From: Adhaeribacter rhizoryzae | GTDB lineage: Bacteria > Bacteroidota > Bacteroidia > Cytophagales > Hymenobacteraceae | NCBI RefSeq assembly: GCF_008629685.1 | Contig: NZ_VWSF01000001.1 | Location: 434,001-498,000 of the forward strand | DNA: 64,000 nt | Direction: 5' to 3' | Part shown: positions 1-64,000 of the stretch, one piece after another | Numbering within the stretch: the first letter of the stretch is position 1 | Layout: every line of letters starts with the position of its first letter | Position numbers and translations under genes: made by a program | Notes under the pieces: generated by a model | The model's input: only the letters and a program-made list of their open reading frames with translations | What the model was told of the DNA's origin: nothing | Databases searched by the model: none

Positions 1-876
1 CAGTTCCCGGTTTATTTTCTGGCAGCAAACTTAGTAGCAATTACCCTTTCGAGTGTAGCCCTGGTGGTGGGTTTGGGTTTGCTGGCGCTTTCTTGGCTCC
101 CTTTGGTGCCTATTTATTTGGGTAAAGCTTTGTCCTGGCTGCTCTGGCTGATGCACGAAAGTAATTCCTGGTTGTTGCAAGCGCCCTTTCCGGTAATAAA
201 TAATATTAATTTAACTACGGTACAAACGTGGCTGCTGTATTTATTGCTGGTTTTCCTGATTTTGTTTTTCGCCCGGAAACGTTTGGTCTATTTTGCTTTT
301 TTCAGCGGCTTGCTGGTAGTTTTCTCCGGGTTAAAAATAATGGCGGCCGGTAAGCGCCAAAATAACCAATTGCTGGCAGTATACCAGGTGCCAAAAGCTA
401 CGGCCCTGGCTTTTATTTCCGGTGAACAAGGGCAATTGTTAGCCGACAGTACTTTCTATGCTAATCCTAAAAACCACCAATATATTATTCAGCCGCATTG
501 GCAGGAACTGGGCATTACCAAGCAGCACACCAATACGCTCGGGAATAATTTACCTGGTTCTATTGCAACAATGCTGCTGCCCGATGGTAACCAGTTGCTG
601 CAGTGGCAAGGTCTTAAAATATTGCGTTGTATTAAATCGCCGCGAGCTTTACTGGTGCAACAAGTTAAACCTGATTTTATAATATTGTCGCATCGGCCTT
701 ACCTGAACCTGGATGAACTAACACCTGTATTAAAAGGCACTGCTGTAATATTAGATGGCACGAACAGCCTGCGTTACCAGGAACAAATAGAACAGTTGTT
801 AACCAAAGCCGGTGTTATTTGTTATAATGTAAATAAACGCGGCGCCCTGTTACAACCGGTACCGCTGAAATACTAA
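1..876 (+). CDS. comEC: ComEC/Rec2-family DNA uptake channel, C-terminal part (partial)
   Basis: The reading frame is open from the first base, so this is the 3' end of a longer gene; about 291 residues are visible. The start of the visible part (FPVYFLAANLVAI) and the following hydrophobic segments resemble the end of the ComEC competence membrane domain. The rest is soluble and has the metallo-beta-lactamase-like fold position usual for Bacteroidota ComEC, including the late LSHRPYLNL and ILDGTNS stretches. ComEC proteins form the inner-membrane channel for single-stranded DNA during transformation. The gene ends 11 bases before the next one, so the two may be co-transcribed. The family call is by recognition of sequence style; the N-terminal half is outside the window. 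Confidence 0.8.
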   Translation, partial: QFPVYFLAANLVAITLSSVALVVGLGLLALSWLPLVPIYLGKALSWLLWLMHESNSWLLQAPFPVINNINLTTVQTWLLYLLLVFLILFFARKRLVYFAFFSGLLVVFSGLKIMAAGKRQNNQLLAVYQVPKATALAFISGEQGQLLADSTFYANPKNHQYIIQPHWQELGITKQHTNTLGNNLPGSIATMLLPDGNQLLQWQGLKILRCIKSPRALLVQQVKPDFIILSHRPYLNLDELTPVLKGTAVILDGTNSLRYQEQIEQLLTKAGVICYNVNKRGALLQPVPLKY

Positions 877-887
877 AATCAGGAATA

Positions 888-1661
888 ATGGATTACGTAC
901 AGTACCGAACCGCCGAACGCATTGCTTACATTACTTTAAACCGGCCCGAAAAACGGAATGCCTTAAACTTTGAAGTAGTGCGCCAACTCAAGCATGCTTT
1001 TGACTTTGCCGAAAACGACGAAGCCTGTAAAGTAATTGTACTGCAGGCTACCGGCGAGGTGTTTTGTGCCGGCGTAGATTTAGCGTACATGCAAACCCTG
1101 GCCCAAAACACCTTCGACGAAAATTTGTACGATTCTTCGCACCTAATGCAATTGTTCCGGCAGATTTATACGCTTAAAAAAGTGGTTATTGCCAAAGTAC
1201 ACGGGCACGCCATAGCCGGAGGTTGTGGCCTGGCTTCTATTTGCGATTTGGTATTTTCGGTGCCAGAGGCCCGGTTTGGGTATACCGAGGTAAAAATAGG
1301 TTTTGTGCCGGCCATTGTAAGTGTTTTTCTGCTGCGCAAAATAGGCGAAGCCTGCACCAAACAATTATTATTAACCGGCGATTTGGTGTCGGCGGCCAAA
1401 GCCCAGGAAATTGGGTTAATTAATTACATAATACCAGCCCCCGACCTAAACCAGGCTGTAGACGACTTTGCCCGGAAACTTTGCCAGGAGAATTCGGCCC
1501 AGAGCATGGAAATGATAAAAGAAATGCTGTACCGGTTGCCCGATATGAAGCTGAACCGCAGCCTGGATTATGCCGCCGAGATGAATGCCCTGGCGCGCGG
1601 TACCGCCGATTGCCAGCGCGGCATGGCCGCCTTTTTACAAAAAGAAAAATTCTGGTGGTAG
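888..1661 (+). CDS. Enoyl-CoA hydratase/isomerase (crotonase) family protein
   Basis: This 257-residue protein is the usual size of a single-domain crotonase. The N-terminal ITLNRPEKRNALN stretch, the first oxyanion segment (FCAGVDL, about residues 63-69) and the second (HAIAGGCGLASICDLVF, about residues 107-123) are the family signatures. The following segment, FGYTEVKIGFVPA, carries the glutamate position used by hydratases. Such enzymes act on 2-enoyl-CoA thioesters in fatty acid or branched amino acid breakdown; in this phylum similar proteins are often named methylglutaconyl-CoA hydratase. The substrate cannot be read from the sequence. It sits between comEC and the carotenoid genes with no obvious functional link to either. 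Confidence 0.88.
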   Translation: MDYVQYRTAERIAYITLNRPEKRNALNFEVVRQLKHAFDFAENDEACKVIVLQATGEVFCAGVDLAYMQTLAQNTFDENLYDSSHLMQLFRQIYTLKKVVIAKVHGHAIAGGCGLASICDLVFSVPEARFGYTEVKIGFVPAIVSVFLLRKIGEACTKQLLLTGDLVSAAKAQEIGLINYIIPAPDLNQAVDDFARKLCQENSAQSMEMIKEMLYRLPDMKLNRSLDYAAEMNALARGTADCQRGMAAFLQKEKFWW

Positions 1662-1725
1662 CATAGATTAAATTAAAATTAAATTAATATTAAAAACATA
1701 TTAAATACTTAATGGTTGTATAAAT

Positions 1726-2190
1726 ATGCTTGCCAATATTTGCATTGTAGTTTTTACATTTTTGCTCATGGAGGGGGTGGCTTGGTTTACCCATAAATAT
1801 ATATTGCACGGTTTTCTGTGGTTTTTGCACCGGTCGCACCACGTGCGGCACAACCATGCGTTTGAGCGGAACGATTTATTTTTTTTATACTACGGCGTGC
1901 TGGCAATGCTTTTTTTTATTTACGGCAGCGAAAACATGGATTACCGCTTCTGGATTGGTACCGGTATTAGTTTGTATGGTTTAACTTATTTTCTGGTGCA
2001 CGATATTTTTATTCACCGGCGGATTAAAATATTTAAAAATTCATCTAATACTTATTTAAGAGCGCTTAACATTGGCCACAAAGTACACCATAAAACTTCC
2101 GGGCGCGATGGCTCCGAGGTTTTTGGGATGTTATGGGTACCGGCAAAATATTTTGCACTAGCCCGCAAAAAGAAAACTAAGATTAAATAA
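1726..2190 (+). CDS. crtZ: Beta-carotene hydroxylase, CrtZ type
   Basis: This 154-residue membrane protein belongs to the non-haem di-iron fatty acid hydroxylase/sterol desaturase superfamily. The histidine clusters are complete: H23-x4-H28, H35 with H38-H39, H92 with H97, and H118 with H121-H122 inside HKVHHKTSGRDGSEVFG, which is typical of bacterial CrtZ. CrtZ adds hydroxyl groups at C3 and C3' of beta-ionone rings, giving zeaxanthin from beta-carotene. It is the first gene of the pigment cluster and lies only 6 bases upstream of the MerR/B12 regulator, so the two are probably co-transcribed. The upstream 64 bases are very AT-rich, but no clear -33/-7 promoter was found. Confidence 0.93.
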   Translation: MLANICIVVFTFLLMEGVAWFTHKYILHGFLWFLHRSHHVRHNHAFERNDLFFLYYGVLAMLFFIYGSENMDYRFWIGTGISLYGLTYFLVHDIFIHRRIKIFKNSSNTYLRALNIGHKVHHKTSGRDGSEVFGMLWVPAKYFALARKKKTKIK

Positions 2191-2196
2191 AGAGCA

Positions 2197-3084
2197 GTGG
2201 CGCAATATTCGATTAGAGACCTGGAACATTTGTCTGGCATTAAGGCGCATACGCTCCGTATTTGGGAGCAGCGGTACAATATTTTGCAGCCTAAACGCAC
2301 CGAAACCAATATCCGGTTCTACGACGATACCGACTTAAAACATATTCTGAATATTTCTTTCCTGAACGAACAAGGCTATAAAATTTCCAAAATAGCCAAA
2401 ATGTCGGAGCAGGAGCTGGTAAACGAAGTGCTGGTGCTAACCCAGGCCAATGTGGCATTTCCGCAGCAGTTAAATGCTTTGTTGCTGGCCATGATAGAAA
2501 TGGACGAGCAGAAATTTGACAAACTGCTGACCACTGCTATTCTGCAAAAAGGTCTGGAAAAAACCATGCTTGAGGTTATTTGCCCTTTTCTGGTAAAAAC
2601 CGGGTTGTTGTGGCAAACGGGTAGCATTAATCCTTCCCACGAACATTTTATAAGTAATCTTATCCGTCAGAAATTATTTGTGGCGATTGACGGACAGGTA
2701 ATTCCGGACCAGCAAGCGGCGCAGCGTTTTTTATTATACCTGCCCGAAGGCGAGCTGCACGAAATAGGCTTGTTGTTTAGTAATTATGTTATTCGCAACC
2801 GGGGCAATCATGTAATGTACCTGGGGCAGAATTTACCTTTCACCGACCTGGAAACCTGCGTACATTATTACAAACCACACTTTATATGCACCGCTTTTAC
2901 CTATATGCCCGAACGCGACAAGGTACAGGAATATATAAATAACTTATCGGCCTTAGCTGATGAAATTATTGTATACCTGGCCGGAAGCCAGGTACAGTTC
3001 GGGCACATAAATTTCCCGTCTAATATTATTAAAATTTCTTCTTTACCAGAATTTATCGGGCATATTCAGGACGTTTCTAAGTAA
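2197..3084 (+). CDS. MerR-family regulator with B12-binding domain (CarH/LitR-like photoreceptor candidate)
   Basis: The 295-residue protein has an N-terminal MerR winged-helix domain (about 4-72) followed by a methionine-synthase-like helical cap and a cobalamin-binding Rossmann domain (about 90-290). Residues that can be seen are W139 and E149-H150 in the exact W-x9-EH spacing used by CarH to cradle adenosylcobalamin, and H188 in ExHxxG (E186, H188, G191), the lower cobalt ligand position. The residue after the tryptophan is Q140, where Thermus CarH has the histidine that captures cobalt after light exposure. Translation starts at a GTG, 6 bases after the crtZ stop. By analogy with CarH it should repress pigment genes in the dark and release DNA on illumination; that role is inferred from family and location. 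Confidence 0.86.
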   Translation: MAQYSIRDLEHLSGIKAHTLRIWEQRYNILQPKRTETNIRFYDDTDLKHILNISFLNEQGYKISKIAKMSEQELVNEVLVLTQANVAFPQQLNALLLAMIEMDEQKFDKLLTTAILQKGLEKTMLEVICPFLVKTGLLWQTGSINPSHEHFISNLIRQKLFVAIDGQVIPDQQAAQRFLLYLPEGELHEIGLLFSNYVIRNRGNHVMYLGQNLPFTDLETCVHYYKPHFICTAFTYMPERDKVQEYINNLSALADEIIVYLAGSQVQFGHINFPSNIIKISSLPEFIGHIQDVSK

Positions 3085-3538
3085 GTTGCCGTTGGCAGAT
3101 GGTTTAAGCACCTAACGCAATATTTTAGAGCGGTTGGTTATTGGCACATTTCTTCACTGGCTTTCGTAAATATTCTTTCGTAAGTAGCTAGCCTCAGCTA
3201 TTGCCGTAATAAATTATATGCTAAAAATTAGCGGCAACTACCTTTAAGGTTTTGTACCTGTTCTACTTCTTCTAACTCTTTACTAATAATTTTTTCTGGT
3301 TCTGCTACCTGTTGTCTGGTACCAGCGTTAAGTAGTATAAATAATTTATTTGCTTAAAATTCAATAATTTACAGTTAAACATGCGTATAAACCCGTATGT
3401 AAATTCTTAGTAGCACGTGCTTAAAGCCACTTAAATAATAATCTGTTTAATTATTTAAAAATAAAGTTAAACAATAAGAAACTTATTCAGTTTATTTTAG
3501 TATAATTGTTTAACTATTGGCTATTAACCATAAACAGG
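3085..3538 (+). other. Intergenic region between CarH-like gene and ECF sigma gene
   Basis: This 454-base AT-rich gap separates the regulator from the sigma factor gene, with no convincing ORF. It should hold the promoter for the downstream carotenoid genes and the operator of the upstream regulator. Its clearest structure is an 11-bp inverted repeat near its downstream end (annotated separately). TATAATTG at 3501-3508 is one base off the TAnnTTTG -7 element, but no -33 partner is evident. Confidence 0.6.
3465..3515. promoter_or_regulatory. 11-bp inverted repeat before the ECF sigma gene (candidate operator)
   Basis: AGTTAAACAAT (3465-3475) is matched perfectly by ATTGTTTAACT (3505-3515) with 29 bases between the arms. 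The right arm overlaps a TATAATTG promoter-like element and ends 23 bases before the sigma gene ATG. The same 11-mer recurs once after the last carotenoid gene at 9816-9826. A regulator-binding role is inferred from position only. Confidence 0.45.
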
Positions 3539-4054
3539 ATGACTGCAATTGAATTCACCAACCAGGTGCAAACCCTATCTTACTCCTTAAAGCCCGTTGC
3601 TCTTAATCTCACCCGCGATCTGGACGATGCCAAAGACCTCATCCAGGAAACACTGATGAAAGCCTTGTTGAATAAAGAGAAGTTTAAAGCCGGTACCAAT
3701 TTAAAAGCCTGGCTTTATACTATTATGCGCAACTCTTTTATTAATAATTATAATAAAATTACCAAGCGCAGCACTACGCTCGATAACACCGATCAGATTA
3801 CTTTTCTGAACACCGACGACCGGTTTGTGGCCCAGAACAGTGCTACCGGTAGCTTTGCCATGAACGATATAAACAAAGCCATTGAATATTTGAGCGAAGA
3901 ATACCGGACGCCTTTTATGATGTATTACACGGGCTTTAAATACCTGGAGATTGCCGATAAATTGCAAATTCCGATTGGTACCGTAAAAAACCGTATACAT
4001 ATCGCCCGGAAAGAATTAAAAGAAATGCTGCGGGTGTATAATCCGGCGGTTTAA
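3539..4054 (+). CDS. ECF-type RNA polymerase sigma factor
   Basis: The protein is 171 residues from the chosen ATG at 3539; an in-frame TTG at 3506 would add 11 residues that do not resemble the family. Region 2 is visible as DLDDAKDLIQETLMKA and LKAWLYTIMRN, and region 4 as YLSEEYRTPFMMYYTGFKYLEIA with the helix-turn-helix IPIGTVKNRIHIARKEL. ECF sigmas direct polymerase to a small set of promoters. The position between a CarH-like regulator and crtI recalls the light-induced CarQ system of Myxococcus, where an ECF sigma drives carotenogenesis. Unlike CarQ, no anti-sigma membrane protein is encoded next to it. The gene is followed by crtI after 88 bases. Confidence 0.9.
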   Translation: MTAIEFTNQVQTLSYSLKPVALNLTRDLDDAKDLIQETLMKALLNKEKFKAGTNLKAWLYTIMRNSFINNYNKITKRSTTLDNTDQITFLNTDDRFVAQNSATGSFAMNDINKAIEYLSEEYRTPFMMYYTGFKYLEIADKLQIPIGTVKNRIHIARKELKEMLRVYNPAV

Positions 4055-4142
4055 GGCTACTTTAGCCAAGTTTATATTTACCTGATTAACCTTTAGTGGG
4101 TAAGGTTGCGTAATCCGGTGTTCTTAAGATAAGATTTTTTAT

Positions 4143-5621
4143 ATGGCAGTGCAGAAAAAAGTAGTTGTAATTGGGGCCGGCTTCTCCGGCATGGCTGCAG
4201 CTACCAGTTTGGCACAACAAGGGTTTCGGGTTACGCTCCTCGAAAAGCACGATCGGCCGGGTGGCCGGGCGCGTTCTTTTACCGCCCAGGGTTTTACTTT
4301 CGATATGGGCCCAAGCTGGTATTGGATGCCCGATGTGTTTGAAAAATATTTCAATAAATTCAACAAAACTACCGCCGACTTTTACGCTCTCCAACGCCTG
4401 GACCCTTCCTACACCATTATTTTTGGGGAAGATGATTTTATGCCCATTCCGGCACAACTAACCCAGGTTTATAGTTTGTTCGAATCGCTGGAGCCCGGCA
4501 GCAGCCAACGGTTAAAAACTTTTCTGGACCAGGCTGCCTATAAATACGAGGTGGGCATTAATAAACTGGTATACAAGCCTGGCCGCTCCGTAACCGAATT
4601 CCTGGACTGGCAACTGCTGCTGGATGTTTTCCGGTTAGATGTTTTTCAATCGATGCACCAGCACGTGCGGAAATATTTCCGGCACGAAAAAATAATTAAG
4701 CTAATGGAGTTTCCGGTTTTGTTTCTGGGCGCATTGCCCCAAAACACGCCGGCCCTGTATAGCTTAATGAACTACGCCGATATTGCCCTGGGTACCTGGT
4801 ACCCCAGAGGAGGCATGTACAAAATAGTAGAAGGCATGGAAGCGCTGGCTAAAGAACAAGGTGTTGATTTTTGCTATAACCAGGAAGTTACCTCTTTTAA
4901 CTCTGAAGGCGGAAATATTAACCAGGTAATTACGGCCACCAACACTTTCGATACCGATATTGTGGTAGCCGGAGCCGATTATCATCACGTAGAAGAAAAG
5001 TTGCTGTTGCCGGCGCAGCGCAGTTATTCCGAAGCTTACTGGCAAAAGCGGGTGATGGCGCCTTCGTCGTTAATATTTTATTTGGGCATTAACAAACGCC
5101 TGGAAAATTTGCAGCACCACAACCTGTTTTTCGACGAAGATTTTGAGCCGCATGCCCGCGAAATATACGAGAACCCAAAGTGGCCTACCAACCCGTTATT
5201 TTACGTATCGGCGCCGTCGCAAACCGACCCCACGGTAGCGCCCGCCGGTTGCGAAAATTTATTTGTTTTAATTCCGGTAGCCCCCGATTTAGAAGATAAC
5301 GAAACTACCCGCGAAAAATATTACGATTTGGTAATGCAGCGGCTGGAAAGGTTAACCAAGCAATCTATTCGGGAACATGTAATATTTAAACGCAGCTACG
5401 CGCACCAGGATTTTATCAGCGATTATCATGCTTTTAAAGGTAATGCTTACGGCTTGGCCAATACGCTAATGCAAACAGCTATTTTAAAGCCGGCGTTGCA
5501 CAGCAAAAAGGTGAAAAACTTATATTATACGGGTCAGTTAACCGTGCCGGGGCCCGGGGTGCCGCCTTCGCTTATTTCGGGGCAGGTAGTAGCCCACGAA
5601 ATTGGTTTGGCTTATTCTTAG
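4143..5621 (+). CDS. crtI: Phytoene desaturase (CrtI type)
   Basis: This 492-residue protein starts with the FAD-binding motif GAGFSGMAAA (about 12-21) and the GGRARSF stretch, followed by DMGPSWYWMP, all typical of CrtI-type carotenoid desaturases. The C-terminal segment LYYTGQLTVPGPGVPPSLISG is the conserved bacterial-type CrtI flavin-binding end. The enzyme introduces double bonds into phytoene to give lycopene, using FAD at the membrane surface. The length is normal for the family. It lies directly after the ECF sigma gene and 137 bases before crtB. A related desaturase acting on another carotene is possible, but the adjacency to phytoene synthase favours CrtI. Confidence 0.94.
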   Translation: MAVQKKVVVIGAGFSGMAAATSLAQQGFRVTLLEKHDRPGGRARSFTAQGFTFDMGPSWYWMPDVFEKYFNKFNKTTADFYALQRLDPSYTIIFGEDDFMPIPAQLTQVYSLFESLEPGSSQRLKTFLDQAAYKYEVGINKLVYKPGRSVTEFLDWQLLLDVFRLDVFQSMHQHVRKYFRHEKIIKLMEFPVLFLGALPQNTPALYSLMNYADIALGTWYPRGGMYKIVEGMEALAKEQGVDFCYNQEVTSFNSEGGNINQVITATNTFDTDIVVAGADYHHVEEKLLLPAQRSYSEAYWQKRVMAPSSLIFYLGINKRLENLQHHNLFFDEDFEPHAREIYENPKWPTNPLFYVSAPSQTDPTVAPAGCENLFVLIPVAPDLEDNETTREKYYDLVMQRLERLTKQSIREHVIFKRSYAHQDFISDYHAFKGNAYGLANTLMQTAILKPALHSKKVKNLYYTGQLTVPGPGVPPSLISGQVVAHEIGLAYS

Positions 5622-5636
5622 GGCAGGGGTTAAGCT

Positions 5637-5660
5637 GTTTGGGTTAATAAATTCCCAAAC
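5637..5660. repeat. Small hairpin in the crtI-crtB gap
   Basis: GTTTGGG (5637-5643) pairs with CCCAAAC (5654-5660) around a 10-base AT-rich loop, 16 bases after the crtI stop. There is no T-tract, so it is more likely an mRNA processing or stability element than a terminator. It may let crtI and crtB be expressed at different levels. Confidence 0.35.
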
Positions 5661-5758
5661 CATTTAACTAAATAGCAGTTACTAGGTTTTAGGGTAGGCG
5701 TGTAAGCGGGCAGGGTAATATTTTAAATTTAATTAGTGTACTTAAATAATATTGGCCC

Positions 5759-6595
5759 ATGATGGCGTTATTTGACGAGACGAGCTACAAATGCAGTAAG
5801 CTGATAACCCAGCAATACAGCACTTCTTTTACGTTGGGCATTAAAACCCTCGATAAAAAATTTCATTACCCCATTTACGGTATTTATGGTTTTGTGCGGT
5901 TCGCCGACGAAATTGTAGATACCTTTCATGCGCATAACAAAGCCGAACTGCTGGATGATTTTGAAGCCTGCACCTACGAGGCTATCCAAAAGCGAATCAG
6001 CCTGAATCCGGTACTGCATTCTTTCCAGGCGGTGGTACACGCGTATAATATCGACCTTTCTTATATTGATGCTTTTCTGAAGAGTATGCGCATGGATTTG
6101 CTGGACCAGCGCTACGACAAAGATTTATACGATGAATATATTTACGGCTCGGCCGAAGTAGTAGGTTTAATGTGTTTGCGGGTATTCTGCGAAGGCGACG
6201 AAGCTTTGTTCGATAAGTTAAAAGAACCGGCCCGCAGCCTGGGTGCCGCTTTCCAGAAAGTAAATTTTTTGCGCGACATGAAGAGCGATTACAAAGAACG
6301 GGGACGGGTATACTTTCCTAAAATAGATTTTGCTTCGTTCGATAACGATTGTAAAGCGGCCATTGAACAAGATATTCGCCACGATTTTGACGAAGCTTAC
6401 AAAGGTATTTTGCAACTGCCTAAGTCGGCGCGCATGGGCGTTTACTTAGCTTATATTTATTATTTAAAGCTTTTTCGGAAAATTCAGCACCTGCCGGCAG
6501 CCCGAATTCTGTCGGAACGCGTAAGAGTACCCGATAACACCAAGCTGGCGTTATTGGTAGGTTCTTACCTGCGTTACCGTTTCAACACCATATAA
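5759..6595 (+). CDS. crtB: Phytoene synthase (squalene/phytoene synthase family)
   Basis: The 278-residue protein has both aspartate-rich motifs of trans-isoprenyl head-to-head synthases: D50-E-I-V-D54 in GFVRFADEIVDTF, and D173-M-K-S-D177 in NFLRDMKSDYKERGRVYFP. These bind the Mg-diphosphate of two geranylgeranyl diphosphate molecules, which are joined to phytoene. Two ATG codons are adjacent at 5759 and 5762; either could be used. The downstream gene starts 7 bases after its stop, so translation is probably coupled. The crtI-crtB order and the carotenoid neighbours support phytoene over squalene as product. Confidence 0.94.
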   Translation: MMALFDETSYKCSKLITQQYSTSFTLGIKTLDKKFHYPIYGIYGFVRFADEIVDTFHAHNKAELLDDFEACTYEAIQKRISLNPVLHSFQAVVHAYNIDLSYIDAFLKSMRMDLLDQRYDKDLYDEYIYGSAEVVGLMCLRVFCEGDEALFDKLKEPARSLGAAFQKVNFLRDMKSDYKERGRVYFPKIDFASFDNDCKAAIEQDIRHDFDEAYKGILQLPKSARMGVYLAYIYYLKLFRKIQHLPAARILSERVRVPDNTKLALLVGSYLRYRFNTI

Positions 6596-6602
6596 ATTTA
6601 TC

Positions 6603-7133
6603 GTGCATTTATTACTACTTACGCTCAGCTTAACCTTTATCAGTTTTTTTTTACAAACCGAATATACGTACCGGGTACAGGATTTGCGCAAACTTTACGA
6701 GAAAGGAACCAAAGACAAAGCTACTTGCGAGAAGCTGGCCCATCACCTAAAGCAATATAAAGGCCAGGACCCAGTAGTGCTGGGTTTCGAGGCCGGCGTG
6801 CAGGGCATGATGGCCAAACACGCCTGGAGCCCTTATGCTAAAATTAAACACTTGCGTACTTCGGCCCAAATATTTGAAGAAGTTATAAACAAACATCCGC
6901 AGGTTGCCGAGGTGCGGTTTCTGCGATATTCGCTGGAGTTTTTTATACCGCGCTACTTAAACATGAGCGAACACCTGGACGAAGACAAGAAAATATTTCT
7001 GGATCAACTTTTCCGCTACCCCAACTCCAGTATAGATGCCGATGTTTACCGCAGCATCCGGGGATTTTTGTTGAAGCACCCCGACCAACTGACGGAACAG
7101 GAGAAAAAACAGCTCTATAACCTAAAAGCCTGA
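6603..7133 (+). CDS. Unknown exported protein within the carotenoid operon
   Basis: This 176-residue protein starts at GTG and begins with a short hydrophobic stretch (about residues 2-18) that looks like a signal peptide or membrane anchor. The remainder is mixed helical and charged, with YLNMSEHLDEDKK and a C-terminal DQLTEQEKKQLYNL stretch, and no catalytic motif that I recognise. It is tightly packed: 7 bases after crtB, and its stop overlaps the lycopene cyclase start as TGATG. Such coupling suggests it acts with the pigment enzymes, for instance at the membrane, but no function is assigned. I recall similar unnamed proteins in pigment clusters of related bacteria, which would need a search to confirm. 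Confidence 0.75.
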   Translation: MHLLLLTLSLTFISFFLQTEYTYRVQDLRKLYEKGTKDKATCEKLAHHLKQYKGQDPVVLGFEAGVQGMMAKHAWSPYAKIKHLRTSAQIFEEVINKHPQVAEVRFLRYSLEFFIPRYLNMSEHLDEDKKIFLDQLFRYPNSSIDADVYRSIRGFLLKHPDQLTEQEKKQLYNLKA

Positions 7134-7828
7134 TGTATATTTATTTGTACTTAAACTTATTTACCATTTTTTTCCCGTTGGTCTTGTCTTTCGATAAGCG
7201 GGTAGCCTTTTACAAAAATTGGCCTCACCTGTTTCCAGCCATAACCATAAACGCGCTGATATTTATTATCTGGGATATTTATTTTACCCACCTGGGCGTG
7301 TGGGACTTTAACCCTGAATATTTACTGGGCATTTATTTCTTTGGACTGCCCCTGGAAGAAATATTGTTTTTTATTACGGTGCCTTACGCCTGCGTATTTA
7401 TTTACGAGTGCCTGAATGCCTATATTCCCAAAGATTTCTTTCGACCTTATGCCACCGGATTATCCGTTGCGTTGGTTTTAATGTTAATTCCTCTGGGTTT
7501 ATTTTTTCTGCCGCGGCTGTATACTTCTATTACTTTTTTGGGCTTAAGTATAATGCAATTACTGCACTACCGGCTTTTAAAAAACCAGGTTTTAGGTAGA
7601 TTTTACGTAGCATATTTCGTACATTTAATACCGTTCCTGCTGGTAAACGGGGTATTAACCGCGTTGCCGGTGGTGCTTTATAACAATAATTATAACCTGG
7701 GCGTGCGCCTCACAACCATCCCCATCGAAGACACCATGTATTCGATGCTAATGCTTTTAATTACCATTTCGATATACGAGTGGCTGCGGCGCCGGAAGGC
7801 TAAACAAAATAATGCTTTAGTGGTTTAA
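7133..7828 (+). CDS. Lycopene cyclase, fused CrtYc-CrtYd domain type
   Basis: The 231-residue integral membrane protein has about seven hydrophobic segments and two copies of the lycopene cyclase domain motif. The first is GLPLEEILFFITVPYACVF (about residues 65-85). The second is RLTTIPIEDTMYSMLMLL near the end. In Gram-positive bacteria these halves are two proteins (CrtYc and CrtYd); here they are fused, as in other Bacteroidota and fungi. The enzyme closes the psi ends of lycopene into beta-ionone rings, giving beta-carotene. It starts within the preceding stop codon and ends 5 bases before ispH, so it is clearly part of one operon. Confidence 0.9.
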   Translation: MYIYLYLNLFTIFFPLVLSFDKRVAFYKNWPHLFPAITINALIFIIWDIYFTHLGVWDFNPEYLLGIYFFGLPLEEILFFITVPYACVFIYECLNAYIPKDFFRPYATGLSVALVLMLIPLGLFFLPRLYTSITFLGLSIMQLLHYRLLKNQVLGRFYVAYFVHLIPFLLVNGVLTALPVVLYNNNYNLGVRLTTIPIEDTMYSMLMLLITISIYEWLRRRKAKQNNALVV

Positions 7829-7833
7829 AAAAT

Positions 7834-8679
7834 ATGTATAACCTCAACGTCCAAATCGACCCAAATTCCGGCTTTTGTTTCGGTGTTATCTACGCCATTC
7901 AAATGGCCGAAGATATACTGGATGAGCAAGGCTATTTATATTGCCTGGGTGATATTGTGCACAACGACGAGGAAGTAGAGCGCCTGGAAAAACGGGGCCT
8001 GCGCATTATTGATTACGAAACGTACAAAAACTTACATAACGAACACGTACTTATCCGGGCGCACGGGGAACCACCTTCTACTTACCAGATTGCTCTGGAA
8101 AATAACTTAAACCTGATTGATGCTTCGTGCCCGGTAGTATTAAAGCTGCAAAACCGCATTAAAACTTCTTACGACAAGCAAGAGAAAATATACATTTACG
8201 GTAAGCACGGCCACGCTGAGGTAAAAGGCTTGCTGGGCCAAACCAATAACAATGCGGTGGTATTCGAAAATATTGACGAATTGCTGCAACACGAGCTACC
8301 CCAAAATATTACCCTGTATAGCCAGACCACTAAAAGTACCAATAGCTTTTACAACATTAAGAATTACCTCGAAGAAAAAGGCTACGTGGTAGATGCCAAC
8401 GATACCATTTGCCGGCAGGTGTCTAACCGCGATAAAGATTTGCGCACCTTTGCCAACCGCTTCGATAAAATTGTGTTTGTGTCAGGTACCAAATCTTCTA
8501 ATGGTAAGGTACTCTACCAGGTTTGCAAAGACACCAACCCCAACACGTATTTTGTTTCGAAGGTAGAAGAACTTTCGCCAAACATGTTCTCGCCCGGCGA
8601 TTCGGTGGGAATTTGTGGCGCTACTTCTACACCCATGTGGCTAATGGAAAACGTGCGCGATGTGCTGCTGGCTTATTAA
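7834..8679 (+). CDS. ispH: 4-hydroxy-3-methylbut-2-enyl diphosphate reductase
   Basis: This 281-residue protein is IspH (LytB), the last enzyme of the MEP pathway, producing IPP and DMAPP. The three cysteines that hold the Fe-S cluster are visible: C15 (GFCFGV), C99 (DASCPVV) and C193 (TICRQV). The substrate-binding histidines also appear, in RAHGEP (H77) and YGKHGHAEVKG. The length is slightly short of the 310-320 residues of many homologues but contains all motifs. The gene is 5 bases downstream of the lycopene cyclase. Placing the final precursor-supply step inside the pigment operon would raise isoprenoid flux when carotenoids are induced; that is an inference. Confidence 0.95.
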   Translation: MYNLNVQIDPNSGFCFGVIYAIQMAEDILDEQGYLYCLGDIVHNDEEVERLEKRGLRIIDYETYKNLHNEHVLIRAHGEPPSTYQIALENNLNLIDASCPVVLKLQNRIKTSYDKQEKIYIYGKHGHAEVKGLLGQTNNNAVVFENIDELLQHELPQNITLYSQTTKSTNSFYNIKNYLEEKGYVVDANDTICRQVSNRDKDLRTFANRFDKIVFVSGTKSSNGKVLYQVCKDTNPNTYFVSKVEELSPNMFSPGDSVGICGATSTPMWLMENVRDVLLAY

Positions 8680-8801
8680 ATATTTAATTTAAATAAGAGG
8701 AGCTTTTAATAAAACCCTCCGGAAAGCTGAAAATTGGCTTAGTAAGAATTAATAACGAACCAGATTTGTTGGTTGCTTAAGGCCTGTCTGGAATATTAAA
8801 A

Positions 8802-9482
8802 ATGGATTATTTGCAAAAACATAAAGGTGCCGTAATTGCCACGCTGGTTATTTTAAGTTGGGGTTTAAGCCTCTGGTTTTTGCTGCATTTTCCGGTTAAT
8901 ATTTATTCGCCGGTGCCTTACCTGTTATTATTGGTGCAAACCCATTTGTATACCGGTTTATTTATTACGGCCCACGATGCCATGCACGGCGTAGTTTCCC
9001 GGAACAGAAAAGTAAATAAAACTATTGGTACGCTGGCCGCGGGTTTATTTGCTTACAATAATTTTAACCGGTTGCTGCCTCGCCACCACGCGCACCACCA
9101 TCATGTAGCTACCGGCCAAGACCCGGATTATCACGGCGGTAATTTCTTTATCTGGTATTTCAGTTTTCTTAAAAATTACATTACCTGGCAGCAACTGGTG
9201 TTAATGGCCATCACTTTTAATGTACTTAAACTAATATTCCCGGCCGAAAACGTTATCTTGTTCTGGATGATACCGGCTATTCTGGCTACTTTCCAGTTGT
9301 TTTATTTTGGTACCTACCTGCCGCACCGCGGCGAACACGCTTCCGATAACAAACATAAATCGCATACCCTGGCCAAAAACCATACCTGGGCATTTATTAG
9401 TTGTTACTTTTTTGGCTACCATTACGAGCACCACGACAAGCCTTACATACCCTGGTGGCAGCTTTACAAAGAGAAAAAATAA
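8802..9482 (+). CDS. crtW: Beta-carotene ketolase, CrtW type
   Basis: The 226-residue membrane protein belongs to the fatty acid desaturase superfamily and carries the three histidine boxes of CrtW: H58-D-A-M-H62, the dense H95-H101 cluster in LLPRHHAHHHH, and H207-Y-E-H-H211. The FFGTYLPHR-like segment (FYFGTYLPHRGEHA, about 167-180) is especially characteristic of bacterial CrtW. The enzyme adds keto groups at C4/C4' of beta-ionone rings; with CrtZ it gives astaxanthin-type xanthophylls. A 122-base gap separates it from ispH, so it may have extra promoter input. A mono-ketolase or a related hydroxylase activity cannot be excluded from sequence alone. Confidence 0.9.
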   Translation: MDYLQKHKGAVIATLVILSWGLSLWFLLHFPVNIYSPVPYLLLLVQTHLYTGLFITAHDAMHGVVSRNRKVNKTIGTLAAGLFAYNNFNRLLPRHHAHHHHVATGQDPDYHGGNFFIWYFSFLKNYITWQQLVLMAITFNVLKLIFPAENVILFWMIPAILATFQLFYFGTYLPHRGEHASDNKHKSHTLAKNHTWAFISCYFFGYHYEHHDKPYIPWWQLYKEKK

Positions 9483-9720
9483 GTACCTGTTGCCAACCAG
9501 TTTTTCTTCTTTCCTATCCTAATTATTCCCCTGATTAGTAATTATTTAATGCCCGATTTTGCCCATTATTCTTTTTCACTAAAGGCAGAATAATCCCTTA
9601 ATATATCCGTAAATATACTTACGCGCCTCCTTTATTTCTGCTGGTTTATAATTGGTTTTAACCGGTAAATTTTATTCTTTTTTGTTGTTGTGGGCTGTTA
9701 TTCCACAAACCGGTAATTTT

Positions 9721-9750
9721 CTTTCCACTTCCTCCACTTTGCCCCACTTT
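9721..9750 (-). promoter_or_regulatory. Distal MraZ-type box array (inverted)
   Basis: Read on the minus strand, these 30 bases contain AAAGTGGGGC, AAAGTGGAGG and then AAGTGGAAAG. The first two boxes are exactly 10 bp apart and the third is shifted by one base. The unit matches the AAAGTGK-N3 repeats known as MraZ boxes in Mollicutes and the TGGG-type repeats of enterobacteria. It faces the proximal array about 200 bp away, so MraZ could bridge the two. Confidence 0.55.
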
Positions 9751-9901
9751 GGTATTGACAGATTAGATATTTCTGATTATAATATTGGTAAATATAATTA
9801 AAACATTGATAGTCAATTGTTTAACTTGATATAGCTTGTTTGTGGGTGTTTTTGCCAGTTGATTGCCCTTGGGAAAACTAGGGTAAAAGTGTGAGTGAAA
9901 T

Positions 9902-9948
9902 TGTGGATAATGTGTATAAGTGGGGTTGATAACCATAATTTATCCACA
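9902..9948. promoter_or_regulatory. Cluster of three perfect DnaA boxes
   Basis: TTATNCACA, the DnaA box consensus, occurs three times with no mismatch: on the minus strand at 9902-9910 (TTATCCACA) and directly adjacent at 9911-9919 (TTATACACA), and on the plus strand at 9940-9948 (TTATCCACA). The outer copies form a 10-bp inverted repeat. The plus-strand box shares its last base with the first proximal MraZ box. Either DnaA control of the division cluster or a replication origin fits; no dnaA gene is in the window. Confidence 0.72.
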
Positions 9949-9974
9949 AAGTGGTAAAAAGTGGGAGAACGAGG
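9948..9974 (+). promoter_or_regulatory. Proximal MraZ operator
   Basis: AAAGTGG occurs at 9948-9954 and again at 9958-9964, followed 10 bp later by a degenerate AACGAGG (9968-9974). This 10-bp period is the known architecture of MraZ boxes, by which MraZ autoregulates its own operon. The array runs into the -33 element of the mraZ promoter, so binding would affect polymerase access. Confidence 0.72.
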
Positions 9975-10004
9975 TTGACTTAATTTTTCTTATCCGTATT
10001 TTTG
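9975..10004 (+). promoter_or_regulatory. mraZ promoter, Bacteroidota -33/-7 type
   Basis: TTG (9975-9977) is followed after 19 bases by TATTTTTG (9997-10004), a perfect match to the TAnnTTTG -7 element of Bacteroidota. Transcription would start near 10011, leaving a short leader of about 30 bases before the mraZ ATG at 10043. The -33 element abuts the MraZ operator. Confidence 0.65.
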
Positions 10005-10042
10005 TTTACTCCGGAATCTACCCGGAAGACAAAAGGCCCTGT

Positions 10043-10510
10043 ATGAACTTTCTTTCCGGCGAATACGAGTGTAAGCTAGACCCGAAAGGAAGATTGGTTT
10101 TACCTGCAAAGATAAAAGCCAATCTGCCCGAGGAATCTGGCAACCAGGTGGTGCTGACCCGGGGGTTTGAGCCGTGCCTGGTACTGTATCCGCAGGCGGC
10201 CTGGAAAGTGATTTACGACAAGGTGGCTAGTTTGAACGAGTTTAACGAAGAGTACCGGAATTTTCAGCGGAATTTTTTCCGGGGTAATACCGAAGTAGAA
10301 CTGGACAGTGCCGGCCGGTTTATTTTGCCCCGTACCATGGTGCGCTACGCCGAAATAGAAAAAGAAGTAATTGTGGTAGGCTTGGGCAATCGCGTTGAAA
10401 TCTGGAACCCCGACAAATACGAAGACTTCCTGATTAAAGATCAGCAAGGATTCTCGTCGTTGGCTCAGAAGTTTTTAGGCGATCAACCTTTAATTGAACC
10501 CGGAATATAA
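10043..10510 (+). CDS. mraZ: Transcriptional regulator MraZ
   Basis: The 155-residue protein has two SpoVT-AbrB-like beta domains, seen in the repeated pattern LDPKGRLVLPAKIK (about 11-24) and LDSAGRFILPRTMV (about 87-100), the duplicated MraZ signature. The open frame extends upstream to 9920, but the ATG at 10043 begins the conserved FLSGEYECKLD start and follows the promoter, so it is the likely start. MraZ forms ring oligomers that bind repeated boxes before its own gene and controls the dcw cluster. Its TAA overlaps the rsmH ATG by one base. Candidate operator arrays lie just upstream. Confidence 0.95.
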   Translation: MNFLSGEYECKLDPKGRLVLPAKIKANLPEESGNQVVLTRGFEPCLVLYPQAAWKVIYDKVASLNEFNEEYRNFQRNFFRGNTEVELDSAGRFILPRTMVRYAEIEKEVIVVGLGNRVEIWNPDKYEDFLIKDQQGFSSLAQKFLGDQPLIEPGI

Positions 10511-11412
10511 TGGCGTATCACAAGCCGGTTATGTTGCAGGAGTCGGTAGAGGCCCTGGCCATAAAGCCCGAAGGGGTTTATGTAGATGTTACGTTTGGCG
10601 GTGGCGGCCATTCGGCCTTAATAGCGAGTAAGCTTACCACCGGTAAATTATTTGGTTTTGATCAGGACCCGGACGCGGAAAAAGAAGGCGAAAAGCTAGA
10701 AGCCAAGACTTTTACGTTTGTGAAAGCCAACTTCCGGTACCTGAAAAAATACCTGCGCCTGTACGGGGCCAAGCAGGTAGATGGCATTTTGGCAGATTTG
10801 GGCGTGTCGTCGTACCAGTTCGATACTTCCGAAAGAGGTTTTTCTACCCGTTTTGATGGGCCGCTGGATATGCGCATGGATAAAGCGGCTGATAAAACCG
10901 CCAAAGATATTTTAATGACTTACGCCGAAGAAGACTTGCACAAGTTGTTTGGGATTTACGGCGAAGTAAAAAATGCCCGGACGCTGGCCCGTACGATTGT
11001 TTTAAAAAGAGCCTCGCAGGAAATCGAAACCATTGGGCAGTTTAAAGAAGCCATTGCGGGCTGTATGCCCAAAGGCAAAGAAAATAAATATTTGGCGCAG
11101 GTATTTCAGGCGTTGCGCATGGAAGTAAACGACGAATTAAAAGCCCTGGAAGAAATGCTGCTGCAGACGGCAGAAGTATTAAAACCAGGAGGGCGCCTGG
11201 TCGTGATTTCCTACCACTCGCTCGAAGACCGGCTGGTGAAAAACTTTATCCGGCAAGGTAAATTCTTCGGCGAAGTAGAGAAAGATTTGTACGGCAACGA
11301 AATAAAGCCTTTTGCTTCGGTATTCCGCAAACCCTTAACTGCTTCGGCTTTAGAGCTGCAGGAAAATAACCGGTCGCGGAGTGCCAAATTGCGGGTAGCT
11401 GAAAAGTTATGA
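10510..11412 (+). CDS. rsmH: 16S rRNA (cytosine(1402)-N(4))-methyltransferase
   Basis: The 300-residue protein is RsmH (MraW). The SAM-binding start VDVTFGGGGHSALI (about 25-38), the ADLGVSSYQFDTSERGFS motif (about 95-112) and the late VVISYHSLEDRLVK motif are all conserved. It methylates N4 of C1402 in 16S rRNA, in the ribosomal P site. The start codon overlaps the mraZ stop (TAATG), so translation is coupled. A 120-base gap follows before ftsL, without an evident promoter or terminator. Confidence 0.96.
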   Translation: MAYHKPVMLQESVEALAIKPEGVYVDVTFGGGGHSALIASKLTTGKLFGFDQDPDAEKEGEKLEAKTFTFVKANFRYLKKYLRLYGAKQVDGILADLGVSSYQFDTSERGFSTRFDGPLDMRMDKAADKTAKDILMTYAEEDLHKLFGIYGEVKNARTLARTIVLKRASQEIETIGQFKEAIAGCMPKGKENKYLAQVFQALRMEVNDELKALEEMLLQTAEVLKPGGRLVVISYHSLEDRLVKNFIRQGKFFGEVEKDLYGNEIKPFASVFRKPLTASALELQENNRSRSAKLRVAEKL

Positions 11413-11532
11413 GTATGCTATAAAAAAGAATCTGGTAGCAGGTTATAAGTAATAAATTGAAGCAGGAGAACTGGAGAAAAGAGAATAATGGAAGACTTAG
11501 AACTTACCAAATACCAACTAAAACTGTAAATA

Positions 11533-11973
11533 ATGGCGGCAAACACAGTACAAGAAAGACCCCGGGTACAGCGTAAAGTTAACACGCAGCGCCCAGTGCC
11601 CCAGGAAGAGCCGGCGCGGCAGCGCCCGGAGCGGCCAAAAGGGACGAGTATTTTTGAGTTGCTGGACCGGTATACCAAAATGGATGCCTTGTTTCAGTAT
11701 GGCTTGCCGGTTAAATATTTACCTTACATTATTTATTTAATGATAGTTGCCTTGTTTTACATTGGCAACACCCACTACGCCGAAAAAACAATCCGGAAAA
11801 TTGATAAAATAAAAAGCGAAGCCGAAGATTTACGCGCCGATTACACCACCCTGGCCGCCGATTACATGGAAGCCAGTAAGCAATCGGAAGTAGCTCGTAA
11901 GGTAATGCCCTTCGGAATTGTGGAAAGTTCTTCACCACCTTACCAGATAGAAGTGTATGGCGAAGAATATTAA
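11533..11973 (+). CDS. ftsL: FtsL-like division protein
   Basis: The 146-residue protein has a basic, proline- and glutamine-rich cytoplasmic N-terminus (1-45), one membrane segment (about 61-80, YLPYIIYLMIVALFYIG), and a predicted short coiled coil in the periplasm (about 85-125). This bitopic layout and the place between rsmH and ftsI identify it as the FtsL counterpart, which in E. coli joins FtsQ and FtsB to activate septal peptidoglycan synthesis. The sequence itself is weakly conserved, so the assignment leans on topology and synteny. Its last 17 bases overlap ftsI. Confidence 0.82.
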   Translation: MAANTVQERPRVQRKVNTQRPVPQEEPARQRPERPKGTSIFELLDRYTKMDALFQYGLPVKYLPYIIYLMIVALFYIGNTHYAEKTIRKIDKIKSEAEDLRADYTTLAADYMEASKQSEVARKVMPFGIVESSSPPYQIEVYGEEY

Positions 11974-14059
11974 GAAATCTATTGTTACCCGGGTGCGGGT
12001 AGCATTTTTGGCTATCTGCCTGTTTGCGGTGGCCATTGTAGCCAAAGTGGTGCACGTGCAGTTTTTCGAGGGTAAAAAGTGGGCGCAGCTGCAAAAAGAA
12101 AGTCGCATGATTTACCTGCCGGTGTATGCCACCCGGGGCAATGTGCTATCTGATAACGAGAGTATTATGGCCACTTCTTTGCCGTTCTACCGCGTTGCTT
12201 TTGACCCTACTATCTGCGACGAGAAGCATTTTAACAAAGGCATTGATTCCTTAGCCCTTCTATTATCCCGATTTTACAGAGACAAATCCGCCGAAGGTTA
12301 CCGCCGCAAAATAAAAAACGCTCGCTTGGCTAAACGGCGTTACATCCGTATTCACAGCCGCCAGTTAAATTACCAGGAAAAAAAGATGATGGCCTCCTGG
12401 CCTATTTTCCGGGAAGGTAAAAACAAAGGCGGCGTTATATTCGAGAAGGTAGATAAGCGTTTTCGTCCGTTTGGCACCTTGGCTCAGCGTACCATTGGCC
12501 GCATTACCGAAGATAAAAAAGGCTCTGGTTTAGAATATACTTACAACAGCTACCTGGCGGGTAAAGACGGCGAAGCTTTATTTGAAAGAATGGCCGGCGG
12601 TAATAAACCAATTTACAATGCTACCGATGTAAAGCCGCTGCCAGGCTATGATTTAAAAACTACTATTGATATTAACCTGCAAGACGTAGCCGAAAATGCC
12701 TTGTACAAAGCGCTGGTAGCCAATAATGCCCAGTACGGTTGCGTGGTTTTAATGGAAGTAAAAACCGGTGAAATAAAAGCTATTGCCAACTTAGGCAAAG
12801 CCGGCGAAGGCGTTTATGTAGAAAACTACAACTACGCCGTTGGTAACCACGGCCGTACCGAGCCGGGCTCTACGTTTAAGCTGGCTTCTATGATGGCCCT
12901 TTTCGAAGAAACCAACCTTACACCATCCGATACCATAGATACCGGTCACGGCCGCCAGTTAATTGCCGGTAAAGCCATGGGCGAAGCAACCGGCGGTGGT
13001 TACGGCAAAATATCGGTTGGGCAGGTTTTCGAGAAGTCTTCGAACGTAGGTACGGCCAAACTTATTGAGCAGCATTTTGGTACGCAACCCCAAAAATTTG
13101 TAGATTATTTGCACGAATTTGGCTTGTCTAAGCCTTTGGGTTTCCAGATGCACGGCGAGGCTAAACCTTTTATCCGGACGCCGGCAGATGTAAGCTGGAG
13201 CCGGACTTCTTTGTCGCGGATGTCCATTGGCTACGGCCTGAAAATTTCGCCCTTACAAACCCTGGCTTTTTACAACGCAGTAGCAAATAACGGCATTAAA
13301 GTTACCCCCATTATTGTAAAGGAAATCCGGAAGGGCAGTACGGTAATCGAAAGTTTTGATGCGCAGGATTTTAACCCGACCCGCATTTGCTCCGAAGAAA
13401 CCGTAAAAAAATTGCGCGTGTTAATGGAAGGCGTGGTAGAGCACGGTACCGGTAAACACGTGAAAAGCCAATATTACAAAGTGGCCGGTAAAACTGGTAC
13501 TTCCTGGAAAATCAAAAATGGTAAATACATAAAAGATTATTCCACTTCGTTTGCTGGTTATTTTCCAGCCGATAATCCTAAATATTCCTGCATTGTAATT
13601 ATTGATACGCCCAAAAGCGGCCGGATTTACGGTGGCGATGTGGCAGCGCCGGTTTTCCGGGAACTGGCCGATAAAGCCTATGCCCGCGATTTAAGCCTGC
13701 ATAAACCTTTGGCCACCCGGGTAATTACCGACCGTCAGAAATTGCCACCGGTAAAAGCCGGCAACCAGGAAGAATTAACCTTAATCACGAATAAATTAGG
13801 TATCAGCACGCATAACAAATCAGAAGAAGAATGGGTGAAAGCCGATTCGCAGGGCCACTCGCTGATTTGGAAATCTAATAAACTCATGGTAGGGCGCGTG
13901 CCCGATGTTGCCGGCATGACCTTGCGCGATGCCCTTTTTGTACTGGGTAACCAAGGCTTAAAAGTGCAAACCGAGGGTAAAGGCCGGGTTCAGGCGCAAT
14001 CGCTGGAGCCGGGTACCCCCATTAAGAAAGGAAGTATTATTACTATAAAATTAAGTTAA
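11957..14059 (+). CDS. ftsI: Septal peptidoglycan transpeptidase FtsI (class B PBP) with PASTA domain
   Basis: The 700-residue protein has an N-terminal membrane anchor (about 10-34), a PBP dimerisation domain (about 50-220) and a transpeptidase domain. Active-site motifs are S305-T-F-K308, S361-S-N363 and K512-T-G-T515. A single PASTA domain follows at about 643-700, a feature usual in Bacteroidota and Gram-positive homologues but not in E. coli FtsI. The protein crosslinks peptidoglycan at the division septum and is a beta-lactam target. It overlaps ftsL by 17 bases and its stop overlaps the murE start (TAATG). Confidence 0.95.
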   Translation: MAKNIKKSIVTRVRVAFLAICLFAVAIVAKVVHVQFFEGKKWAQLQKESRMIYLPVYATRGNVLSDNESIMATSLPFYRVAFDPTICDEKHFNKGIDSLALLLSRFYRDKSAEGYRRKIKNARLAKRRYIRIHSRQLNYQEKKMMASWPIFREGKNKGGVIFEKVDKRFRPFGTLAQRTIGRITEDKKGSGLEYTYNSYLAGKDGEALFERMAGGNKPIYNATDVKPLPGYDLKTTIDINLQDVAENALYKALVANNAQYGCVVLMEVKTGEIKAIANLGKAGEGVYVENYNYAVGNHGRTEPGSTFKLASMMALFEETNLTPSDTIDTGHGRQLIAGKAMGEATGGGYGKISVGQVFEKSSNVGTAKLIEQHFGTQPQKFVDYLHEFGLSKPLGFQMHGEAKPFIRTPADVSWSRTSLSRMSIGYGLKISPLQTLAFYNAVANNGIKVTPIIVKEIRKGSTVIESFDAQDFNPTRICSEETVKKLRVLMEGVVEHGTGKHVKSQYYKVAGKTGTSWKIKNGKYIKDYSTSFAGYFPADNPKYSCIVIIDTPKSGRIYGGDVAAPVFRELADKAYARDLSLHKPLATRVITDRQKLPPVKAGNQEELTLITNKLGISTHNKSEEEWVKADSQGHSLIWKSNKLMVGRVPDVAGMTLRDALFVLGNQGLKVQTEGKGRVQAQSLEPGTPIKKGSIITIKLS

Positions 14060-15522
14060 TGCCGCTTTTATCCGCTCTGCTTGCAGAAGTAAAACCCATA
14101 GGGGTAGTTGGTTCCGAGGCGGTAGAAGTACTTGGCTTAACCTTCGATTCCCGCCAGGCTGCCGTCGGTATGGCTTTCTTTGCCATCCGGGGGGTACAAG
14201 CCGATGGACACGCGTACATGGCTAAAGCCGTGGAAGCCGGTACAGCTGCGGTTGTCTGCGAACAACTGCCCGAAATATTGGTGCCGGAAGTTACTTATGT
14301 GCAGGTGCGCGATAGTTCCGAAGCCATGGGCTATATGGCGGCGGCTTTTTACGGACATCCGGCTAAGCAACTAAAACTGGTAGGCGTAACCGGTACCAAC
14401 GGCAAAACCACCTGCGTTACGCTGCTGCACAAATTATTCCGGGAGTTAGGTTACCAGGTGGGCATGTTATCAACGGTGCAAAACCAGATAAACGAAACCG
14501 TTATTCCGGCTACCCATACCACCCCCGATGCCATTAACCTGAATAGTTTGCTGGCCCAAATGGTAAAAGCGGGCTGTAGCTATTGTTTTATGGAGGTAAG
14601 TTCACATGCCTTGGTGCAGCACCGGGTAACGGGTTTGCAATTTGCCGGGGCTATTTTTACCAATATTACCCACGACCACCTCGACTACCACAAAACCTTT
14701 GAAGAATATATCCGGGCCAAGAAGTTGTTCTTCGATAACCTGACGAAAAACGCTTTTGCTTTGGTAAACGCCGATGATAAACGGAGCAGCGTAATGCTGC
14801 AGAATACCAAAGCCAAAACCTATACTTACGCACTCCGCACTTTTGCCGATTTTAAAGCTCGCATTCTCGATAATTCCATTCAGGGATTGCAACTCGAAGT
14901 AGACGGGAAAGAAGTTTGGTGCAAACTTATAGGTACGTTCAACGCCTATAATTTACTCGCGGTTTACGGGGCCGCGCATTTATTAGGCGAAGATCCGGAT
15001 GAAGTGTTAACCGTACTTTCCAGCTTGTCTTCGGCGGCGGGCCGCTTCGATTATATTGTATCGGATACACAGATTACCGGCATTATTGATTACGCCCACA
15101 CGCCCGATGCGCTGCAAAACGTGCTGAATACCATCCGGCAGATTCGCCGTCCCGAGCAACAGGTAATTACGGTAGTGGGTTGCGGCGGTAACCGCGACGC
15201 GGCCAAGCGGCCCATCATGGCCGATATTGCCTGCCAATACAGCGACCGCGTAATTTTAACTTCTGATAATCCGCGGTTCGAAGATCCGCAGGAAATATTA
15301 AACCAAATGCAGGCTGGCGTAAAACCTACCGATTTAAAAAAGACCTTAACCGTGGTAGACCGGAAAGAAGCGATAAAAACGGCCTGTGTACTGGCCCAAA
15401 ACCAGGATATTATTCTGGTAGCCGGCAAAGGGCACGAAACTTACCAGGATATTAAAGGTGTAAAAACCGATTTTGACGATAAAAAAATATTAGCCCAACA
15501 GTTTCAGGTACTGGGGAAATAA
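14059..15522 (+). CDS. murE: UDP-MurNAc-L-Ala-D-Glu:meso-diaminopimelate ligase
   Basis: The 487-residue protein is a Mur ligase with the ATP loop GVTGTNGKTTCV (about 112-123), the central ITHDHLDYH motif and a C-terminal domain ending in AGKGHETYQ. The DNPR box (in TSDNPRFEDP, about 413-422) marks specificity for meso-diaminopimelate rather than lysine, so this organism has DAP-type peptidoglycan. It works in the cytoplasm on the third step of stem-peptide assembly. The start lies inside the ftsI stop codon. About 100 bases separate it from mraY. Confidence 0.96.
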   Translation: MPLLSALLAEVKPIGVVGSEAVEVLGLTFDSRQAAVGMAFFAIRGVQADGHAYMAKAVEAGTAAVVCEQLPEILVPEVTYVQVRDSSEAMGYMAAAFYGHPAKQLKLVGVTGTNGKTTCVTLLHKLFRELGYQVGMLSTVQNQINETVIPATHTTPDAINLNSLLAQMVKAGCSYCFMEVSSHALVQHRVTGLQFAGAIFTNITHDHLDYHKTFEEYIRAKKLFFDNLTKNAFALVNADDKRSSVMLQNTKAKTYTYALRTFADFKARILDNSIQGLQLEVDGKEVWCKLIGTFNAYNLLAVYGAAHLLGEDPDEVLTVLSSLSSAAGRFDYIVSDTQITGIIDYAHTPDALQNVLNTIRQIRRPEQQVITVVGCGGNRDAAKRPIMADIACQYSDRVILTSDNPRFEDPQEILNQMQAGVKPTDLKKTLTVVDRKEAIKTACVLAQNQDIILVAGKGHETYQDIKGVKTDFDDKKILAQQFQVLGK

Positions 15523-15623
15523 AAACGGAAAACAGAATTGTTACAGGTTGATTTCTGAATAAACAAAAAAAGTGGGTAAGAGAATTTTCTTCCCAATCAG
15601 AGATTCAACATTAAACAGAATAG

Positions 15624-16847
15624 ATGCTTTACTACTTATTTAATTACCTCGAAGAGAATTTTGATTTTTTTGGCGCCGGGGTATTTCAATATATATCTTT
15701 TCGGGCGGGCATGGCTACGTTGGTATCGTTGCTGATTGCCATGATATTTGGTGGCCGCCTGATTAAAATATTGCACCGCAAGCAAGTAGGCGAGAGTATC
15801 CGGGATTTAGGTTTAGCCGGACAAATGGAGAAAAAAGGTACCCCCACCATGGGCGGTATTATAATTTTGCTGGCTATTCTGGTGCCCACCTTGCTTTTTG
15901 CCCGCCTCGATAATATTTATATTATCCTGATGCTGGTTTCTACGGTTTGGCTTGGCATTATTGGTTTCCTGGATGATTATATTAAGGTATTCCGCAAAAA
16001 CAAAGAAGGTTTAGCCGGTAAGTTTAAGGTTATCGGGCAAATTGGTTTAGGGCTGATTGTGGGCTATACCTTATTTGTGAGCGACGATGTGGTGGTAAGG
16101 CAGTACGTTAACGGGGCCACCGGTGCCTTGTCGGCGGTAGATGCTTCGCCTACTTACCTCGATGTAAAATCCATGATTACGAGTATACCGTTCCGGAAAA
16201 ACAACGAATTGGATTACTGCACTATGTTCTCGTTTGCCGAACCCATATTCGGGCAATGGGCCTGTTTCCTGTATATTCCTTTTGTAATTGTAATTATTAC
16301 GGCCGTTTCTAATGGTGCCAATATTACCGATGGTCTGGATGGTTTGGCGGCTGGCACTTCGGCTATTATTGGATTAACGCTGGCGGTTTTTGCCTGGATA
16401 TCCGGTAACACCATTATTGCCGATTACCTGAATATTATGTTTATCCCGAACTCCGGCGAACTGGTAATATTTTGTACAGCCTTTGTGGGGGCTTGCATTG
16501 GTTTTTTGTGGTACAACTCGTACCCGGCGCAGGTTTTTATGGGCGATACCGGTAGTTTGGCCATTGGGGGCATTATTGCGGTGCTGGCTTTAATTGTCCG
16601 GAAAGAGCTGCTGATTCCGATTTTATGCGGCATTTTCCTTGTCGAAAATTTATCGGTGATGCTGCAGGTAAGCTACTTTAAATACACCAAAAAGAAATAC
16701 GGCGAAGGCCGGCGTATTTTTAAAATGTCGCCGTTGCACCACCACTACCAAAAAGTAGGCTACCACGAATCCAAAATTGTTTCGCGGTTCTGGATTGTAG
16801 GCATCATGCTAGCGATTTTAAGCTTAGCTACATTAAAATTAAGATAA
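15624..16847 (+). CDS. mraY: Phospho-MurNAc-pentapeptide translocase
   Basis: The 407-residue polytopic membrane protein has the MraY signatures [10 protein letters not shown] (about 72-81), [16 protein letters not shown] with the paired aspartates, [13 protein letters not shown], and the [19 protein letters not shown] end. MraY transfers phospho-MurNAc-pentapeptide onto undecaprenyl phosphate to form lipid I. At 407 residues it is longer than E. coli MraY (about 360) because of a loop around residues 155-205, a trait common in Bacteroidota. A palindromic intergenic element follows the gene. Confidence 0.96.
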
Positions 16848-16850
16848 TTA

Positions 16851-16939
16851 AGTTGTCTGTTGTTAGTTGTCGGTTATCAGTTTAAAAAGAATACTTGATA
16901 CTGATTCATATAAAACCAACAACTGACAACCGATAACCA
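16851..16939. repeat. Imperfect palindrome of short repeated words, mraY-murD gap
   Basis: The left part (16851-16882) repeats words such as GTTGT and CGGTTATCAG, and the right part (16916-16939) carries the complementary words. The best pairing is TCGGTTATCAGTT (16870-16882) with AACTGACAACCGA (16921-16933), 12 of 13 bases. It resembles in style two other gaps in this window (27253-27364, 51054-51244) but shares no sequence with them. Confidence 0.5.
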
Positions 16940-16957
16940 ATAAACCAAAAACGAATT

Positions 16958-18310
16958 ATGATTGCGATACTGGGAGCCGGCGAAAGTGGAGTAGGAGCGG
17001 CCCTTTTGGCAAAAGCCAAAGGGCTATCGGTTTTTGTATCGGATATGGGTACTATTAAGCCGGCTTATAAAGAACAACTGCAAAAAGAAAATATTCCTTT
17101 TGAAGAAGGAACGCATACGTTCGAGCAAATTTTAACGGCCGATGAAATAATTAAAAGCCCCGGTATTCCGGATAAAGCCGAAATTATCAAGCAGGCGAAA
17201 GCCAAAAATATTCCAGTTATTTCGGAGATTGAATTTGGCGCGCGTTACTCAAAAGCGAAATTTATTTGTATAACCGGCACCAACGGCAAAACTACGACCA
17301 CGCTGTTAACTTACCATTTGCTAAAAACTGCTGGTTTTAACGTGGAGCTGGCTGGCAATATTGGCGAGAGCCTGGCGGAAAAAGTAATTGAAGATACCGC
17401 GGAATATTATATAGTAGAGTTAAGCAGCTTTCAACTGGATACCATGTTCGGGTTTAAAGCCCATATTGCTATGCTGCTGAATATTACCCCGGATCACCTG
17501 GACCGTTACGACTATAATATTGGCAATTATGCGCAATCGAAACTGCGCATAACCCAGAACATGGCGCCCACCGACTTTTTTATTTACAACCAGGAAGATG
17601 CTTTAATTCGGGAGCACTTGGCAAAAGTAAATACCCAGGCTACGCTGGTGCCATTTGCGCTGCAACCATCCGGCGAGGTTAAAGCAACTTATACCAACAG
17701 CAATATTGTAACCGAAGTAACCGGCAAGCCCGAAAGTATTGATGTTTCGGCTTCGCCTTTAATTGGTAAGCATAACCAGTACAATACCCTAGCAGCAGTT
17801 ACGGCGGCTTTGCTGGCTGGTGCGGAAGCATTTCGCATAGAAGAAGGTTTAGCAACCTTTAAAAATGCGGAACACCGGCTGCAACCGGTAGGCGAAGCCA
17901 ATGGGGTTACTTTTATCAACGATTCTAAGGCTACCAATGTGGAAGCTGTTTGGTACGCGCTCGAAGGAATTAAGCAGCCTATTATTTGGATTGCCGGCGG
18001 CACGGACAAAGGCAACGATTACGAACCTTTAAAGCCTTTGGCAAAAGAAAAAGTAAAGGCCTTGCTCTGCCTGGGTAAAGATAATACAAAGCTGCTCCGC
18101 GAATTTGAGGGAGTAGTTCCGGTTATCCAGGAAACGCAATCGGTAGACGAGGTGGTGGAGCAAGCCAAAGCCCTGGCCCAGCCCGGCGATGTGGTGCTGT
18201 TGTCGCCGGCTTGTGCCAGTTTCGATTTATTCCAGAATTATGAACACCGGGGCCGCAGTTTTGCCGAAGCCGTGCAGAAATGGGCTTTAAACCAAAACAC
18301 GATGCAATAA
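16958..18310 (+). CDS. murD: UDP-N-acetylmuramoyl-L-alanine:D-glutamate ligase
   Basis: The 450-residue protein is a Mur ligase with an N-terminal nucleotide-binding start (ILGAGESGVGAALLAKAKG), the ATP loop CITGTNGKTTTTLL (about 103-116), NITPDHLDRY, and the C-terminal INDSKATN and LLSPACASFDLF motifs that are specific to MurD. It adds D-glutamate to UDP-MurNAc-L-alanine in the cytoplasm. Its length matches the family. It follows mraY after a palindromic gap of 110 bases and precedes ftsW by 49 bases. Confidence 0.96.
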   Translation: MIAILGAGESGVGAALLAKAKGLSVFVSDMGTIKPAYKEQLQKENIPFEEGTHTFEQILTADEIIKSPGIPDKAEIIKQAKAKNIPVISEIEFGARYSKAKFICITGTNGKTTTTLLTYHLLKTAGFNVELAGNIGESLAEKVIEDTAEYYIVELSSFQLDTMFGFKAHIAMLLNITPDHLDRYDYNIGNYAQSKLRITQNMAPTDFFIYNQEDALIREHLAKVNTQATLVPFALQPSGEVKATYTNSNIVTEVTGKPESIDVSASPLIGKHNQYNTLAAVTAALLAGAEAFRIEEGLATFKNAEHRLQPVGEANGVTFINDSKATNVEAVWYALEGIKQPIIWIAGGTDKGNDYEPLKPLAKEKVKALLCLGKDNTKLLREFEGVVPVIQETQSVDEVVEQAKALAQPGDVVLLSPACASFDLFQNYEHRGRSFAEAVQKWALNQNTMQ

Positions 18311-18359
18311 CAGGTAAGGCTGATTTAAAATAATAGTTTAACAACTACAGACTAAAGTT

Positions 18360-19559
18360 ATGACAAAAGTAAAAGGCTGGTTGCAGGATAATCTGAAGGG
18401 AGATCCGATTTTGTGGGGAATTGTAATTGCTTTTTCACTCATTAGTATTCTGGTAGTGTATTCGGCCATTGGTACCCTAGCTTACCGCAAAGGGCAGGGC
18501 AATACCGAGTTCTTTTTATTTAAGCACACCGGGCTGATTGTAGTGGGTTTAATATTTATGTGGTTTGCGCATAAAATTAATTACCGCTATTATTCCCGCT
18601 TGTCTTTAATTGGGTTACTCTTATCGGTGCCTTTGCTGTTGTTTGCCTGGAAATTTGGTACTACCGTAAACGAAGCTTCCCGCTGGATTGTCATTCCGGT
18701 AATTAAGCAAACCTTTCAGCCTTCTGACTTAGCCAAACTGGCGCTTATTACGCATTTAGCGAGTATGCTCTCCAAGCGGCAATTGAATATTGATAATATT
18801 AAGGAAACTATTATCCCGATGCTTTTCTGGGTAGGGTTAATCTGCGGATTAATTGCCTTAATGAATATTTCTACCGGACTGTTGCTGTTCCTGACTTGTA
18901 TGCTGTTGATGTTTATTGGCCGCGTACCGATGAAATATATCATGATGCAGATCTTGGTGGGGGCTATTGCGGGTTCGTTGTCGTTGGCATTGGGGCAACG
19001 GATGAACACAGCGATTAGCCGGATTGAGAATTTCATGGACAAAGACGAAACGGTGTTCCAGTTAGAGCAGTCCTACATTGCCATTGCTACCGGCGATATT
19101 TTTGGTAAAGGCCCGGGCAAAAGCGACCAACGCAACTTCTTGCCACTTCCTTACTCCGATTTTATTTATGCCATTATTATAGAAGAATACGGCTTAATTG
19201 GCGGGGTGCTTGTCGTCTTTCTGTATTTGGCCTTTCTCTATCGAGGCATGGTGGCAGTCTCCCGAAGTTACGGTGCCTTTGGAGGACTGCTTTCGGCGGG
19301 TTTAAGTTTTAGTTTGGTTATTCAGGCAATGGTAAATATGGGCGTGGCCGTTGGTTTAGGGCCCATTACGGGTTTGCCGTTGCCGTTGCTCAGTATGGGG
19401 GGGACCTCCCTGATATTTACCGGTATTTCAATTGGTATTATTCTCAGCGTTAGCCGCAGCGAGGCCGAATTAGCAGCTTCGTCTACCAAAGGCAATTCGC
19501 CGGGCAATATTAAAACCAATTTTTCGTCCAAAATGGTAGCCCATGTGTCCAGCAACTAA
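18360..19559 (+). CDS. ftsW: Septal peptidoglycan polymerase FtsW
   Basis: The 399-residue protein has about ten membrane segments and belongs to the SEDS family. The conserved glycosyltransferase surface is seen in AKLALITHLA (about 122-131), in GKGPGKSDQRNFLPLPYSDFIYAIIIEE split over two conserved blocks (about 250-280), and in the GLPLPLLSMGGTSL end (about 336-350). FtsW polymerises lipid II at the septum together with FtsI, whose gene lies upstream in the same operon. RodA is an alternative by sequence family, but the dcw context supports FtsW. Its last 17 bases overlap murG. Confidence 0.94.
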   Translation: MTKVKGWLQDNLKGDPILWGIVIAFSLISILVVYSAIGTLAYRKGQGNTEFFLFKHTGLIVVGLIFMWFAHKINYRYYSRLSLIGLLLSVPLLLFAWKFGTTVNEASRWIVIPVIKQTFQPSDLAKLALITHLASMLSKRQLNIDNIKETIIPMLFWVGLICGLIALMNISTGLLLFLTCMLLMFIGRVPMKYIMMQILVGAIAGSLSLALGQRMNTAISRIENFMDKDETVFQLEQSYIAIATGDIFGKGPGKSDQRNFLPLPYSDFIYAIIIEEYGLIGGVLVVFLYLAFLYRGMVAVSRSYGAFGGLLSAGLSFSLVIQAMVNMGVAVGLGPITGLPLPLLSMGGTSLIFTGISIGIILSVSRSEAELAASSTKGNSPGNIKTNFSSKMVAHVSSN

Positions 19560-20658
19560 AAAGATTAACCGGGTTATCATTAGTGGTGGCGGCACGGGCG
19601 GGCATATATTTCCGGCGGTAGCCATTGCTAACGAAATTAAGCAGCGCAACCCGGCAGCCGAAATATTATTTGTGGGCGCTAAAGGCCGCATGGAAATGAC
19701 CCGCGTGCCCGAAGCCGGCTACAAAATTGTGGGCTTAAATATTAGTGGTTTGCAGCGACGCATTACTTTAGAAAATTTGTCTTTCCCATTTAAGGTTTTT
19801 TCCAGTATCCGAGCCGCAAAGAAAATAATTAAAGATTTTAAACCCGATGCCGTGGTGGGGGTAGGTGGTTATGCCAGTGCGCCGGTTTTATTTGCCGGTA
19901 CTTCGCTAAAAGTGCCCAGCTTAATTCAGGAGCAGAATTCTTACGCGGGCATTACAAATAAATTATTGGCCAAACGGGTCGATAAAATTTGTGTGGCTTA
20001 CGAAGGCATGGAAAGTTTCTTCCCGGCTCAGAAGTTGGTTTTAACCGGCAACCCGGTGCGACAGGATATATTATCTAAAGAAGATAAGCGGGCCGAAGCC
20101 TTGACTTATTTTGATTTGAAGCCGGACCGCAAAAATATATTGGTTATTGGCGGCAGCTTAGGTGCCCGCACCATTAACCAGGCTACCGAAGCTAGTCTGA
20201 CTCAAATCAAAGGGGCTGGTTATGGCTTAATCTGGCAAACTGGTAAATTTTATCATAACCAGGCGCAAACTGCTACTGATAATTTAGGTGATTCGGGCAT
20301 AAAGGCATTTGATTTTATCCGGCGCATGGATTTGGCTTATGCCGCTGCCGATGTTGTTATTTCTAGGGCCGGAGCGCTATCTATTTCGGAGTTGTGCTTG
20401 GTAGGTAAGCCGGTTATTCTGGTACCATCGCCGAACGTAGCCGAAGACCACCAAACCAAAAATGCTTTGGCTTTGGTGAAAAAAGATGCGGCGGTGCTGA
20501 TAAAAGATGATGAAGCTGGCGAAAAATTATACCCGGCGGCTTTAACCTTAATGGCCGATACTAGTCAGCAACAAAAGCTGAGCGCTAATATTTTAAAACT
20601 GGCCCAACCGCAGGCGGCTACGGCTATTGTAAACGAACTTTTAAATATTCTGCCTTGA
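19543..20658 (+). CDS. murG: UDP-GlcNAc:lipid I GlcNAc transferase
   Basis: The 371-residue GT-B glycosyltransferase starts with ISGGGTGGHIFPAVAIA, the lipid-diphosphate loop of MurG (about 13-29), and has a second glycine loop (IGGSLGARTINQA) and the donor-binding ISRAGALSISEL motif with later PSPNVAEDHQTKNA. It makes lipid II on the inner face of the membrane. Translation begins inside ftsW (17-base overlap), and its TGA overlaps the TTG start of murC by 3 bases plus one. All family motifs are intact. Confidence 0.96.
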   Translation: MCPATKKINRVIISGGGTGGHIFPAVAIANEIKQRNPAAEILFVGAKGRMEMTRVPEAGYKIVGLNISGLQRRITLENLSFPFKVFSSIRAAKKIIKDFKPDAVVGVGGYASAPVLFAGTSLKVPSLIQEQNSYAGITNKLLAKRVDKICVAYEGMESFFPAQKLVLTGNPVRQDILSKEDKRAEALTYFDLKPDRKNILVIGGSLGARTINQATEASLTQIKGAGYGLIWQTGKFYHNQAQTATDNLGDSGIKAFDFIRRMDLAYAAADVVISRAGALSISELCLVGKPVILVPSPNVAEDHQTKNALALVKKDAAVLIKDDEAGEKLYPAALTLMADTSQQQKLSANILKLAQPQAATAIVNELLNILP

Positions 20659-22067
20659 AACTAGCAGCCTATAAATATATTTATTTCCTCGGGATTGGTG
20701 GTATTGGCATGAGTGCCATTGCCCGCTGGTTCCGGTCGCAGGGCTATCCGGTTTGGGGCTACGACAAAACCGAGACCCCGCTAACCCAAGCCCTATCGGC
20801 CGAAGGTATTCTGATTCATTACGACGACAATATCCAGAATATACCGGCCGAGGTAAAGGAAAACAAGGAAGCCACGCTGGTAATATTAACGCCGGCAATC
20901 CCGAAAGAACACCAGGAATGGCATTATTTACAAGCGGAAGGTTTTACTATTAAAAAACGCTCCGAAGTATTAGGCCTGATTACCCAAAGTGCTTATACTG
21001 TGGCGGTAGCCGGTACGCACGGCAAAACCACTACTTCTTCTATGGTGGCTCATTTGTTGCACCAGGCGGGCGTTAATGCTTCGGCTTTTCTGGGCGGCAT
21101 TGCCGTTAATTTTAACTCTAACTTGGTACTGGCCCCGGATAATACCGCTCCCGAAACGGTAGTGGTAGAGGCCGATGAGTACGACCGGTCGTTTTTACGC
21201 TTGTTTCCGGATATCGCTATTGTAACTTCCTCCGATGCGGATCATTTAGATATTTATGGTGATAAAGAAGAACTAATCAAAAGCTTCGGGGACTTTATTA
21301 GCCAAATCCGGCCCAATGGCTATTTAATATTAAATGAGCAGGTAGATAGCCGGGTGGTGGCCAAAATTGATCCGTCGGTAAAAATAATCCGGTACGCTTT
21401 TGCGCAATCTGAGGTGAGTGCCACAGCAGTAACGGCAGCCGGTAGAACCTTTACCTTTTCTTTAAAAAGCAGTTTAGGCAATATTCCGGGTTTAGAACTG
21501 CGAGTGCCGGGTTTTCATAACGTAGAAAACATGTTGGCCGCAGCTACGGCCGCGCAATTAGTAAAAGTAACTGCCGAACAGATCAGAATGGGGGTAAACA
21601 CCTACGAAGGGGTTCACCGCCGGTTCGAGTACATTGTAGATAAAGGTAAGCCTATTTATATCGATGACTATGCCCATCATCCCAGCGAAATAGATGCCTT
21701 TATCCGGTCGCTGAAAGCGCTCTATCCGGGCAAAAAACTAAAGGTAATATTTCAGCCCCACCTGTACACCCGCACCCGCGATTTTGCCGATGCGTTTGCA
21801 CAAAGTTTGAGCCAAATTGATGAGGTTGCCTTACTGGAAATCTACCCGGCGCGCGAAAAACCCATTCCGGGCGTTACAGCGCAACTTATCCTGGAAAAAA
21901 TAAATGGACCAAAAAAATATATTATTTCTAAGGAAGAAGTACTGAAAAGTATAAAAAATAATAACGATATTGATATTCTGGTAACTGTTGGCGCCGGCGA
22001 TATTGATACGCTTGTGAAGCCCATAAAACAACTTTTAGAAGGCCAAAACTATGTATCGGAAGCGTAA
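20655..22067 (+). CDS. murC: UDP-N-acetylmuramate:L-alanine ligase
   Basis: The 470-residue Mur ligase begins with the FLGIGGIGMSAIARW nucleotide-binding motif and has the ATP loop VAGTHGKTTTSSM (about 117-129) plus the C-terminal DDYAHHPSEI and FQPHLYTRTRDF blocks of MurC. The start is a TTG at 20655 that overlaps the murG stop as TTGA; the first ATG inside the gene would remove the Rossmann motif, so TTG is the sensible start. MurC adds the first amino acid of the stem peptide. The last 17 bases overlap ftsQ. Confidence 0.95.
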   Translation: MKLAAYKYIYFLGIGGIGMSAIARWFRSQGYPVWGYDKTETPLTQALSAEGILIHYDDNIQNIPAEVKENKEATLVILTPAIPKEHQEWHYLQAEGFTIKKRSEVLGLITQSAYTVAVAGTHGKTTTSSMVAHLLHQAGVNASAFLGGIAVNFNSNLVLAPDNTAPETVVVEADEYDRSFLRLFPDIAIVTSSDADHLDIYGDKEELIKSFGDFISQIRPNGYLILNEQVDSRVVAKIDPSVKIIRYAFAQSEVSATAVTAAGRTFTFSLKSSLGNIPGLELRVPGFHNVENMLAAATAAQLVKVTAEQIRMGVNTYEGVHRRFEYIVDKGKPIYIDDYAHHPSEIDAFIRSLKALYPGKKLKVIFQPHLYTRTRDFADAFAQSLSQIDEVALLEIYPAREKPIPGVTAQLILEKINGPKKYIISKEEVLKSIKNNNDIDILVTVGAGDIDTLVKPIKQLLEGQNYVSEA

Positions 22068-22818
22068 ACTTATTTTCTTGTTGTTTTGCATTTTTCTTCT
22101 TAGCCTGATTGGCGGCCTGGTGTTTTTTGTAAAGAAGCAACAGGAAAAAAGAATAGTTGAAAAGATATATATTACTATTGATAATGAATACAATAATTAC
22201 TTTATTAGTGATAGAGAAGTTAAAAGTATTCTAACCCAGTACGGTACCAGTAAACTCGAAGGGTTAAATATTAAAGACATAAACCTGAAGCAACTGGAGT
22301 TGCGGATAAAATCGCACAAGTTTGTGCAGGATGCACAGGTATACCGCGATTTAGCCGGAAATATAAATATTAAAATTAAGCAAAACCGGCCTCTTGCCAG
22401 AATCGTACACCCCGATTCTGATAAAGATGTTTACATTGATGAGAACGGAAATATTCTGCCGCTGTCCGAAAGGTTTACGGCCCGGGTTATTCCCATCACT
22501 AAAGCTGAAAATTTACCAAGTTTAAATAAAGGTTTTTTTCAGGATTCAACGGGTAAGTCGTATCTTGCGCTCTTAAAATTTATCGAGCAGGATAACTTCT
22601 GGAAAGCGCAACTTGCCCAGATGCATATTGACGCAAAAGGTAAAATCTCTTTTCTGCCCCAGGTTGGTAACGAAACCATCGAATTTGGGAAGCCAGAAGA
22701 CATTGAACAAAAATTTAAAAAGATTTTAATCTTTTACCGCAAAGTGCTCCCAGCTATGGGGTGGGATAGGTATCGGCGTGTGAACGTGGAGTTTAAAGAC
22801 CAGATCATCTGTGAATAA
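22051..22818 (+). CDS. ftsQ: FtsQ/DivIB-like division protein
   Basis: The 255-residue protein has a short basic N-terminus, one membrane segment (about 6-25), and a periplasmic region with POTRA-like character (IYITIDNEYNNYFISDREVKS, in two conserved parts, and LELRIKSHKFVQDAQVYRDL similarly). It ends with a domain containing FYRKVLPAMGWDRYRRVNVEFKDQI-like sequence. Placement between murC and ftsA and the bitopic layout identify it as FtsQ, which recruits the FtsL-FtsB-FtsW-FtsI group. Sequence conservation is low, as usual for this family. It overlaps murC by 17 bases and ends 9 bases before ftsA. Confidence 0.88.
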   Translation: MYRKRKLIFLLFCIFLLSLIGGLVFFVKKQQEKRIVEKIYITIDNEYNNYFISDREVKSILTQYGTSKLEGLNIKDINLKQLELRIKSHKFVQDAQVYRDLAGNINIKIKQNRPLARIVHPDSDKDVYIDENGNILPLSERFTARVIPITKAENLPSLNKGFFQDSTGKSYLALLKFIEQDNFWKAQLAQMHIDAKGKISFLPQVGNETIEFGKPEDIEQKFKKILIFYRKVLPAMGWDRYRRVNVEFKDQIICE

Positions 22819-22827
22819 AATATAGAT

Positions 22828-24156
22828 ATGCAAAACGACAAAATTGTAGTAGGCCTGGATATCGGAACAACCAAAATTTGTGTGTTGGTTGGCCGCAAAA
22901 ACGAGTTTGGCAAACTTGAGATCCTAGGCATGGGTAAAGCGGTTTCCGAGGGTGTTGTCAGGGGCATTGTCAGCAACATCGATAAAACCGTCGATGCTAT
23001 TAAAAAAGCCATTAAACAGGCAGAAGAGCAATCCGGCATTAACATCGGGATTGTTAACGTGGGTATTGCCGGTCAGCATATAAAAAGCTTACAACACAAC
23101 GGCAGCATTACCCGCCTTTCTACCGATCAGGAAATTACCGTAGACGATGTAAACCGGCTAACGAATGACATGTACCGCCTGGTTACCCCGCCGGGCAGCG
23201 AGATTATTCACGTAATGCCGCAAGATTACAAAGTAGATTACGAAGAAGGTATTGTGGACCCGGTTGGTATGTCGGGTGTGCGGCTAGAAGGCAACTTCCA
23301 TATCATCACGGCCCAGTCTAACGCCATCAACAATATTAACAAATGCGTAAACCGGGCTGGCTTAGAAATTGAAAACCTGATACTGGAACCTTTGGCTTCC
23401 AGCATGTCGGTTTTAAGCGAAGAAGAGAAAGAAGCTGGTGTAGCCCTAATTGATATTGGGGGCGGTACCACCGATTTAGCTATCTTTAAAGACAATATTA
23501 TCCGGCATGCCGCAGTTCTTCCATTTGGTGGTAACATAATTACTTCCGATATTAAGCAGGGTTGTATGGTAATGCAGAACCAGGCCGAACAATTGAAAGT
23601 GAAATTTGGCCGGGCCATTGCTGATGAAGCTTCTGAAAACGAGATTGTTTCGATTCCGGGCCTGCGCGACCGGACCCCAAAAGAAATTTCTTTGAAAAAT
23701 CTTGCCTATATTATTGAGGCAAGAATGGAAGAAATTATTGAACTAGTTTACTCAGAAATTGTTAGAAGCGGATACGCAAACAGCCTGACGGCGGGTATTG
23801 TTGTTACGGGTGGTGGTTCGCAATTACAGAATTTAGTGCAGTTGGTAGAATATTTAACCGGTTTGGATGCCCGTATTGGTTATCCGAATGAGCATTTGGG
23901 TAAAAGCAAAATTGATGCGGTAAAAAGCCCAATGTACGCTACCACCGTTGGGTTGGTATTGTCGGGTTACCGTTCTTTAGACGACCGCCTGACCCGCTAT
24001 ACGGAGATTAAACACAGCGAAACCCGCACCAATGAGCAGCGGATAGTACCAGCTAAAGATAAACAAAGCTCTGGTGGGGGCGATTTCTTTAAAAAGATTT
24101 TAGATCGTACCAAAGGTTTACTTATTGATGACTTTGACGATAAACAAAACTACTAA
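22828..24156 (+). CDS. ftsA: Cell division protein FtsA
   Basis: The 442-residue actin-like ATPase has the phosphate-1 motif VGLDIGTTKICVLVG (about 8-22), the phosphate-2 motif LIDIGGGTTDLAIFK (about 209-223) and the adenosine motif VVTGGGSQL (about 325-333), with the SHS2-type 1C insertion between them. FtsA ties FtsZ filaments to the inner membrane, usually through a C-terminal amphipathic helix; the end here (LDRTKGLLIDDFDD) could contribute such a helix. It lies between ftsQ and ftsZ, with a 23-base gap to the latter. Confidence 0.96.
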   Translation: MQNDKIVVGLDIGTTKICVLVGRKNEFGKLEILGMGKAVSEGVVRGIVSNIDKTVDAIKKAIKQAEEQSGINIGIVNVGIAGQHIKSLQHNGSITRLSTDQEITVDDVNRLTNDMYRLVTPPGSEIIHVMPQDYKVDYEEGIVDPVGMSGVRLEGNFHIITAQSNAINNINKCVNRAGLEIENLILEPLASSMSVLSEEEKEAGVALIDIGGGTTDLAIFKDNIIRHAAVLPFGGNIITSDIKQGCMVMQNQAEQLKVKFGRAIADEASENEIVSIPGLRDRTPKEISLKNLAYIIEARMEEIIELVYSEIVRSGYANSLTAGIVVTGGGSQLQNLVQLVEYLTGLDARIGYPNEHLGKSKIDAVKSPMYATTVGLVLSGYRSLDDRLTRYTEIKHSETRTNEQRIVPAKDKQSSGGGDFFKKILDRTKGLLIDDFDDKQNY

Positions 24157-24179
24157 TATTTAAAGCAGCAGATCAAGAC

Positions 24180-25712
24180 ATGGCTTTTTCAACCTATAAG
24201 TTTGATATACCTTCCCAATCTAAGTCCATCATTAAGGTGATTGGCGTTGGGGGAGGCGGCAGCAATGCGGTAAACCACATGTATAACCAAGGCATTAAAG
24301 ATGTCGAGTTTGTGGTTTGTAATACCGATGCGCAAGCCCTTAAAAGCAGCAGCGTACCCAACAAGCTGCAGATTGGGGTAGACCTGACCGAAGGGTTAGG
24401 TGCCGGAGCCAATCCGGAGCGCGGAAAGCAAGCAGCCCTGGAAAGCAAAGAACAGATTCGGGAATTACTGGGTAATGATACCAAAATGGTATTTATTACG
24501 GCGGGTATGGGCGGAGGTACCGGAACGGGTGCGGCCCCGGTAATTGCCAAAGTAGCCAAGGATCTGGAAATATTAACCGTAGGTATTGTAACGGCGCCTT
24601 TTATGTTCGAAGGTCGCAAAAAGCGGGTACAAGCCGATAACGGTATTAAAGAATTAAGCGATAGCTGCGATACCGTATTGGTAATTCTAAATGATAAGCT
24701 GCGCGAAATGTTTGGCAACCTGCCTATTAGGCAAGCATTTGCCAAAGCCGATAATGTCTTGAGTACTGCTGCTAAAAGTATTGCCGAAATTATTACCGTA
24801 ACCTCCGAAGTTAACGTTGACTTTGAAGATGTTAAAACAGTAATGAAAGATTCTGGTGCGGCCGTTATGGGCTCGGCTACCACCGAAGGCGAAAACCGCG
24901 CCTTACGCGCCGCCGAAGAAGCGTTATCTTCGCCGTTGCTGAACAACACCGATATTCACGGGGCTCAAAAAATATTGCTATCCATTATGTCCGGCGACCA
25001 GGCCGAACTGGAAATGGATGAACTGACCGAAATTACAGAATATATTCAGGATAAAGCCGGCGAAGAAGCCGAAGTAATATTTGGCCACGGCATTGATTCT
25101 TCTTTAGGCCAGAGCATACGGGTAACCGTTATTGCTACCGGTTTTGCCCGGGAAGGTACCAGCATTGTGCAACCGCAACCGGCTAAAAAAGTAGTTTCTT
25201 TAGATTCTGATCCGTTAGCTAATATTTTTGAGCCAGCGCCAATTGTGCGTCGGGAAGAACCAGTTGCGCCACCTGCACCCGCCCCGCGGGCTGTAGAGCC
25301 GCCAGTACAACCACAAGCGCAGCCGCAACCTGAACCTGTAAAGAAGCAGCCGGAGCCAACCCGGGTAGTAATGGATCTGGAATCTTCGCCGGGTAAAAAC
25401 TTTAACCAGGATTACCAGGAGCCTTCGCGCCCGGTAGCTGAGCCTACCCGCATTGAAGTTGACCCATACGAAGCCGAGCGAATGAGCCTGGAGGCCAAAG
25501 CGGCCGAAAGAAGAAAGCGTTTACAACAACTAAGCAGCGAAGTTACCAGCGAAGCCATTAAAGAAAAGCTGGAAGTACCCGCTTACTTACGCCGCAATGT
25601 AGCTTTGGAAAATGTTGCCCCGTCATCGGCCCGCAATATTTCGCGGTTTAACTTAAGCGACGACAACGATATTTTAGGCGATAATAAATTTCTACACGAC
25701 AACGTAGATTAA
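24180..25712 (+). CDS. ftsZ: Cell division GTPase FtsZ
   Basis: The 510-residue tubulin homologue has the GTP-binding start GVGGGGSNAVNHM (about 22-34), the tubulin signature GGGTGTGAAPVIA (about 107-119) and the T7 loop NVDFEDVKTVM (about 217-227). After the globular core (to about 320) there is a long proline-, glutamine- and glutamate-rich linker and a conserved end (LEVPAYLRRN then an acidic tail), which gives the greater length typical of Bacteroidota FtsZ (E. coli has 383 residues). It polymerises into the Z ring. It is the last gene of the cluster and is followed by a strong terminator. Confidence 0.97.
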   Translation: MAFSTYKFDIPSQSKSIIKVIGVGGGGSNAVNHMYNQGIKDVEFVVCNTDAQALKSSSVPNKLQIGVDLTEGLGAGANPERGKQAALESKEQIRELLGNDTKMVFITAGMGGGTGTGAAPVIAKVAKDLEILTVGIVTAPFMFEGRKKRVQADNGIKELSDSCDTVLVILNDKLREMFGNLPIRQAFAKADNVLSTAAKSIAEIITVTSEVNVDFEDVKTVMKDSGAAVMGSATTEGENRALRAAEEALSSPLLNNTDIHGAQKILLSIMSGDQAELEMDELTEITEYIQDKAGEEAEVIFGHGIDSSLGQSIRVTVIATGFAREGTSIVQPQPAKKVVSLDSDPLANIFEPAPIVRREEPVAPPAPAPRAVEPPVQPQAQPQPEPVKKQPEPTRVVMDLESSPGKNFNQDYQEPSRPVAEPTRIEVDPYEAERMSLEAKAAERRKRLQQLSSEVTSEAIKEKLEVPAYLRRNVALENVAPSSARNISRFNLSDDNDILGDNKFLHDNVD

Positions 25713-25724
25713 TTTAATATAAGT

Positions 25725-25772
25725 AAAAAAGTAAAAGCCTGACCAGTTAATCTGGTCAGGCTTTTACTTTTT
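25725..25772. terminator. Bidirectional terminator, ftsZ / FMN reductase
   Basis: GTAAAAGCCTGACCAG (25731-25746) pairs perfectly with CTGGTCAGGCTTTTAC (25752-25767) around a 5-base loop. An A-run precedes and a T-run follows, so it can stop transcripts of ftsZ and of the convergent gene. Confidence 0.92.
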
Positions 25773-25786
25773 AAAGGAGGTATATT

Positions 25787-26311
25787 TTAGAAGGTTACAA
25801 ATTGATCAATTTGTTGCTGCAATAAATCTAGGTACAAGTTATTTGTAACGCGGCCGTGCTCCATATTCCGGTGAATGTGCATCAGGCGAGGCTTGGCGGC
25901 TAATACGTGCATTCCCATATAATTCAGTACATCCGTCAGGTGGCTTAATGCCAGAGAGCCGCCCTGGGTACCCGTAGAAACACCCACCAAAGCGCCTTTT
26001 TTATTCCGGAAACTGTTGGGGTAACTTAAGCCATCGATAAAAGTTTTTAAGATTCCGGGGAACGAACCATTATATTCCGGCACGATAAATACAAATTTCT
26101 CTGAATTCTCGACCATGCTGATTAGTTTATTAAAAGCCGGGTTTTTGCCACTGTTGCTGTACAAGGCTGTGGTAATAAAATCAGCCGGAACTTCTAATAA
26201 ATCGAGGATTTGGTGCGCAATGCCCATTTGCTGCAATAGCCCGGCGTAGATAGAAGAAATAACACGGGCGTTAGAGTTAGGACGATTGGTGCCGGATATG
26301 ATGGTTATCAT
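25787..26311 (-). CDS. NAD(P)H-dependent FMN reductase family protein
   Basis: The 174-residue flavodoxin-like protein starts with ISGTNRPNSNARVIS, the FMN phosphate loop of the NADPH-dependent FMN reductase family, and has the VPEYNGSFPGILKTFIDGL motif (about 78-96) that binds the isoalloxazine ring. Such enzymes reduce FMN, quinones or azo compounds in the cytoplasm; the physiological substrate is not evident. It is downstream of sdhB on the same strand but separated by a terminator, so it probably has its own promoter, which I did not find. Length is normal. Confidence 0.87.
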   Translation of the reverse strand: MITIISGTNRPNSNARVISSIYAGLLQQMGIAHQILDLLEVPADFITTALYSNSGKNPAFNKLISMVENSEKFVFIVPEYNGSFPGILKTFIDGLSYPNSFRNKKGALVGVSTGTQGGSLALSHLTDVLNYMGMHVLAAKPRLMHIHRNMEHGRVTNNLYLDLLQQQIDQFVTF

Positions 26312-26403
26312 AGTTAAAGAAAGTACTTGTAAGCCTTACATAAAACTGATCCGGGTAGATAATGTTGCAATTTTAACCAGAAGCCAGTATTATTTGCGTT
26401 GCA

Positions 26404-26440
26404 GAAAAAAGAAAAGCGAGCTGATTGGCCCGCTTTTCTC
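26404..26440 (-). terminator. Terminator of the sdhCAB operon
   Basis: A hairpin of about 9-12 bp joins GAAAAGCG (26411-26418) with CGCTTTTC (26431-26438). The A-run at 26405-26410 gives a T-tract on the minus strand, directly after sdhB. Confidence 0.8.
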
Positions 26441-26462
26441 AGATAGTATAAACAATTAATAG

Positions 26463-27248
26463 TTATCCAATATTATCGGAGGTGGCCTTCGCCATAATAT
26501 ATTCGCGGTTAAGCATAGCAATATTTTCTAGCGAAATACCTACCGGACATTCAGCGGCACACGAACCAATATTGGTACAAGAACCAAAACCTTCAGCATC
26601 GTGCTGGGCCAGCATGTTTTCTACGCGGGTTTTGCGCTCTACCTTACCTTGCGGCAACATAGCTAATTGCGAAACTTTGGCACTTAAGAACAACATGGCC
26701 GAAGCATTTTTACAAGCCGCCACACAGGCACCACACTGGATACAAGTAGCCGCATCAAAGGCTTTATCAGCAATAGATTTCGGAATCGGAATTTCATTGG
26801 CATCAGGAACGCCGCCGGTATTAACCGAAACATAACCGCCTGCCTGCTGAATCCGGTCCAAAGCTGAGCGATCTACGCTTAAATCTTTGTGTACGGTAAA
26901 GGCATTGGCCCGCCAGGGTTCTACCACAATGGTATCGCCGTCTTTAAATTTGCGCATGTGCAATTGGCAGGTAGTAGTACCTTTTTCCGGCCCATGAGCC
27001 CGGCCATTAATGTACATGCTACACATGCCGCAAATGCCTTCCCGGCAGTCGTGGTCAAAAGCGATTGGCTCCTGGCCTTGCCGTAACAAATCTTCGTTTA
27101 AAACATCAAACATCTCCAGGAAAGACATATCCGGAGAAATTTCATTTACTTTATAAGTTACCAGCTGGCCCGGCGTGTTCGCGTTCTTCTGTCTCCAAAC
27201 TTTCAGAGTCAGGTTCATGGGCGTGCTGTTTGGGTTATTACCTGCCAT
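26463..27248 (-). CDS. sdhB: Succinate dehydrogenase/fumarate reductase iron-sulfur subunit
   Basis: The 261-residue protein has an N-terminal plant-type ferredoxin domain with [11 protein letters not shown] (2Fe-2S) and a later single cysteine in GTTTCQLHM. Its C-terminal domain has [13 protein letters not shown] and [14 protein letters not shown], which hold the 4Fe-4S and 3Fe-4S centres. It passes electrons from the SdhA flavin to the quinone site in complex II. The sequence style is the three-subunit b558 type of Bacteroidota. A 123-base gap with a palindromic element separates it from sdhA, the upstream gene of the operon. Confidence 0.95.
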
Positions 27249-27252
27249 ATAT

Positions 27253-27364
27253 TTAATTAGAAATTATGAATTATGAATTAGAAATTGGTCAGAAATGAAA
27301 GATGCCCGGAAAAAACCCAAAGCCTGTTATTCATTTCTAATTTTGAATTTCTAATTTTTAATTA
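27253..27364. repeat. Imperfect palindrome of AATTAGAAATT-like words, sdhA-sdhB gap
   Basis: Left part (27253-27287) contains ATTAGAAATT, ATGAATT and again ATTAGAAATT; right part (27331-27364) contains the complementary words TTTCTAATTTTGAATTTCT. They could fold into a long, mismatched AT-rich hairpin inside the operon transcript. This may adjust sdhB against sdhA levels, which is inference. Confidence 0.5.
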
Positions 27365-27371
27365 TTAAACC

Positions 27372-29315
27372 TTATTTATAACTACGTTGCGTTAACTTCA
27401 CGTTTTCGAAGGCCAGCGGCTCTTTGTTTAACTTGGCTTCTGATTCTGGTCCGGTATATTCCCAGGCCGCTACATAGGCAAAGTTTGCATCGTCGCGTAA
27501 AGCTTCGTTTTCCGGGGTCTGGTATTCTTCGCGGAAGTGACCGCCGCACGATTCATTGCGGTGTAAAGCATCGGTTACCATTAATTCGCCCAGCTCTATA
27601 AAGTCTGCCACCCGGCCAGCTTTCTCAATGGTCTGATTCATGTCTTCGTTTACACCGTACAGTTTAACGTTGCTCCAGAATTCTTTGCGCAAGGCTTGTA
27701 TTTTTCCTTTGGCATACTGTAAACCTTCGGCATTACGGGCCATACCGCAATAATCCCACATCAGCAAACCAAGCTCTTTGTGAAACTCATCTACGGTTTT
27801 AGTACCGTTTATTGATAACAGTTTCTGGATGGTTGCCCGAACTGTGGTTTCGGCTTCTTTAAAAGCAGGATGGTCAACGGGTACTTTGGCAGCCGGCATT
27901 TGGGCCAGGTAATCGCCAATGGTATAAGGCAGTACAAAATACCCATCGGCTAAACCTTGCATCAGCGCCGAAGCACCCAAGCGGTTGGCACCGTGGTCGG
28001 AGAAGTTGGCCTCACCGGCCGCGTATAAGCCGGGGATGGTTGTCATTAAATTATAATCTACCCACAAACCACCCATGGTATAGTGTACGGCTGGGTAAAT
28101 GCGCATGGGCGTTTGGTAAGGATCTTCGCCGGTAATTTTGGCGTACATCTCAAACAAGTTACCGTATTTCTGACTTACTTTATCTAATCCGTCGCGTTTA
28201 ATGGCATCGGAAAAATCGAGGTAAACGGCTAAACCGGTTGAACCCACGCCGCGGCCTTCGTCGCAGGCTAGTTTAGCGTTACGAGACGCCACATCGCGCG
28301 GCACCAGGTTACCAAAAGCCGGATATTTGCGCTCTAAGAAATAATCGCGTTCGTCTTCCGGAATATCTTTAGCTAATCGTTTATCGCCTTTGGCTTTAGG
28401 TACCCAAACCCGGCCATCGTTTCGCAACGATTCGGACATTAACGTTAATTTAGATTGATACTCGCCGGAAACCGGAATACAGGTAGGGTGAATTTGGGTA
28501 AAGCAAGGATTACCAAAGAAAGCCCCTTTTTTATAAGCCCGCCAGATAGCCGTGGTGTTAGAACCCATAGCATTGGTAGACAAATAAAATACGTTGCCGT
28601 AACCACCGGTAGCCAGTACCACTGCGTGGGCACTATGCGATTCGATGTGGCCGGTTACCAAATGGCGGGTTACAATGCCGCGGGCTTTGCCATCTACCAT
28701 TACTAAATCCAGCATTTCGGTGCGCGGGAACATTTGCACTTTGCCGTAAGCAATCTGGCGATTCAAGGCACTGTAAGCCCCTAATAATAATTGCTGACCG
28801 GTTTGGCCCCGGGCGTAGAACGTACGCGAAACCTGCGCTCCACCAAAAGATCGGTTAGCCAATAACCCACCGTATTCACGGGCAAATGGTACGCCCTGGG
28901 CAACGCATTGGTCAATAATATTAACACTTACTTGAGCCAGGCGGTAAACGTTGGCTTCGCGGGCGCGGTAGTCACCGCCTTTAATGGTATCGTAAAACAA
29001 ACGGTAAACGCTGTCGCCGTCGTTCTGGTAGTTTTTAGCGGCATTTATACCGCCCTGCGCGGCAATACTGTGGGCGCGGCGGGCGCTATCCTGAAAGCAA
29101 AAAACTTTTACATTGTAACCCAGTTCGGCCAGGGTAGCCGCCGCCGAAGCACCCGCTAACCCCGAACCTACTATAATAATATCGTATTTACGCTTGTTGG
29201 CCGGGTTAACCAGCTTTACATTGAATTTATGTTTTTCCCACTTCTCTGCTAAAGGGCCAGCAGGAATTTTGGCATCTAATGTCACCACCTCAGGAATCTT
29301 GGCATCTAATATCAT
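27372..29315 (-). CDS. sdhA: Succinate dehydrogenase/fumarate reductase flavoprotein subunit
   Basis: The 647-residue flavoprotein has the FAD motif [19 protein letters not shown] (about 44-62), the [14 protein letters not shown] region near the covalent flavin histidine (RRAHS), and catalytic segments [18 protein letters not shown] and [18 protein letters not shown]. It oxidises succinate in complex II. The N-terminus contains a 10-codon tandem duplication: LDAKIPE and LDAKIPA are encoded by 20-base direct repeats. The second copy is the one homologous to typical starts. It is preceded by sdhC after 18 bases. Confidence 0.96.
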
Positions 29316-29333
29316 ACAGTAAAACCAAAAGGA

Positions 29334-30005
29334 TTAATATAAAAAGAAGAAATAAAGCGGCATGGCGGCAAAACCAGCACAAACTACAATGGAGAAGAAA
29401 TAACCAAATGCTTTTATAGCCGGGGTATATTTCTTATGGTTTAAACCCAACGTCTGGAAAGCACTCTGGAAACCATGAATCAGGTGGAGCGCCAAGGCTA
29501 TCATAGAGATAACATAAAGGGCTACGTACCACCAATGGCTAAAAGCCTCAATGGTTATTGCATATAAGTTTTTATTGCCGGCCGCATCTAAACCCAGCTC
29601 CCCAAACTTTAACTTAAAGTAAAAATTATAAAGGTGAACTAATAAAAATATGAATATCACGGTGCCTAATAACCCCATATTCCGCGACGACCAGGCGCTG
29701 TTTTCTTCCAGCTTATTTACCGCGTATTTAACGGAACGGGCACTCTGGTTACGACGGGAGAGCGTCCAGGCCTCGTAAATATGGAGCACAAAACCTATTA
29801 ATAAAATTATTTCCATAGCCCGGATTAACGGGTTATGCGTCATGAAATAAGTATAAGCGTTAAAGGCTACACCTTCATCGTTAGAAAATAATTGTAAATT
29901 ACCAATCAGGTGAACAACCAGGAAGGAACAAAGAAACAAACCGGTAATGGCTACCAGCAATTTTCGGCCGATGGTACTAGATAGTGCTTTTGTAAACCAA
30001 CTCAT
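29334..30005 (-). CDS. sdhC: Succinate dehydrogenase cytochrome b558 subunit
   Basis: The 223-residue protein has five membrane segments and is of the single-subunit b558 type found with this class of SdhA/SdhB. Conserved elements are SSTIGRKLLVAITGLFLC (about 9-26), the VVHLIGNLQLFSND stretch with a haem-ligand histidine, HIYEAW, and LALHLIHGFQSAFQTLG with further histidines. It anchors the complex in the membrane and holds two haems for electron transfer to menaquinone. It is the promoter-proximal gene of sdhCAB, with a good -33/-7 promoter 45 bases upstream. Confidence 0.93.
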   Translation of the reverse strand: MSWFTKALSSTIGRKLLVAITGLFLCSFLVVHLIGNLQLFSNDEGVAFNAYTYFMTHNPLIRAMEIILLIGFVLHIYEAWTLSRRNQSARSVKYAVNKLEENSAWSSRNMGLLGTVIFIFLLVHLYNFYFKLKFGELGLDAAGNKNLYAITIEAFSHWWYVALYVISMIALALHLIHGFQSAFQTLGLNHKKYTPAIKAFGYFFSIVVCAGFAAMPLYFFFLY

Positions 30006-30049
30006 TTGTTATTAAAAATAAATCTGAAAAAATACACTTTTATGAAAGC

Positions 30050-30080
30050 CAAAGGTAATTCCCGACCTTTTATAAAACAA
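30050..30080 (-). promoter_or_regulatory. sdhCAB promoter, -33/-7 type
   Basis: On the minus strand TTG (30080-30078) is followed after 20 bases by TACCTTTG (30057-30050), a perfect TAnnTTTG element. Transcription would start near 30043, about 38 bases before the sdhC ATG. Confidence 0.6.
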
Positions 30081-30234
30081 TATTAAAAACCTATTTTTAA
30101 ACAATCTAAATTACATATCGTTATGAAAATATTCCTACCTTAATAACCGCTAAAACCGTAAACTTGTTTGCCAGATAGGTGATATTGAATAATAAGGAAA
30201 TACTATTTCCGTTATTGGTACATAACTGTTTTCT

Positions 30235-32979
30235 ATGCACGTACATATACCTTTTAAGAGTTTTTTTCTTTTCTGTGTTTTCTGTGTTTTGCTGTTAGGT
30301 TTAAATCAGAAGGCCCAGGCTACCCACATCCGGGCCGGTGAGATTATTGCCAAATCCATGGCCGATTCGTTAGGCGATCCTTTTTTGTATCGGTTTAAAT
30401 TAATAACCTTTACCGACTTTGCTTTAACCAACGCCGATAACCCCACGGCTACTATGTTTTTTGGCACCGGCGACAAACAAACCGTTGACCGGCACGAACG
30501 GCGGCAGGTGCGCTCCGATACCTACCGGAGCGTTTATTATTTCTTTTACCGGTTTCCAGGGCCGGGCAGTTACACGGTAACGTACACCGAGGTAAACCGG
30601 GCCATTCGGGTTATGAATATTGGTAACTCCGAGAACCAAAGCGAATTATTGCGTACTACCATTACCATCGACCCTTTTATCGGGCAAAATACATCGCCGG
30701 AATTAAAAGTACCGCCGCTCGATTATGCTTCCTGTAACCAGCCTTTTGTGCATAACCCCGGCGCTTACGATCGCGACGGCGATAAACTAATTTTTAAATT
30801 TGTTCCGCCACAGCGCAACACCTCCGGCGACCAAAATAACCCGGTAGCGGGGCCGGTGGCCGATTACCGGGTATTAAATGATCCGTCTTTTGGATGTTCA
30901 GCGGCGCCAAACGGCGGCCCCTCTACCTTAACCATCGACCCCAATACCGGCCAGATTACCTGGAACTCACCTTGCCAGCAAGGCGACTATAACGTAGCTT
31001 TTGTGGTGGAAGAATACCGCAATGGCCGGAAAATAGGCGAAACCCTGCGGGATATGCAGATTCGGGTACGGTGCGGCCAAAACAAGCGGCCTATTTTACA
31101 GGTACCCCGCGATACTTGCGTTATTGCCGGTAGCAGTGTAACTGGTATTGTGCGGGCTTCCGACCCCGATAATAATCCTTTAACCTTGGAAGCTTTCAGC
31201 GGTATTTTGCCGCCGGCTACCTTTAGGGTTAACGGCAATACCGGTACTTTTAACTGGAATACCGTTTGCGGCGATGTACAGGCCGAACCTTACCAGGTTG
31301 TATTTAAAGTAACCGATAACCCCGGACCCAATGAATTGCCTTTAACCGATTTGCAACCCTGGAATATTCGGGTAATTGGGCCGGCCCCGGAGAATTTTGA
31401 AGTAACACCAATAGGCCGTAATATTACTTTAAACTGGGATTCTTATACTTGCCAGAATGCTTCTAAAATATATATCTATCGCCGCGAAGGGAACTCTAAC
31501 TTTGTGCCGGGGCCATGCGAAACCGGTGTACCGGAATCGGCGGGTTTTACCAAAATTGGAGAGGTTAATGCCAACGTTACTACCTACACCGATAACGGTG
31601 GCGCTACCGGTTTAAAGCGCGGAGTAACTTATTGCTATGTTATTTATGCGGTTTTCCCATCGCCGAAGGGTGGCGAGAGTATTGCTACTTTGCCGGTATG
31701 TACCATGCTGGAAAATAACATGCCGGTACTTACGCATGTAACCGTACAAACCACCGACCCTACCAATGGTAGTATATTGGTGAAATGGGTAAAACCGATT
31801 GAAGGCCTGCAAAACCTGGTGCGGCCGCTGCAATACCGCTTATTGCGGGCAGCTGGTGGCTCCGATAATTTTACCGAAGTTTTCCGCACCAATAATATTG
31901 ATGAAACCAGTTTTCTGGATACCAATATTAGTACCTCGGCCGGTGCCGGCGATGTAAAATGGATTTACAAACTGGAGTTTTACCACAATCCGGGCGGAAC
32001 GTCCGAAATGGTAGATACGGCTGTTACGGCTACCAGTGTGCAGCTAAAAGCCACTACCCAAACCTCTACGGTTTCGCTGGCCTGGACCTATACGGTGCCT
32101 TGGGACAATAGCAAGCGGCCGCATTATATTTACCGGAAAATGGCCAACGGTGCTTACGAGCTAATTGACAGTACCAGCGCTACAACCACGCGGGGCGAAT
32201 ACGTTGACCGGGGAACCTTTAAAAATACCCCGCTAAAACAAGGCGTGCAGTATTGTTACTATGTTACTACCAATGGTACGTACAACAACCCGCGGCTACC
32301 CGATCCGCTCCTGAACAACAGCCAGGAGTTTTGTGTAACCTTACGCGATACCATTCCGCCTTGTCCGCCGGTACTCAGTATTGATCCGCTGGATTGTGAT
32401 GCTTTTGTAAAGAACCCAACCACACCACCTTACCAGAATGTGTTAACGTGGGTGCCTAATACCAGTCCGGAATGTGCGCAGGATATTAAATATTACACGG
32501 TTTATTTCCGCTCGCAGGATACCGAAGAAGCGCAGTTCGATTCTATTAACTTTACACCTAATAATATTACCACTTTTACCCACAGTAACTTACAATCGTT
32601 TGCGGGTTGTTATATGGTAACGGCTACCGATTCGGCCGGCAATGAGAGCAAGCCTAGTAATATTGTTTGTAAAGAAAACTGCTTCTTCTTCCAACTGCCT
32701 AATATTTTTACGCCTAACAACGATGGCAAAAACGATACTTTCCAGCCAGATCCGCGTTCGTTGTTTATCCGGTCTATTAAGTTTACGGCCTTTAGCCGCT
32801 GGGGCGAAAAAGTGTACGAAGGCGCCGACGACCCACGTATAAACTGGCAAGGCGTAAATAATGCCGGTAAAAAACTGGCCGATGGCGTTTATTATTATTT
32901 GGCCGAAGTAGAATTTATTACTTCTAATCCGCAGAATGCGAAGAAAACCTACAAAGGCTGGGTAGAAATAGTGCGCTAG
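30235..32979 (+). CDS. Large exported protein with T9SS type B (gliding-motility-associated) C-terminal domain
   Basis: The 914-residue protein has a signal peptide (about 1-29, ending before THIRAGEII) and several repeated beta domains. One region (about 230-360) contains Ig-like/cadherin-like repeats with DPDNNPLTL. Two or three fibronectin-type-III-like domains follow (about 365-770). The last 90 residues start with LPNIFTPNNDGKNDTF and contain SRWGEKVYEG and ADGVYYYLAEV, the hallmark of the gliding-motility-associated (CHU_C) sorting domain. T9SS would export it to the cell surface, where it may serve in adhesion or gliding. It is a single-gene unit ended by a terminator. Confidence 0.9.
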   Translation: MHVHIPFKSFFLFCVFCVLLLGLNQKAQATHIRAGEIIAKSMADSLGDPFLYRFKLITFTDFALTNADNPTATMFFGTGDKQTVDRHERRQVRSDTYRSVYYFFYRFPGPGSYTVTYTEVNRAIRVMNIGNSENQSELLRTTITIDPFIGQNTSPELKVPPLDYASCNQPFVHNPGAYDRDGDKLIFKFVPPQRNTSGDQNNPVAGPVADYRVLNDPSFGCSAAPNGGPSTLTIDPNTGQITWNSPCQQGDYNVAFVVEEYRNGRKIGETLRDMQIRVRCGQNKRPILQVPRDTCVIAGSSVTGIVRASDPDNNPLTLEAFSGILPPATFRVNGNTGTFNWNTVCGDVQAEPYQVVFKVTDNPGPNELPLTDLQPWNIRVIGPAPENFEVTPIGRNITLNWDSYTCQNASKIYIYRREGNSNFVPGPCETGVPESAGFTKIGEVNANVTTYTDNGGATGLKRGVTYCYVIYAVFPSPKGGESIATLPVCTMLENNMPVLTHVTVQTTDPTNGSILVKWVKPIEGLQNLVRPLQYRLLRAAGGSDNFTEVFRTNNIDETSFLDTNISTSAGAGDVKWIYKLEFYHNPGGTSEMVDTAVTATSVQLKATTQTSTVSLAWTYTVPWDNSKRPHYIYRKMANGAYELIDSTSATTTRGEYVDRGTFKNTPLKQGVQYCYYVTTNGTYNNPRLPDPLLNNSQEFCVTLRDTIPPCPPVLSIDPLDCDAFVKNPTTPPYQNVLTWVPNTSPECAQDIKYYTVYFRSQDTEEAQFDSINFTPNNITTFTHSNLQSFAGCYMVTATDSAGNESKPSNIVCKENCFFFQLPNIFTPNNDGKNDTFQPDPRSLFIRSIKFTAFSRWGEKVYEGADDPRINWQGVNNAGKKLADGVYYYLAEVEFITSNPQNAKKTYKGWVEIVR

Positions 32980-33012
32980 GGCCTCTATGGTATAAAAATT
33001 AATAAATTACTT

Positions 33013-33047
33013 AAAAGCCGGTGCTAGTACAGCGCCGGCTTTTTATT
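33013..33047 (+). terminator. Terminator after the T9SS type B protein
   Basis: AAAAGCCGGTGC pairs with GCGCCGGCTTTTT across a short loop (stem about 33013-33045, one G-T type mismatch) and is followed by further T residues. It lies 34 bases after the stop codon. Confidence 0.85.
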
Positions 33048-33185
33048 TGTTCATCTTAAGTATTATCTATTATTTTGTTCTGGTAATTTCGGAAGCTGGC
33101 AAATGCTGATATTCCCGTTTTAAAAGAATACCCCGACAATTTCTTCTGCTAACCGTACAGTTAACCTAAAATTTAAGCATAAACT

Positions 33186-34067
33186 ATGAAAGCATATATT
33201 TTCCCCGGACAGGGCTCTCAGTTTCCGGGTATGGGTCAGGAATTATTCCTGCAACATCCGGAGGCCAAACAATTATTTGAATTAGCCAACGAAATATTAG
33301 GTTTTTCTTTAACCGATGTAATGTTTGCCGGCACCGAAGTAGACCTGAAGCAAACCAACGTTACCCAACCGGCAATATTCGTGCATTCGGTGGCGCAGGC
33401 TGCAGTTTTACAAAATTTTAAACCCGATATGGTAGCGGGCCATTCGTTGGGCGAATTTTCGGCATTGGTAGTAAATAAAGTGCTGCGCTTTGAAGATGCA
33501 TTGCAACTGGTTTCCAAAAGAGCCCAGGCCATGCAAGCCGCCTGCGAAAAAGAACCTTCTACCATGGCCGCCGTGCTGGGCCTGGATGATGCAACCGTAG
33601 AAAGAGTTTGTGCTGAAATTACAGACGAAATAGTAGTACCGGCCAATTATAATTGTCCGGGGCAGTTGGTAATATCGGGTAGTATTAAAGGAATAGAAAT
33701 TGCCTGTGAAAAATTAAAAGCAGCCGGTGCCAAGCGGGCTTTGGTGTTACCGGTAGGCGGAGCCTTTCACTCGCCGCTGATGCAACCCGCCGAAGAAGAA
33801 CTGGCTAAGGCTATTTACGCGACTACTTTTGCCACGGGAATTTGCCCGGTTTACCAAAACGTAGATGCCCTTCCTTACACCGATCCGGAGCAGATTAAAG
33901 AAAACCTGATAAAACAACTTACCGCACCGGTTCGCTGGACCCAAACCATCCAGAATATGCTGCAGGATGGCGCTACTGAATTTATTGAGTGCGGACCCGG
34001 TAAGGTATTGCAAGGGTTGGTGAAAAAAATAAACAAAGAAGCGGAAGTAAGCAGCGCCGGTGCTTAG
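33186..34067 (+). CDS. fabD: Malonyl-CoA:acyl carrier protein transacylase
   Basis: The 293-residue protein has the FPGQGSQFPGMG start (about 6-17), the nucleophile motif GHS87LGE and the downstream PVGGAFHSPLM segment holding the catalytic histidine. It loads malonyl groups on acyl carrier protein for fatty acid synthesis in the cytoplasm. Its length is standard. It stands alone here, without the usual fabH or fabG neighbours, and is followed by a convergent gene across a nested palindromic region. Confidence 0.95.
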   Translation: MKAYIFPGQGSQFPGMGQELFLQHPEAKQLFELANEILGFSLTDVMFAGTEVDLKQTNVTQPAIFVHSVAQAAVLQNFKPDMVAGHSLGEFSALVVNKVLRFEDALQLVSKRAQAMQAACEKEPSTMAAVLGLDDATVERVCAEITDEIVVPANYNCPGQLVISGSIKGIEIACEKLKAAGAKRALVLPVGGAFHSPLMQPAEEELAKAIYATTFATGICPVYQNVDALPYTDPEQIKENLIKQLTAPVRWTQTIQNMLQDGATEFIECGPGKVLQGLVKKINKEAEVSSAGA

Positions 34068-34108
34068 TTTTGCTTACTAAGAGTCTTTTCTAAAGAATAT
34101 AAATAGTC

Positions 34109-34322
34109 AAAAAGAGTAGCCTTATTTAATAATTATATCTGTTGTTAGGCAAATATTATATGTAAGGAGTTTAAGCAACCCAATCTTGTCATTCAGGAGG
34201 AACCTATTTAGCAGATAACCAAATAGGTTCCTCCTGAATGACAGAGATGAGTTCCTTTGCCTAACACATCGCTTATAAGAATATATTTATTATAGAAATC
34301 ATAAAATAGGCTACTCTTTTTT
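34109..34322. repeat. Nested palindromic element between fabD and folK
   Basis: Three inverted repeats share one centre. The inner one is a 20-bp perfect stem starting CATTCAGGAGGAACC near 34193 and ending near 34241. The middle one is GTTAGGCAAA (34144-34153) with TTTGCCTAAC (34256-34265). The outer one pairs AAAAGAGTAGCC (34110-34122 region) with GGCTACTCTTTT (34309-34320), whose right arm includes the folK stop region. It could be a bidirectional terminator or a non-autonomous mobile hairpin element. Confidence 0.7.
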
Positions 34323-34799
34323 ATAGATTACCACAGGCAAATTATCCGGGCATTCGGCTAGTAAAACTTTGTTGGTTTTATTTAATGCCGGATGAACAAA
34401 GTCAGGCGCTAATTCTACTAAAGGCATTAAGGCGAAGCGCCTGTCTTGTAACCGCGGGTGCGGAATAATTAAATAAGGTAAGTTTAGTGCCAGGTGGTCG
34501 TAGTACAAAATATCAATATCAATTACCCGCGCGCCCCACTTTATTTTCCGTTCCCGGCCTAATAATTTTTCAATTAAATTAATTTGGGTTAAAAGCTCCT
34601 CGGGCGTTAATGCGGTAGAAATTTGCAGTAATTGGTTTAAAAAAGCAGGCTGATCTTCCAGGCCCCAGGCGGCCGTTTCGTATAGCTGCGATTTTGCCTT
34701 AACTGCGCCAACAGATAATGCTAATTGCGTAGTGGCAGCCGTTAAAAAATATTCCCGATCGCCTTGGTTGCTGCCGAGTAATAAATAAGTAATTGGCAT
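34311..34799 (-). CDS. folK: 2-amino-4-hydroxy-6-hydroxymethyldihydropteridine diphosphokinase
   Basis: The 162-residue protein begins YLLLGSNQGDRE, the HPPK start, and has the FLNQLLQIST segment (about 54-63) and the WGARVIDIDILYYD motif (about 87-100) with the paired Mg-binding aspartates, then PHPRLQDRRFALMPL. It transfers diphosphate from ATP to the pterin in folate synthesis. Length is typical. Its ATG abuts the stop codon of the upstream alpha/beta hydrolase with no gap, so the two are translated from one message. Confidence 0.95.
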   Translation of the reverse strand: MPITYLLLGSNQGDREYFLTAATTQLALSVGAVKAKSQLYETAAWGLEDQPAFLNQLLQISTALTPEELLTQINLIEKLLGRERKIKWGARVIDIDILYYDHLALNLPYLIIPHPRLQDRRFALMPLVELAPDFVHPALNKTNKVLLAECPDNLPVVIYKKE

Positions 34800-35654
34800 T
34801 TAAAAAGCTTTAAAAAAAGAAATGGTTTTATCGGCGGCGTGTTGGGCAGCGGCAGGTAAGGTTGTATGCGGATAAGGATGGGAACCCCCGAAGCTATGAT
34901 CGCATTTAGTAATTATTTCCAGCGCAGCATCTGGTTTGTTGGTTTTTAAATCGTAAGCCATTTGCAAAGGGAGCGTTTCGTCGTGGGTACCGTGGATTAA
35001 CAGCAGCGGTTGGGTCATATGGCGGGCGGCGGCCGGAATACTTAACTTTTCTTTGTTCGCCAGAAAATCTTCTACTAATTGGTAATACAGCGGCAATAGT
35101 TGTTTGGTGCGCATATTTTCTACGTGTAGCACGCCCTCTTCTTTCCACTTGGCTATTACCTGCGCCGGCCAGCGGTTTTCGAGGTCGCTAATGGCGGCCC
35201 AGGTAGCGGTGGCTTTAATTCGAATATCCTGTGCCGAGGCCAAAATAGCTAACCCGCCGCCGCGGCTATGCCCGATTATAAATAGCTGGTTTAAGTTTAT
35301 TTCATTCGCCGGTACAGCACTTTTATTGGTGTATAAATAATCTATTAAGGTGCTAACATCGGTTAATTCTTTCGAAAAGTTGTTTTGCGCAAATGCTTCC
35401 AGGTCTAGTACATCGTCTTCGGTAAGAGTGCTGCCGTTATGCGATAAATTTAATTTAATGAAAACAAACCCAGCTTCGGCAAAATAATCGGCTAGTAAGT
35501 TAAAGTAACCCCATTCTTTAAACCCTTTAAAACCATGAATAAATATGACCACCGGCTTAGGTAAATTATTGGGCTGCAAACGGGCATCGGCCCGTGTAGC
35601 CCGGCCGTGAGTTGGCGTTATCGTAAAATCTAGACGTTGGAGCGGTGCTGGCAT
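34800..35654 (-). CDS. Alpha/beta hydrolase (dienelactone-hydrolase/BAAT-like)
   Basis: The 284-residue protein has the alpha/beta hydrolase layout: VIFIHGFKGFKEWG with the oxyanion glycine (about 36-49), the nucleophile elbow IIGHSRGGGLAIL (serine at about 134), a late aspartate in LLIHGTHDETLP and a histidine in TKCDHSFGGSHPY. No signal peptide is seen, so it acts in the cytoplasm, probably as an esterase or peptidase-like hydrolase. The substrate is unknown. It is upstream of and directly adjacent to folK, an arrangement that may simply be operon packing. Confidence 0.85.
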   Translation of the reverse strand: MPAPLQRLDFTITPTHGRATRADARLQPNNLPKPVVIFIHGFKGFKEWGYFNLLADYFAEAGFVFIKLNLSHNGSTLTEDDVLDLEAFAQNNFSKELTDVSTLIDYLYTNKSAVPANEINLNQLFIIGHSRGGGLAILASAQDIRIKATATWAAISDLENRWPAQVIAKWKEEGVLHVENMRTKQLLPLYYQLVEDFLANKEKLSIPAAARHMTQPLLLIHGTHDETLPLQMAYDLKTNKPDAALEIITKCDHSFGGSHPYPHTTLPAAAQHAADKTISFFKAF

Positions 35655-35918
35655 ATTTAAGCAAAATAATTTATTACCTGACTTAATATTAAGATTTTTG
35701 GGTAAAGATAAAAATATTAAGGTTGCGGTTTTTTGGGATTATTAGTACAATTTTAAATAAGTAACCAGGTAAATGCAGCTAACGGATAAGGTTAATATTT
35801 AGCTAAAGAAAATTTATGCAGGAATTAAAAGAGCAGCCTGCTTGCCTAAACAATAAACTTAGTGCATAAAAAACTGTTTGGATTCGAGGTGCCTACCTAG
35901 TAATATTGTGCCCCGGAC

Positions 35919-36896
35919 ATGCGCGTAACCCTAAAAGATATCCAAGCCCCTATTGCAACGGAAATGGCGGAATTTGAAAAAAAATTCCGGAGTTCGATGC
36001 AATCGCGGGTATTGCTGCTGGATAAGATTATGGGCTATATTGTAAAGCGCAAAGGCAAGCAAATGCGCCCCATGTTTGTTTTCTTTTCGGCCAAGCTTTT
36101 TGGCAGCGATATATCCGAAGCTACTTACCGCGGCGCCGCCTTAATAGAATTATTACATACGGCCACGCTGGTGCACGACGATGTAGTAGACGATGCCAAT
36201 TACCGCCGCGGTTTTTTCTCTGTAAATGCGCTCTGGAAAAACAAAATTGCCGTTTTAGTGGGCGATTACCTATTATCGAAAGGCTTGCTGTTGTCGTTGC
36301 AAAACGATGATTTTGATTTGCTGAAGATTGTATCGAATGCGGTAAAAGAAATGAGTGAGGGCGAGCTGTTGCAGATTGAAAAAGCCCGCCGGCTGGATAT
36401 TACTGAAAGTATTTATTTTGATATTATTCGTCAGAAAACTGCTTCTTTAATTGCTTCGTGTTGTGCAGTGGGTGCTTCTTCAGCGGGTGCCGATGCCGAA
36501 ACGGTGGAAAAAGCCCGGCTCTTCGGCGAAAAAGTGGGCATTGCCTTCCAGATTAAAGACGACTTGTTTGATTACGGCACTGCTGAAATTGGTAAGCCCG
36601 TAGGCATTGATATTAAAGAAAAGAAAATGACGCTGCCGCTTATTTATGCGTTGCAGCAAGCCGATTGGTTTACCAAGCGCCAAATGATTTATCATGTTAA
36701 AAACAACAATGGTAAAAATGAAGTGGTAGCCAAGGTTATTCAATTTGTAAAACAATCAGGAGGCTTAGATTACGCCATTAGCCAAATGAATAAATACGCC
36801 GAAGAAGCGCTGCAAATATTGCACTCGTTCGCGCCTTCTCCTTCGCGCACTTCTCTGGAGCAACTTATTTCTTATACCATCGAACGCGAGAAATAA
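35919..36896 (+). CDS. Trans-polyprenyl diphosphate synthase
   Basis: The 325-residue protein has both aspartate-rich motifs of trans-isoprenyl synthases: D87-D-V-V-D91 in LVHDDVVDDANYRRG and the second in FQIKDDLFDYG (about 215-225), with GKQMRPMFVFFSAKLFG before the first. It extends farnesyl diphosphate with IPP units. The size and the style suggest a long-chain enzyme that makes the menaquinone side chain rather than a short-chain GGPP synthase, but chain length is not certain. It could also supply precursors for the carotenoid pathway encoded about 27 kb away. It is monocistronic. Confidence 0.9.
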   Translation: MRVTLKDIQAPIATEMAEFEKKFRSSMQSRVLLLDKIMGYIVKRKGKQMRPMFVFFSAKLFGSDISEATYRGAALIELLHTATLVHDDVVDDANYRRGFFSVNALWKNKIAVLVGDYLLSKGLLLSLQNDDFDLLKIVSNAVKEMSEGELLQIEKARRLDITESIYFDIIRQKTASLIASCCAVGASSAGADAETVEKARLFGEKVGIAFQIKDDLFDYGTAEIGKPVGIDIKEKKMTLPLIYALQQADWFTKRQMIYHVKNNNGKNEVVAKVIQFVKQSGGLDYAISQMNKYAEEALQILHSFAPSPSRTSLEQLISYTIEREK

Positions 36897-37212
36897 TAAC
36901 TATTTATTCACTGCCATTCGTTGTTATTTAATCCCCGGCTAGCTCCATCTTCTTTAAATCTTAAGTAACCTTTTCTTAAATTTTAAGTAGCGCAGCTATC
37001 AATTATTTGTTACATAATTAGCAATAATACCCTTGTTTAAAAGCAGTTAATCTGTTAAAAGCTTATTAAACAGTATATTGAAGATGTTTATTTAAACAAA
37101 TACTATGTTACTTTTAAGTAAACACTGTCCTTTTTGTGCAATATATTTCTTAGTAAGTTTATACTATCAAAATATTCAAACAGAATAGTTTGGATGGTAA
37201 TTTTAGTTTAGC
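36897..37212. other. Intergenic region before the 55-residue membrane peptide
   Basis: This 316-base AT-rich gap contains scattered TTAAGT words but no clear promoter, terminator or palindrome. A 27-codon frame at 37105-37188 has no supporting features and was not called. Confidence 0.5.
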
Positions 37213-37380
37213 ATGTTCATTAAAAGAGTTATATCCTTCATTTTAATTTTCCTGATAGTTTTTACCTTACAGGTAAAAGACAAGGAAGTAAAGGGTATTG
37301 ATTCTTTTGCAGTAATAAAAATTCAGAATGCCATGAAGGTGGCCGAAGAAGAAACAAAGCTCCCCAATATGCTGTATTAA
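37213..37380 (+). CDS. Small membrane-anchored protein of unknown function (55 residues)
   Basis: An ATG at 37213 opens 55 codons to a TAA at 37378-37380. The peptide has a basic start (MFIKR), a strongly hydrophobic segment (about 6-20, ISFILIFLIVFTLQ) and then a charged, helical tail with VIKIQNAMKVAEEETKL. This layout, one membrane helix plus an amphipathic tail, is what real small membrane proteins look like, and codon use resembles the neighbours. No family is recognised. It lies between the convergent TlpA-like gene and the polyprenyl synthase. The absence of a clear ribosome-binding site or promoter keeps confidence moderate. Confidence 0.5.
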   Translation: MFIKRVISFILIFLIVFTLQVKDKEVKGIDSFAVIKIQNAMKVAEEETKLPNMLY

Positions 37381-37419
37381 TTTCTTTAGTTGAAATATTC
37401 TGCGAGTTTCGGCAAGTGT

Positions 37420-38670
37420 TTATTCCTGTAGCAATTTCTGAATGGTTTTTTCAAAATCCTGCACAAATTCTTCGTAGTAGTGGCCGGTGCCCGGTCCCGA
37501 AAATCCTGTATGAATCTTCCTGACAGCACCTTTTTTATCCAGAATAATGGTGGTAGGAAAAGCCATTACGTGGTTTAGCATCGGGAGCGTTTTGGCCGCC
37601 GATTCTTTGTCGCGCGTGCCGGCTACTAACAACGGGTAATTAATCCCAAACCGGCTTTTTAGTTTCTCTAACCGTTTTTTTGCTTTCTCAAACTCGGGGT
37701 TTTGTTCGTAAGCCAGGCCAATAATTTCGAGCCCTTTATTTTTATTTTGGTTATAAAAAGGAGCTAGGTAAGCTGTTTCGTCCATGCAGTTGGGGCACCA
37801 AGAGCCCATGAGTTGCAACACCACTACTTTGCCTTTAAACTGAGGGTCTGCGAGTGAAACCTTAGTGCCGTTTAAATCCGGGAATGTAAAATCCAGTTTG
37901 GAGTAGCCAGGTTTCAGGTAGGTTAAGGTGTCGGCAGCGGGTAAAACAGCATTTTCGTTGCGCATAGCAAGCCAGGTACTGCGGCCGGTTTTGCCGGAAA
38001 AAAAATTACCTTGCAGTTTACCTTCACCATTGGGCGAGGCTTTAAATAAATAAGCGTGGGAACCATCGAACGTAGATAAACGCAGTTCGTCGCCGCTCAC
38101 TTCGCCATCGAGGTAGCGGTAATCGCCGGTAGCGCTCAGAAAAGTGCCCGATAAATGATTGCCCTGCTGCGTAAATACCCCAATGGCTTTTTCTTCAATT
38201 CCTTCTTCATCTTTAAAAACTACATCCCATTTACCAGTATAATTTTGCGTGGGGGCAGCGGGGTTGCGCGAAAAGCGGTATTGCTGATCGTGCTTCGCGC
38301 TAAATTCCACTTCATAAGGTTCGTCTAGGTTATATCTAATCCATTGGCCTTTCAGGCCATCTTCCTGGTTGTTGATATGGGCTTTTAGGTCTGCATCAAA
38401 AATATGCAACGGTATTTTTACGGAGTCGCCGGTTACGGTAATTTCATCGAGTAATATTTTTTCGGAGCCGTTTACCAGGTACGCAATGGTTTTACCGGTC
38501 TGGTTTTTAGTTACTTCCAATAAAAAAGGTAATTCCTGATTCGAAATAGTGAGCACACCGCGCCAGGTACCGGGTTTTAAGGTTTTATTTTTTGGCTGAC
38601 ACGCCGCCGCAAATAATATTAACAGGCCAAGATTAACACCAGCGCTTATATATTTAAATAAGTTGTTCAT
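37420..38670 (-). CDS. TlpA-like disulfide reductase lipoprotein
   Basis: The 416-residue protein has a lipoprotein signal (LILFAAAC, lipid cysteine C24), a beta-rich N-terminal half (about 30-245) and a thioredoxin-like domain from about 258. The active site is C292-P-N-C295 in MGSWCPNCMDETAYL, of the TlpA/ResA class, and a cis-proline is in FPTTIILDKKG. Such periplasmic or outer-membrane-facing proteins reduce disulfides, for instance in cytochrome c maturation. The partner here is not evident. The N-terminal domain resembles sequences found before TlpA domains in other Bacteroidota. A TACTTTTG -7 element lies 48 bases upstream. Confidence 0.9.
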   Translation of the reverse strand: MNNLFKYISAGVNLGLLILFAAACQPKNKTLKPGTWRGVLTISNQELPFLLEVTKNQTGKTIAYLVNGSEKILLDEITVTGDSVKIPLHIFDADLKAHINNQEDGLKGQWIRYNLDEPYEVEFSAKHDQQYRFSRNPAAPTQNYTGKWDVVFKDEEGIEEKAIGVFTQQGNHLSGTFLSATGDYRYLDGEVSGDELRLSTFDGSHAYLFKASPNGEGKLQGNFFSGKTGRSTWLAMRNENAVLPAADTLTYLKPGYSKLDFTFPDLNGTKVSLADPQFKGKVVVLQLMGSWCPNCMDETAYLAPFYNQNKNKGLEIIGLAYEQNPEFEKAKKRLEKLKSRFGINYPLLVAGTRDKESAAKTLPMLNHVMAFPTTIILDKKGAVRKIHTGFSGPGTGHYYEEFVQDFEKTIQKLLQE

Positions 38671-38717
38671 GTATCAGAAAAATAGATTAGTAGGACTAAG
38701 CGAACAAATTGTGGCCG

Positions 38718-38725
38718 CAAAAGTA
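38718..38725 (-). promoter_or_regulatory. -7 element for the TlpA-like gene
   Basis: On the minus strand this is TACTTTTG, a perfect TAnnTTTG match 48 bases before the start codon. No convincing TTG is found 19-21 bases further upstream, so only half of the promoter is supported. Confidence 0.4.
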
Positions 38726-38836
38726 AAAGAATACTACTTTATTTAGAAATTAATAGCTGCCGCGCCCGTGCTATTAGATTCGGCTTTAATTCTTAATTGT
38801 ACGTAAAACCTAACACTTATACATAAATGAGAAATT

Positions 38837-39064
38837 ATGAATCCTGATACAACTCCAAACCCGATTGAGCCGGATAAAATAACCAACGCTGATGAAAGCA
38901 AAGAACTGCCCGGCAATAATTCTGAAATACAAGCTCCCCGGCAAACCGACGAACTGGATACCCATTACGAAGGCGTACGGGAAGCGGGCAATGTAGCCGC
39001 CGAAGACGAAAAGGAAACCGATAAACTGGATGGCAGTAATGTAAACAACCTGCGCACCAAGTAA
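38837..39064 (+). CDS. Small acidic, probably disordered protein (75 residues)
   Basis: The protein is 75 residues, rich in D, E, N, P and K, and has no hydrophobic core or signal peptide. It contains DELDTHYEGVREAGNVAAED, which looks like the most structured part. No family is recognised. The composition suggests an intrinsically disordered cytoplasmic protein, perhaps stress related, but nothing in the neighbourhood (divergent TlpA-like gene, downstream aconitase) indicates a role. The coding frame has codon use like the flanking genes, which supports that it is real. Confidence 0.6.
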   Translation: MNPDTTPNPIEPDKITNADESKELPGNNSEIQAPRQTDELDTHYEGVREAGNVAAEDEKETDKLDGSNVNNLRTK

Positions 39065-39162
39065 GTACGGCTAAGCAGGGGGTTACAATGTAATACTTAT
39101 TTGTTTTTATTTTAAATAAGAAAATAGGATTACATTAAATAGCACTTTTATATCTGGTTATA

Positions 39163-39170
39163 TATATTTG
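39163..39170 (+). promoter_or_regulatory. -7 element for aconitase
   Basis: TATATTTG matches TAnnTTTG perfectly and lies 72 bases before the ATG at 39243. The -33 partner is weak, so this is a tentative promoter. Confidence 0.4.
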
Positions 39171-39242
39171 CGCAAATTTAAATGGGCATGTACTGGTTTT
39201 TAGTTGCTTGCCCAACAGTACAAACCTTCAAAACCAATAATT

Positions 39243-41549
39243 ATGGCATTTGATATAGAAATGATAAAGACGGTGTATGCCGGACTTGGCGCGCGTATAG
39301 CGGCTGCCCGGACAGCAGTAGGCCGTCCGCTTACCCAAACCGAAAAAATTCTTTACGCACATTTATATAATGGCAACGCTACCCAGGCGTTTGAGCGCGG
39401 CAAGTCTTACGTAGATTTTGCCCCGGACCGGGTTGCCATGCAGGATGCTACCGCGCAGATGGCATTGCTGCAATTTATGCAGGCGGGTAAACCGCAGGCA
39501 GCAGTTCCGTCTACGGTACACTGCGACCACTTAATTCAGGCCCGCGACGGCGCCAACGAAGATTTAGAAGTAGCCGTTACCGAAAACAAAGAAGTTTACG
39601 ATTTCCTGGCTTCGGTTTCAAATAAATATGGTATTGGCTTCTGGAAACCAGGGGCCGGTATTATTCACCAGGTAGTATTGGAGAACTATGCTTTCCCGGG
39701 TGGTATGATGATTGGTACCGACTCGCATACGCCTAATGCCGGTGGCTTGGGTATGATTGCCATTGGGGTAGGCGGTGCCGATGCCGTAGACGTAATGGCC
39801 GGTATGGCCTGGGAGTTAAAATTCCCGAAAGTAATTGGGGTTAAGTTAACCGGCCGCATGAGTGGTTGGACTTCGCCGAAAGATGTAATTCTGAAAGTGG
39901 CAGGTATTTTAACTGTAAAAGGTGGTACCGGCGCTATTGTAGAATATTTTGGCGAAGGTGCCAACAGTATGTCTTGTACTGGTAAAGCTACCATCTGTAA
40001 CATGGGTGCCGAAATTGGCGCTACCACTTCGGTATTTGCTTACGACGGCAAAATGCGCGATTACCTGGTAGGAACTGAGCGGGCCGATATTGCGGACTTA
40101 GCCGACCAAGTGGCCGAGCACCTGCGGGCTGATGATGAAGTTTACGCCGATCCGGCCGCTTTCTACGATCAGTTAATTGAAATTAATTTATCGGAGTTGG
40201 AGCCGCACGTAAACGGACCATTTACGCCGGATGCCGCGTGGCCAATTTCCCAATTTGCCGCGGCGGTTAAAGAACACGATTGGCCGGCTAAGTTAGAAGT
40301 AGGTTTAATTGGTTCTTGTACCAACTCTTCTTACGAAGATATTACCCGGGCAGCTTCTATTGCTAGCCAGGCTGTTGAAAAAGGCTTAGCGGTTAATGCC
40401 GAGTTTACCGTAACGCCCGGTTCTGAACTGGTGCGGTATACTGTGCAACGCGATGGCTTGTTAGATACTTTTGCCGAAATGGGTGGTGTAGTATTGGCGA
40501 ATGCCTGCGGACCATGTATTGGCCAATGGGCGCGTCATACCGATGATCCTAAACGCAGAAATTCTATTATTACTTCTTTTAACCGGAATTTCGCTAAGCG
40601 GAACGATGGCAACCCCAATACCCACGCTTTTGTGGCTTCGCCCGAAATTGTAACCGCGTTTGCGATTGCCGGTGATTTAACCTTTAATCCTTTAACTGAT
40701 ACATTGGTAAATAAAAACGGTGAAGCCGTTAAGCTGGATGAGCCAAGAGGCGTTGAACTACCGGTTAATGGTTTTGCGGTTGAAGATGCTGGTTATGTTG
40801 CGCCGGCCGAAGAAGGTAGCCAGGTTAATGTGATTGTAGATCCGCAATCAGACCGTCTGCAATTGCTCGAAGGTTTCCAGCCCTGGAATGGTAACGATTA
40901 TAAAGGCTTACGTCTGTTAATTAAGGCCCAAGGTAAATGTACCACCGACCATATTTCAATGGCTGGTCCTTGGTTAAAATACCGCGGACACCTGGATAAT
41001 ATTTCGAATAACATGCTGATTGGTGCTACCAATGCTTTTAATGGCGAAACCAATAGCGTGAAAAACCACACGGTACAAGGTACGCCTTACCAGGAAGTCC
41101 CAACCGTAGCCCGGGCCCTTAAAGCAGCCGGTATTGGTTCTATTGTGGTCGGCGACGAAAACTACGGCGAAGGTTCATCGCGTGAGCATGCGGCCATGGA
41201 GCCTCGCCATTTAGGTGTTAAAGTGGTACTGGTAAAATCTTTTGCCCGTATTCACGAAACCAACCTGAAAAAGCAAGGTATGCTGGCTTTAACTTTTGCA
41301 AATAAAGCCGATTATGATGCAATTCAGGAAGATGACCTGATTGACGTAGTTGGATTGTCCGGGTTCGCTCCAGGCAAATCTTTGCAAGTAGTATTGCACC
41401 ACGCCGATGGCAGCACCCATACTTTCGAGGTTAACCATACTTACAACGAAGGTCAGATTGGCTGGTTCAGAGCCGGTTCGGCGCTTAACCTTATCCGGAT
41501 ACAAGGTGCCGCTACCCAAGCCAACCAGGTTTCCGGTCAGAAAGCTTAA
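39243..41549 (+). CDS. Aconitate hydratase, mitochondrial type
   Basis: The 768-residue protein from ATG 39243 (an in-frame TTG at 39204 is less likely) has the 4Fe-4S ligands in [10 protein letters not shown] and [11 protein letters not shown], the substrate motifs [14 protein letters not shown] and [16 protein letters not shown], and the swivelling C-terminal domain with [14 protein letters not shown] before it. It interconverts citrate and isocitrate in the TCA cycle. Sequence style and length follow the mitochondrial-type aconitase used by Bacteroidota, distinct from AcnA and AcnB of E. coli. It is monocistronic and ends at a strong bidirectional terminator. Confidence 0.95.
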
Positions 41550-41560
41550 TAATTAATAAT

Positions 41561-41611
41561 ATTGGTTAAATAAAAAGGCCCTCCGCAAGAGGGCCTTTTT
41601 ATTTAACCAAT
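41561..41611. terminator. Bidirectional terminator, aconitase / subtilase
   Basis: A 23-bp perfect inverted repeat starts ATTGGTTAAATAAAAAGG (41561) and ends at 41611 around the loop CGCAA (41584-41588). The GC-rich part AGGCCCTC/GAGGGCCT is flanked by an A-run and a T-run, so it can act on both convergent genes. Confidence 0.93.
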
Positions 41612-41687
41612 TTCCTGATTTCAATTAGAATATTTTGCACGCCACCAGTAACATGCCAACAGCCAGCGTTTATAGTAGTTAGGCTAA

Positions 41688-44600
41688 TTACAAATACTGA
41701 AACTTTTGGCGATAAATACCATCTTTACCTCTAATTTGAAGCACATACATACCTTTAGCCAAGCCAGCTAGCTTTAAGCTATGCAAACCGGTTCTGGTTA
41801 TGGCTTGTTGTTTCACTACGGTACCCATCAGGTTAATTACTTCCAACGTAACATTGTTGCTCGTAGCTATATTGGCAGGTATCTGAATAAATAATTGATC
41901 TTGGGTCGGGTTAGGATACACCACAAAATCGGCGGCTTGCCAATTATTACTGAAATCCAGGTATTTAATCTGAATATTTTGCGTGAGCGAATCAACACAA
42001 CCTTTATTATCTGTTACCACCAGTTTAACGTTATAGCTGCCAGGTTGCTGATATTGAATAGTTGGCTCTTTTGACCGGCTCTCGCCTTTGTCGCCAAAGT
42101 ACCAGTGCCAGCTAACGGCCTCGGGTGTTTGGTCTTTAAAATTTACCAGGCCATTAAGCGCCAAAGTTTCTGGATTAGGATTGTAGGTAAACGCCACACT
42201 GGGCTTTTGTACCTGAATTTTTACGGGTACTAACGGACTTTCGTAAAGCGAATCGGCATTACTCACGTAAAGAACTGTGTTGCTGTTGAGGCGAGGTGTC
42301 TTATAGCTAACCCCAGAACCCAACACCGTTTTCCGGTCTGCATCGGCATAAAATTTAAATTTGGAGCCATTTTCCGGGGATATAACCGAGGGAGTGCCCG
42401 GGCAAATAGTATCGTTTTGCAGCACGGGAGTAGGACTGATTTTTACCTCTATGTAGCGGGCTTTAGCTGCGGTAGCGCTTTTTTGCAGATCTTCTAAATT
42501 ATCCCCGGCTAATATGGCAAAGGCTACCGTTACGGTTTCACCGGAGGCTAAGTACGGGATTCGGGCGCCGGTTACATCCGATACATCGTTGCCTTGGCCG
42601 TTTAAACCGGCGCTACGGTTTTTATCTGGGGTGTTAGACAAAGCCCGGTATTTTTTTACATCACTAAAACCGTCCGAAAGGCTAATATTATCGGTTGGGC
42701 CGTACAGGTTATCGATGGCATAGTGGGTAGCCGGTAAATCCGACAGTAATTTAACCCCGGCATAAACATTGCGGCGGTCTACGTTATACACATAGCCCAT
42801 TTGGTGGTCTGGGTCCCAATCGGCTGCATTCCGGAAAGCCCCATCAATATCCCAATCGGTGTACATGCCGGCATACAAGTTCTGAAACGGCTCCAGGGTG
42901 TTATTCGTGATCTTGTATTCCAGCACAACAAATTTATGATTAGGGGCATTTTTCCAGGCATAGGCCCGGTAAGATACGCGTACGCCAGCCGTATTAGTAG
43001 ACGGAAATGAATCTTGAATGGCTCCTTGCGCGGCTATATCGGCAAACTTTGGATTAGGAATAAACCGAACGCCTGCTACTTTCGAAAAATTATTATCTGA
43101 TTCGAACAAATCGTTACGAATATTATCCGATACGCGGCCCGGTGTAGTACCAATCATAATACCCCCTTCGGCTAACAGCGGATTACCTTTTTTGTAAAAT
43201 ATGCCGTCGCCTTGCTGGTAATCTAACCCGTTGTAGCCAATATTACCTTTACTGGTTATACTTACGCCCAGGTTATTAATATTAATGGTAACAAAATCGG
43301 GGTTAGCGGCAATTTTAAAATATTGATAATCTGTGTAACTGCCATCGGCATAACCGTACCGGAAATTCAGAACCGAATTTAGCGGTATATCGGGGTTTAT
43401 ATAAATAACAAAAGGATTGCTGGCATTGGTAACAGAAGCGCCACTCGCAATTGCCCCGCCCGCAAAACTATTTTGCAGAATAGTTACGTACGGCGAAGTA
43501 CAGGTTAAAGTAACCTGCAGGTTTGCTGTAGCCGCTAACACGTTCTGGAAAGTGCCGGTAATTTTTAAAGTATCGCCGGCCATCAGGCTATTTCCTTTGT
43601 TAAACTTGTTCTCTATATTCCGGACCGATTTGGTGTTGGTTTCGGATAAAGCCCGGTATAAATTAAGCCGGCCACGGCCCAGTCTTTCCTGAAAAGGCGC
43701 ATTTGTTTGTATGTGGTAAATATCATCGGTGGTTAGGCGAATTTGCTCGGCAACCTGCATAGGCGTATAATGCGGAAATTGCTTGCTGACCAAAGCCGCG
43801 GCCGCGGCCACAATAGGAGCAGCAAACGATGTGCCGTGGCCATAGGTGTATTCATTATTTTTGGCACCTGTGGTCGTAACGGATAGGCCCGGCGCCATCA
43901 GATCTACTTTATTGCTGTAAGTATGGAAAGATACCCGGTTATCGCTCGGATCGACGGATGTTACTGAAATAACGTTATCGTAAGAGGCTGGGTAAAAATC
44001 AAAATCGCCGTTGGTGTTACCAGCTGCCGCTACCACAATTGCTTTTTTATTGATAACCGCATAGTTAATTATGTCCTGCTCATAAGCCGAACTAAATCCT
44101 GGTGAGCCCCAGGATAAATTAATTACTTTACAGCCGTGGTCGGCGGCATACACAATGGCTTCGTAGCCCGCAAAATTGCCTTTGGCTTTAGAGTTGAAAA
44201 CTTTTATAGGTAATACTTTACAATTATAGGCTACGCCAGCCAAGCCTTTACCATTATTTGCTTCCGCCGCAACAATTCCAGTTACAAAAATACCGTGTGC
44301 ATTGGCATCAGCCGTTGGGTCATTGTCGTTATCGCCCAAATCCCAGCCATGAAAATTATCAACGTACCCGTCGTTATCGTCATCTATGCCGTTAATCGGG
44401 TCAGCGTAGTTATACTTTATTTGCTTCTTTAAATCTTCGTGGTTTAAATTAATGCCCGTATCCAGCACCCCAATTACCACCGTTGAATCGCCCGTTTGAA
44501 TATCCCAGCCTTTATAAGCTTTTATGGTTTTAAGATAATACTGTTTTCCCTTCAGCGAATCGGCCAAGGGGTCATTCGGCATTTTGAGTAGTTCGGGAAT

Positions 44601-44972
44601 ATTTACCGGCTCTACGTAACTTACCACCCCAGTACTTAGGAGCAAAGCCTTAAGTTTATTAAAAGTAACCCCCGGATTGTATTCCAGTTCATAAAGCAGG
44701 GTTAAGTCTATTTCGCCGGGTTTAAGAAATGGCTGCGGCAAAGCTCTCGGAAACTTTTGCTTTAACGTATGCGGCTGAATAGGCGAGAGCAGTTTTTTTA
44801 CTTCCTGTAAAAAATAGCTCTGTAGCTCATAGTCTGATTTTAACTTAAAAATAAGGGTATTAGGCTTTGTTTTAGGTGCTGGTGCCACTGGTACCTGAGC
44901 CGAACAAAGCAAAACCGAAAATGTAAAAGCAATAAGTAAAAGTGTTCTGGTAAAAAAGAAATGGGTAAACAT
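41688..44972 (-). CDS. Secreted subtilisin-like serine protease with PKD domain and T9SS type A sorting domain
   Basis: From the ATG at 44972 the protein has about 1094 residues (a TTG at 45002 would add ten). It has a signal peptide (about 1-26, ending SAQ), a propeptide-like region, and an S8 domain with the triad in VLDTGINLNHEDL (Asp), NAHGIFVTGIVAA (His) and GTSFAAPIVAAAA (Ser). A long middle region without recognised motifs follows. A PKD-like domain lies near residues 935-1005 (FKDQTPEAVSWHWYFGD). The C-terminus holds a type A sorting domain (VVYPNPTQDQLFIQI and GMYVLQIRGKDGIYRQKF). It is probably a surface or secreted protease. Confidence 0.93.
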   Translation of the reverse strand: MFTHFFFTRTLLLIAFTFSVLLCSAQVPVAPAPKTKPNTLIFKLKSDYELQSYFLQEVKKLLSPIQPHTLKQKFPRALPQPFLKPGEIDLTLLYELEYNPGVTFNKLKALLLSTGVVSYVEPVNIPELLKMPNDPLADSLKGKQYYLKTIKAYKGWDIQTGDSTVVIGVLDTGINLNHEDLKKQIKYNYADPINGIDDDNDGYVDNFHGWDLGDNDNDPTADANAHGIFVTGIVAAEANNGKGLAGVAYNCKVLPIKVFNSKAKGNFAGYEAIVYAADHGCKVINLSWGSPGFSSAYEQDIINYAVINKKAIVVAAAGNTNGDFDFYPASYDNVISVTSVDPSDNRVSFHTYSNKVDLMAPGLSVTTTGAKNNEYTYGHGTSFAAPIVAAAAALVSKQFPHYTPMQVAEQIRLTTDDIYHIQTNAPFQERLGRGRLNLYRALSETNTKSVRNIENKFNKGNSLMAGDTLKITGTFQNVLAATANLQVTLTCTSPYVTILQNSFAGGAIASGASVTNASNPFVIYINPDIPLNSVLNFRYGYADGSYTDYQYFKIAANPDFVTININNLGVSITSKGNIGYNGLDYQQGDGIFYKKGNPLLAEGGIMIGTTPGRVSDNIRNDLFESDNNFSKVAGVRFIPNPKFADIAAQGAIQDSFPSTNTAGVRVSYRAYAWKNAPNHKFVVLEYKITNNTLEPFQNLYAGMYTDWDIDGAFRNAADWDPDHQMGYVYNVDRRNVYAGVKLLSDLPATHYAIDNLYGPTDNISLSDGFSDVKKYRALSNTPDKNRSAGLNGQGNDVSDVTGARIPYLASGETVTVAFAILAGDNLEDLQKSATAAKARYIEVKISPTPVLQNDTICPGTPSVISPENGSKFKFYADADRKTVLGSGVSYKTPRLNSNTVLYVSNADSLYESPLVPVKIQVQKPSVAFTYNPNPETLALNGLVNFKDQTPEAVSWHWYFGDKGESRSKEPTIQYQQPGSYNVKLVVTDNKGCVDSLTQNIQIKYLDFSNNWQAADFVVYPNPTQDQLFIQIPANIATSNNVTLEVINLMGTVVKQQAITRTGLHSLKLAGLAKGMYVLQIRGKDGIYRQKFQYL

Positions 44973-45501
44973 TATATCATACCTGCTAACTATAAAAATC
45001 AATTTTTAAATTATTCTTTTCGCCGGCTTTAATCCGGAGAAGCGTTAATTAAGATTACACCGTCTACACAAATTTGTTACATTAGCCAAGCACAATATTT
45101 AGATTAAATATATTAAAATGCTAATATACTAAAGTGTTACATACTTTCCCAATAAAATTTAATTTAATAATAAAATACTAGAATTTATTTAAATATTCTA
45201 CAGACCGCAATACTTTATCAGTAAAATATTGAGGCGTTTGTTAATCAGGTAGTTTTGGTTTTTATTTTGCTGCTGCTACTAGGCAGATAGTCGTTTAACT
45301 AAAGCTGCGTTTTATCCTGTTTTGCAGGCACTTGCTAGTTCTATTTGTTTTCTTTGGTAAATATTCTTTATCAAAATTCCGGAAAATTCGTTTACTATAA
45401 TATTCCTATTTTACCTGTGCAACAAAAAATATGAATGCAGCTAACACATTTTTCGCGGGCATTATTTTTTGGCTTTCCTCTAAATTAATTTAGCATGTTG
45501 T
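44973..45501. other. Intergenic region between divergent subtilase and paaN genes
   Basis: This 529-base gap is very AT-rich and must hold both divergent promoters, but no full -33/-7 pair could be made out. A 20-codon frame at 45431-45493 just before paaN is too short and featureless to call. No RNA gene or palindrome of note was seen. Confidence 0.5.
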
Positions 45502-47169
45502 ATGATAGCGTTACAAGACCAAGAGAAAACCCTGAAAGAAGCAATTAATGCTTTGCATCACCGGACTTTTTTTTCTTATTTCCCGGAAAACCCTTCGCCG
45601 GATGTTTACGGACCGGAAGCAGATGCAAAAGGACGAGAAAAATTCAACAATTTATTAGGGCAACGGTATAAAGAATTAAAACAAGCAGAGCCGGAGGCCT
45701 GGGTAGGGCAGGAAGAATCGCCGTATACGCAGGAAGCTTTGGGTATAAAATATCCATATTTTAGCCCGGCTACGCTGGTAAATAATGCGCAGGAAGCTTT
45801 TCATCAATGGCGTAAGGTGCCAGCCGATACCCGGGTAACCGTTTTATTAGATTCGCTGAGCGGTCTGCAAAATCGTTTTTTCGAATTAGCTTATGCTACC
45901 ATGCACACCACCGGGCAAGCTTTTATGATGGCGTTTCAGGCATCGGGACCGCACGCCGCCGACCGGGCACTGGAAGCAATTGCCACCGGCTACGAAGAAC
46001 TAAATCGCTTTCCAGAAGAGGCCGATTGGGAGAAACCTATGGGTAAGTATAACCTGAAATTGCAAAAATCCTGGCGGGCGGTGCCCAAAGGGGTAGCGTT
46101 GGCCATCGGTTGCTCTACTTTCCCGACCTGGAATACGGTGCCAGGTATGTTTGCCAGCCTGGTAACCGGTAATCCGGTAATTGTAAAGCCCCATCCGAAA
46201 AGTGTTTTGCCCATGGCCTTGGTAGTAGCCGAAGTACAGCAAGCATTAATTAATCATAACCTGAACCCGCTTATCTGCCAGTTGGCCGCTGACCCCGACG
46301 ACCGACTAATTACCCAAGAATTAGCAGAGCATCTGGCTGTGAAAGTAATAGATTATACGGGTAGTACCGCCTTTGGCAATTACCTGGAAAGTTTGCCCGG
46401 AAAAATAGTTTTTACGGAAAAAGCAGGGGTTAATTCTGTTATTCTGGAATCGGTGGTAGATTTGGACAAAGTAATGCAAAACCTGGCTTTTTCCATTTCG
46501 CTTTACTCGGGCCAAATGTGTACCGCGCCGCAAAACTTTTTTATTCCCGCAACGGGCATTAACGTAAACGGAGAACAAGTGCCTTATGAGCAGGTTGTAC
46601 AAAAATTTGCCGATGCGGTAAGTTCGCTCATTAATAACCCGAAGGTAGGGCCGCACGTGTTAGGAGCCATTCAGAACCCCGGTACCGTAGCGCGCGTGCA
46701 AGCAATAGAAAAAATGCCGGGTAAACCAATATTAACTACCTGCGATGTCGCCAATCCGCAGTTTGCCCAGGCCCGGTTATGCTCGCCGGTAATTTACGAA
46801 GTGGCCGCCGCCGATAAAGAAGTGTACAACCGCGAATTATTCGGGCCAATAGCGTTGGTTATTAAAACCCATAATACGCAACAATCCATAGCGTTGGCCA
46901 AAGAAATGGCACTGAACCACGGGGCAATCTCTTGTGGCGCTTACACTACCAATCCGGAATTAAAAGAACAGATTAAAGACGAAATGAGCCTGTCCGGAAC
47001 TCCGGTTAGCTTTAATTTAACCGGCAATATTTACTTAAACCAGCATGCTAGCTTCTCCGATTTTCACGTAACTGGCGGTAACCCGGCGGGTAATGCGTCT
47101 TTTACTAACCCTGAATTTGTAGTAAAGCGATTTACCTGGGTAGGATTCCGGGAACTGGTTTCGGAATAA
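45502..47169 (+). CDS. paaN: PaaN-type aldehyde dehydrogenase (phenylacetate degradation family)
   Basis: The 555-residue protein matches the PaaN style of aldehyde dehydrogenase in length and in its long N-terminal extension (about 1-95, with PENPSPDVYG). The fold elements are VPKGVALAIGCSTFPTWNTV, VTGNPVIVKPHPKSVL, the glycine loop DYTGSTAFGNYL, and the catalytic cysteine C340 in LYSGQMCTAPQNFF. The usual ELGGNNP-type segment is here FTEKAGVNSVI. The family is associated with phenylacetyl-CoA catabolism, oxidising a ring-opened aldehyde. No other paa genes are in the window, so the role is inferred from sequence only. A perfect hairpin terminator follows. Confidence 0.82.
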   Translation: MIALQDQEKTLKEAINALHHRTFFSYFPENPSPDVYGPEADAKGREKFNNLLGQRYKELKQAEPEAWVGQEESPYTQEALGIKYPYFSPATLVNNAQEAFHQWRKVPADTRVTVLLDSLSGLQNRFFELAYATMHTTGQAFMMAFQASGPHAADRALEAIATGYEELNRFPEEADWEKPMGKYNLKLQKSWRAVPKGVALAIGCSTFPTWNTVPGMFASLVTGNPVIVKPHPKSVLPMALVVAEVQQALINHNLNPLICQLAADPDDRLITQELAEHLAVKVIDYTGSTAFGNYLESLPGKIVFTEKAGVNSVILESVVDLDKVMQNLAFSISLYSGQMCTAPQNFFIPATGINVNGEQVPYEQVVQKFADAVSSLINNPKVGPHVLGAIQNPGTVARVQAIEKMPGKPILTTCDVANPQFAQARLCSPVIYEVAAADKEVYNRELFGPIALVIKTHNTQQSIALAKEMALNHGAISCGAYTTNPELKEQIKDEMSLSGTPVSFNLTGNIYLNQHASFSDFHVTGGNPAGNASFTNPEFVVKRFTWVGFRELVSE

Positions 47170-47190
47170 ATTAATCTGGAACACTATTTA

Positions 47191-47236
47191 ATTACAAAGC
47201 AAAAGCCAGCTTTTTAGCTGGCTTTTGCTTTGTAAT
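47191..47236. terminator. Bidirectional terminator after paaN
   Basis: ATTACAAAGCAAAAGCCAGC (47191-47210) is perfectly complementary to 47217-47236 around TTTTTA. The stem is 20 bp and serves paaN and the convergent small gene. Confidence 0.9.
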
Positions 47237-47247
47237 ACGCTTAAGTA

Positions 47248-47550
47248 TTACTCCCATATTTTTTTTATATCGTTGGCTAAGCCTTCAATTCCATTTTTTA
47301 TGTCAGTCCAGGTGTTGGTGCTGGTGTCGTTGGCCGAGGCATTTAATTTTTCGGCAATCAAACTCCGCTTTCGTTCTAAGGCTGCAATGTGCTCATGATA
47401 AGTATGGTTTGAGTCGGCGGCGGTAGCATGAGCCCGGCCCTGCAATATTTTTATCTTGCCATCTAGCTCTTCCAGACTTTTTTTGATTTCGTCATGGCTC
47501 AAATTTTCCGGTGCCCGTACACTTTCTGGTTTTGGCGGATATGATGTCAT
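47248..47550 (-). CDS. Uncharacterised 100-residue coiled-coil protein
   Basis: The protein has 100 residues with no signal peptide or membrane segment. Residues about 20-70 have heptad-like hydrophobic spacing (IKKSLEELDGKIKILQGRA, then HIAALERKRSLIAEKLN), which suggests an antiparallel or dimeric coiled coil. The C-terminal NGIEGLANDIKKIWE looks like an amphipathic helix. No family is recognised. The ending is reminiscent of small stress-induced helical proteins but there is no direct evidence. It is a single gene between two terminators. Confidence 0.65.
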   Translation of the reverse strand: MTSYPPKPESVRAPENLSHDEIKKSLEELDGKIKILQGRAHATAADSNHTYHEHIAALERKRSLIAEKLNASANDTSTNTWTDIKNGIEGLANDIKKIWE

Positions 47551-47855
47551 ATGTATGCTACTTTTAGTTTAGTTAACTTTAAAATAGAGCTGCTTCTGTG
47601 TTGTAATAGCAGAACCAGCAATTATAGTTATTACTTACATTCCGGAAAAAAGATTTATGAAGTAGTTAAAATAACGCTTTACTGGCACGTTAAAAAAGTT
47701 GCAGCACCATATTAGCCACCTAAATTACTGGTTTTAGTTAGCTAAAATAATTTTACCGGCTGCATAAAAAAATAACCTGTAATATGTTTACAGGTTATTT
47801 TTTTAACTAATTAAGAATATTGCTGGCTAGGTAATTTACAGTTCCCCGGAAAAAC
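47551..47855. other. Intergenic region with a terminator
   Basis: This 305-base gap lies between two minus-strand genes. It contains the terminator of the upstream lipoprotein gene (47766-47804) and should contain the promoter of the coiled-coil gene, which was not recognised. Nothing else stands out. Confidence 0.5.
47766..47804 (-). terminator. Terminator of the lipoprotein gene
   Basis: AAAAAAATAACCTGTAA (47766-47782) pairs perfectly with TTACAGGTTATTTTTTT (47788-47804) around TATGT. The A-run gives a T-tract on the minus strand, 52 bases past the stop. Confidence 0.88.
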
Positions 47856-48674
47856 TTATCGGCAGGTTGGGTATTCGGTTTCTACAACAGTGGTAACCGG
47901 AGTGCTGTTTGTAGAAGCTGTGGTTACAACTTTGGTTTGTTTGCCGGAAGCATTGTAGTTGCGGCTAACGGTATAGGTTGTTTTAACACTGCCATCGGGG
48001 TTATAAACTTTATAAGCCGTTGCATTATTTTTACTAAAATTTAAGCCCGCAGAAGATCGGCTAACATTCTGCGAGATTTGCAAATTTTTTAAAGTGTTGG
48101 TTAATAATTTGTCATCGTAGCTAGTGTACTCTTCTTCTAAATATTCATTACCGCCAGCCGGCTGAAAATAAGTTTTGGTTACGTTATCGTTCTCGTTATA
48201 CTCATAACGCCAGTGCACGCCAAAGCTGGAAACAATTTTAGAAACCTTTTCATTGTCGTAGTAATAAAGACGGGTTTGAATTAAGTTGTGATTCCCGTCT
48301 TCCACTTTGTAATTATCGGTCTGGTATAATTTGCCATCGTTGTAATAAGTAAAAGTAGTTTCGTACTGCGCTACAGGCGTATTATTTTCTCCGGTTACTT
48401 TCTCAAATATTTTTAATAATCTGCCTTTGCTGTCGTATTCCGGTAAGCTCTCGGTTTTCTTTCCATCAAAGTCGTAGTGCGTTAATTTGGCAAATTCGTC
48501 GCCTTTAAAAGCGTATTCATTTAATAAAACGCGCTTGCCTTGGTAGTTCGTCCATTCTTTTTGAGTAGCGCAATCTGGTCCGGGCGTTAGGTTATTAAAA
48601 TTATTATCCTGGCAAGAAGTAAAAAATAAAGTTGCCAAAAATATGGCAACCATGAGCGTAGTATTTTTTTGCAT
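47856..48674 (-). CDS. Lipoprotein with YD/RHS-like repeats
   Basis: The 272-residue protein has a lipoprotein signal ending in LFFTSC (lipid cysteine C21). The rest consists of short beta-strand repeats such as THYDFDGKKTESLPEYDSKG, FTYYNDGKLYQTDNY, LYYYDNEKVSKIVS and RYEYNENDNVTKTYF, a YD-repeat pattern also seen in small RHS-like surface proteins. The C-terminus has PDGSVKTTYTVSRNYNASGK, another copy. It is probably anchored in the outer membrane; no enzymatic motif is present. A function cannot be assigned. It has a long AT-rich upstream region and its own terminator. Confidence 0.78.
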   Translation of the reverse strand: MQKNTTLMVAIFLATLFFTSCQDNNFNNLTPGPDCATQKEWTNYQGKRVLLNEYAFKGDEFAKLTHYDFDGKKTESLPEYDSKGRLLKIFEKVTGENNTPVAQYETTFTYYNDGKLYQTDNYKVEDGNHNLIQTRLYYYDNEKVSKIVSSFGVHWRYEYNENDNVTKTYFQPAGGNEYLEEEYTSYDDKLLTNTLKNLQISQNVSRSSAGLNFSKNNATAYKVYNPDGSVKTTYTVSRNYNASGKQTKVVTTASTNSTPVTTVVETEYPTCR

Positions 48675-49307
48675 AATATTAATTAGTTAAAGTTATTAGG
48701 GTTACTGGGTAAATTAGGTTATTTAAAAAAGAGTTAAATTTTGGCATTGATTATTTTCCAAATTTTGGAAAGTATGTTTATAAGTTTTATTATAGTGGGT
48801 TGCTCTAATATAAACAGTATTTAAGTTTTGTACTCACAAATTTAAATATATTATTTCTCGGGGCATTATTATTTTATAATGATTCTGTTATATATGTATG
48901 GTACTTAGTAACCGAAAAGATTAATAGAGCAATTTTGCTTATTTAAAGATAACTGCTGCAAGTAAGTCAAACAATAGTTTATTTCATATACTTATTTATA
49001 CGTATATTTATATGTAATGTTTGCTTTTTAGAATATTTCTGCAAAAAATAGTTCTAATAAAAGTGAGTAGCTGTGGTTGTAGGCTTATAAACTAAGAGCA
49101 ACAGTTGTGAAATATTAATGCAGTGCTAACGTAAGTTTTGGGTAGCAGTATTACTTCATTCTAAAGTCTTTAGTTGTTTTCGTTCCTTTACTGGGTAACC
49201 ATTTTCTGGCGAAAGCAAATGCTGCTTTAAACCGAAATTCCTGCGGTGCGGTAAACAAAATATCCGGAATAGAGTTAAGCTATAACATTTAACTTAAATA
49301 AATTGCT
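48675..49307. other. Long AT-rich intergenic region between lipoprotein and ohr
   Basis: This 633-base gap is the longest in the window and is strongly AT-rich. It contains a 17-bp palindrome TTTCCAAA-T-TTTGGAAA (48755-48771) about 80 bases before the lipoprotein start, and a TAAATTTG element on the minus strand (48844-48837) without a clear -33. No ORF, tRNA-like fold or repeat array was recognised. It should include the promoter and any peroxide-sensing operator for ohr. Confidence 0.55.
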
Positions 49308-49724
49308 ATGAAAACGTTATATACGGCAGAAGTAACGGCCACCGGTGGCCGCAGCGGCCATGTTGTTTCATCAGATGGTGTAATAGATATGCCGGTTACC
49401 GTACCCGAAGGGTTAGGAGGGAAAGGCGGTAGTACCAATCCGGAGCAATTATTTGCTGCTGGTTATGCGGCTTGCTTCCAGAGTGCTTTATTATTAGTAG
49501 CTGGCAAAGATCGTATTCGGTTAGAAAAAGAATCTACTGTAACGGCCCGGGTAAGCCTGAACCAACTAGATACCGGCAATTATGGATTGAGTGTAATCCT
49601 GGATGTGGATTTAAAAGGCTTGGATAAAGAGCAAGCTAAGCAACTGGTACACCAGGCGCACGAAGTATGTCCTTATTCGGTAGGTACCCGCGGCAATATT
49701 AATGTAGAACTGAACGTAGTATAA
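49308..49724 (+). CDS. ohr: Organic hydroperoxide resistance protein (Ohr/OsmC family)
   Basis: The 138-residue protein has both reactive cysteines of the Ohr family: C56 in AAGYAACFQSALL and C121 in HEVCPYSVGTRGN. The N-terminal TAEVTATGGRSGHVVSSDG and the GLGGKGGSTNPEQLFAAGY segment, including the arginine and glutamate of the active site, are typical. Ohr reduces organic peroxides in a thiol-dependent reaction in the cytoplasm. No OhrR-type regulator gene is adjacent. A terminator shared with sucC follows. Confidence 0.95.
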   Translation: MKTLYTAEVTATGGRSGHVVSSDGVIDMPVTVPEGLGGKGGSTNPEQLFAAGYAACFQSALLLVAGKDRIRLEKESTVTARVSLNQLDTGNYGLSVILDVDLKGLDKEQAKQLVHQAHEVCPYSVGTRGNINVELNVV

Positions 49725-49752
49725 GAAGAAATAATTTTAGTACTGAACCTAA

Positions 49753-49790
49753 ATAAAAAACCTCTCCAGTTGCCTGAAGAGGTTTTTTAT
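49753..49790. terminator. Bidirectional terminator, ohr / sucC
   Basis: ATAAAAAACCTCT (49753-49765) pairs perfectly with AGAGGTTTTTTAT (49778-49790) across a 12-base loop. Both an A-run and a T-run are present, and the gene on each side ends here. Confidence 0.87.
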
Positions 49791-49809
49791 TTATGAGAAT
49801 AAATATAGG

Positions 49810-51000
49810 TTAAGCTAATACTTCTTTAACCCGGTCGGCAGCATCTTTTAATAATACCGCTGAGTAAACTTTCAGGCCAGATTCATCTATAATGCGGGCG
49901 CCTTCTTCGGCATTGGTGCCTTGCAACCGCACAATAATAGGAACCTGAATATCGCCAATATTTTTGTAAGCTTCCACAACGCCGCTAGCCACCCGGTCGC
50001 AACGTACAATACCACCAAAAATATTAATCAGGATAGCTTTTACATTCGGGTCTTTTAAAATAATTCGGAAACCGGCTTCTACGGTTTGGGCATTAGCGCT
50101 ACCGCCTACATCCAGGAAGTTGGCCGGCTCGCCACCCGAAAGCTTAATAATATCCATGGTAGCCATAGCCAGACCGGCGCCGTTAACCATACAACCTACG
50201 TTGCCATCGAGCTTTACGTAGTTCAGGTTATGGGCACTCGCTTCTACCTCCAAAGGATCTTCTTCGTTAAAATCGCGCAGATCTTCAAAGGTCTTGTGCC
50301 GGTACAAGGCGTTATCGTCTAAATTAACTTTAGCATCAACGGCTAATATTTTGTTGTCCGAAGTTTTTAATACCGGGTTAATTTCAAACTGCGAGGCATC
50401 GGTATCTTCGTAAGCGCGGTACAGGGCCTGAATAAATTTCACCATTTCCTTAAAAGCTTCGCCTTCTAACCCTAAGTTAAAAGCTACTTTGCGCGCCTGG
50501 AAAGGCTGCAGACCAACCCGCGGGTCGATCCATTCTTTCAATATTTTTTCCGGAGAGTGTTCGGCAACTTCTTCAATGTCCATACCGCCTTCGGTACTAG
50601 CCATTATTACGTTGCGGCCTTTCGCCCGATCCAGCAGAATACTCAGGTAATATTCTTTAGGCTCCGACGGACCTGGATAATAAACATCCTGGGCAATTAA
50701 AACTTTATGTACGGTGCGGCCTTCCGGGCCAGTCTGGTGTGTTACCAGGTTCATGCCCAAAATAGCGTTGGCGTGTTCCCGCACTTGGTCCAGGTTTTTG
50801 GCCAGCTTAACACCACCACCTTTACCGCGACCACCCGCGTGTATCTGCGCTTTAACTACGTGCCAGCCCGTGCCAGTTTCGGCGGTTAGGCGTTTGGCGG
50901 CTTCTACTGCCTGGTCCGGATTGCGAACCACAATGCCCTCCTGTATACGTACGCCGTAGTTTTTTAATATTTCTTTACCTTGATATTCGTGTATGTTCAT
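49810..51000 (-). CDS. sucC: Succinyl-CoA ligase (ADP-forming) beta subunit
   Basis: The 396-residue protein starts MNIHEYQGKEILKNYGV, the SucC signature, and has the ATP-grasp lysine/glycine segment KAQIHAGGRGKGGGVKLA (about 45-62) and the C-terminal CoA-ligase domain with GGSANAQTVEAGF and INIFGGIVRCDRVASG. With SucD it converts succinyl-CoA to succinate while making ATP in the TCA cycle. The sucD gene is not next to it, as often in Bacteroidota. It is preceded by a large palindrome. Confidence 0.95.
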   Translation of the reverse strand: MNIHEYQGKEILKNYGVRIQEGIVVRNPDQAVEAAKRLTAETGTGWHVVKAQIHAGGRGKGGGVKLAKNLDQVREHANAILGMNLVTHQTGPEGRTVHKVLIAQDVYYPGPSEPKEYYLSILLDRAKGRNVIMASTEGGMDIEEVAEHSPEKILKEWIDPRVGLQPFQARKVAFNLGLEGEAFKEMVKFIQALYRAYEDTDASQFEINPVLKTSDNKILAVDAKVNLDDNALYRHKTFEDLRDFNEEDPLEVEASAHNLNYVKLDGNVGCMVNGAGLAMATMDIIKLSGGEPANFLDVGGSANAQTVEAGFRIILKDPNVKAILINIFGGIVRCDRVASGVVEAYKNIGDIQVPIIVRLQGTNAEEGARIIDESGLKVYSAVLLKDAADRVKEVLA

Positions 51001-51053
51001 AGGTTCAGGTTTTATCCGGCACGAATGTAAAATATATTCCCTTTAAATTCAAA

Positions 51054-51244
51054 CAGTAGTTCGTTATTCGTTAGCCGTTAATCGTTATTCGTTGTCCGAT
51101 ATATTTTGGTTTACTGTTTTCGTCTACTAGTATTCTGTATCAAACTTTAACTAATTTTCCATTGGTTCAGAAAAGAAAAATCAGTTTAATCTCCAAAACC
51201 GGATAACGAACAACGATTAACGGCTAACGAATAACGAACTACTG
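51054..51244. repeat. 45-bp inverted repeat of GTTCGTTATTCGTT-like words, sucC-upstream
   Basis: The left arm (51054-51098) and the right arm (51200-51244) are complementary at 43 of 45 positions around a 101-base loop. Each arm is itself made of repeated words (TTCGTTATTCGTT, AGCCGTTAATCGTT). The right arm covers the last codon and stop of the upstream glycoside hydrolase gene. It could terminate that gene, or be a member of a dispersed palindromic family. Confidence 0.85.
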
Positions 51245-52330
51245 TTTTCCGTACCACTGCGCTAATATTTGCGCGGCTGGTTTATTTTGCGGGGTAAAAT
51301 CACCGTGATATTGGCGGTTTTCGCGGAGGCGCGGGTACCATTTCCAGATGTACATGCCCCTAAACCAAGGCTGGTGCCATACCGTCTGGAACATGGCTTC
51401 GTAGCAGGCAGCCTGGGTACTAGCGGCTTGGGGTAGTTCGGGTTGGGCGCCGCGTTCCGGCCATTTCCAAGGCTCTATACCGGCATCCGGGGTGCTTTTG
51501 TAACCGGCTTCGGTAAAAACAATGGGCTTCTGGTAGCGCCTGGCTATTTTGGCCAAGTCTGGTAAATGCTGTTCCCAGCCTTTTTTTAATTCTTTTAGCG
51601 TCGGATTATTTTTCTTAGTAAGCGGAAAATAAGCTTGTACGCCAATAAAATCCAGCTCATCCCAGAATTTTATTTGCTCATACTCCAGGTACCAGTTAGC
51701 GGCATACGTCAGTTGGCCGCTATATACCTTCCGGATATCTTTAATTAAATCGCGCCAGGCTTGCTCATGCGTAACTGCCGGTTTGTGTAGTTCGGTGCCA
51801 ATGCAAAAGGCTTCAATTTGTTCTTGCTGGGCTAGTTGCGCGTAGTGCAAAATAAAGGTCCGGTAATTGCGGAACCAGTCCTGCCACTCCGCTTCACTAT
51901 TCATCTCAATATCGCCGAGCCATTTGCCAGTGCGGTCGTGTAACCAGATGTGCGGCTTGAGCAACGTTTTAATACCTAATTTTTTGGCTTGGCGGGTTGT
52001 ATTAATAAGTCCCAAATCGCTTTCGCCCCAATAAGCCCGGTTAGCACGGGTGTTTAATCTAACTTCCGGAGAATTATAGGCCGCTTGCCAGCCAAATGGT
52101 GTCTGGGAAATCCACTCGATATTATTTTGTTTCAGCGCTTGTAATTGCTCCAGGGTTACCGAGTCGGCGGCTACCCAACTTACGCCGCGCATTAATTCTG
52201 GTCGGTTAGGTAGGGCAAATGCTGTCTGCTGATTACTCATAGGGGCATCCGCAGCAAAGTACTTTTTGCAAATAAAAGCAAAACTCAGCAGGGCTAAGCC
52301 AATCAGCAGAAAGCTGCTTTTCCGGATCAT
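51239..52330 (-). CDS. Exported glycoside hydrolase, GH113-like (beta/alpha)8 barrel
   Basis: The 363-residue protein has an N-terminal signal or membrane anchor (about 6-22) and a TIM-barrel-like body with MRGVSWVAAD, KKLGIKTLLKPHIWL, IEAFCIGTELHKP (acid/base glutamate) and KPIVFTEAGYKS (nucleophile glutamate). This pattern resembles GH113 beta-mannanases and related GTA-like barrel proteins. It would act in the periplasm or on the surface on a beta-linked polysaccharide. Substrate and family number are inferred from the motif pattern. It is transcribed toward sucC, whose start is 239 bases downstream across the palindrome. Confidence 0.72.
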   Translation of the reverse strand: MIRKSSFLLIGLALLSFAFICKKYFAADAPMSNQQTAFALPNRPELMRGVSWVAADSVTLEQLQALKQNNIEWISQTPFGWQAAYNSPEVRLNTRANRAYWGESDLGLINTTRQAKKLGIKTLLKPHIWLHDRTGKWLGDIEMNSEAEWQDWFRNYRTFILHYAQLAQQEQIEAFCIGTELHKPAVTHEQAWRDLIKDIRKVYSGQLTYAANWYLEYEQIKFWDELDFIGVQAYFPLTKKNNPTLKELKKGWEQHLPDLAKIARRYQKPIVFTEAGYKSTPDAGIEPWKWPERGAQPELPQAASTQAACYEAMFQTVWHQPWFRGMYIWKWYPRLRENRQYHGDFTPQNKPAAQILAQWYGKQ

Positions 52331-52499
52331 TTATTTCAACTATTTTGAGCTGTCTAATATATAAAATATTGAGGCTTCGTGCTAATAGTTCTTATATTTT
52401 CAGGTTTTGCTTTCAGCAATTTGAAGCATTTATTTACAAGCGCCGCAAAATATAAAGAGAGCTTGACGGAATTGGAGGTAAGTAGCGGTAGCATAAAAA

Positions 52500-52556
52500 T
52501 GCCATTCCTTTAATATTTACTCCGAGAATTATTGATTAAATATTAAAGGAATGGCA
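52500..52556. repeat. 20-bp perfect inverted repeat
   Basis: TGCCATTCCTTTAATATTTA (52500-52519) is perfectly complementary to 52537-52556 with a 17-base loop. It lies 30 bases downstream of the DUF3857 gene (minus strand). No T-tract follows either arm, so it is an unusual terminator or an mRNA-end stabiliser, unlike the compact terminators elsewhere in the window. Confidence 0.75.
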
Positions 52557-52585
52557 CGGATAAGATGATTGAATATTATTTCTAT

Positions 52586-54502
52586 TTATTTCTTTACTAA
52601 AACAAATTTTTGTGTGTCCGTATCCACCACTTTTTTAAGCATGCTGTGTAGTTTGTCGTATGCTTCGGGCGTAAATTCACCTTCTTTTAGTAATAATTTG
52701 CGGGAATAAATTAATTGCCCACTAGAAACCTGAACCGAAGTGGAAAAAGAACCCAGTTCGTTTTGCAGGGTAACGGGCTCCGGAATATAATCGGGCTTGA
52801 AACCAGCCGGCAGGTTAAAAGTAAAAACGTCTTCGTCGTAAAAGCCGCGGGTAATGCTCACTTTCTGTTTCCGGTTCCGGACTTCTTTGGGTACATTTAA
52901 ATTGCGGGTAAGGTGGTAAACCGGTACCACCAGCATATTATTATCAATATTCCCGTACCCGGCAGCTTTTATTTCCATTTTTTCGGTCAGGTGGGGTTTG
53001 CTGGTTTTTTGCGGCTCCAGGGTATATTTAATTATTTCCAGGTTGTTGATGGGGTATATTTCTTTGAGTAAATCCGTACGCTCTTTACCAGCTTTCAGAA
53101 GCAAGTGGTCGCGGTTGTCGTACTGCGAGCCTTCGTAACGGGTTTCCAATTGCCCTTGCAGCAAACCTTTTTCGTCGAGGGTGAAAGTAGCTTGCCGTAT
53201 TTGCCGGTTTTGTTCCGGGGCGTAGCCGCTGGTGCGGGCAATTACCCCGCCATTTTCGGTATAAAGTAAAACCCGGCGCTTATCGGTAAAAGTGCCCATA
53301 TAACCCATCGGCGCCTCCCGACTGGTACACTCCAGCCAAATAGTATCTTGCGCTACCGGTACGCACAAAATGGCATGGTTGCCCTGGAAAGCACTCGCAA
53401 AATCGGGTAAATAACTTTTCCGGTCCGGGCCGGCATTAACCTCGGCATAATGCGCTTTTATACCAGCCGCACTAAGCAAACTACGGGTGTAATTAGTCAG
53501 GGCTTTGCAGTCGCCGTAACCCAGCCGATCTACTTCTTCGGCTTTCATGGGCTGCAAACCGCCAATGCCTATTTGCACACTTATGTACCGGTTCTTTTGC
53601 TGCGTATATTCGTATATTTTCCGGATTTTCTCTTCCGGGGATTTAATATTTTGCACCAAAGCAGTAACAGCGGCAACCGTTGCCGGCGACAATTTATCGC
53701 GGCCCTGAAGCAAATTATCGTAAGCCCATTTGCCGTATTCCTGCCAATTGGTAAATTTACCCGTTATGCCTTCGTACGAAAAAGTAACCGGGGCAATCTC
53801 TACCATGGTCATATATTCCTGGGCCGGCGGGCTAAACGGTTCGCTTTTAATAGCCGGTAAGTTTTGGGTGTTCCATTCCAGCGTTCTAGCATCCGCCGTG
53901 CTGGTTTCTTTCCGGGGTGTTTTTAAATTAAATTCTTTGAGCCGGGTTTCGAAGCTGGGTTTCGAAATAAATTTATAACTGCTGTTTTCTACCGCAATAT
54001 CCAAAGCTTTTTGCGGGTGCCAGTCCGGGAAATAGAAGGTATGCTTAAAACGCAACTCGTATTCGTACTCGATGGTGTACGGGTAGAAGTTTAACCGCGG
54101 CGTGTAATGCTTTACCCGGTCATCTTCAAACAACGAAATATCGCTGATAGCGCTTACATCCTGAAAATCCGAAGCTGCTAATTTCTTAATAAGCTTACCG
54201 GTATTATCATAAACGGCACCCTTCAGGTTTTTGAGCTGCCGCGATTTATCGTAGAAAACAGCAATATTGGCGTATTCGGCCCCATTGCTGTTGAGGATGG
54301 TAATGGCTTCTTTGTACCGAAATATTACCTGATCTAAATCTTTTACCTCGGTAACGCTTTCCTGCACCCGCACTACCGCATTGGCATACGCTTGTAAAGA
54401 TTTAGGTATTGCGGCTGCATCGTAAGATATTGGCGGGGTGGCAGCTGTAAGGTTAAAGCAAACAACTCCGCAAATCAGCAGAAAAAGAAATAATTTACGC
54501 AT
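52586..54502 (-). CDS. DUF3857 protein with transglutaminase-like domain, cysteine intact
   Basis: The 638-residue protein has a signal peptide (about 1-20), a DUF3857 domain (about 30-240) and a transglutaminase-like domain. The likely catalytic cysteine is C332 in RLGYGDCKALTNYTRSLL, with later histidine (NHAILCVPV) and acidic (DTIWLECTS) positions. A third beta-rich region follows to the end. In this family the cysteine protease-like fold may act as a transglutaminase or as a peptidase, but the reaction is unknown. It is probably periplasmic or outer-membrane associated. It directly abuts the paralogous gene upstream (no intervening base), so both are made from one message. Confidence 0.85.
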   Translation of the reverse strand: MRKLFLFLLICGVVCFNLTAATPPISYDAAAIPKSLQAYANAVVRVQESVTEVKDLDQVIFRYKEAITILNSNGAEYANIAVFYDKSRQLKNLKGAVYDNTGKLIKKLAASDFQDVSAISDISLFEDDRVKHYTPRLNFYPYTIEYEYELRFKHTFYFPDWHPQKALDIAVENSSYKFISKPSFETRLKEFNLKTPRKETSTADARTLEWNTQNLPAIKSEPFSPPAQEYMTMVEIAPVTFSYEGITGKFTNWQEYGKWAYDNLLQGRDKLSPATVAAVTALVQNIKSPEEKIRKIYEYTQQKNRYISVQIGIGGLQPMKAEEVDRLGYGDCKALTNYTRSLLSAAGIKAHYAEVNAGPDRKSYLPDFASAFQGNHAILCVPVAQDTIWLECTSREAPMGYMGTFTDKRRVLLYTENGGVIARTSGYAPEQNRQIRQATFTLDEKGLLQGQLETRYEGSQYDNRDHLLLKAGKERTDLLKEIYPINNLEIIKYTLEPQKTSKPHLTEKMEIKAAGYGNIDNNMLVVPVYHLTRNLNVPKEVRNRKQKVSITRGFYDEDVFTFNLPAGFKPDYIPEPVTLQNELGSFSTSVQVSSGQLIYSRKLLLKEGEFTPEAYDKLHSMLKKVVDTDTQKFVLVKK

Positions 54503-56488
54503 TTAAGCTTTTTTATTAAAAACCAGATTTGTTTTATAAGACTGCACAATTTTATTGAAGAGTTCTTTCAGGTAAATATATTCTTCGGAACTGTAAACCG
54601 GTTTGCTCAACGAAATCATACTGGTTACCACCACCTTGTTGCCAATATTTTGTACACTAAAAATAAAGCGTCCGCCACCATTGGGCAAGGCCAGGGTTAC
54701 CGGAGTAGGTAAAATGGCCAATTCAAATTCGTTGGGGTATTGCAGATTTATGGTTAAGGTTGTTTCAATGGGGGCACCTAAGTCAACGGGGTAGGTTCGT
54801 TCCTTTGCAGTAAACGGGTTCTTTTCCCAGCTTTCCATAAAGAAAGGATTCAGAAACAGCTTGTTCTTGTTTAAATTATCGAAACCTTCTATGCTTACTT
54901 CAAAGGTCTGCGATAAAGCTTTGTCTAACGTTTCGAGGTTATTAATATCGTATTTTACTATTTTAATTTTACTCCATTTTTCATCCAGCGACTCAATGTA
55001 CTCGTCGTGGTTGTTAAAGGAATTAATGTGTTTCCGATCCTGCAGGGCATCGTAACCGGCCGAAGAGTTAACAACTTTGCCTTTAAAGCTGCCATCCGTT
55101 TGTAAACTCAGGTCCATGTAAATGGTTTGTTTTTGCTTTTCGGTAGGCAGAATGTCCAGCCAATACGAAGCACCTTTTTCCGGAAAAGCCCGGCCTTTGC
55201 CGTTGAGGCAGCGGATGGGCAACATGCCAAACGAAACAAACGGATCGGTCGCATCGAGCAGGTAGCTTTTGCCCCCAATAGCAACCCGGGCCACTACATA
55301 ATTAAAATCACTAATTACCGGGTGAATATCAATAGGCAAGCCGTTTTCGCGGGTCGATAAAATAACTGGTTCGGTTTTAAAACCGCCCATATTTAAAGCT
55401 GCTATGAGCGATAAATTTATATCGCCTACGTTGCCGGTTTTGCTCTCGTAAGCTTTTTTAATGCCAAACTCAGAATATTTGCCGTAAGTATCGTTCCAGC
55501 GGTACCAGCCTTTAATAAAATCGAATATTTTCTGGGCTTTTTTGAGCGAGTCGGTTTCGGCAGCAATTAAAGCTGTTAGGTTCTCGCGGAAAACATCTTT
55601 GCCCTTGCGGAGTTGGCCGCCAAATTTGGCATCGTTACGCAGTTCCAGGTCTACGTCTTTCCATTCCTTGGTTATTTTTTCTTTGCGGCCATCAAAATAT
55701 TGCAGTTCTTTCAACTCAAAATATACCGCCGATAAGAAGTTGCTTTTGGCCGTCATGTACTCTTCTTCTACGAAAGCAGGAATATTGGCCATAGCAAATT
55801 TGTACAAAGCGCAATCGGCTTTGTGGCCGCCACCGGGCGTAAAGCAATCTTTTAATAATTCGGAATCTTGCTTGTCGAGTTTTCTGGCACCGCGCAGCGT
55901 AATATTGTATAAATAATTACCCGGAATTTTCGCCCAATATTCGCTGTGCATTTTAGGAATATCCGACTGAAACTCCCACGACCGAAAGTTGAAGACAAAC
56001 GGCGACTCCAGGGTATATTTTACTTCTATTACGCAGCCCTCCTGAATATTAGGTAAAGTAAACTTTACCAGGTCCAGGTATTTAGATTTGTTTTCGGTGA
56101 AGGTTTTGCGGCTATCTAGCTTAGTTTCTTCTACCTTGCCGTTTACCAGGTTATAAGTAGAAGCCTGAATTTTATTAACTTTTTCGCTTTTGCCATTTTG
56201 TTTAAACAGCGGGATGGTAATATTGGCTTGGTCGAAAGCTTTGCTATTCAGGATTTTAATTTTGACGTGGTAATTATGCAATAAATTATGATCGTTGCTA
56301 TTGTCGATGTATGATTCGCCGAACTCCTGCAATACCACCGCATTGGACGTAGTATCTTTATCATACTCCTTCATCTGAAGCTGAAATAATGCAATTTGGC
56401 CAAACTGATAGCCACTTTCCTGAGCCTGCGCCGTTAAGAACAAAAGAAGTAATAAGGGAGTGAGTAGCAGTTTAGCCATGCCGAACAT
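54503..56488 (-). CDS. DUF3857 protein with degenerate transglutaminase-like domain
   Basis: The 661-residue protein has a signal peptide (about 1-23; ATG 56488, with a further Met at 56479), a DUF3857 domain (about 25-245) and the same transglutaminase-like region as its neighbour. At the position of the neighbour's catalytic cysteine it reads TGNVGDI357NLSLIAALN, so the cysteine is replaced by isoleucine and a normal transglutaminase reaction is not possible. It is probably a binding or structural partner of the active paralogue that follows. It is the first gene of this two-gene operon. The C-terminal half has no recognised motif. Confidence 0.84.
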   Translation of the reverse strand: MFGMAKLLLTPLLLLLFLTAQAQESGYQFGQIALFQLQMKEYDKDTTSNAVVLQEFGESYIDNSNDHNLLHNYHVKIKILNSKAFDQANITIPLFKQNGKSEKVNKIQASTYNLVNGKVEETKLDSRKTFTENKSKYLDLVKFTLPNIQEGCVIEVKYTLESPFVFNFRSWEFQSDIPKMHSEYWAKIPGNYLYNITLRGARKLDKQDSELLKDCFTPGGGHKADCALYKFAMANIPAFVEEEYMTAKSNFLSAVYFELKELQYFDGRKEKITKEWKDVDLELRNDAKFGGQLRKGKDVFRENLTALIAAETDSLKKAQKIFDFIKGWYRWNDTYGKYSEFGIKKAYESKTGNVGDINLSLIAALNMGGFKTEPVILSTRENGLPIDIHPVISDFNYVVARVAIGGKSYLLDATDPFVSFGMLPIRCLNGKGRAFPEKGASYWLDILPTEKQKQTIYMDLSLQTDGSFKGKVVNSSAGYDALQDRKHINSFNNHDEYIESLDEKWSKIKIVKYDINNLETLDKALSQTFEVSIEGFDNLNKNKLFLNPFFMESWEKNPFTAKERTYPVDLGAPIETTLTINLQYPNEFELAILPTPVTLALPNGGGRFIFSVQNIGNKVVVTSMISLSKPVYSSEEYIYLKELFNKIVQSYKTNLVFNKKA

Positions 56489-56959
56489 TTTAGGGTGAAA
56501 TTTTAAAAGGAAGTGGTTGTGTTCTAAAGAATATTCAATTATCAGGAATACAAATTTCGGAAAAGATCTATATATAACAATACCTATTAATAGGTATATT
56601 ATTAAAAATTTAAACTGCAGAATAGGAATATACCTTTGCCCAGGAAAAGGTATATTTTGGAGAAACTCTAGTTTAAGAACCTAAAAAAATTAAATTTTAG
56701 CTTTAATAAAGAGCAAAATGTTTAGCTGGTTTTATTTAAATGGCTGATGGTAAATAGTTTATAAACTGCTAAGTTGCCAGTCAAAAATAATTTAAAAATA
56801 TTGTTAACCTTTTGAATATCAAATACATACAAAGTAGTTGTGATTGAGCAATTCCGAATTATATAGGGCTGGTGTTTGTTAATTCTGTAGCTGCTCGGTA
56901 GCCTTTTTTACAGGTTTTTACCGGGGCAAGAAAACAGATTTGCAACGAAAAAGATTAGG
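56489..56959. other. Divergent intergenic region with GGTATATT palindromes
   Basis: This 471-base AT-rich gap lies between the DUF3857 pair and the radical SAM gene. It contains the 16-bp palindrome TACCTATTAATAGGTA (56581-56596) and an 11-bp inverted repeat AATATACCTTT (56627-56637) with AAAGGTATATT (56646-56656), built on the same GGTATATT word. No full promoter was recognised for either gene. Confidence 0.6.
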
Positions 56960-58042
56960 ATGATAGCTACTTCCGAGAAGGTAAATATTGCAACAGAGCC
57001 CCATTCGGCTAAATTGTGGATGCCCAAACAAGTACTGATAACCCCGGCGGCGCTGGATGAACCCTGGGGCCAGCAAATATACAACCGGGTGAAAGCCTTA
57101 AACCTGCCGGTGCAAGAACTAAAGCAAAACCGTTTAATAAATTTACGCGGCGAAGACGAGCGGGAAACTTACCGCAAAGCCAAAAGTACGCTGGCTATTG
57201 TTACGGCCCCGGCTAGTGCCTTAAAGCTACAACCAATACCGCCCTCCGCTGATTACCAGTTTCATTTGGCCGAGGGTTGTCCGGCGCATTGCCAATATTG
57301 TTATTTGGCGGGCAGTTTGCAAGGGCCGCCGGTTATTCGGGTATTTGCCAATTTACCCACTATTTTAAATAATTTACCCTATTACAAAAAGCCCGGTCAG
57401 GTAACTTCTTTTGAAGCTAGTTGTTATACCGACCCACTGGGAATTGAGCATTTAACTGGCTACCTGGCCCAAACCATTAAATTTTTTGGCGAACAGGAAA
57501 ATATGCACCTGCGTTGGGTAACCAAGTACAGCCAGGTAGATAGTCTGCTGAATTTGCCGCATAACAACCACGTTCGGCCCCGTTTTAGTTTAAATACCGA
57601 TTTTGTTTCGCGGCGGATGGAAGGCGGGACGGCTGCGATAGACGAGCGCTTGGCGGCTGTGCGCAAAATGGCTCTACCTAAGGCGCTGGGTGGCGGTGGT
57701 TACAAGGTAGGTTTGGTAATTGCGCCCATTATGCCCTTACCCGATTGGGAAGAACAATATACCCAATTGCTGGATAAGTTGGAGCAAACGCTGGATTTTG
57801 ATTGTGATATAACTTTTGAATTAATAAGCCACCGGTTTACGCCGGGCTCCAAAGCTATTTTGCAGGAGTGGTACCCCAATACCAGCATCGATTTCGACGA
57901 AAGTACCCGCTCACTAAAGTTTAATAAGTTTGGCGGGAAAAAGTTTGTGTACAATGCCGTTACCATGAACAGCTTGCGCAGCTTCTTTTACAGCGAATTA
58001 AAGCGACGGTTTCCGGAAGCGCCAATTTTGTATTGGACGTAA
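56960..58042 (+). CDS. Radical SAM protein of the spore photoproduct lyase family
   Basis: The 360-residue protein has the radical SAM cluster motif C107-x3-C111-x2-C114 in AEGCPAHCQYCYLAGSL, and C155 in FEASCYTDPLGIEHLTG. That cysteine matches the hydrogen-donor cysteine of Bacillus SplB by context. The C-terminal FELISHRFTPGSK and FGGKKFVYNA segments are also family-like. SplB repairs the thymine spore photoproduct in DNA using a 5'-deoxyadenosyl radical. This bacterium belongs to a non-sporulating group, so the protein probably repairs a similar UV lesion in dry or irradiated cells; that is inferred. It is monocistronic, with palindromes upstream. Confidence 0.85.
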   Translation: MIATSEKVNIATEPHSAKLWMPKQVLITPAALDEPWGQQIYNRVKALNLPVQELKQNRLINLRGEDERETYRKAKSTLAIVTAPASALKLQPIPPSADYQFHLAEGCPAHCQYCYLAGSLQGPPVIRVFANLPTILNNLPYYKKPGQVTSFEASCYTDPLGIEHLTGYLAQTIKFFGEQENMHLRWVTKYSQVDSLLNLPHNNHVRPRFSLNTDFVSRRMEGGTAAIDERLAAVRKMALPKALGGGGYKVGLVIAPIMPLPDWEEQYTQLLDKLEQTLDFDCDITFELISHRFTPGSKAILQEWYPNTSIDFDESTRSLKFNKFGGKKFVYNAVTMNSLRSFFYSELKRRFPEAPILYWT

Positions 58043-58062
58043 ACCTTGGATTTGGATAGCGT

Positions 58063-58099
58063 AAAAAAGAAATGCAGGCCAAGCCTGCATTTCTTTTTT
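58063..58099. terminator. Bidirectional terminator, radical SAM gene / branching enzyme
   Basis: A 17-bp perfect stem (58063-58079 with 58083-58099, GAAATGCAGGC/GCCTGCATTTC core) with a CAA loop is flanked by an A-run and a T-run. It lies between two convergent genes. Confidence 0.93.
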
Positions 58100-58116
58100 A
58101 GAACAAATATTAAATA

Positions 58117-60138
58117 TTAATTCTGTCGCTTTAATACCAAAGCCGTGCGGTTGGTAATATATAAGCGCAGTTTATTTGCTTTATCCTCGCTGAAAGATTC
58201 GTAGGCAATATCGTCGGCTATCCGGTTAAAGCCACCAAATTCCGGCCGATCCGAATTTAAAATAATGCGGTAAGAACCGGCGGCTGGTACCCAGAGTTTA
58301 TAATCCGGAATAGAGTTAGTCGGGCTAAAATTGAAAATGAAAATCAGGCCGCCCCGTTCAAAAATTACTACTTTGTTCCGGGTATCCATGTTTAACTGCC
58401 AGGCTGCCGGCGCAGATAATACTTTGTTTTCGCGTATAACCTGGGTCATGACCTGGTCGAAAGCACCAAAATATTTATACTTCAGGTCCGGGTTATCTAT
58501 CAGGCTCCACTGCCGGCGGGCGTGTTTATAGCTCCAATTATTGCCTAAACGCGGAAAATCAATCCATTCAGGATGGCCAAACTCGTTGCCCATAAAGTTC
58601 AGGTAAGCTTCGCCGCCTAACGTTATGGTAAATAACCGGATTAATTTGTGGATGGCAATGCCCCGATCAATAACCAGGTTCGGGTCGTCTACGCTCATGT
58701 GGTAATACATTTCCTTATCCATGAGCCAGAAGGCTAAGGTTTTATCGCCTACCATGGCTTGGTCGTGCGATTCGGCGTAGGCTACGGTTTTTTCTTTGTA
58801 CCGGCGGTTGGTAAGTACGCCCCACATTTCGTAAATATTCCAGTCTTCGTCGCGCTGGTGTTTCAGCAGTTTTATCCAGTAATCCGGAATGCCCATGCCC
58901 AAGCGGTAATCAAAGCCAACGCCGCCATCTTCAATGGTACGGCAAAGGCCCGGCATACCGCTCATATCTTCGGCAATGCAAATGGCGCCGGGTTTTATCT
59001 GGTGCACCATGGTAGTAGCCAATTGCAGGTAAGTAATGGCGTGTTTATCTACCCCGGCCCGGAAATACCGGTCATAATGGTCGAAAGAAACACCTTCGCC
59101 GTGGTGCTGGTACAACATAGAAGTAACACCATCGAACCGGAAGCCGTCGAAATGAAATTCTTCGAGCCAATAGCGAATATTCGAAAGCAAAAATTGCCGT
59201 ACTTCTTTTTTACCGTAATCAAATACCCGCGAGTCCCAGGCGGGGTGGAAACCCTGCGGTCCCGGATGAAAATATTGGTGCCCCGAGCCGTCGAAATTTA
59301 CCAATCCTTCGGCTACGTTTTTAACGGCGTGCGAATGCACCACGTCCATAATAACCGCTATGCCCAGCTTGTGCGCTTCGTTTACCAGGTGCTTTAAATC
59401 TTCGGGAGTGCCAAAGCGCGACGAAACCGCAAAAAAGTTAGAAACGTGGTAACCGAAAGAGCCATAATACGGATGTTCCATTACGGCCATTAACTGAATG
59501 CAGTTATAACCATTGGCATGAATGCGGGGCAAAGTATTTTGGGTAAATTCCTGAAAGGTGCCAATGCCTTCTTTTTCCTGGGCCATGCCCACATGGGCCT
59601 CGTAAATAATGGGCTCCGTAATACTAGCTACGTTAAAGTTTTCGTCTTGCCAGGTAAAAGGTTCCATTAACCAAACCTGGCCGGCAAAATCATAGGTATC
59701 GGGGTTTTGCACAGCCCTTCTAATGTAAGGCGGAATGCGATCGAGGTTACCGTTAGCCGCTTTTATGTGTACCTTCACCCAGGAGCCGGATGTAAGCGTG
59801 TTAGCATATTCGGCATCGGGCAAAAATATTTCCCAGTAGCCCCGGGCGTTTACATTTAAGGGGTGCGACTCCCGGTTCCAATTATTAAAATCACCAATTA
59901 AATATAAGGCATAAGCCGCCGGCGCCCACTCGCGGTACCACCAGCCTTTTAGTTCCGGGTCATAATTCAGTCCTAAATATTTATGGGCCTGGGCATATTG
60001 CTCCAGCGAGCCGTATTCCTGTTCAATATTTCTCTTAACCTGCTTATAAGCTGCCTGACGTTCGAGCAAATCCGGTTCGTAGGGTGTAAGCCAGGGATCG
60101 TCTTTAACCAATTGCAGGGCCGGTGATACTTTTTCCAT
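58117..60138 (-). CDS. glgB: 1,4-alpha-glucan branching enzyme (GH13)
   Basis: The 673-residue protein has an N-terminal CBM48-like domain (about 60-155, with FREWAPAAYALYLIGDFNNW style) and a GH13 barrel. Catalytic residues by motif are D336 (DGFRFDGVTSM), E390 (ICIAEDMSG) and D459 (AESHDQAM), with MDVVHSHAVKN earlier. The motif GVTSMLYQHHG and the sequence of the rest look like the eukaryotic-type glycogen/starch branching enzymes, not the E. coli GlgB type. It creates alpha-1,6 branches in glycogen. No other glg genes are in the window, so its pathway partners must lie elsewhere. Confidence 0.93.
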   Translation of the reverse strand: MEKVSPALQLVKDDPWLTPYEPDLLERQAAYKQVKRNIEQEYGSLEQYAQAHKYLGLNYDPELKGWWYREWAPAAYALYLIGDFNNWNRESHPLNVNARGYWEIFLPDAEYANTLTSGSWVKVHIKAANGNLDRIPPYIRRAVQNPDTYDFAGQVWLMEPFTWQDENFNVASITEPIIYEAHVGMAQEKEGIGTFQEFTQNTLPRIHANGYNCIQLMAVMEHPYYGSFGYHVSNFFAVSSRFGTPEDLKHLVNEAHKLGIAVIMDVVHSHAVKNVAEGLVNFDGSGHQYFHPGPQGFHPAWDSRVFDYGKKEVRQFLLSNIRYWLEEFHFDGFRFDGVTSMLYQHHGEGVSFDHYDRYFRAGVDKHAITYLQLATTMVHQIKPGAICIAEDMSGMPGLCRTIEDGGVGFDYRLGMGIPDYWIKLLKHQRDEDWNIYEMWGVLTNRRYKEKTVAYAESHDQAMVGDKTLAFWLMDKEMYYHMSVDDPNLVIDRGIAIHKLIRLFTITLGGEAYLNFMGNEFGHPEWIDFPRLGNNWSYKHARRQWSLIDNPDLKYKYFGAFDQVMTQVIRENKVLSAPAAWQLNMDTRNKVVIFERGGLIFIFNFSPTNSIPDYKLWVPAAGSYRIILNSDRPEFGGFNRIADDIAYESFSEDKANKLRLYITNRTALVLKRQN

Positions 60139-60642
60139 AGTTGTGTTGCTTGTAAAAGAACTTGCTTGAATAAACGAATTATTTCCGGAACAAGATAAGT
60201 TTTTATCCGGATTAGCTTGTTTTATACCGGAAAAATAAGAAAAGCCTGTTCGGTTTAAAACCTGGTGAATAAATGAATATTAAGTATTTGATTAAAAGTG
60301 CATCTGGTTACAAGGATCAAGTAAGTTTAACAACTTAAGTATAAAACTTGAGCTTCGGACTAGAAGCAATTGGCTTGTATAGCTACAAATTTACGCCGCT
60401 GCCCTAATTATCATTTATTCATAGCATTAGCCTTGAAATACGAAGCGCTTATTGCTGCAACTGATGAATATTGGTGATTAAGGCTTTTGGTTTAACCACT
60501 TCTTAAAGGCATCAACAGCTACAGGGTATCTAAAAATAAAGAAGATATATTTGAACTTTTTATTTGGATTAATTCTAAATAGGGATTTACTTTGTCGCAG
60601 TTTATAATTAATCTAAATAAAATTAACTAACCGCTGCCAACT
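60139..60642. other. Divergent intergenic region with iron-box-like promoter
   Basis: This 504-base gap separates the branching enzyme (minus) from the TonB receptor (plus). Its downstream end holds a Fur-box-like palindrome overlapping a promoter (60561-60593, annotated separately). A TAAATTTG element for the minus strand lies at 60393-60386 but far from the branching enzyme start and without a -33. Nothing else was recognised. Confidence 0.55.
60561..60593 (+). promoter_or_regulatory. Fur-box-like palindrome overlapping the TonB receptor promoter
   Basis: TATTTGGATT-A-ATTCTAAATA (60561-60581) is a 10-1-10 palindrome with 8 of 10 pairs matched. It contains TTTG (60563-60566), which is followed after 19 bases by TTACTTTG (60586-60593), one base off TAnnTTTG. 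Binding of a Fur-type repressor there would block the -33 element. A second half-site-like AATCTAAATAA occurs at about 60610-60620. Confidence 0.5.
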
Positions 60643-63114
60643 ATGGAATGCACTAGTACCCCTAATCGCATAACCTATTTTATAAATTTAATAATCTTAT
60701 TTATGGCCTTTGGAATTACTGCCAAAGCCCAAACTTTTGCCATGAACGATGGCAATATTTTAACCGGTACTATTGCGGGCGAAGTTAAGACCAACGACAA
60801 CAGCCCGGTAGGATTTGTGAATGTAATGGTAAAGGGTACTACCAAAGGCAGTATTACAACTGAAGACGGTAAATTTCAGATAAGAAATATTAAAGAAGGT
60901 ACTTATACTTTAATTGCTACTTACGTGGGTTTGCAGGCCCAGCAAATGGAAGTAACCGTAATAGCCGGCCAAACCAGCCAAATAAACTTTGTTTTGCCGC
61001 ATAGTTCGCAGCAGTTAAACGAGGTGGTGATAACTGAAAAACGGAGTATGAATAAAAGGCCGGTGAGTGTAGGCAAAATTGCTATTAACCCTTTAGATAT
61101 GCCGCAGAGTATGGCGATAGTGGGCAGCGAAATTATTGCCGAACAGCAGGCTTCTAAACTAAGCGATGTAATTAAAAACGTGAATGGCGTGGCTTTGGGT
61201 ACTACCCGGGGTTCTACGTCCGAAACATTTTTTGCACGCGGCTATAATTTAGGCGCCAACAATATTTTTAAGAACGGTGCCCGTTCCAATTCGGCGGTAA
61301 TACCAGAAGCCAGTACTTTAGAAAGGGTAGAAGTATTAAAAGGTAGTGCGGCTTTGCTTTATGGCAACGTAAGCGGCGGCGCGGTAATAAACATGGTTAC
61401 CAAACAGCCTAAATTTGAATACGGCGGCGAAGTATCTATGCGGGCGGGTAGCTTTAATTTATACAAGCCCATTGCCGATGTTTACGGCCCGATTACCCAA
61501 AACCTGGCCTTCCGGTTAATAGGTACTTACGAAACTGCTGAAAGCTACCGCAAAGGTGTAGAATCGGAGCGTTTTTATGTAAACCCTTCGTTGCTATATA
61601 AATTAGGTTCTAAAACCGAGATTTTAGTACAAGGCGATTATTTAAAAAATGATTTTACTCCGGATTTCGGGATTGGCTCTGTAGGTAGCCGCATCCCAAC
61701 TAATATTTCCCGGTCTGCTTTTTTTAACACGCCCTGGGCTTATAACAAAGTAGAGCAAACCACCGCTTCGGTTAATGTAAACCACCAGCTTAACCAAAAC
61801 TGGAAACTGAACTTTGTCGGCTCGCGCCAAATATTCAACCGTAATTATTTTTCTACAGAACGCATCCAGGCCAATGCCAAAGGCGACTGGGGCCGGAACT
61901 TGACCCGTTCTAAAATTGCCGAAGATTATTATACCGGCCAGCTTAACTTAACCGGTACAGCTAAAACCGGTTCTATCAGCCATACTTTATTAGTAGGTGC
62001 CGATGCCGAAAGTTATTTAAATACATCTCATACTTTTAATTTAAAAACGGCTTACGACTCTATTAATATTCTGGACCCAACTAAATTTATTCCCCGCACC
62101 GACGAACCAGATAGCCCGATTAAATCGCGCACCGAAACCCCAACTTACCGCTTTGGTACTTATATCCAGGATTTAATTAGCTTATCTAATAAATTTAAAG
62201 TGCTGGCCGGTTTGCGATGGTCTTACCAGAAAGTTGCCGTAGCTAAAATATACGATGTTACCTCCAACGAAGTAACCAAAAGCACCACCGCCCTTACCCG
62301 CTACGACCGCGCGTTTTCTCCCCGCATTGGAGTAGTTTATCAGCCGCTTACCAATACTTCATTTTTTGCCAGCTACTCTAACAACTTTACGCCCAATACC
62401 GGCAAAGATGTGTACGAGCAAAACTTAAGACCATCTATTATCGACCAATACGAAATAGGGGTTAAAAACGACCTGCTGAAAGATAAGTTATCGGTAAACG
62501 TAACCTTGTACAAAGTAATAAATAACAACCTGGCGCAGCAGGCGCAGTTTTTGGCCGATGGCGTTACCATCAACACCGATGCTACCATTAAGGAAATGAC
62601 CGGCCAAACCACCAGCGATGGAGTAGAAGTTGATTTAAACGGTTCTATTGTTTCGGGACTTAATTTCCTGGCTGGTTATAGCTATAACTTTATGCGGTAT
62701 ACCAAAACTTCCGGCGAGAATGGCAGCTATTTAGAAGGCGAACGGTTAGTAAGCAATCCGGCGCACACTGCTAATGCTACCTTGTTTTACACGCTTCAGC
62801 AAACGGCGCTTAAAGGTTTAAAAGTGGGCGTATCGGGTTTTTATACCGGCGAACGTAATGCCGGCTGGAATACTGCGCACGTAGTAAAATACCAGAACGA
62901 TGGTACGGTTGCCAGATCTTTAAATTATCGTTTAATTCCGGTAACCGGGTTCACCACGTTTGATGTGTCTTTGGGTTATTCTTACAAGCAACTCTCATTA
63001 ATTGGTAAATTATCTAACATTACCAACGAGCTTAATTATTTGGTTCACGAGAATTACAGCGTAAATCCAATACCACCTCGCCAGTTTGTAACCACGGTTT
63101 CTTACCGGTTTTAA
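60643..63114 (+). CDS. TonB-dependent siderophore receptor with CarboxypepD-reg-like domain
   Basis: The 823-residue protein has a signal peptide (about 1-29), a CarboxypepD-reg-like beta-sandwich (about 40-125, GEVKTNDNSPVGFVNVMVKG), a plug domain (about 145-260 with MPQSMAIVGSEII and RVEVLKGSAALLYGNVSGGAVINMVTKQP in two conserved parts), and a 22-strand barrel ending in an aromatic residue (TTVSYRF). The SAALLYGN-style plug motif is typical of ferric siderophore receptors. It imports ferric siderophores across the outer membrane using TonB energy. A PepSY membrane protein follows, a common partner for iron release. An iron-box-like promoter precedes it. Confidence 0.93.
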   Translation: MECTSTPNRITYFINLIILFMAFGITAKAQTFAMNDGNILTGTIAGEVKTNDNSPVGFVNVMVKGTTKGSITTEDGKFQIRNIKEGTYTLIATYVGLQAQQMEVTVIAGQTSQINFVLPHSSQQLNEVVITEKRSMNKRPVSVGKIAINPLDMPQSMAIVGSEIIAEQQASKLSDVIKNVNGVALGTTRGSTSETFFARGYNLGANNIFKNGARSNSAVIPEASTLERVEVLKGSAALLYGNVSGGAVINMVTKQPKFEYGGEVSMRAGSFNLYKPIADVYGPITQNLAFRLIGTYETAESYRKGVESERFYVNPSLLYKLGSKTEILVQGDYLKNDFTPDFGIGSVGSRIPTNISRSAFFNTPWAYNKVEQTTASVNVNHQLNQNWKLNFVGSRQIFNRNYFSTERIQANAKGDWGRNLTRSKIAEDYYTGQLNLTGTAKTGSISHTLLVGADAESYLNTSHTFNLKTAYDSINILDPTKFIPRTDEPDSPIKSRTETPTYRFGTYIQDLISLSNKFKVLAGLRWSYQKVAVAKIYDVTSNEVTKSTTALTRYDRAFSPRIGVVYQPLTNTSFFASYSNNFTPNTGKDVYEQNLRPSIIDQYEIGVKNDLLKDKLSVNVTLYKVINNNLAQQAQFLADGVTINTDATIKEMTGQTTSDGVEVDLNGSIVSGLNFLAGYSYNFMRYTKTSGENGSYLEGERLVSNPAHTANATLFYTLQQTALKGLKVGVSGFYTGERNAGWNTAHVVKYQNDGTVARSLNYRLIPVTGFTTFDVSLGYSYKQLSLIGKLSNITNELNYLVHENYSVNPIPPRQFVTTVSYRF

Positions 63115-63140
63115 ATTAGGCAGCAATTTAATTTACATGG

Positions 63141-63174
63141 TTTCCGGTATTGTATGAAAATGCAATACCGGAAA
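63141..63174 (+). terminator. Hairpin after the TonB receptor
   Basis: TTTCCGGTATTG (63141-63152) pairs perfectly with CAATACCGGAAA (63163-63174) around a 10-base loop, 26 bases past the stop. It lacks a strong T-tract, so it may attenuate rather than stop transcription into the PepSY gene. Confidence 0.65.
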
Positions 63175-63253
63175 TTTCGCATTTATAATAATTCACTTAG
63201 AGCATGTAAAATAATCCTTTAAACAGTTTTAATTTTTATTATTTAAGGCGCAC

Positions 63254-64000
63254 ATGAAAAAGTTTTTCCGGGTTATACACCTTTACCTGAGCCTGGCGGC
63301 GGGTATTGTTATTGCAATTGCTTGCTTTACGGGGGCAGTGCTGGTGTTCGAAAAAGAGCTACAGGAAGCATTTAACCACGACCGTTATTACGTTAACCCA
63401 ACCGGGCAGCGCCTGCCGCTGGAGAAATTGGTGGCAGTGGTAAAAGAAGAAGTACCCACCGGGAAAGTCGCCTCTGTTAAAGTATATACCAATCCGGCCC
63501 GGACAGTAGAAGTTGGGTTGATAATGCCCGAGAAAAATGAGGAAGGCGCGCGTGGGCACGGACCGGAACAGGCGAAAGCAGAAAAACAAAGTGGTGAAGG
63601 TAAAAAAGATAAAGGCGCTCCGGGTGGGGGAGAAGCTAAAAAAGGCGGTGGCGGCCGACCCAGCCATACCGCGTTTATTGATCCGTATACCGGCCAGGTA
63701 CAAGAGCTTTATACTTACCGCGAAACTTTCTTTTATACCATGTTCTCGTTGCACCGGTGGTTACTGGGAGGCCAGGATAGTATAGGAAAATTAATTGTGG
63801 GGGTATCTACTTTTATATTTCTGTTTATTTTAATTACCGGTATTATTTTGTGGTGGCCTAAAACCCAGAAGATACTGGCGCAACGCTTAAATGTTAAACT
63901 AGATGGTGGCTGGAAACGCCTGAACCACGATTTTCATATTGTGCTGGGTTTTTATTCGGCAATATTTCTTTTTGTTTTTGCATTTACGGGCTTGGCCTGG
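63254..64000 (+). CDS. PepSY-domain membrane protein (partial, cut by window end)
   Basis: An ATG at 63254 opens a frame that runs without stop to the last base, giving 249 visible residues. The start RVIHLYLSLAAGIVIAIACFTGAVLVFEKEL is a first membrane helix with the HLYLSL motif of the PepSY-TM family, seen here in two pieces. A periplasmic PepSY domain follows, and then a second helix (FIFLFILITGIILWWPK), HLY-like histidines (WKRLNHDFHIVLGFYSAIFLF) and a third helix. The periplasmic part contains an unusual K-, E- and G-rich insert (about residues 93-135). Such proteins are linked to siderophore iron reduction next to TonB receptors, consistent with the upstream gene. Confidence 0.87.
   Translation, partial: MKKFFRVIHLYLSLAAGIVIAIACFTGAVLVFEKELQEAFNHDRYYVNPTGQRLPLEKLVAVVKEEVPTGKVASVKVYTNPARTVEVGLIMPEKNEEGARGHGPEQAKAEKQSGEGKKDKGAPGGGEAKKGGGGRPSHTAFIDPYTGQVQELYTYRETFFYTMFSLHRWLLGGQDSIGKLIVGVSTFIFLFILITGIILWWPKTQKILAQRLNVKLDGGWKRLNHDFHIVLGFYSAIFLFVFAFTGLAW

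Follow-up and report, generated by a model that had tools for sequence, protein, structure and literature searches.

We propose that positions 9902-10004 of the window, the 64,000-nucleotide stretch of Adhaeribacter rhizoryzae DNA analysed here (C1:434001-498000 of a 6.52 Mb assembly in 53 contigs), form a composite DnaA/MraZ operator-promoter of the division (dcw) cluster; given the arrangement and conservation of its motifs, we regard this reading as probable. The linkage between replication and division has long been an open question. With its strongly conserved and precisely phased DnaA boxes, the promoter of the division cluster hints that chromosome copying and division may be linked directly, in a way that can be put to the test.

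Anatomy of the element upstream of mraZ

The division cluster lies on the plus strand and opens with mraZ (10043-10510, PF02381) and rsmH (mraW; 10510-11412, PF01795). These are followed by an ftsL-like gene (11533-11973, PF19579), a gene for an ftsI/pbpB-type transpeptidase with a PASTA domain (11957-14059, Pfam) and, between 14059 and 20658, a Mur ligase gene in the place of murE, mraY, murD, ftsW and murG, which were named from their Pfam families and their order. Among named MraZ proteins the nearest, at 99%, is the one of Adhaeribacter aerolatus, and the protein of the window also matches solved MraZ structures. Upstream of the boxes lies a gene for a fatty acid desaturase family protein (Pfam). 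The window itself contains no dnaA, in agreement with the earlier note, as the sole full-length dnaA sits on contig C24. The encoded DnaA has 474 amino acids and scores over the family cut-off; its C-terminal 97 residues align with the DnaA entry 1j1v (E 1.1e-19), which we take to be domain IV of E. coli DnaA on a DnaA box, and retain GGRDH[S/T]TV. Judged by this alignment, the box-binding domain of the protein is conserved.

The earlier note had reported three perfect copies of the DnaA box TTATNCACA directly upstream of this cluster, and these were confirmed in number, position and sequence, with zero mismatches. Box R1, TTATCCACA, occupies 9902-9910 on the minus strand; box R2, TTATACACA, touches R1 and occupies 9911-9919 on the same strand; box R3, again TTATCCACA, is inverted and occupies 9940-9948 on the plus strand. 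With respect to the predicted transcription start they would lie at about -107 to -99, -98 to -90 and -69 to -61, respectively. Between R2 and R3 the sequence reads as a weak DnaA-like site, R4, at 9924-9932 on the minus strand, which is GGTTGATAA in the window and has seven of the nine consensus letters.

The boxes form part of a 75-bp element, in which the touching R1 and R2, the weak R4 and the inverted R3 are followed by three GTGG repeats and then by a promoter of the Bacteroidota type. The repeats (9949-9974, plus strand) have a period of 10 bp, with GTGG at 9951, GTGG at 9961 and GAGG at 9971; the third repeat is GTGG in most relatives. R3 touches the first of them. Direct repeats of the AAAGTG[T/G] kind, as described for the MraZ repeat in Mollicutes (PMC8475190), are thus present upstream of mraZ, and the repeat region, at about -58 to -35, is a likely MraZ operator. 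The TTG of the -33 promoter element follows at 9975-9977 and a -7 element, TAnnTTTG, at 9997-10004, 19 bp past the TTG, both on the plus strand. The consensus TTG-N19-TAnnTTTG and its numbering (-12 to -5) are those given in PMC6847099, where the -33 element is described as weak in Flavobacterium johnsoniae, and they place the predicted transcription start near 10009.

Two further readings of the element were rejected. Read upstream, the mraZ frame stays open as far as a GTG at 9920, but the length of this open frame varies between 157 and 271 amino acids across 100 relatives, and the element is therefore unlikely to be coding. A structured RNA was likewise discarded, with no Rfam match at E values up to 1 in 9483-10100. 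The AT-rich stretch that the earlier note had described at 9751-9835 is real, with 78% AT compared with 56% in the window, and only 1.2% of 85-bp windows are as AT-rich. At the same place in 55 relatives the AT content averages 67% and ranges from 49 to 80%; the stretch is therefore no constant partner of the boxes, and we rejected it as an unwinding element on account of this inconstancy.

The unusual feature of the boxes is their clustering and not their number. TTATNCACA occurs six times in the 64-kb window against a mean of 2.51 in shuffled sequence, which is a mild rise only, as six or more were found in 6 of 100 shuffles. Counted across the genome, as the earlier note had suggested, the boxes are not in excess (133, or 67+66 on the two strands, against 153, or 75+78, for the reversed control pattern), but their tight clustering upstream of mraZ is unusual. 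In random placements of 133 sites over 6.52 Mb, three starts fell within 38 bp in 1 of 20,000 trials, and some pair was equally close in about 10% of trials. The trio is the tightest cluster of perfect boxes found in the genome; among perfect pairs no more than 30 bp apart, no further direct or divergent one was found, and one further convergent pair was, at C51:208161-208194. Facing TTATCCACA pairs 15-40 bp apart were found in only 5 of 395 genomes sampled across the phylum, the present genome being one of the five, in a sample that holds few genomes from the box-bearing genera of its own family.

Some other box pairs were observed along the way. Two direct TTATCCACA boxes lie at G016:C1:2209114-2209153, between genes that by eye are nrdB-like (ribonucleotide reductase) and rplU-like; nrd genes have been proposed as DnaA targets elsewhere (PMC8203912). 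A palindrome, TGTGGATAA-6 bp-TTATCCACA, recurs in three genomes of the genus g3, namely G002 (L290 3250), G084 (L291 3216) and G088 (L292 3188), where its neighbours agree only partly, by eye. In a brief look, also by eye, mraZ was not recognised beside these palindromes, beside divergent pairs in g5 or beside the pairs from the phylum-wide sample in G358, G434, G464 and G476.

Conservation among relatives

We compared mraZ loci in two overlapping sets. The named set comprises 80 loci, of which 55 are from Adhaeribacter (5), Pontibacter (38), Rufibacter (10), Sabulibacter (1) and Botryobacter (1) and 25 from other Cytophagales; the family set comprises 64 loci fetched from 100 genomes of the family. 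At least two perfect boxes lie upstream of mraZ in 55/55 of the named loci from the five genera, in all 30 family loci fetched by best match (all three boxes in 22 of them) and in 10/10 further loci from the genera g3 and g6, which gives 40 of the 64 family loci overall. In the genera g4 and g5 of the same family, which may be Hymenobacter and a neighbour genus, no perfect box was found in any of 24 mraZ loci. The recurrence of the boxes before mraZ in related genera, by which the earlier note proposed to check its regulatory reading, is thus seen in the close relatives and lacking in g4 and g5, and supports that reading in part.

An alignment of the 55 loci (53 distinct sequences), anchored on R3 and AnGTGG, an anchor present in all of them, shows how closely the element is kept. 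Mean column identity is 98% in R1 and R2, 93.5% in the spacer between R2 and R3, 100% in R3 and 94.5% in the GTGG repeats, and the upstream edge is sharp, with 59% identity just before R1. The letters of R1 are unchanged in 52 of the 55 relatives. R2 fits TTATNCACA in 51, and its most variable column (78%) is the N of that consensus. R4 reads GGTGGATAA, TGTGGATTA or AGTGGATAA in 52 and, in most relatives, forms an inverted repeat with R3, which is itself present in every one. TAnnTTTG stands 57 bp from the start of R3 in 55/55, whereas the distance from R3 to the ATG ranges from 99 to 106, which indicates a coupling of the element to the promoter. Only 13 of the 80 named loci have the upstream neighbour gene within 1.5 kb, so that the element stays with mraZ.

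Parts of the element reach beyond these genera. The 24 g4/g5 loci keep MraZ-type repeats with a 10-bp period (GTGG/ATGG/GTGG or three GTGG), and such repeats were also found across other families. Among the 25 other Cytophagales loci, none has two or more boxes within 200 bp, and nine have a single box. An inverted box beside GTGG- or ATGG-type repeats also occurs in Sporocytophaga (2/2) and in the MAG loci L254, L257 and L258. Of 390 genomes of the order, 36 carry the joint motif TTATCCACAAAGTGG-N2-4-AARTGG, each in a single copy, and these belong solely to the families f1 (28) and f15 (8); in f15 a downstream mraZ was recognised by motif in five of the eight loci and by coordinates in G195, with G622 and G655 outside this tally. 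The lack of boxes in g4 and g5, and of two or more boxes in the other Cytophagales loci, indicates that the DnaA part is dispensable there. We conclude that it is a lineage-specific layer, which the division cluster of relatives can do without; the sister genera that retain the repeats and lack the boxes offer natural controls.

Location of the replication origin

The earlier note had also offered the boxes as a possible replication origin, and this part of its reading has to be abandoned. There is no skew switch at mraZ: on C1, positive GC skew was obtained for 9 of the 10 pieces sampled ahead of the window, for 7 of 8 window segments and for 6 of 7 pieces after it. The sampled switch lies on C51. 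Of 11 samples there that start no later than 130 kb, 10 have negative skew and one a value of +0.002, whereas 6/6 samples from 140 kb on are positive. In G022, a relative with a complete genome, cumulative skew over 40 samples of 10 kb is lowest at 2.87 Mb, with near-equal values from 2.64 Mb, and this minimum adjoins a group of TTATCCACA sites at 2861184-2862058. The full set of three boxes precedes mraZ in G022 too, at 1.28 Mb and so 1.4-1.6 Mb from the minimum, and the samples on either side of its mraZ (1.21 and 1.32 Mb) both have negative skew. Nor is the box cluster kept by all near relatives, as its absence from g4 and g5 stands against 40/40 loci in the other genera examined. An origin at this place, for which the tightness of the perfect-box cluster and the AT-rich neighbour could be adduced, is extremely improbable in the face of the one-signed skew of C1, the sign change on C51, the distant minimum in G022 and the box-free g4/g5 loci. 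The boxes upstream of mraZ are not the replication origin.

The true oriC would be expected on C51 at about 125-140 kb, and a candidate for it is an intergenic stretch at C51:125671-126141, which is 69% AT and lies near the skew sign change. It holds seven one-mismatch DnaA boxes in 300 bp (from C51:125854 on), the densest such group in the 418 kb of this genome that was scanned; the next separate place, C1:153419, has six, and box density alone therefore does not single out the C51 stretch. Its two flanking genes have relatives that frame a perfect box in 3/3 g5 genomes (G055, G075 and G095), and the same two genes did not turn up in the pieces retrieved from G022 (taken near its skew minimum), G012, G002, G084, G088 and G016. 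Nine of the 31 TTATCCACA sites of the genome fall within 33 kb, at C51:96867-130143, several of them inside genes, and none of 20,000 random placements was as dense; the group resembles the box enrichment described near the E. coli origin (PMC12371093). The neighbourhood of dnaA was also considered as an origin, and no perfect TTATNCACA was found in the first 6 kb of C24.

A proposed switch, its rivals and known systems

The results suggest the following mechanism for the composite operator-promoter. DnaA would bind cooperatively at R1, R2, R4 and R3, from about -107 to -61 with respect to the transcription start, and MraZ would bind the three GTGG repeats, from about -58 to -35, where it would abut R3 and adjoin the -33 element. 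The state of DnaA or its free amount, as a readout of replication, would then alter the strength with which MraZ represses mraZ, rsmH, ftsL, ftsI and the genes behind them. We consider it no more than slightly likelier that DnaA acts against MraZ, by activation or antirepression, than that the two repress jointly, because the boxes sit upstream of the core promoter and not on it. Binding by both proteins and the coupling of division to replication are what we infer from the motifs and their phasing. As would be expected of a DnaA-regulated promoter, consensus boxes stand at a fixed distance from the promoter in each of the 55 named loci from the five genera; their absence from g4 and g5, however, counts against the model, as does the lack of a genome-wide excess of TTATNCACA. 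As a further counterpoint, the spacer is nearly as conserved as the boxes, which makes a third protein possible.

A broader version of this proposal is offered with some reserve, as we hold it to be somewhat less than an even chance. One branch of the family, made up of Adhaeribacter, Pontibacter, Rufibacter and their neighbours, may begin its division cluster with a promoter that is a fixed DnaA-MraZ switch, in which initiator and repressor read each other out and the output of division genes is set by the state of replication. A smaller version, consisting of an inverted box and MraZ repeats, may be ancestral in part of the Cytophagales and may have been lost in g4 and g5.

Several other proteins or roles could account for the conserved element, and these have to be weighed against the composite operator-promoter. 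MraZ is a ring-shaped oligomer, and the boxes might be extra MraZ sites, so that MraZ covers the whole 75 bp and any resemblance to DnaA boxes is a chance or secondary feature. The GTGG core is part of TGTGGATAA, such cores occur throughout the element, and the spacer keeps GTGGnGtGGAT; in E. coli, moreover, MraZ is described as binding over the DnaA box of mioC (PMC4446571). The GTG(G) cores among the boxes are, however, 9, 8 and 5 bp apart and not 10, R3 is inverted, ATAA/TTAT outside the core is also kept, and the N of the DnaA consensus is the most variable position of R2. Together with the g4/g5 loci, which hold MraZ-type repeats with no box at all, these features make extra MraZ sites an unlikely explanation. 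An even more general possibility is that some other regulator or a nucleoid protein recognises the 75 bp. The near-invariance of the spacer, which extends to letters outside any DnaA box, would fit such a protein; three perfect DnaA boxes would then be a coincidence of the rarity seen in random placement, and the variation of R2 is the one that the DnaA consensus allows. We consider this very improbable.

The array could instead be aimed at DnaA itself, as a site of DnaA reactivation (DARS-like), inactivation (datA-like) or titration, and be intergenic at mraZ by chance. It has three strong boxes, one opposed to two, as in the cores of DARS1 and DARS2 (PMC5742627), and it is intergenic and away from oriC. 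Against this stand the constant 57 bp to the promoter and the constant fusion with the GTGG repeats in 55/55 loci, and we regard the idea as improbable.

A literature search that was thin on subscription papers returned no prior description of DnaA boxes at a Bacteroidota mraZ promoter. The repressor half of the proposal has precedent, as MraZ is described as a repressor of the cluster that encodes it, both in Mycoplasma genitalium and in E. coli (PMC8475190). For the DnaA half, a close parallel is the ftsL promoter of Bacillus subtilis, where DnaA has been located (Goranov 2005, as described in PMC8203912 and PMC11019786) at the promoter of an operon with rsmH, ftsL and pbpB. B. subtilis belongs to another phylum; here, a fixed box array is fused to MraZ-type repeats and DnaA is predicted from sequence. 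Two proteins of the ftsL operon are described as unchanged in replication-arrested B. subtilis (PMC11019786), which counts against our model. DnaA also binds the ftsZ promoter of Caulobacter crescentus in vitro (PMC8203912); this too is a division-gene promoter with DnaA, but the gene is a different one and the description consulted mentions no MraZ repeats. In E. coli, DnaA boxes upstream of ftsZ were later shown to be without action on ftsZ transcription (PMC8203912), and the boxes favoured by E. coli DnaA stand 2-3 bp apart (PMC11317965), whereas R1 and R2 touch; both observations count against the model.

In its orientation pattern, with one box opposed to two, the present array fits the E. 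coli DARS1 and DARS2 cores (PMC5742627), which likewise have three boxes, at a fixed spacing of their own, and an intergenic position. DARS acts on the nucleotide exchange of DnaA, whereas the array upstream of mraZ keeps a fixed phase with a promoter and runs into MraZ-type repeats. A likeness to such a junction is offered by the E. coli mioC promoter, at which sites for the two proteins also meet, a DnaA box being overlapped by one for MraZ (Eraso 2014, as described in PMC4446571). There, the sites overlap at a gene on the side of oriC; in A. rhizoryzae and its relatives they abut, at the promoter of mraZ itself and as part of a conserved array.
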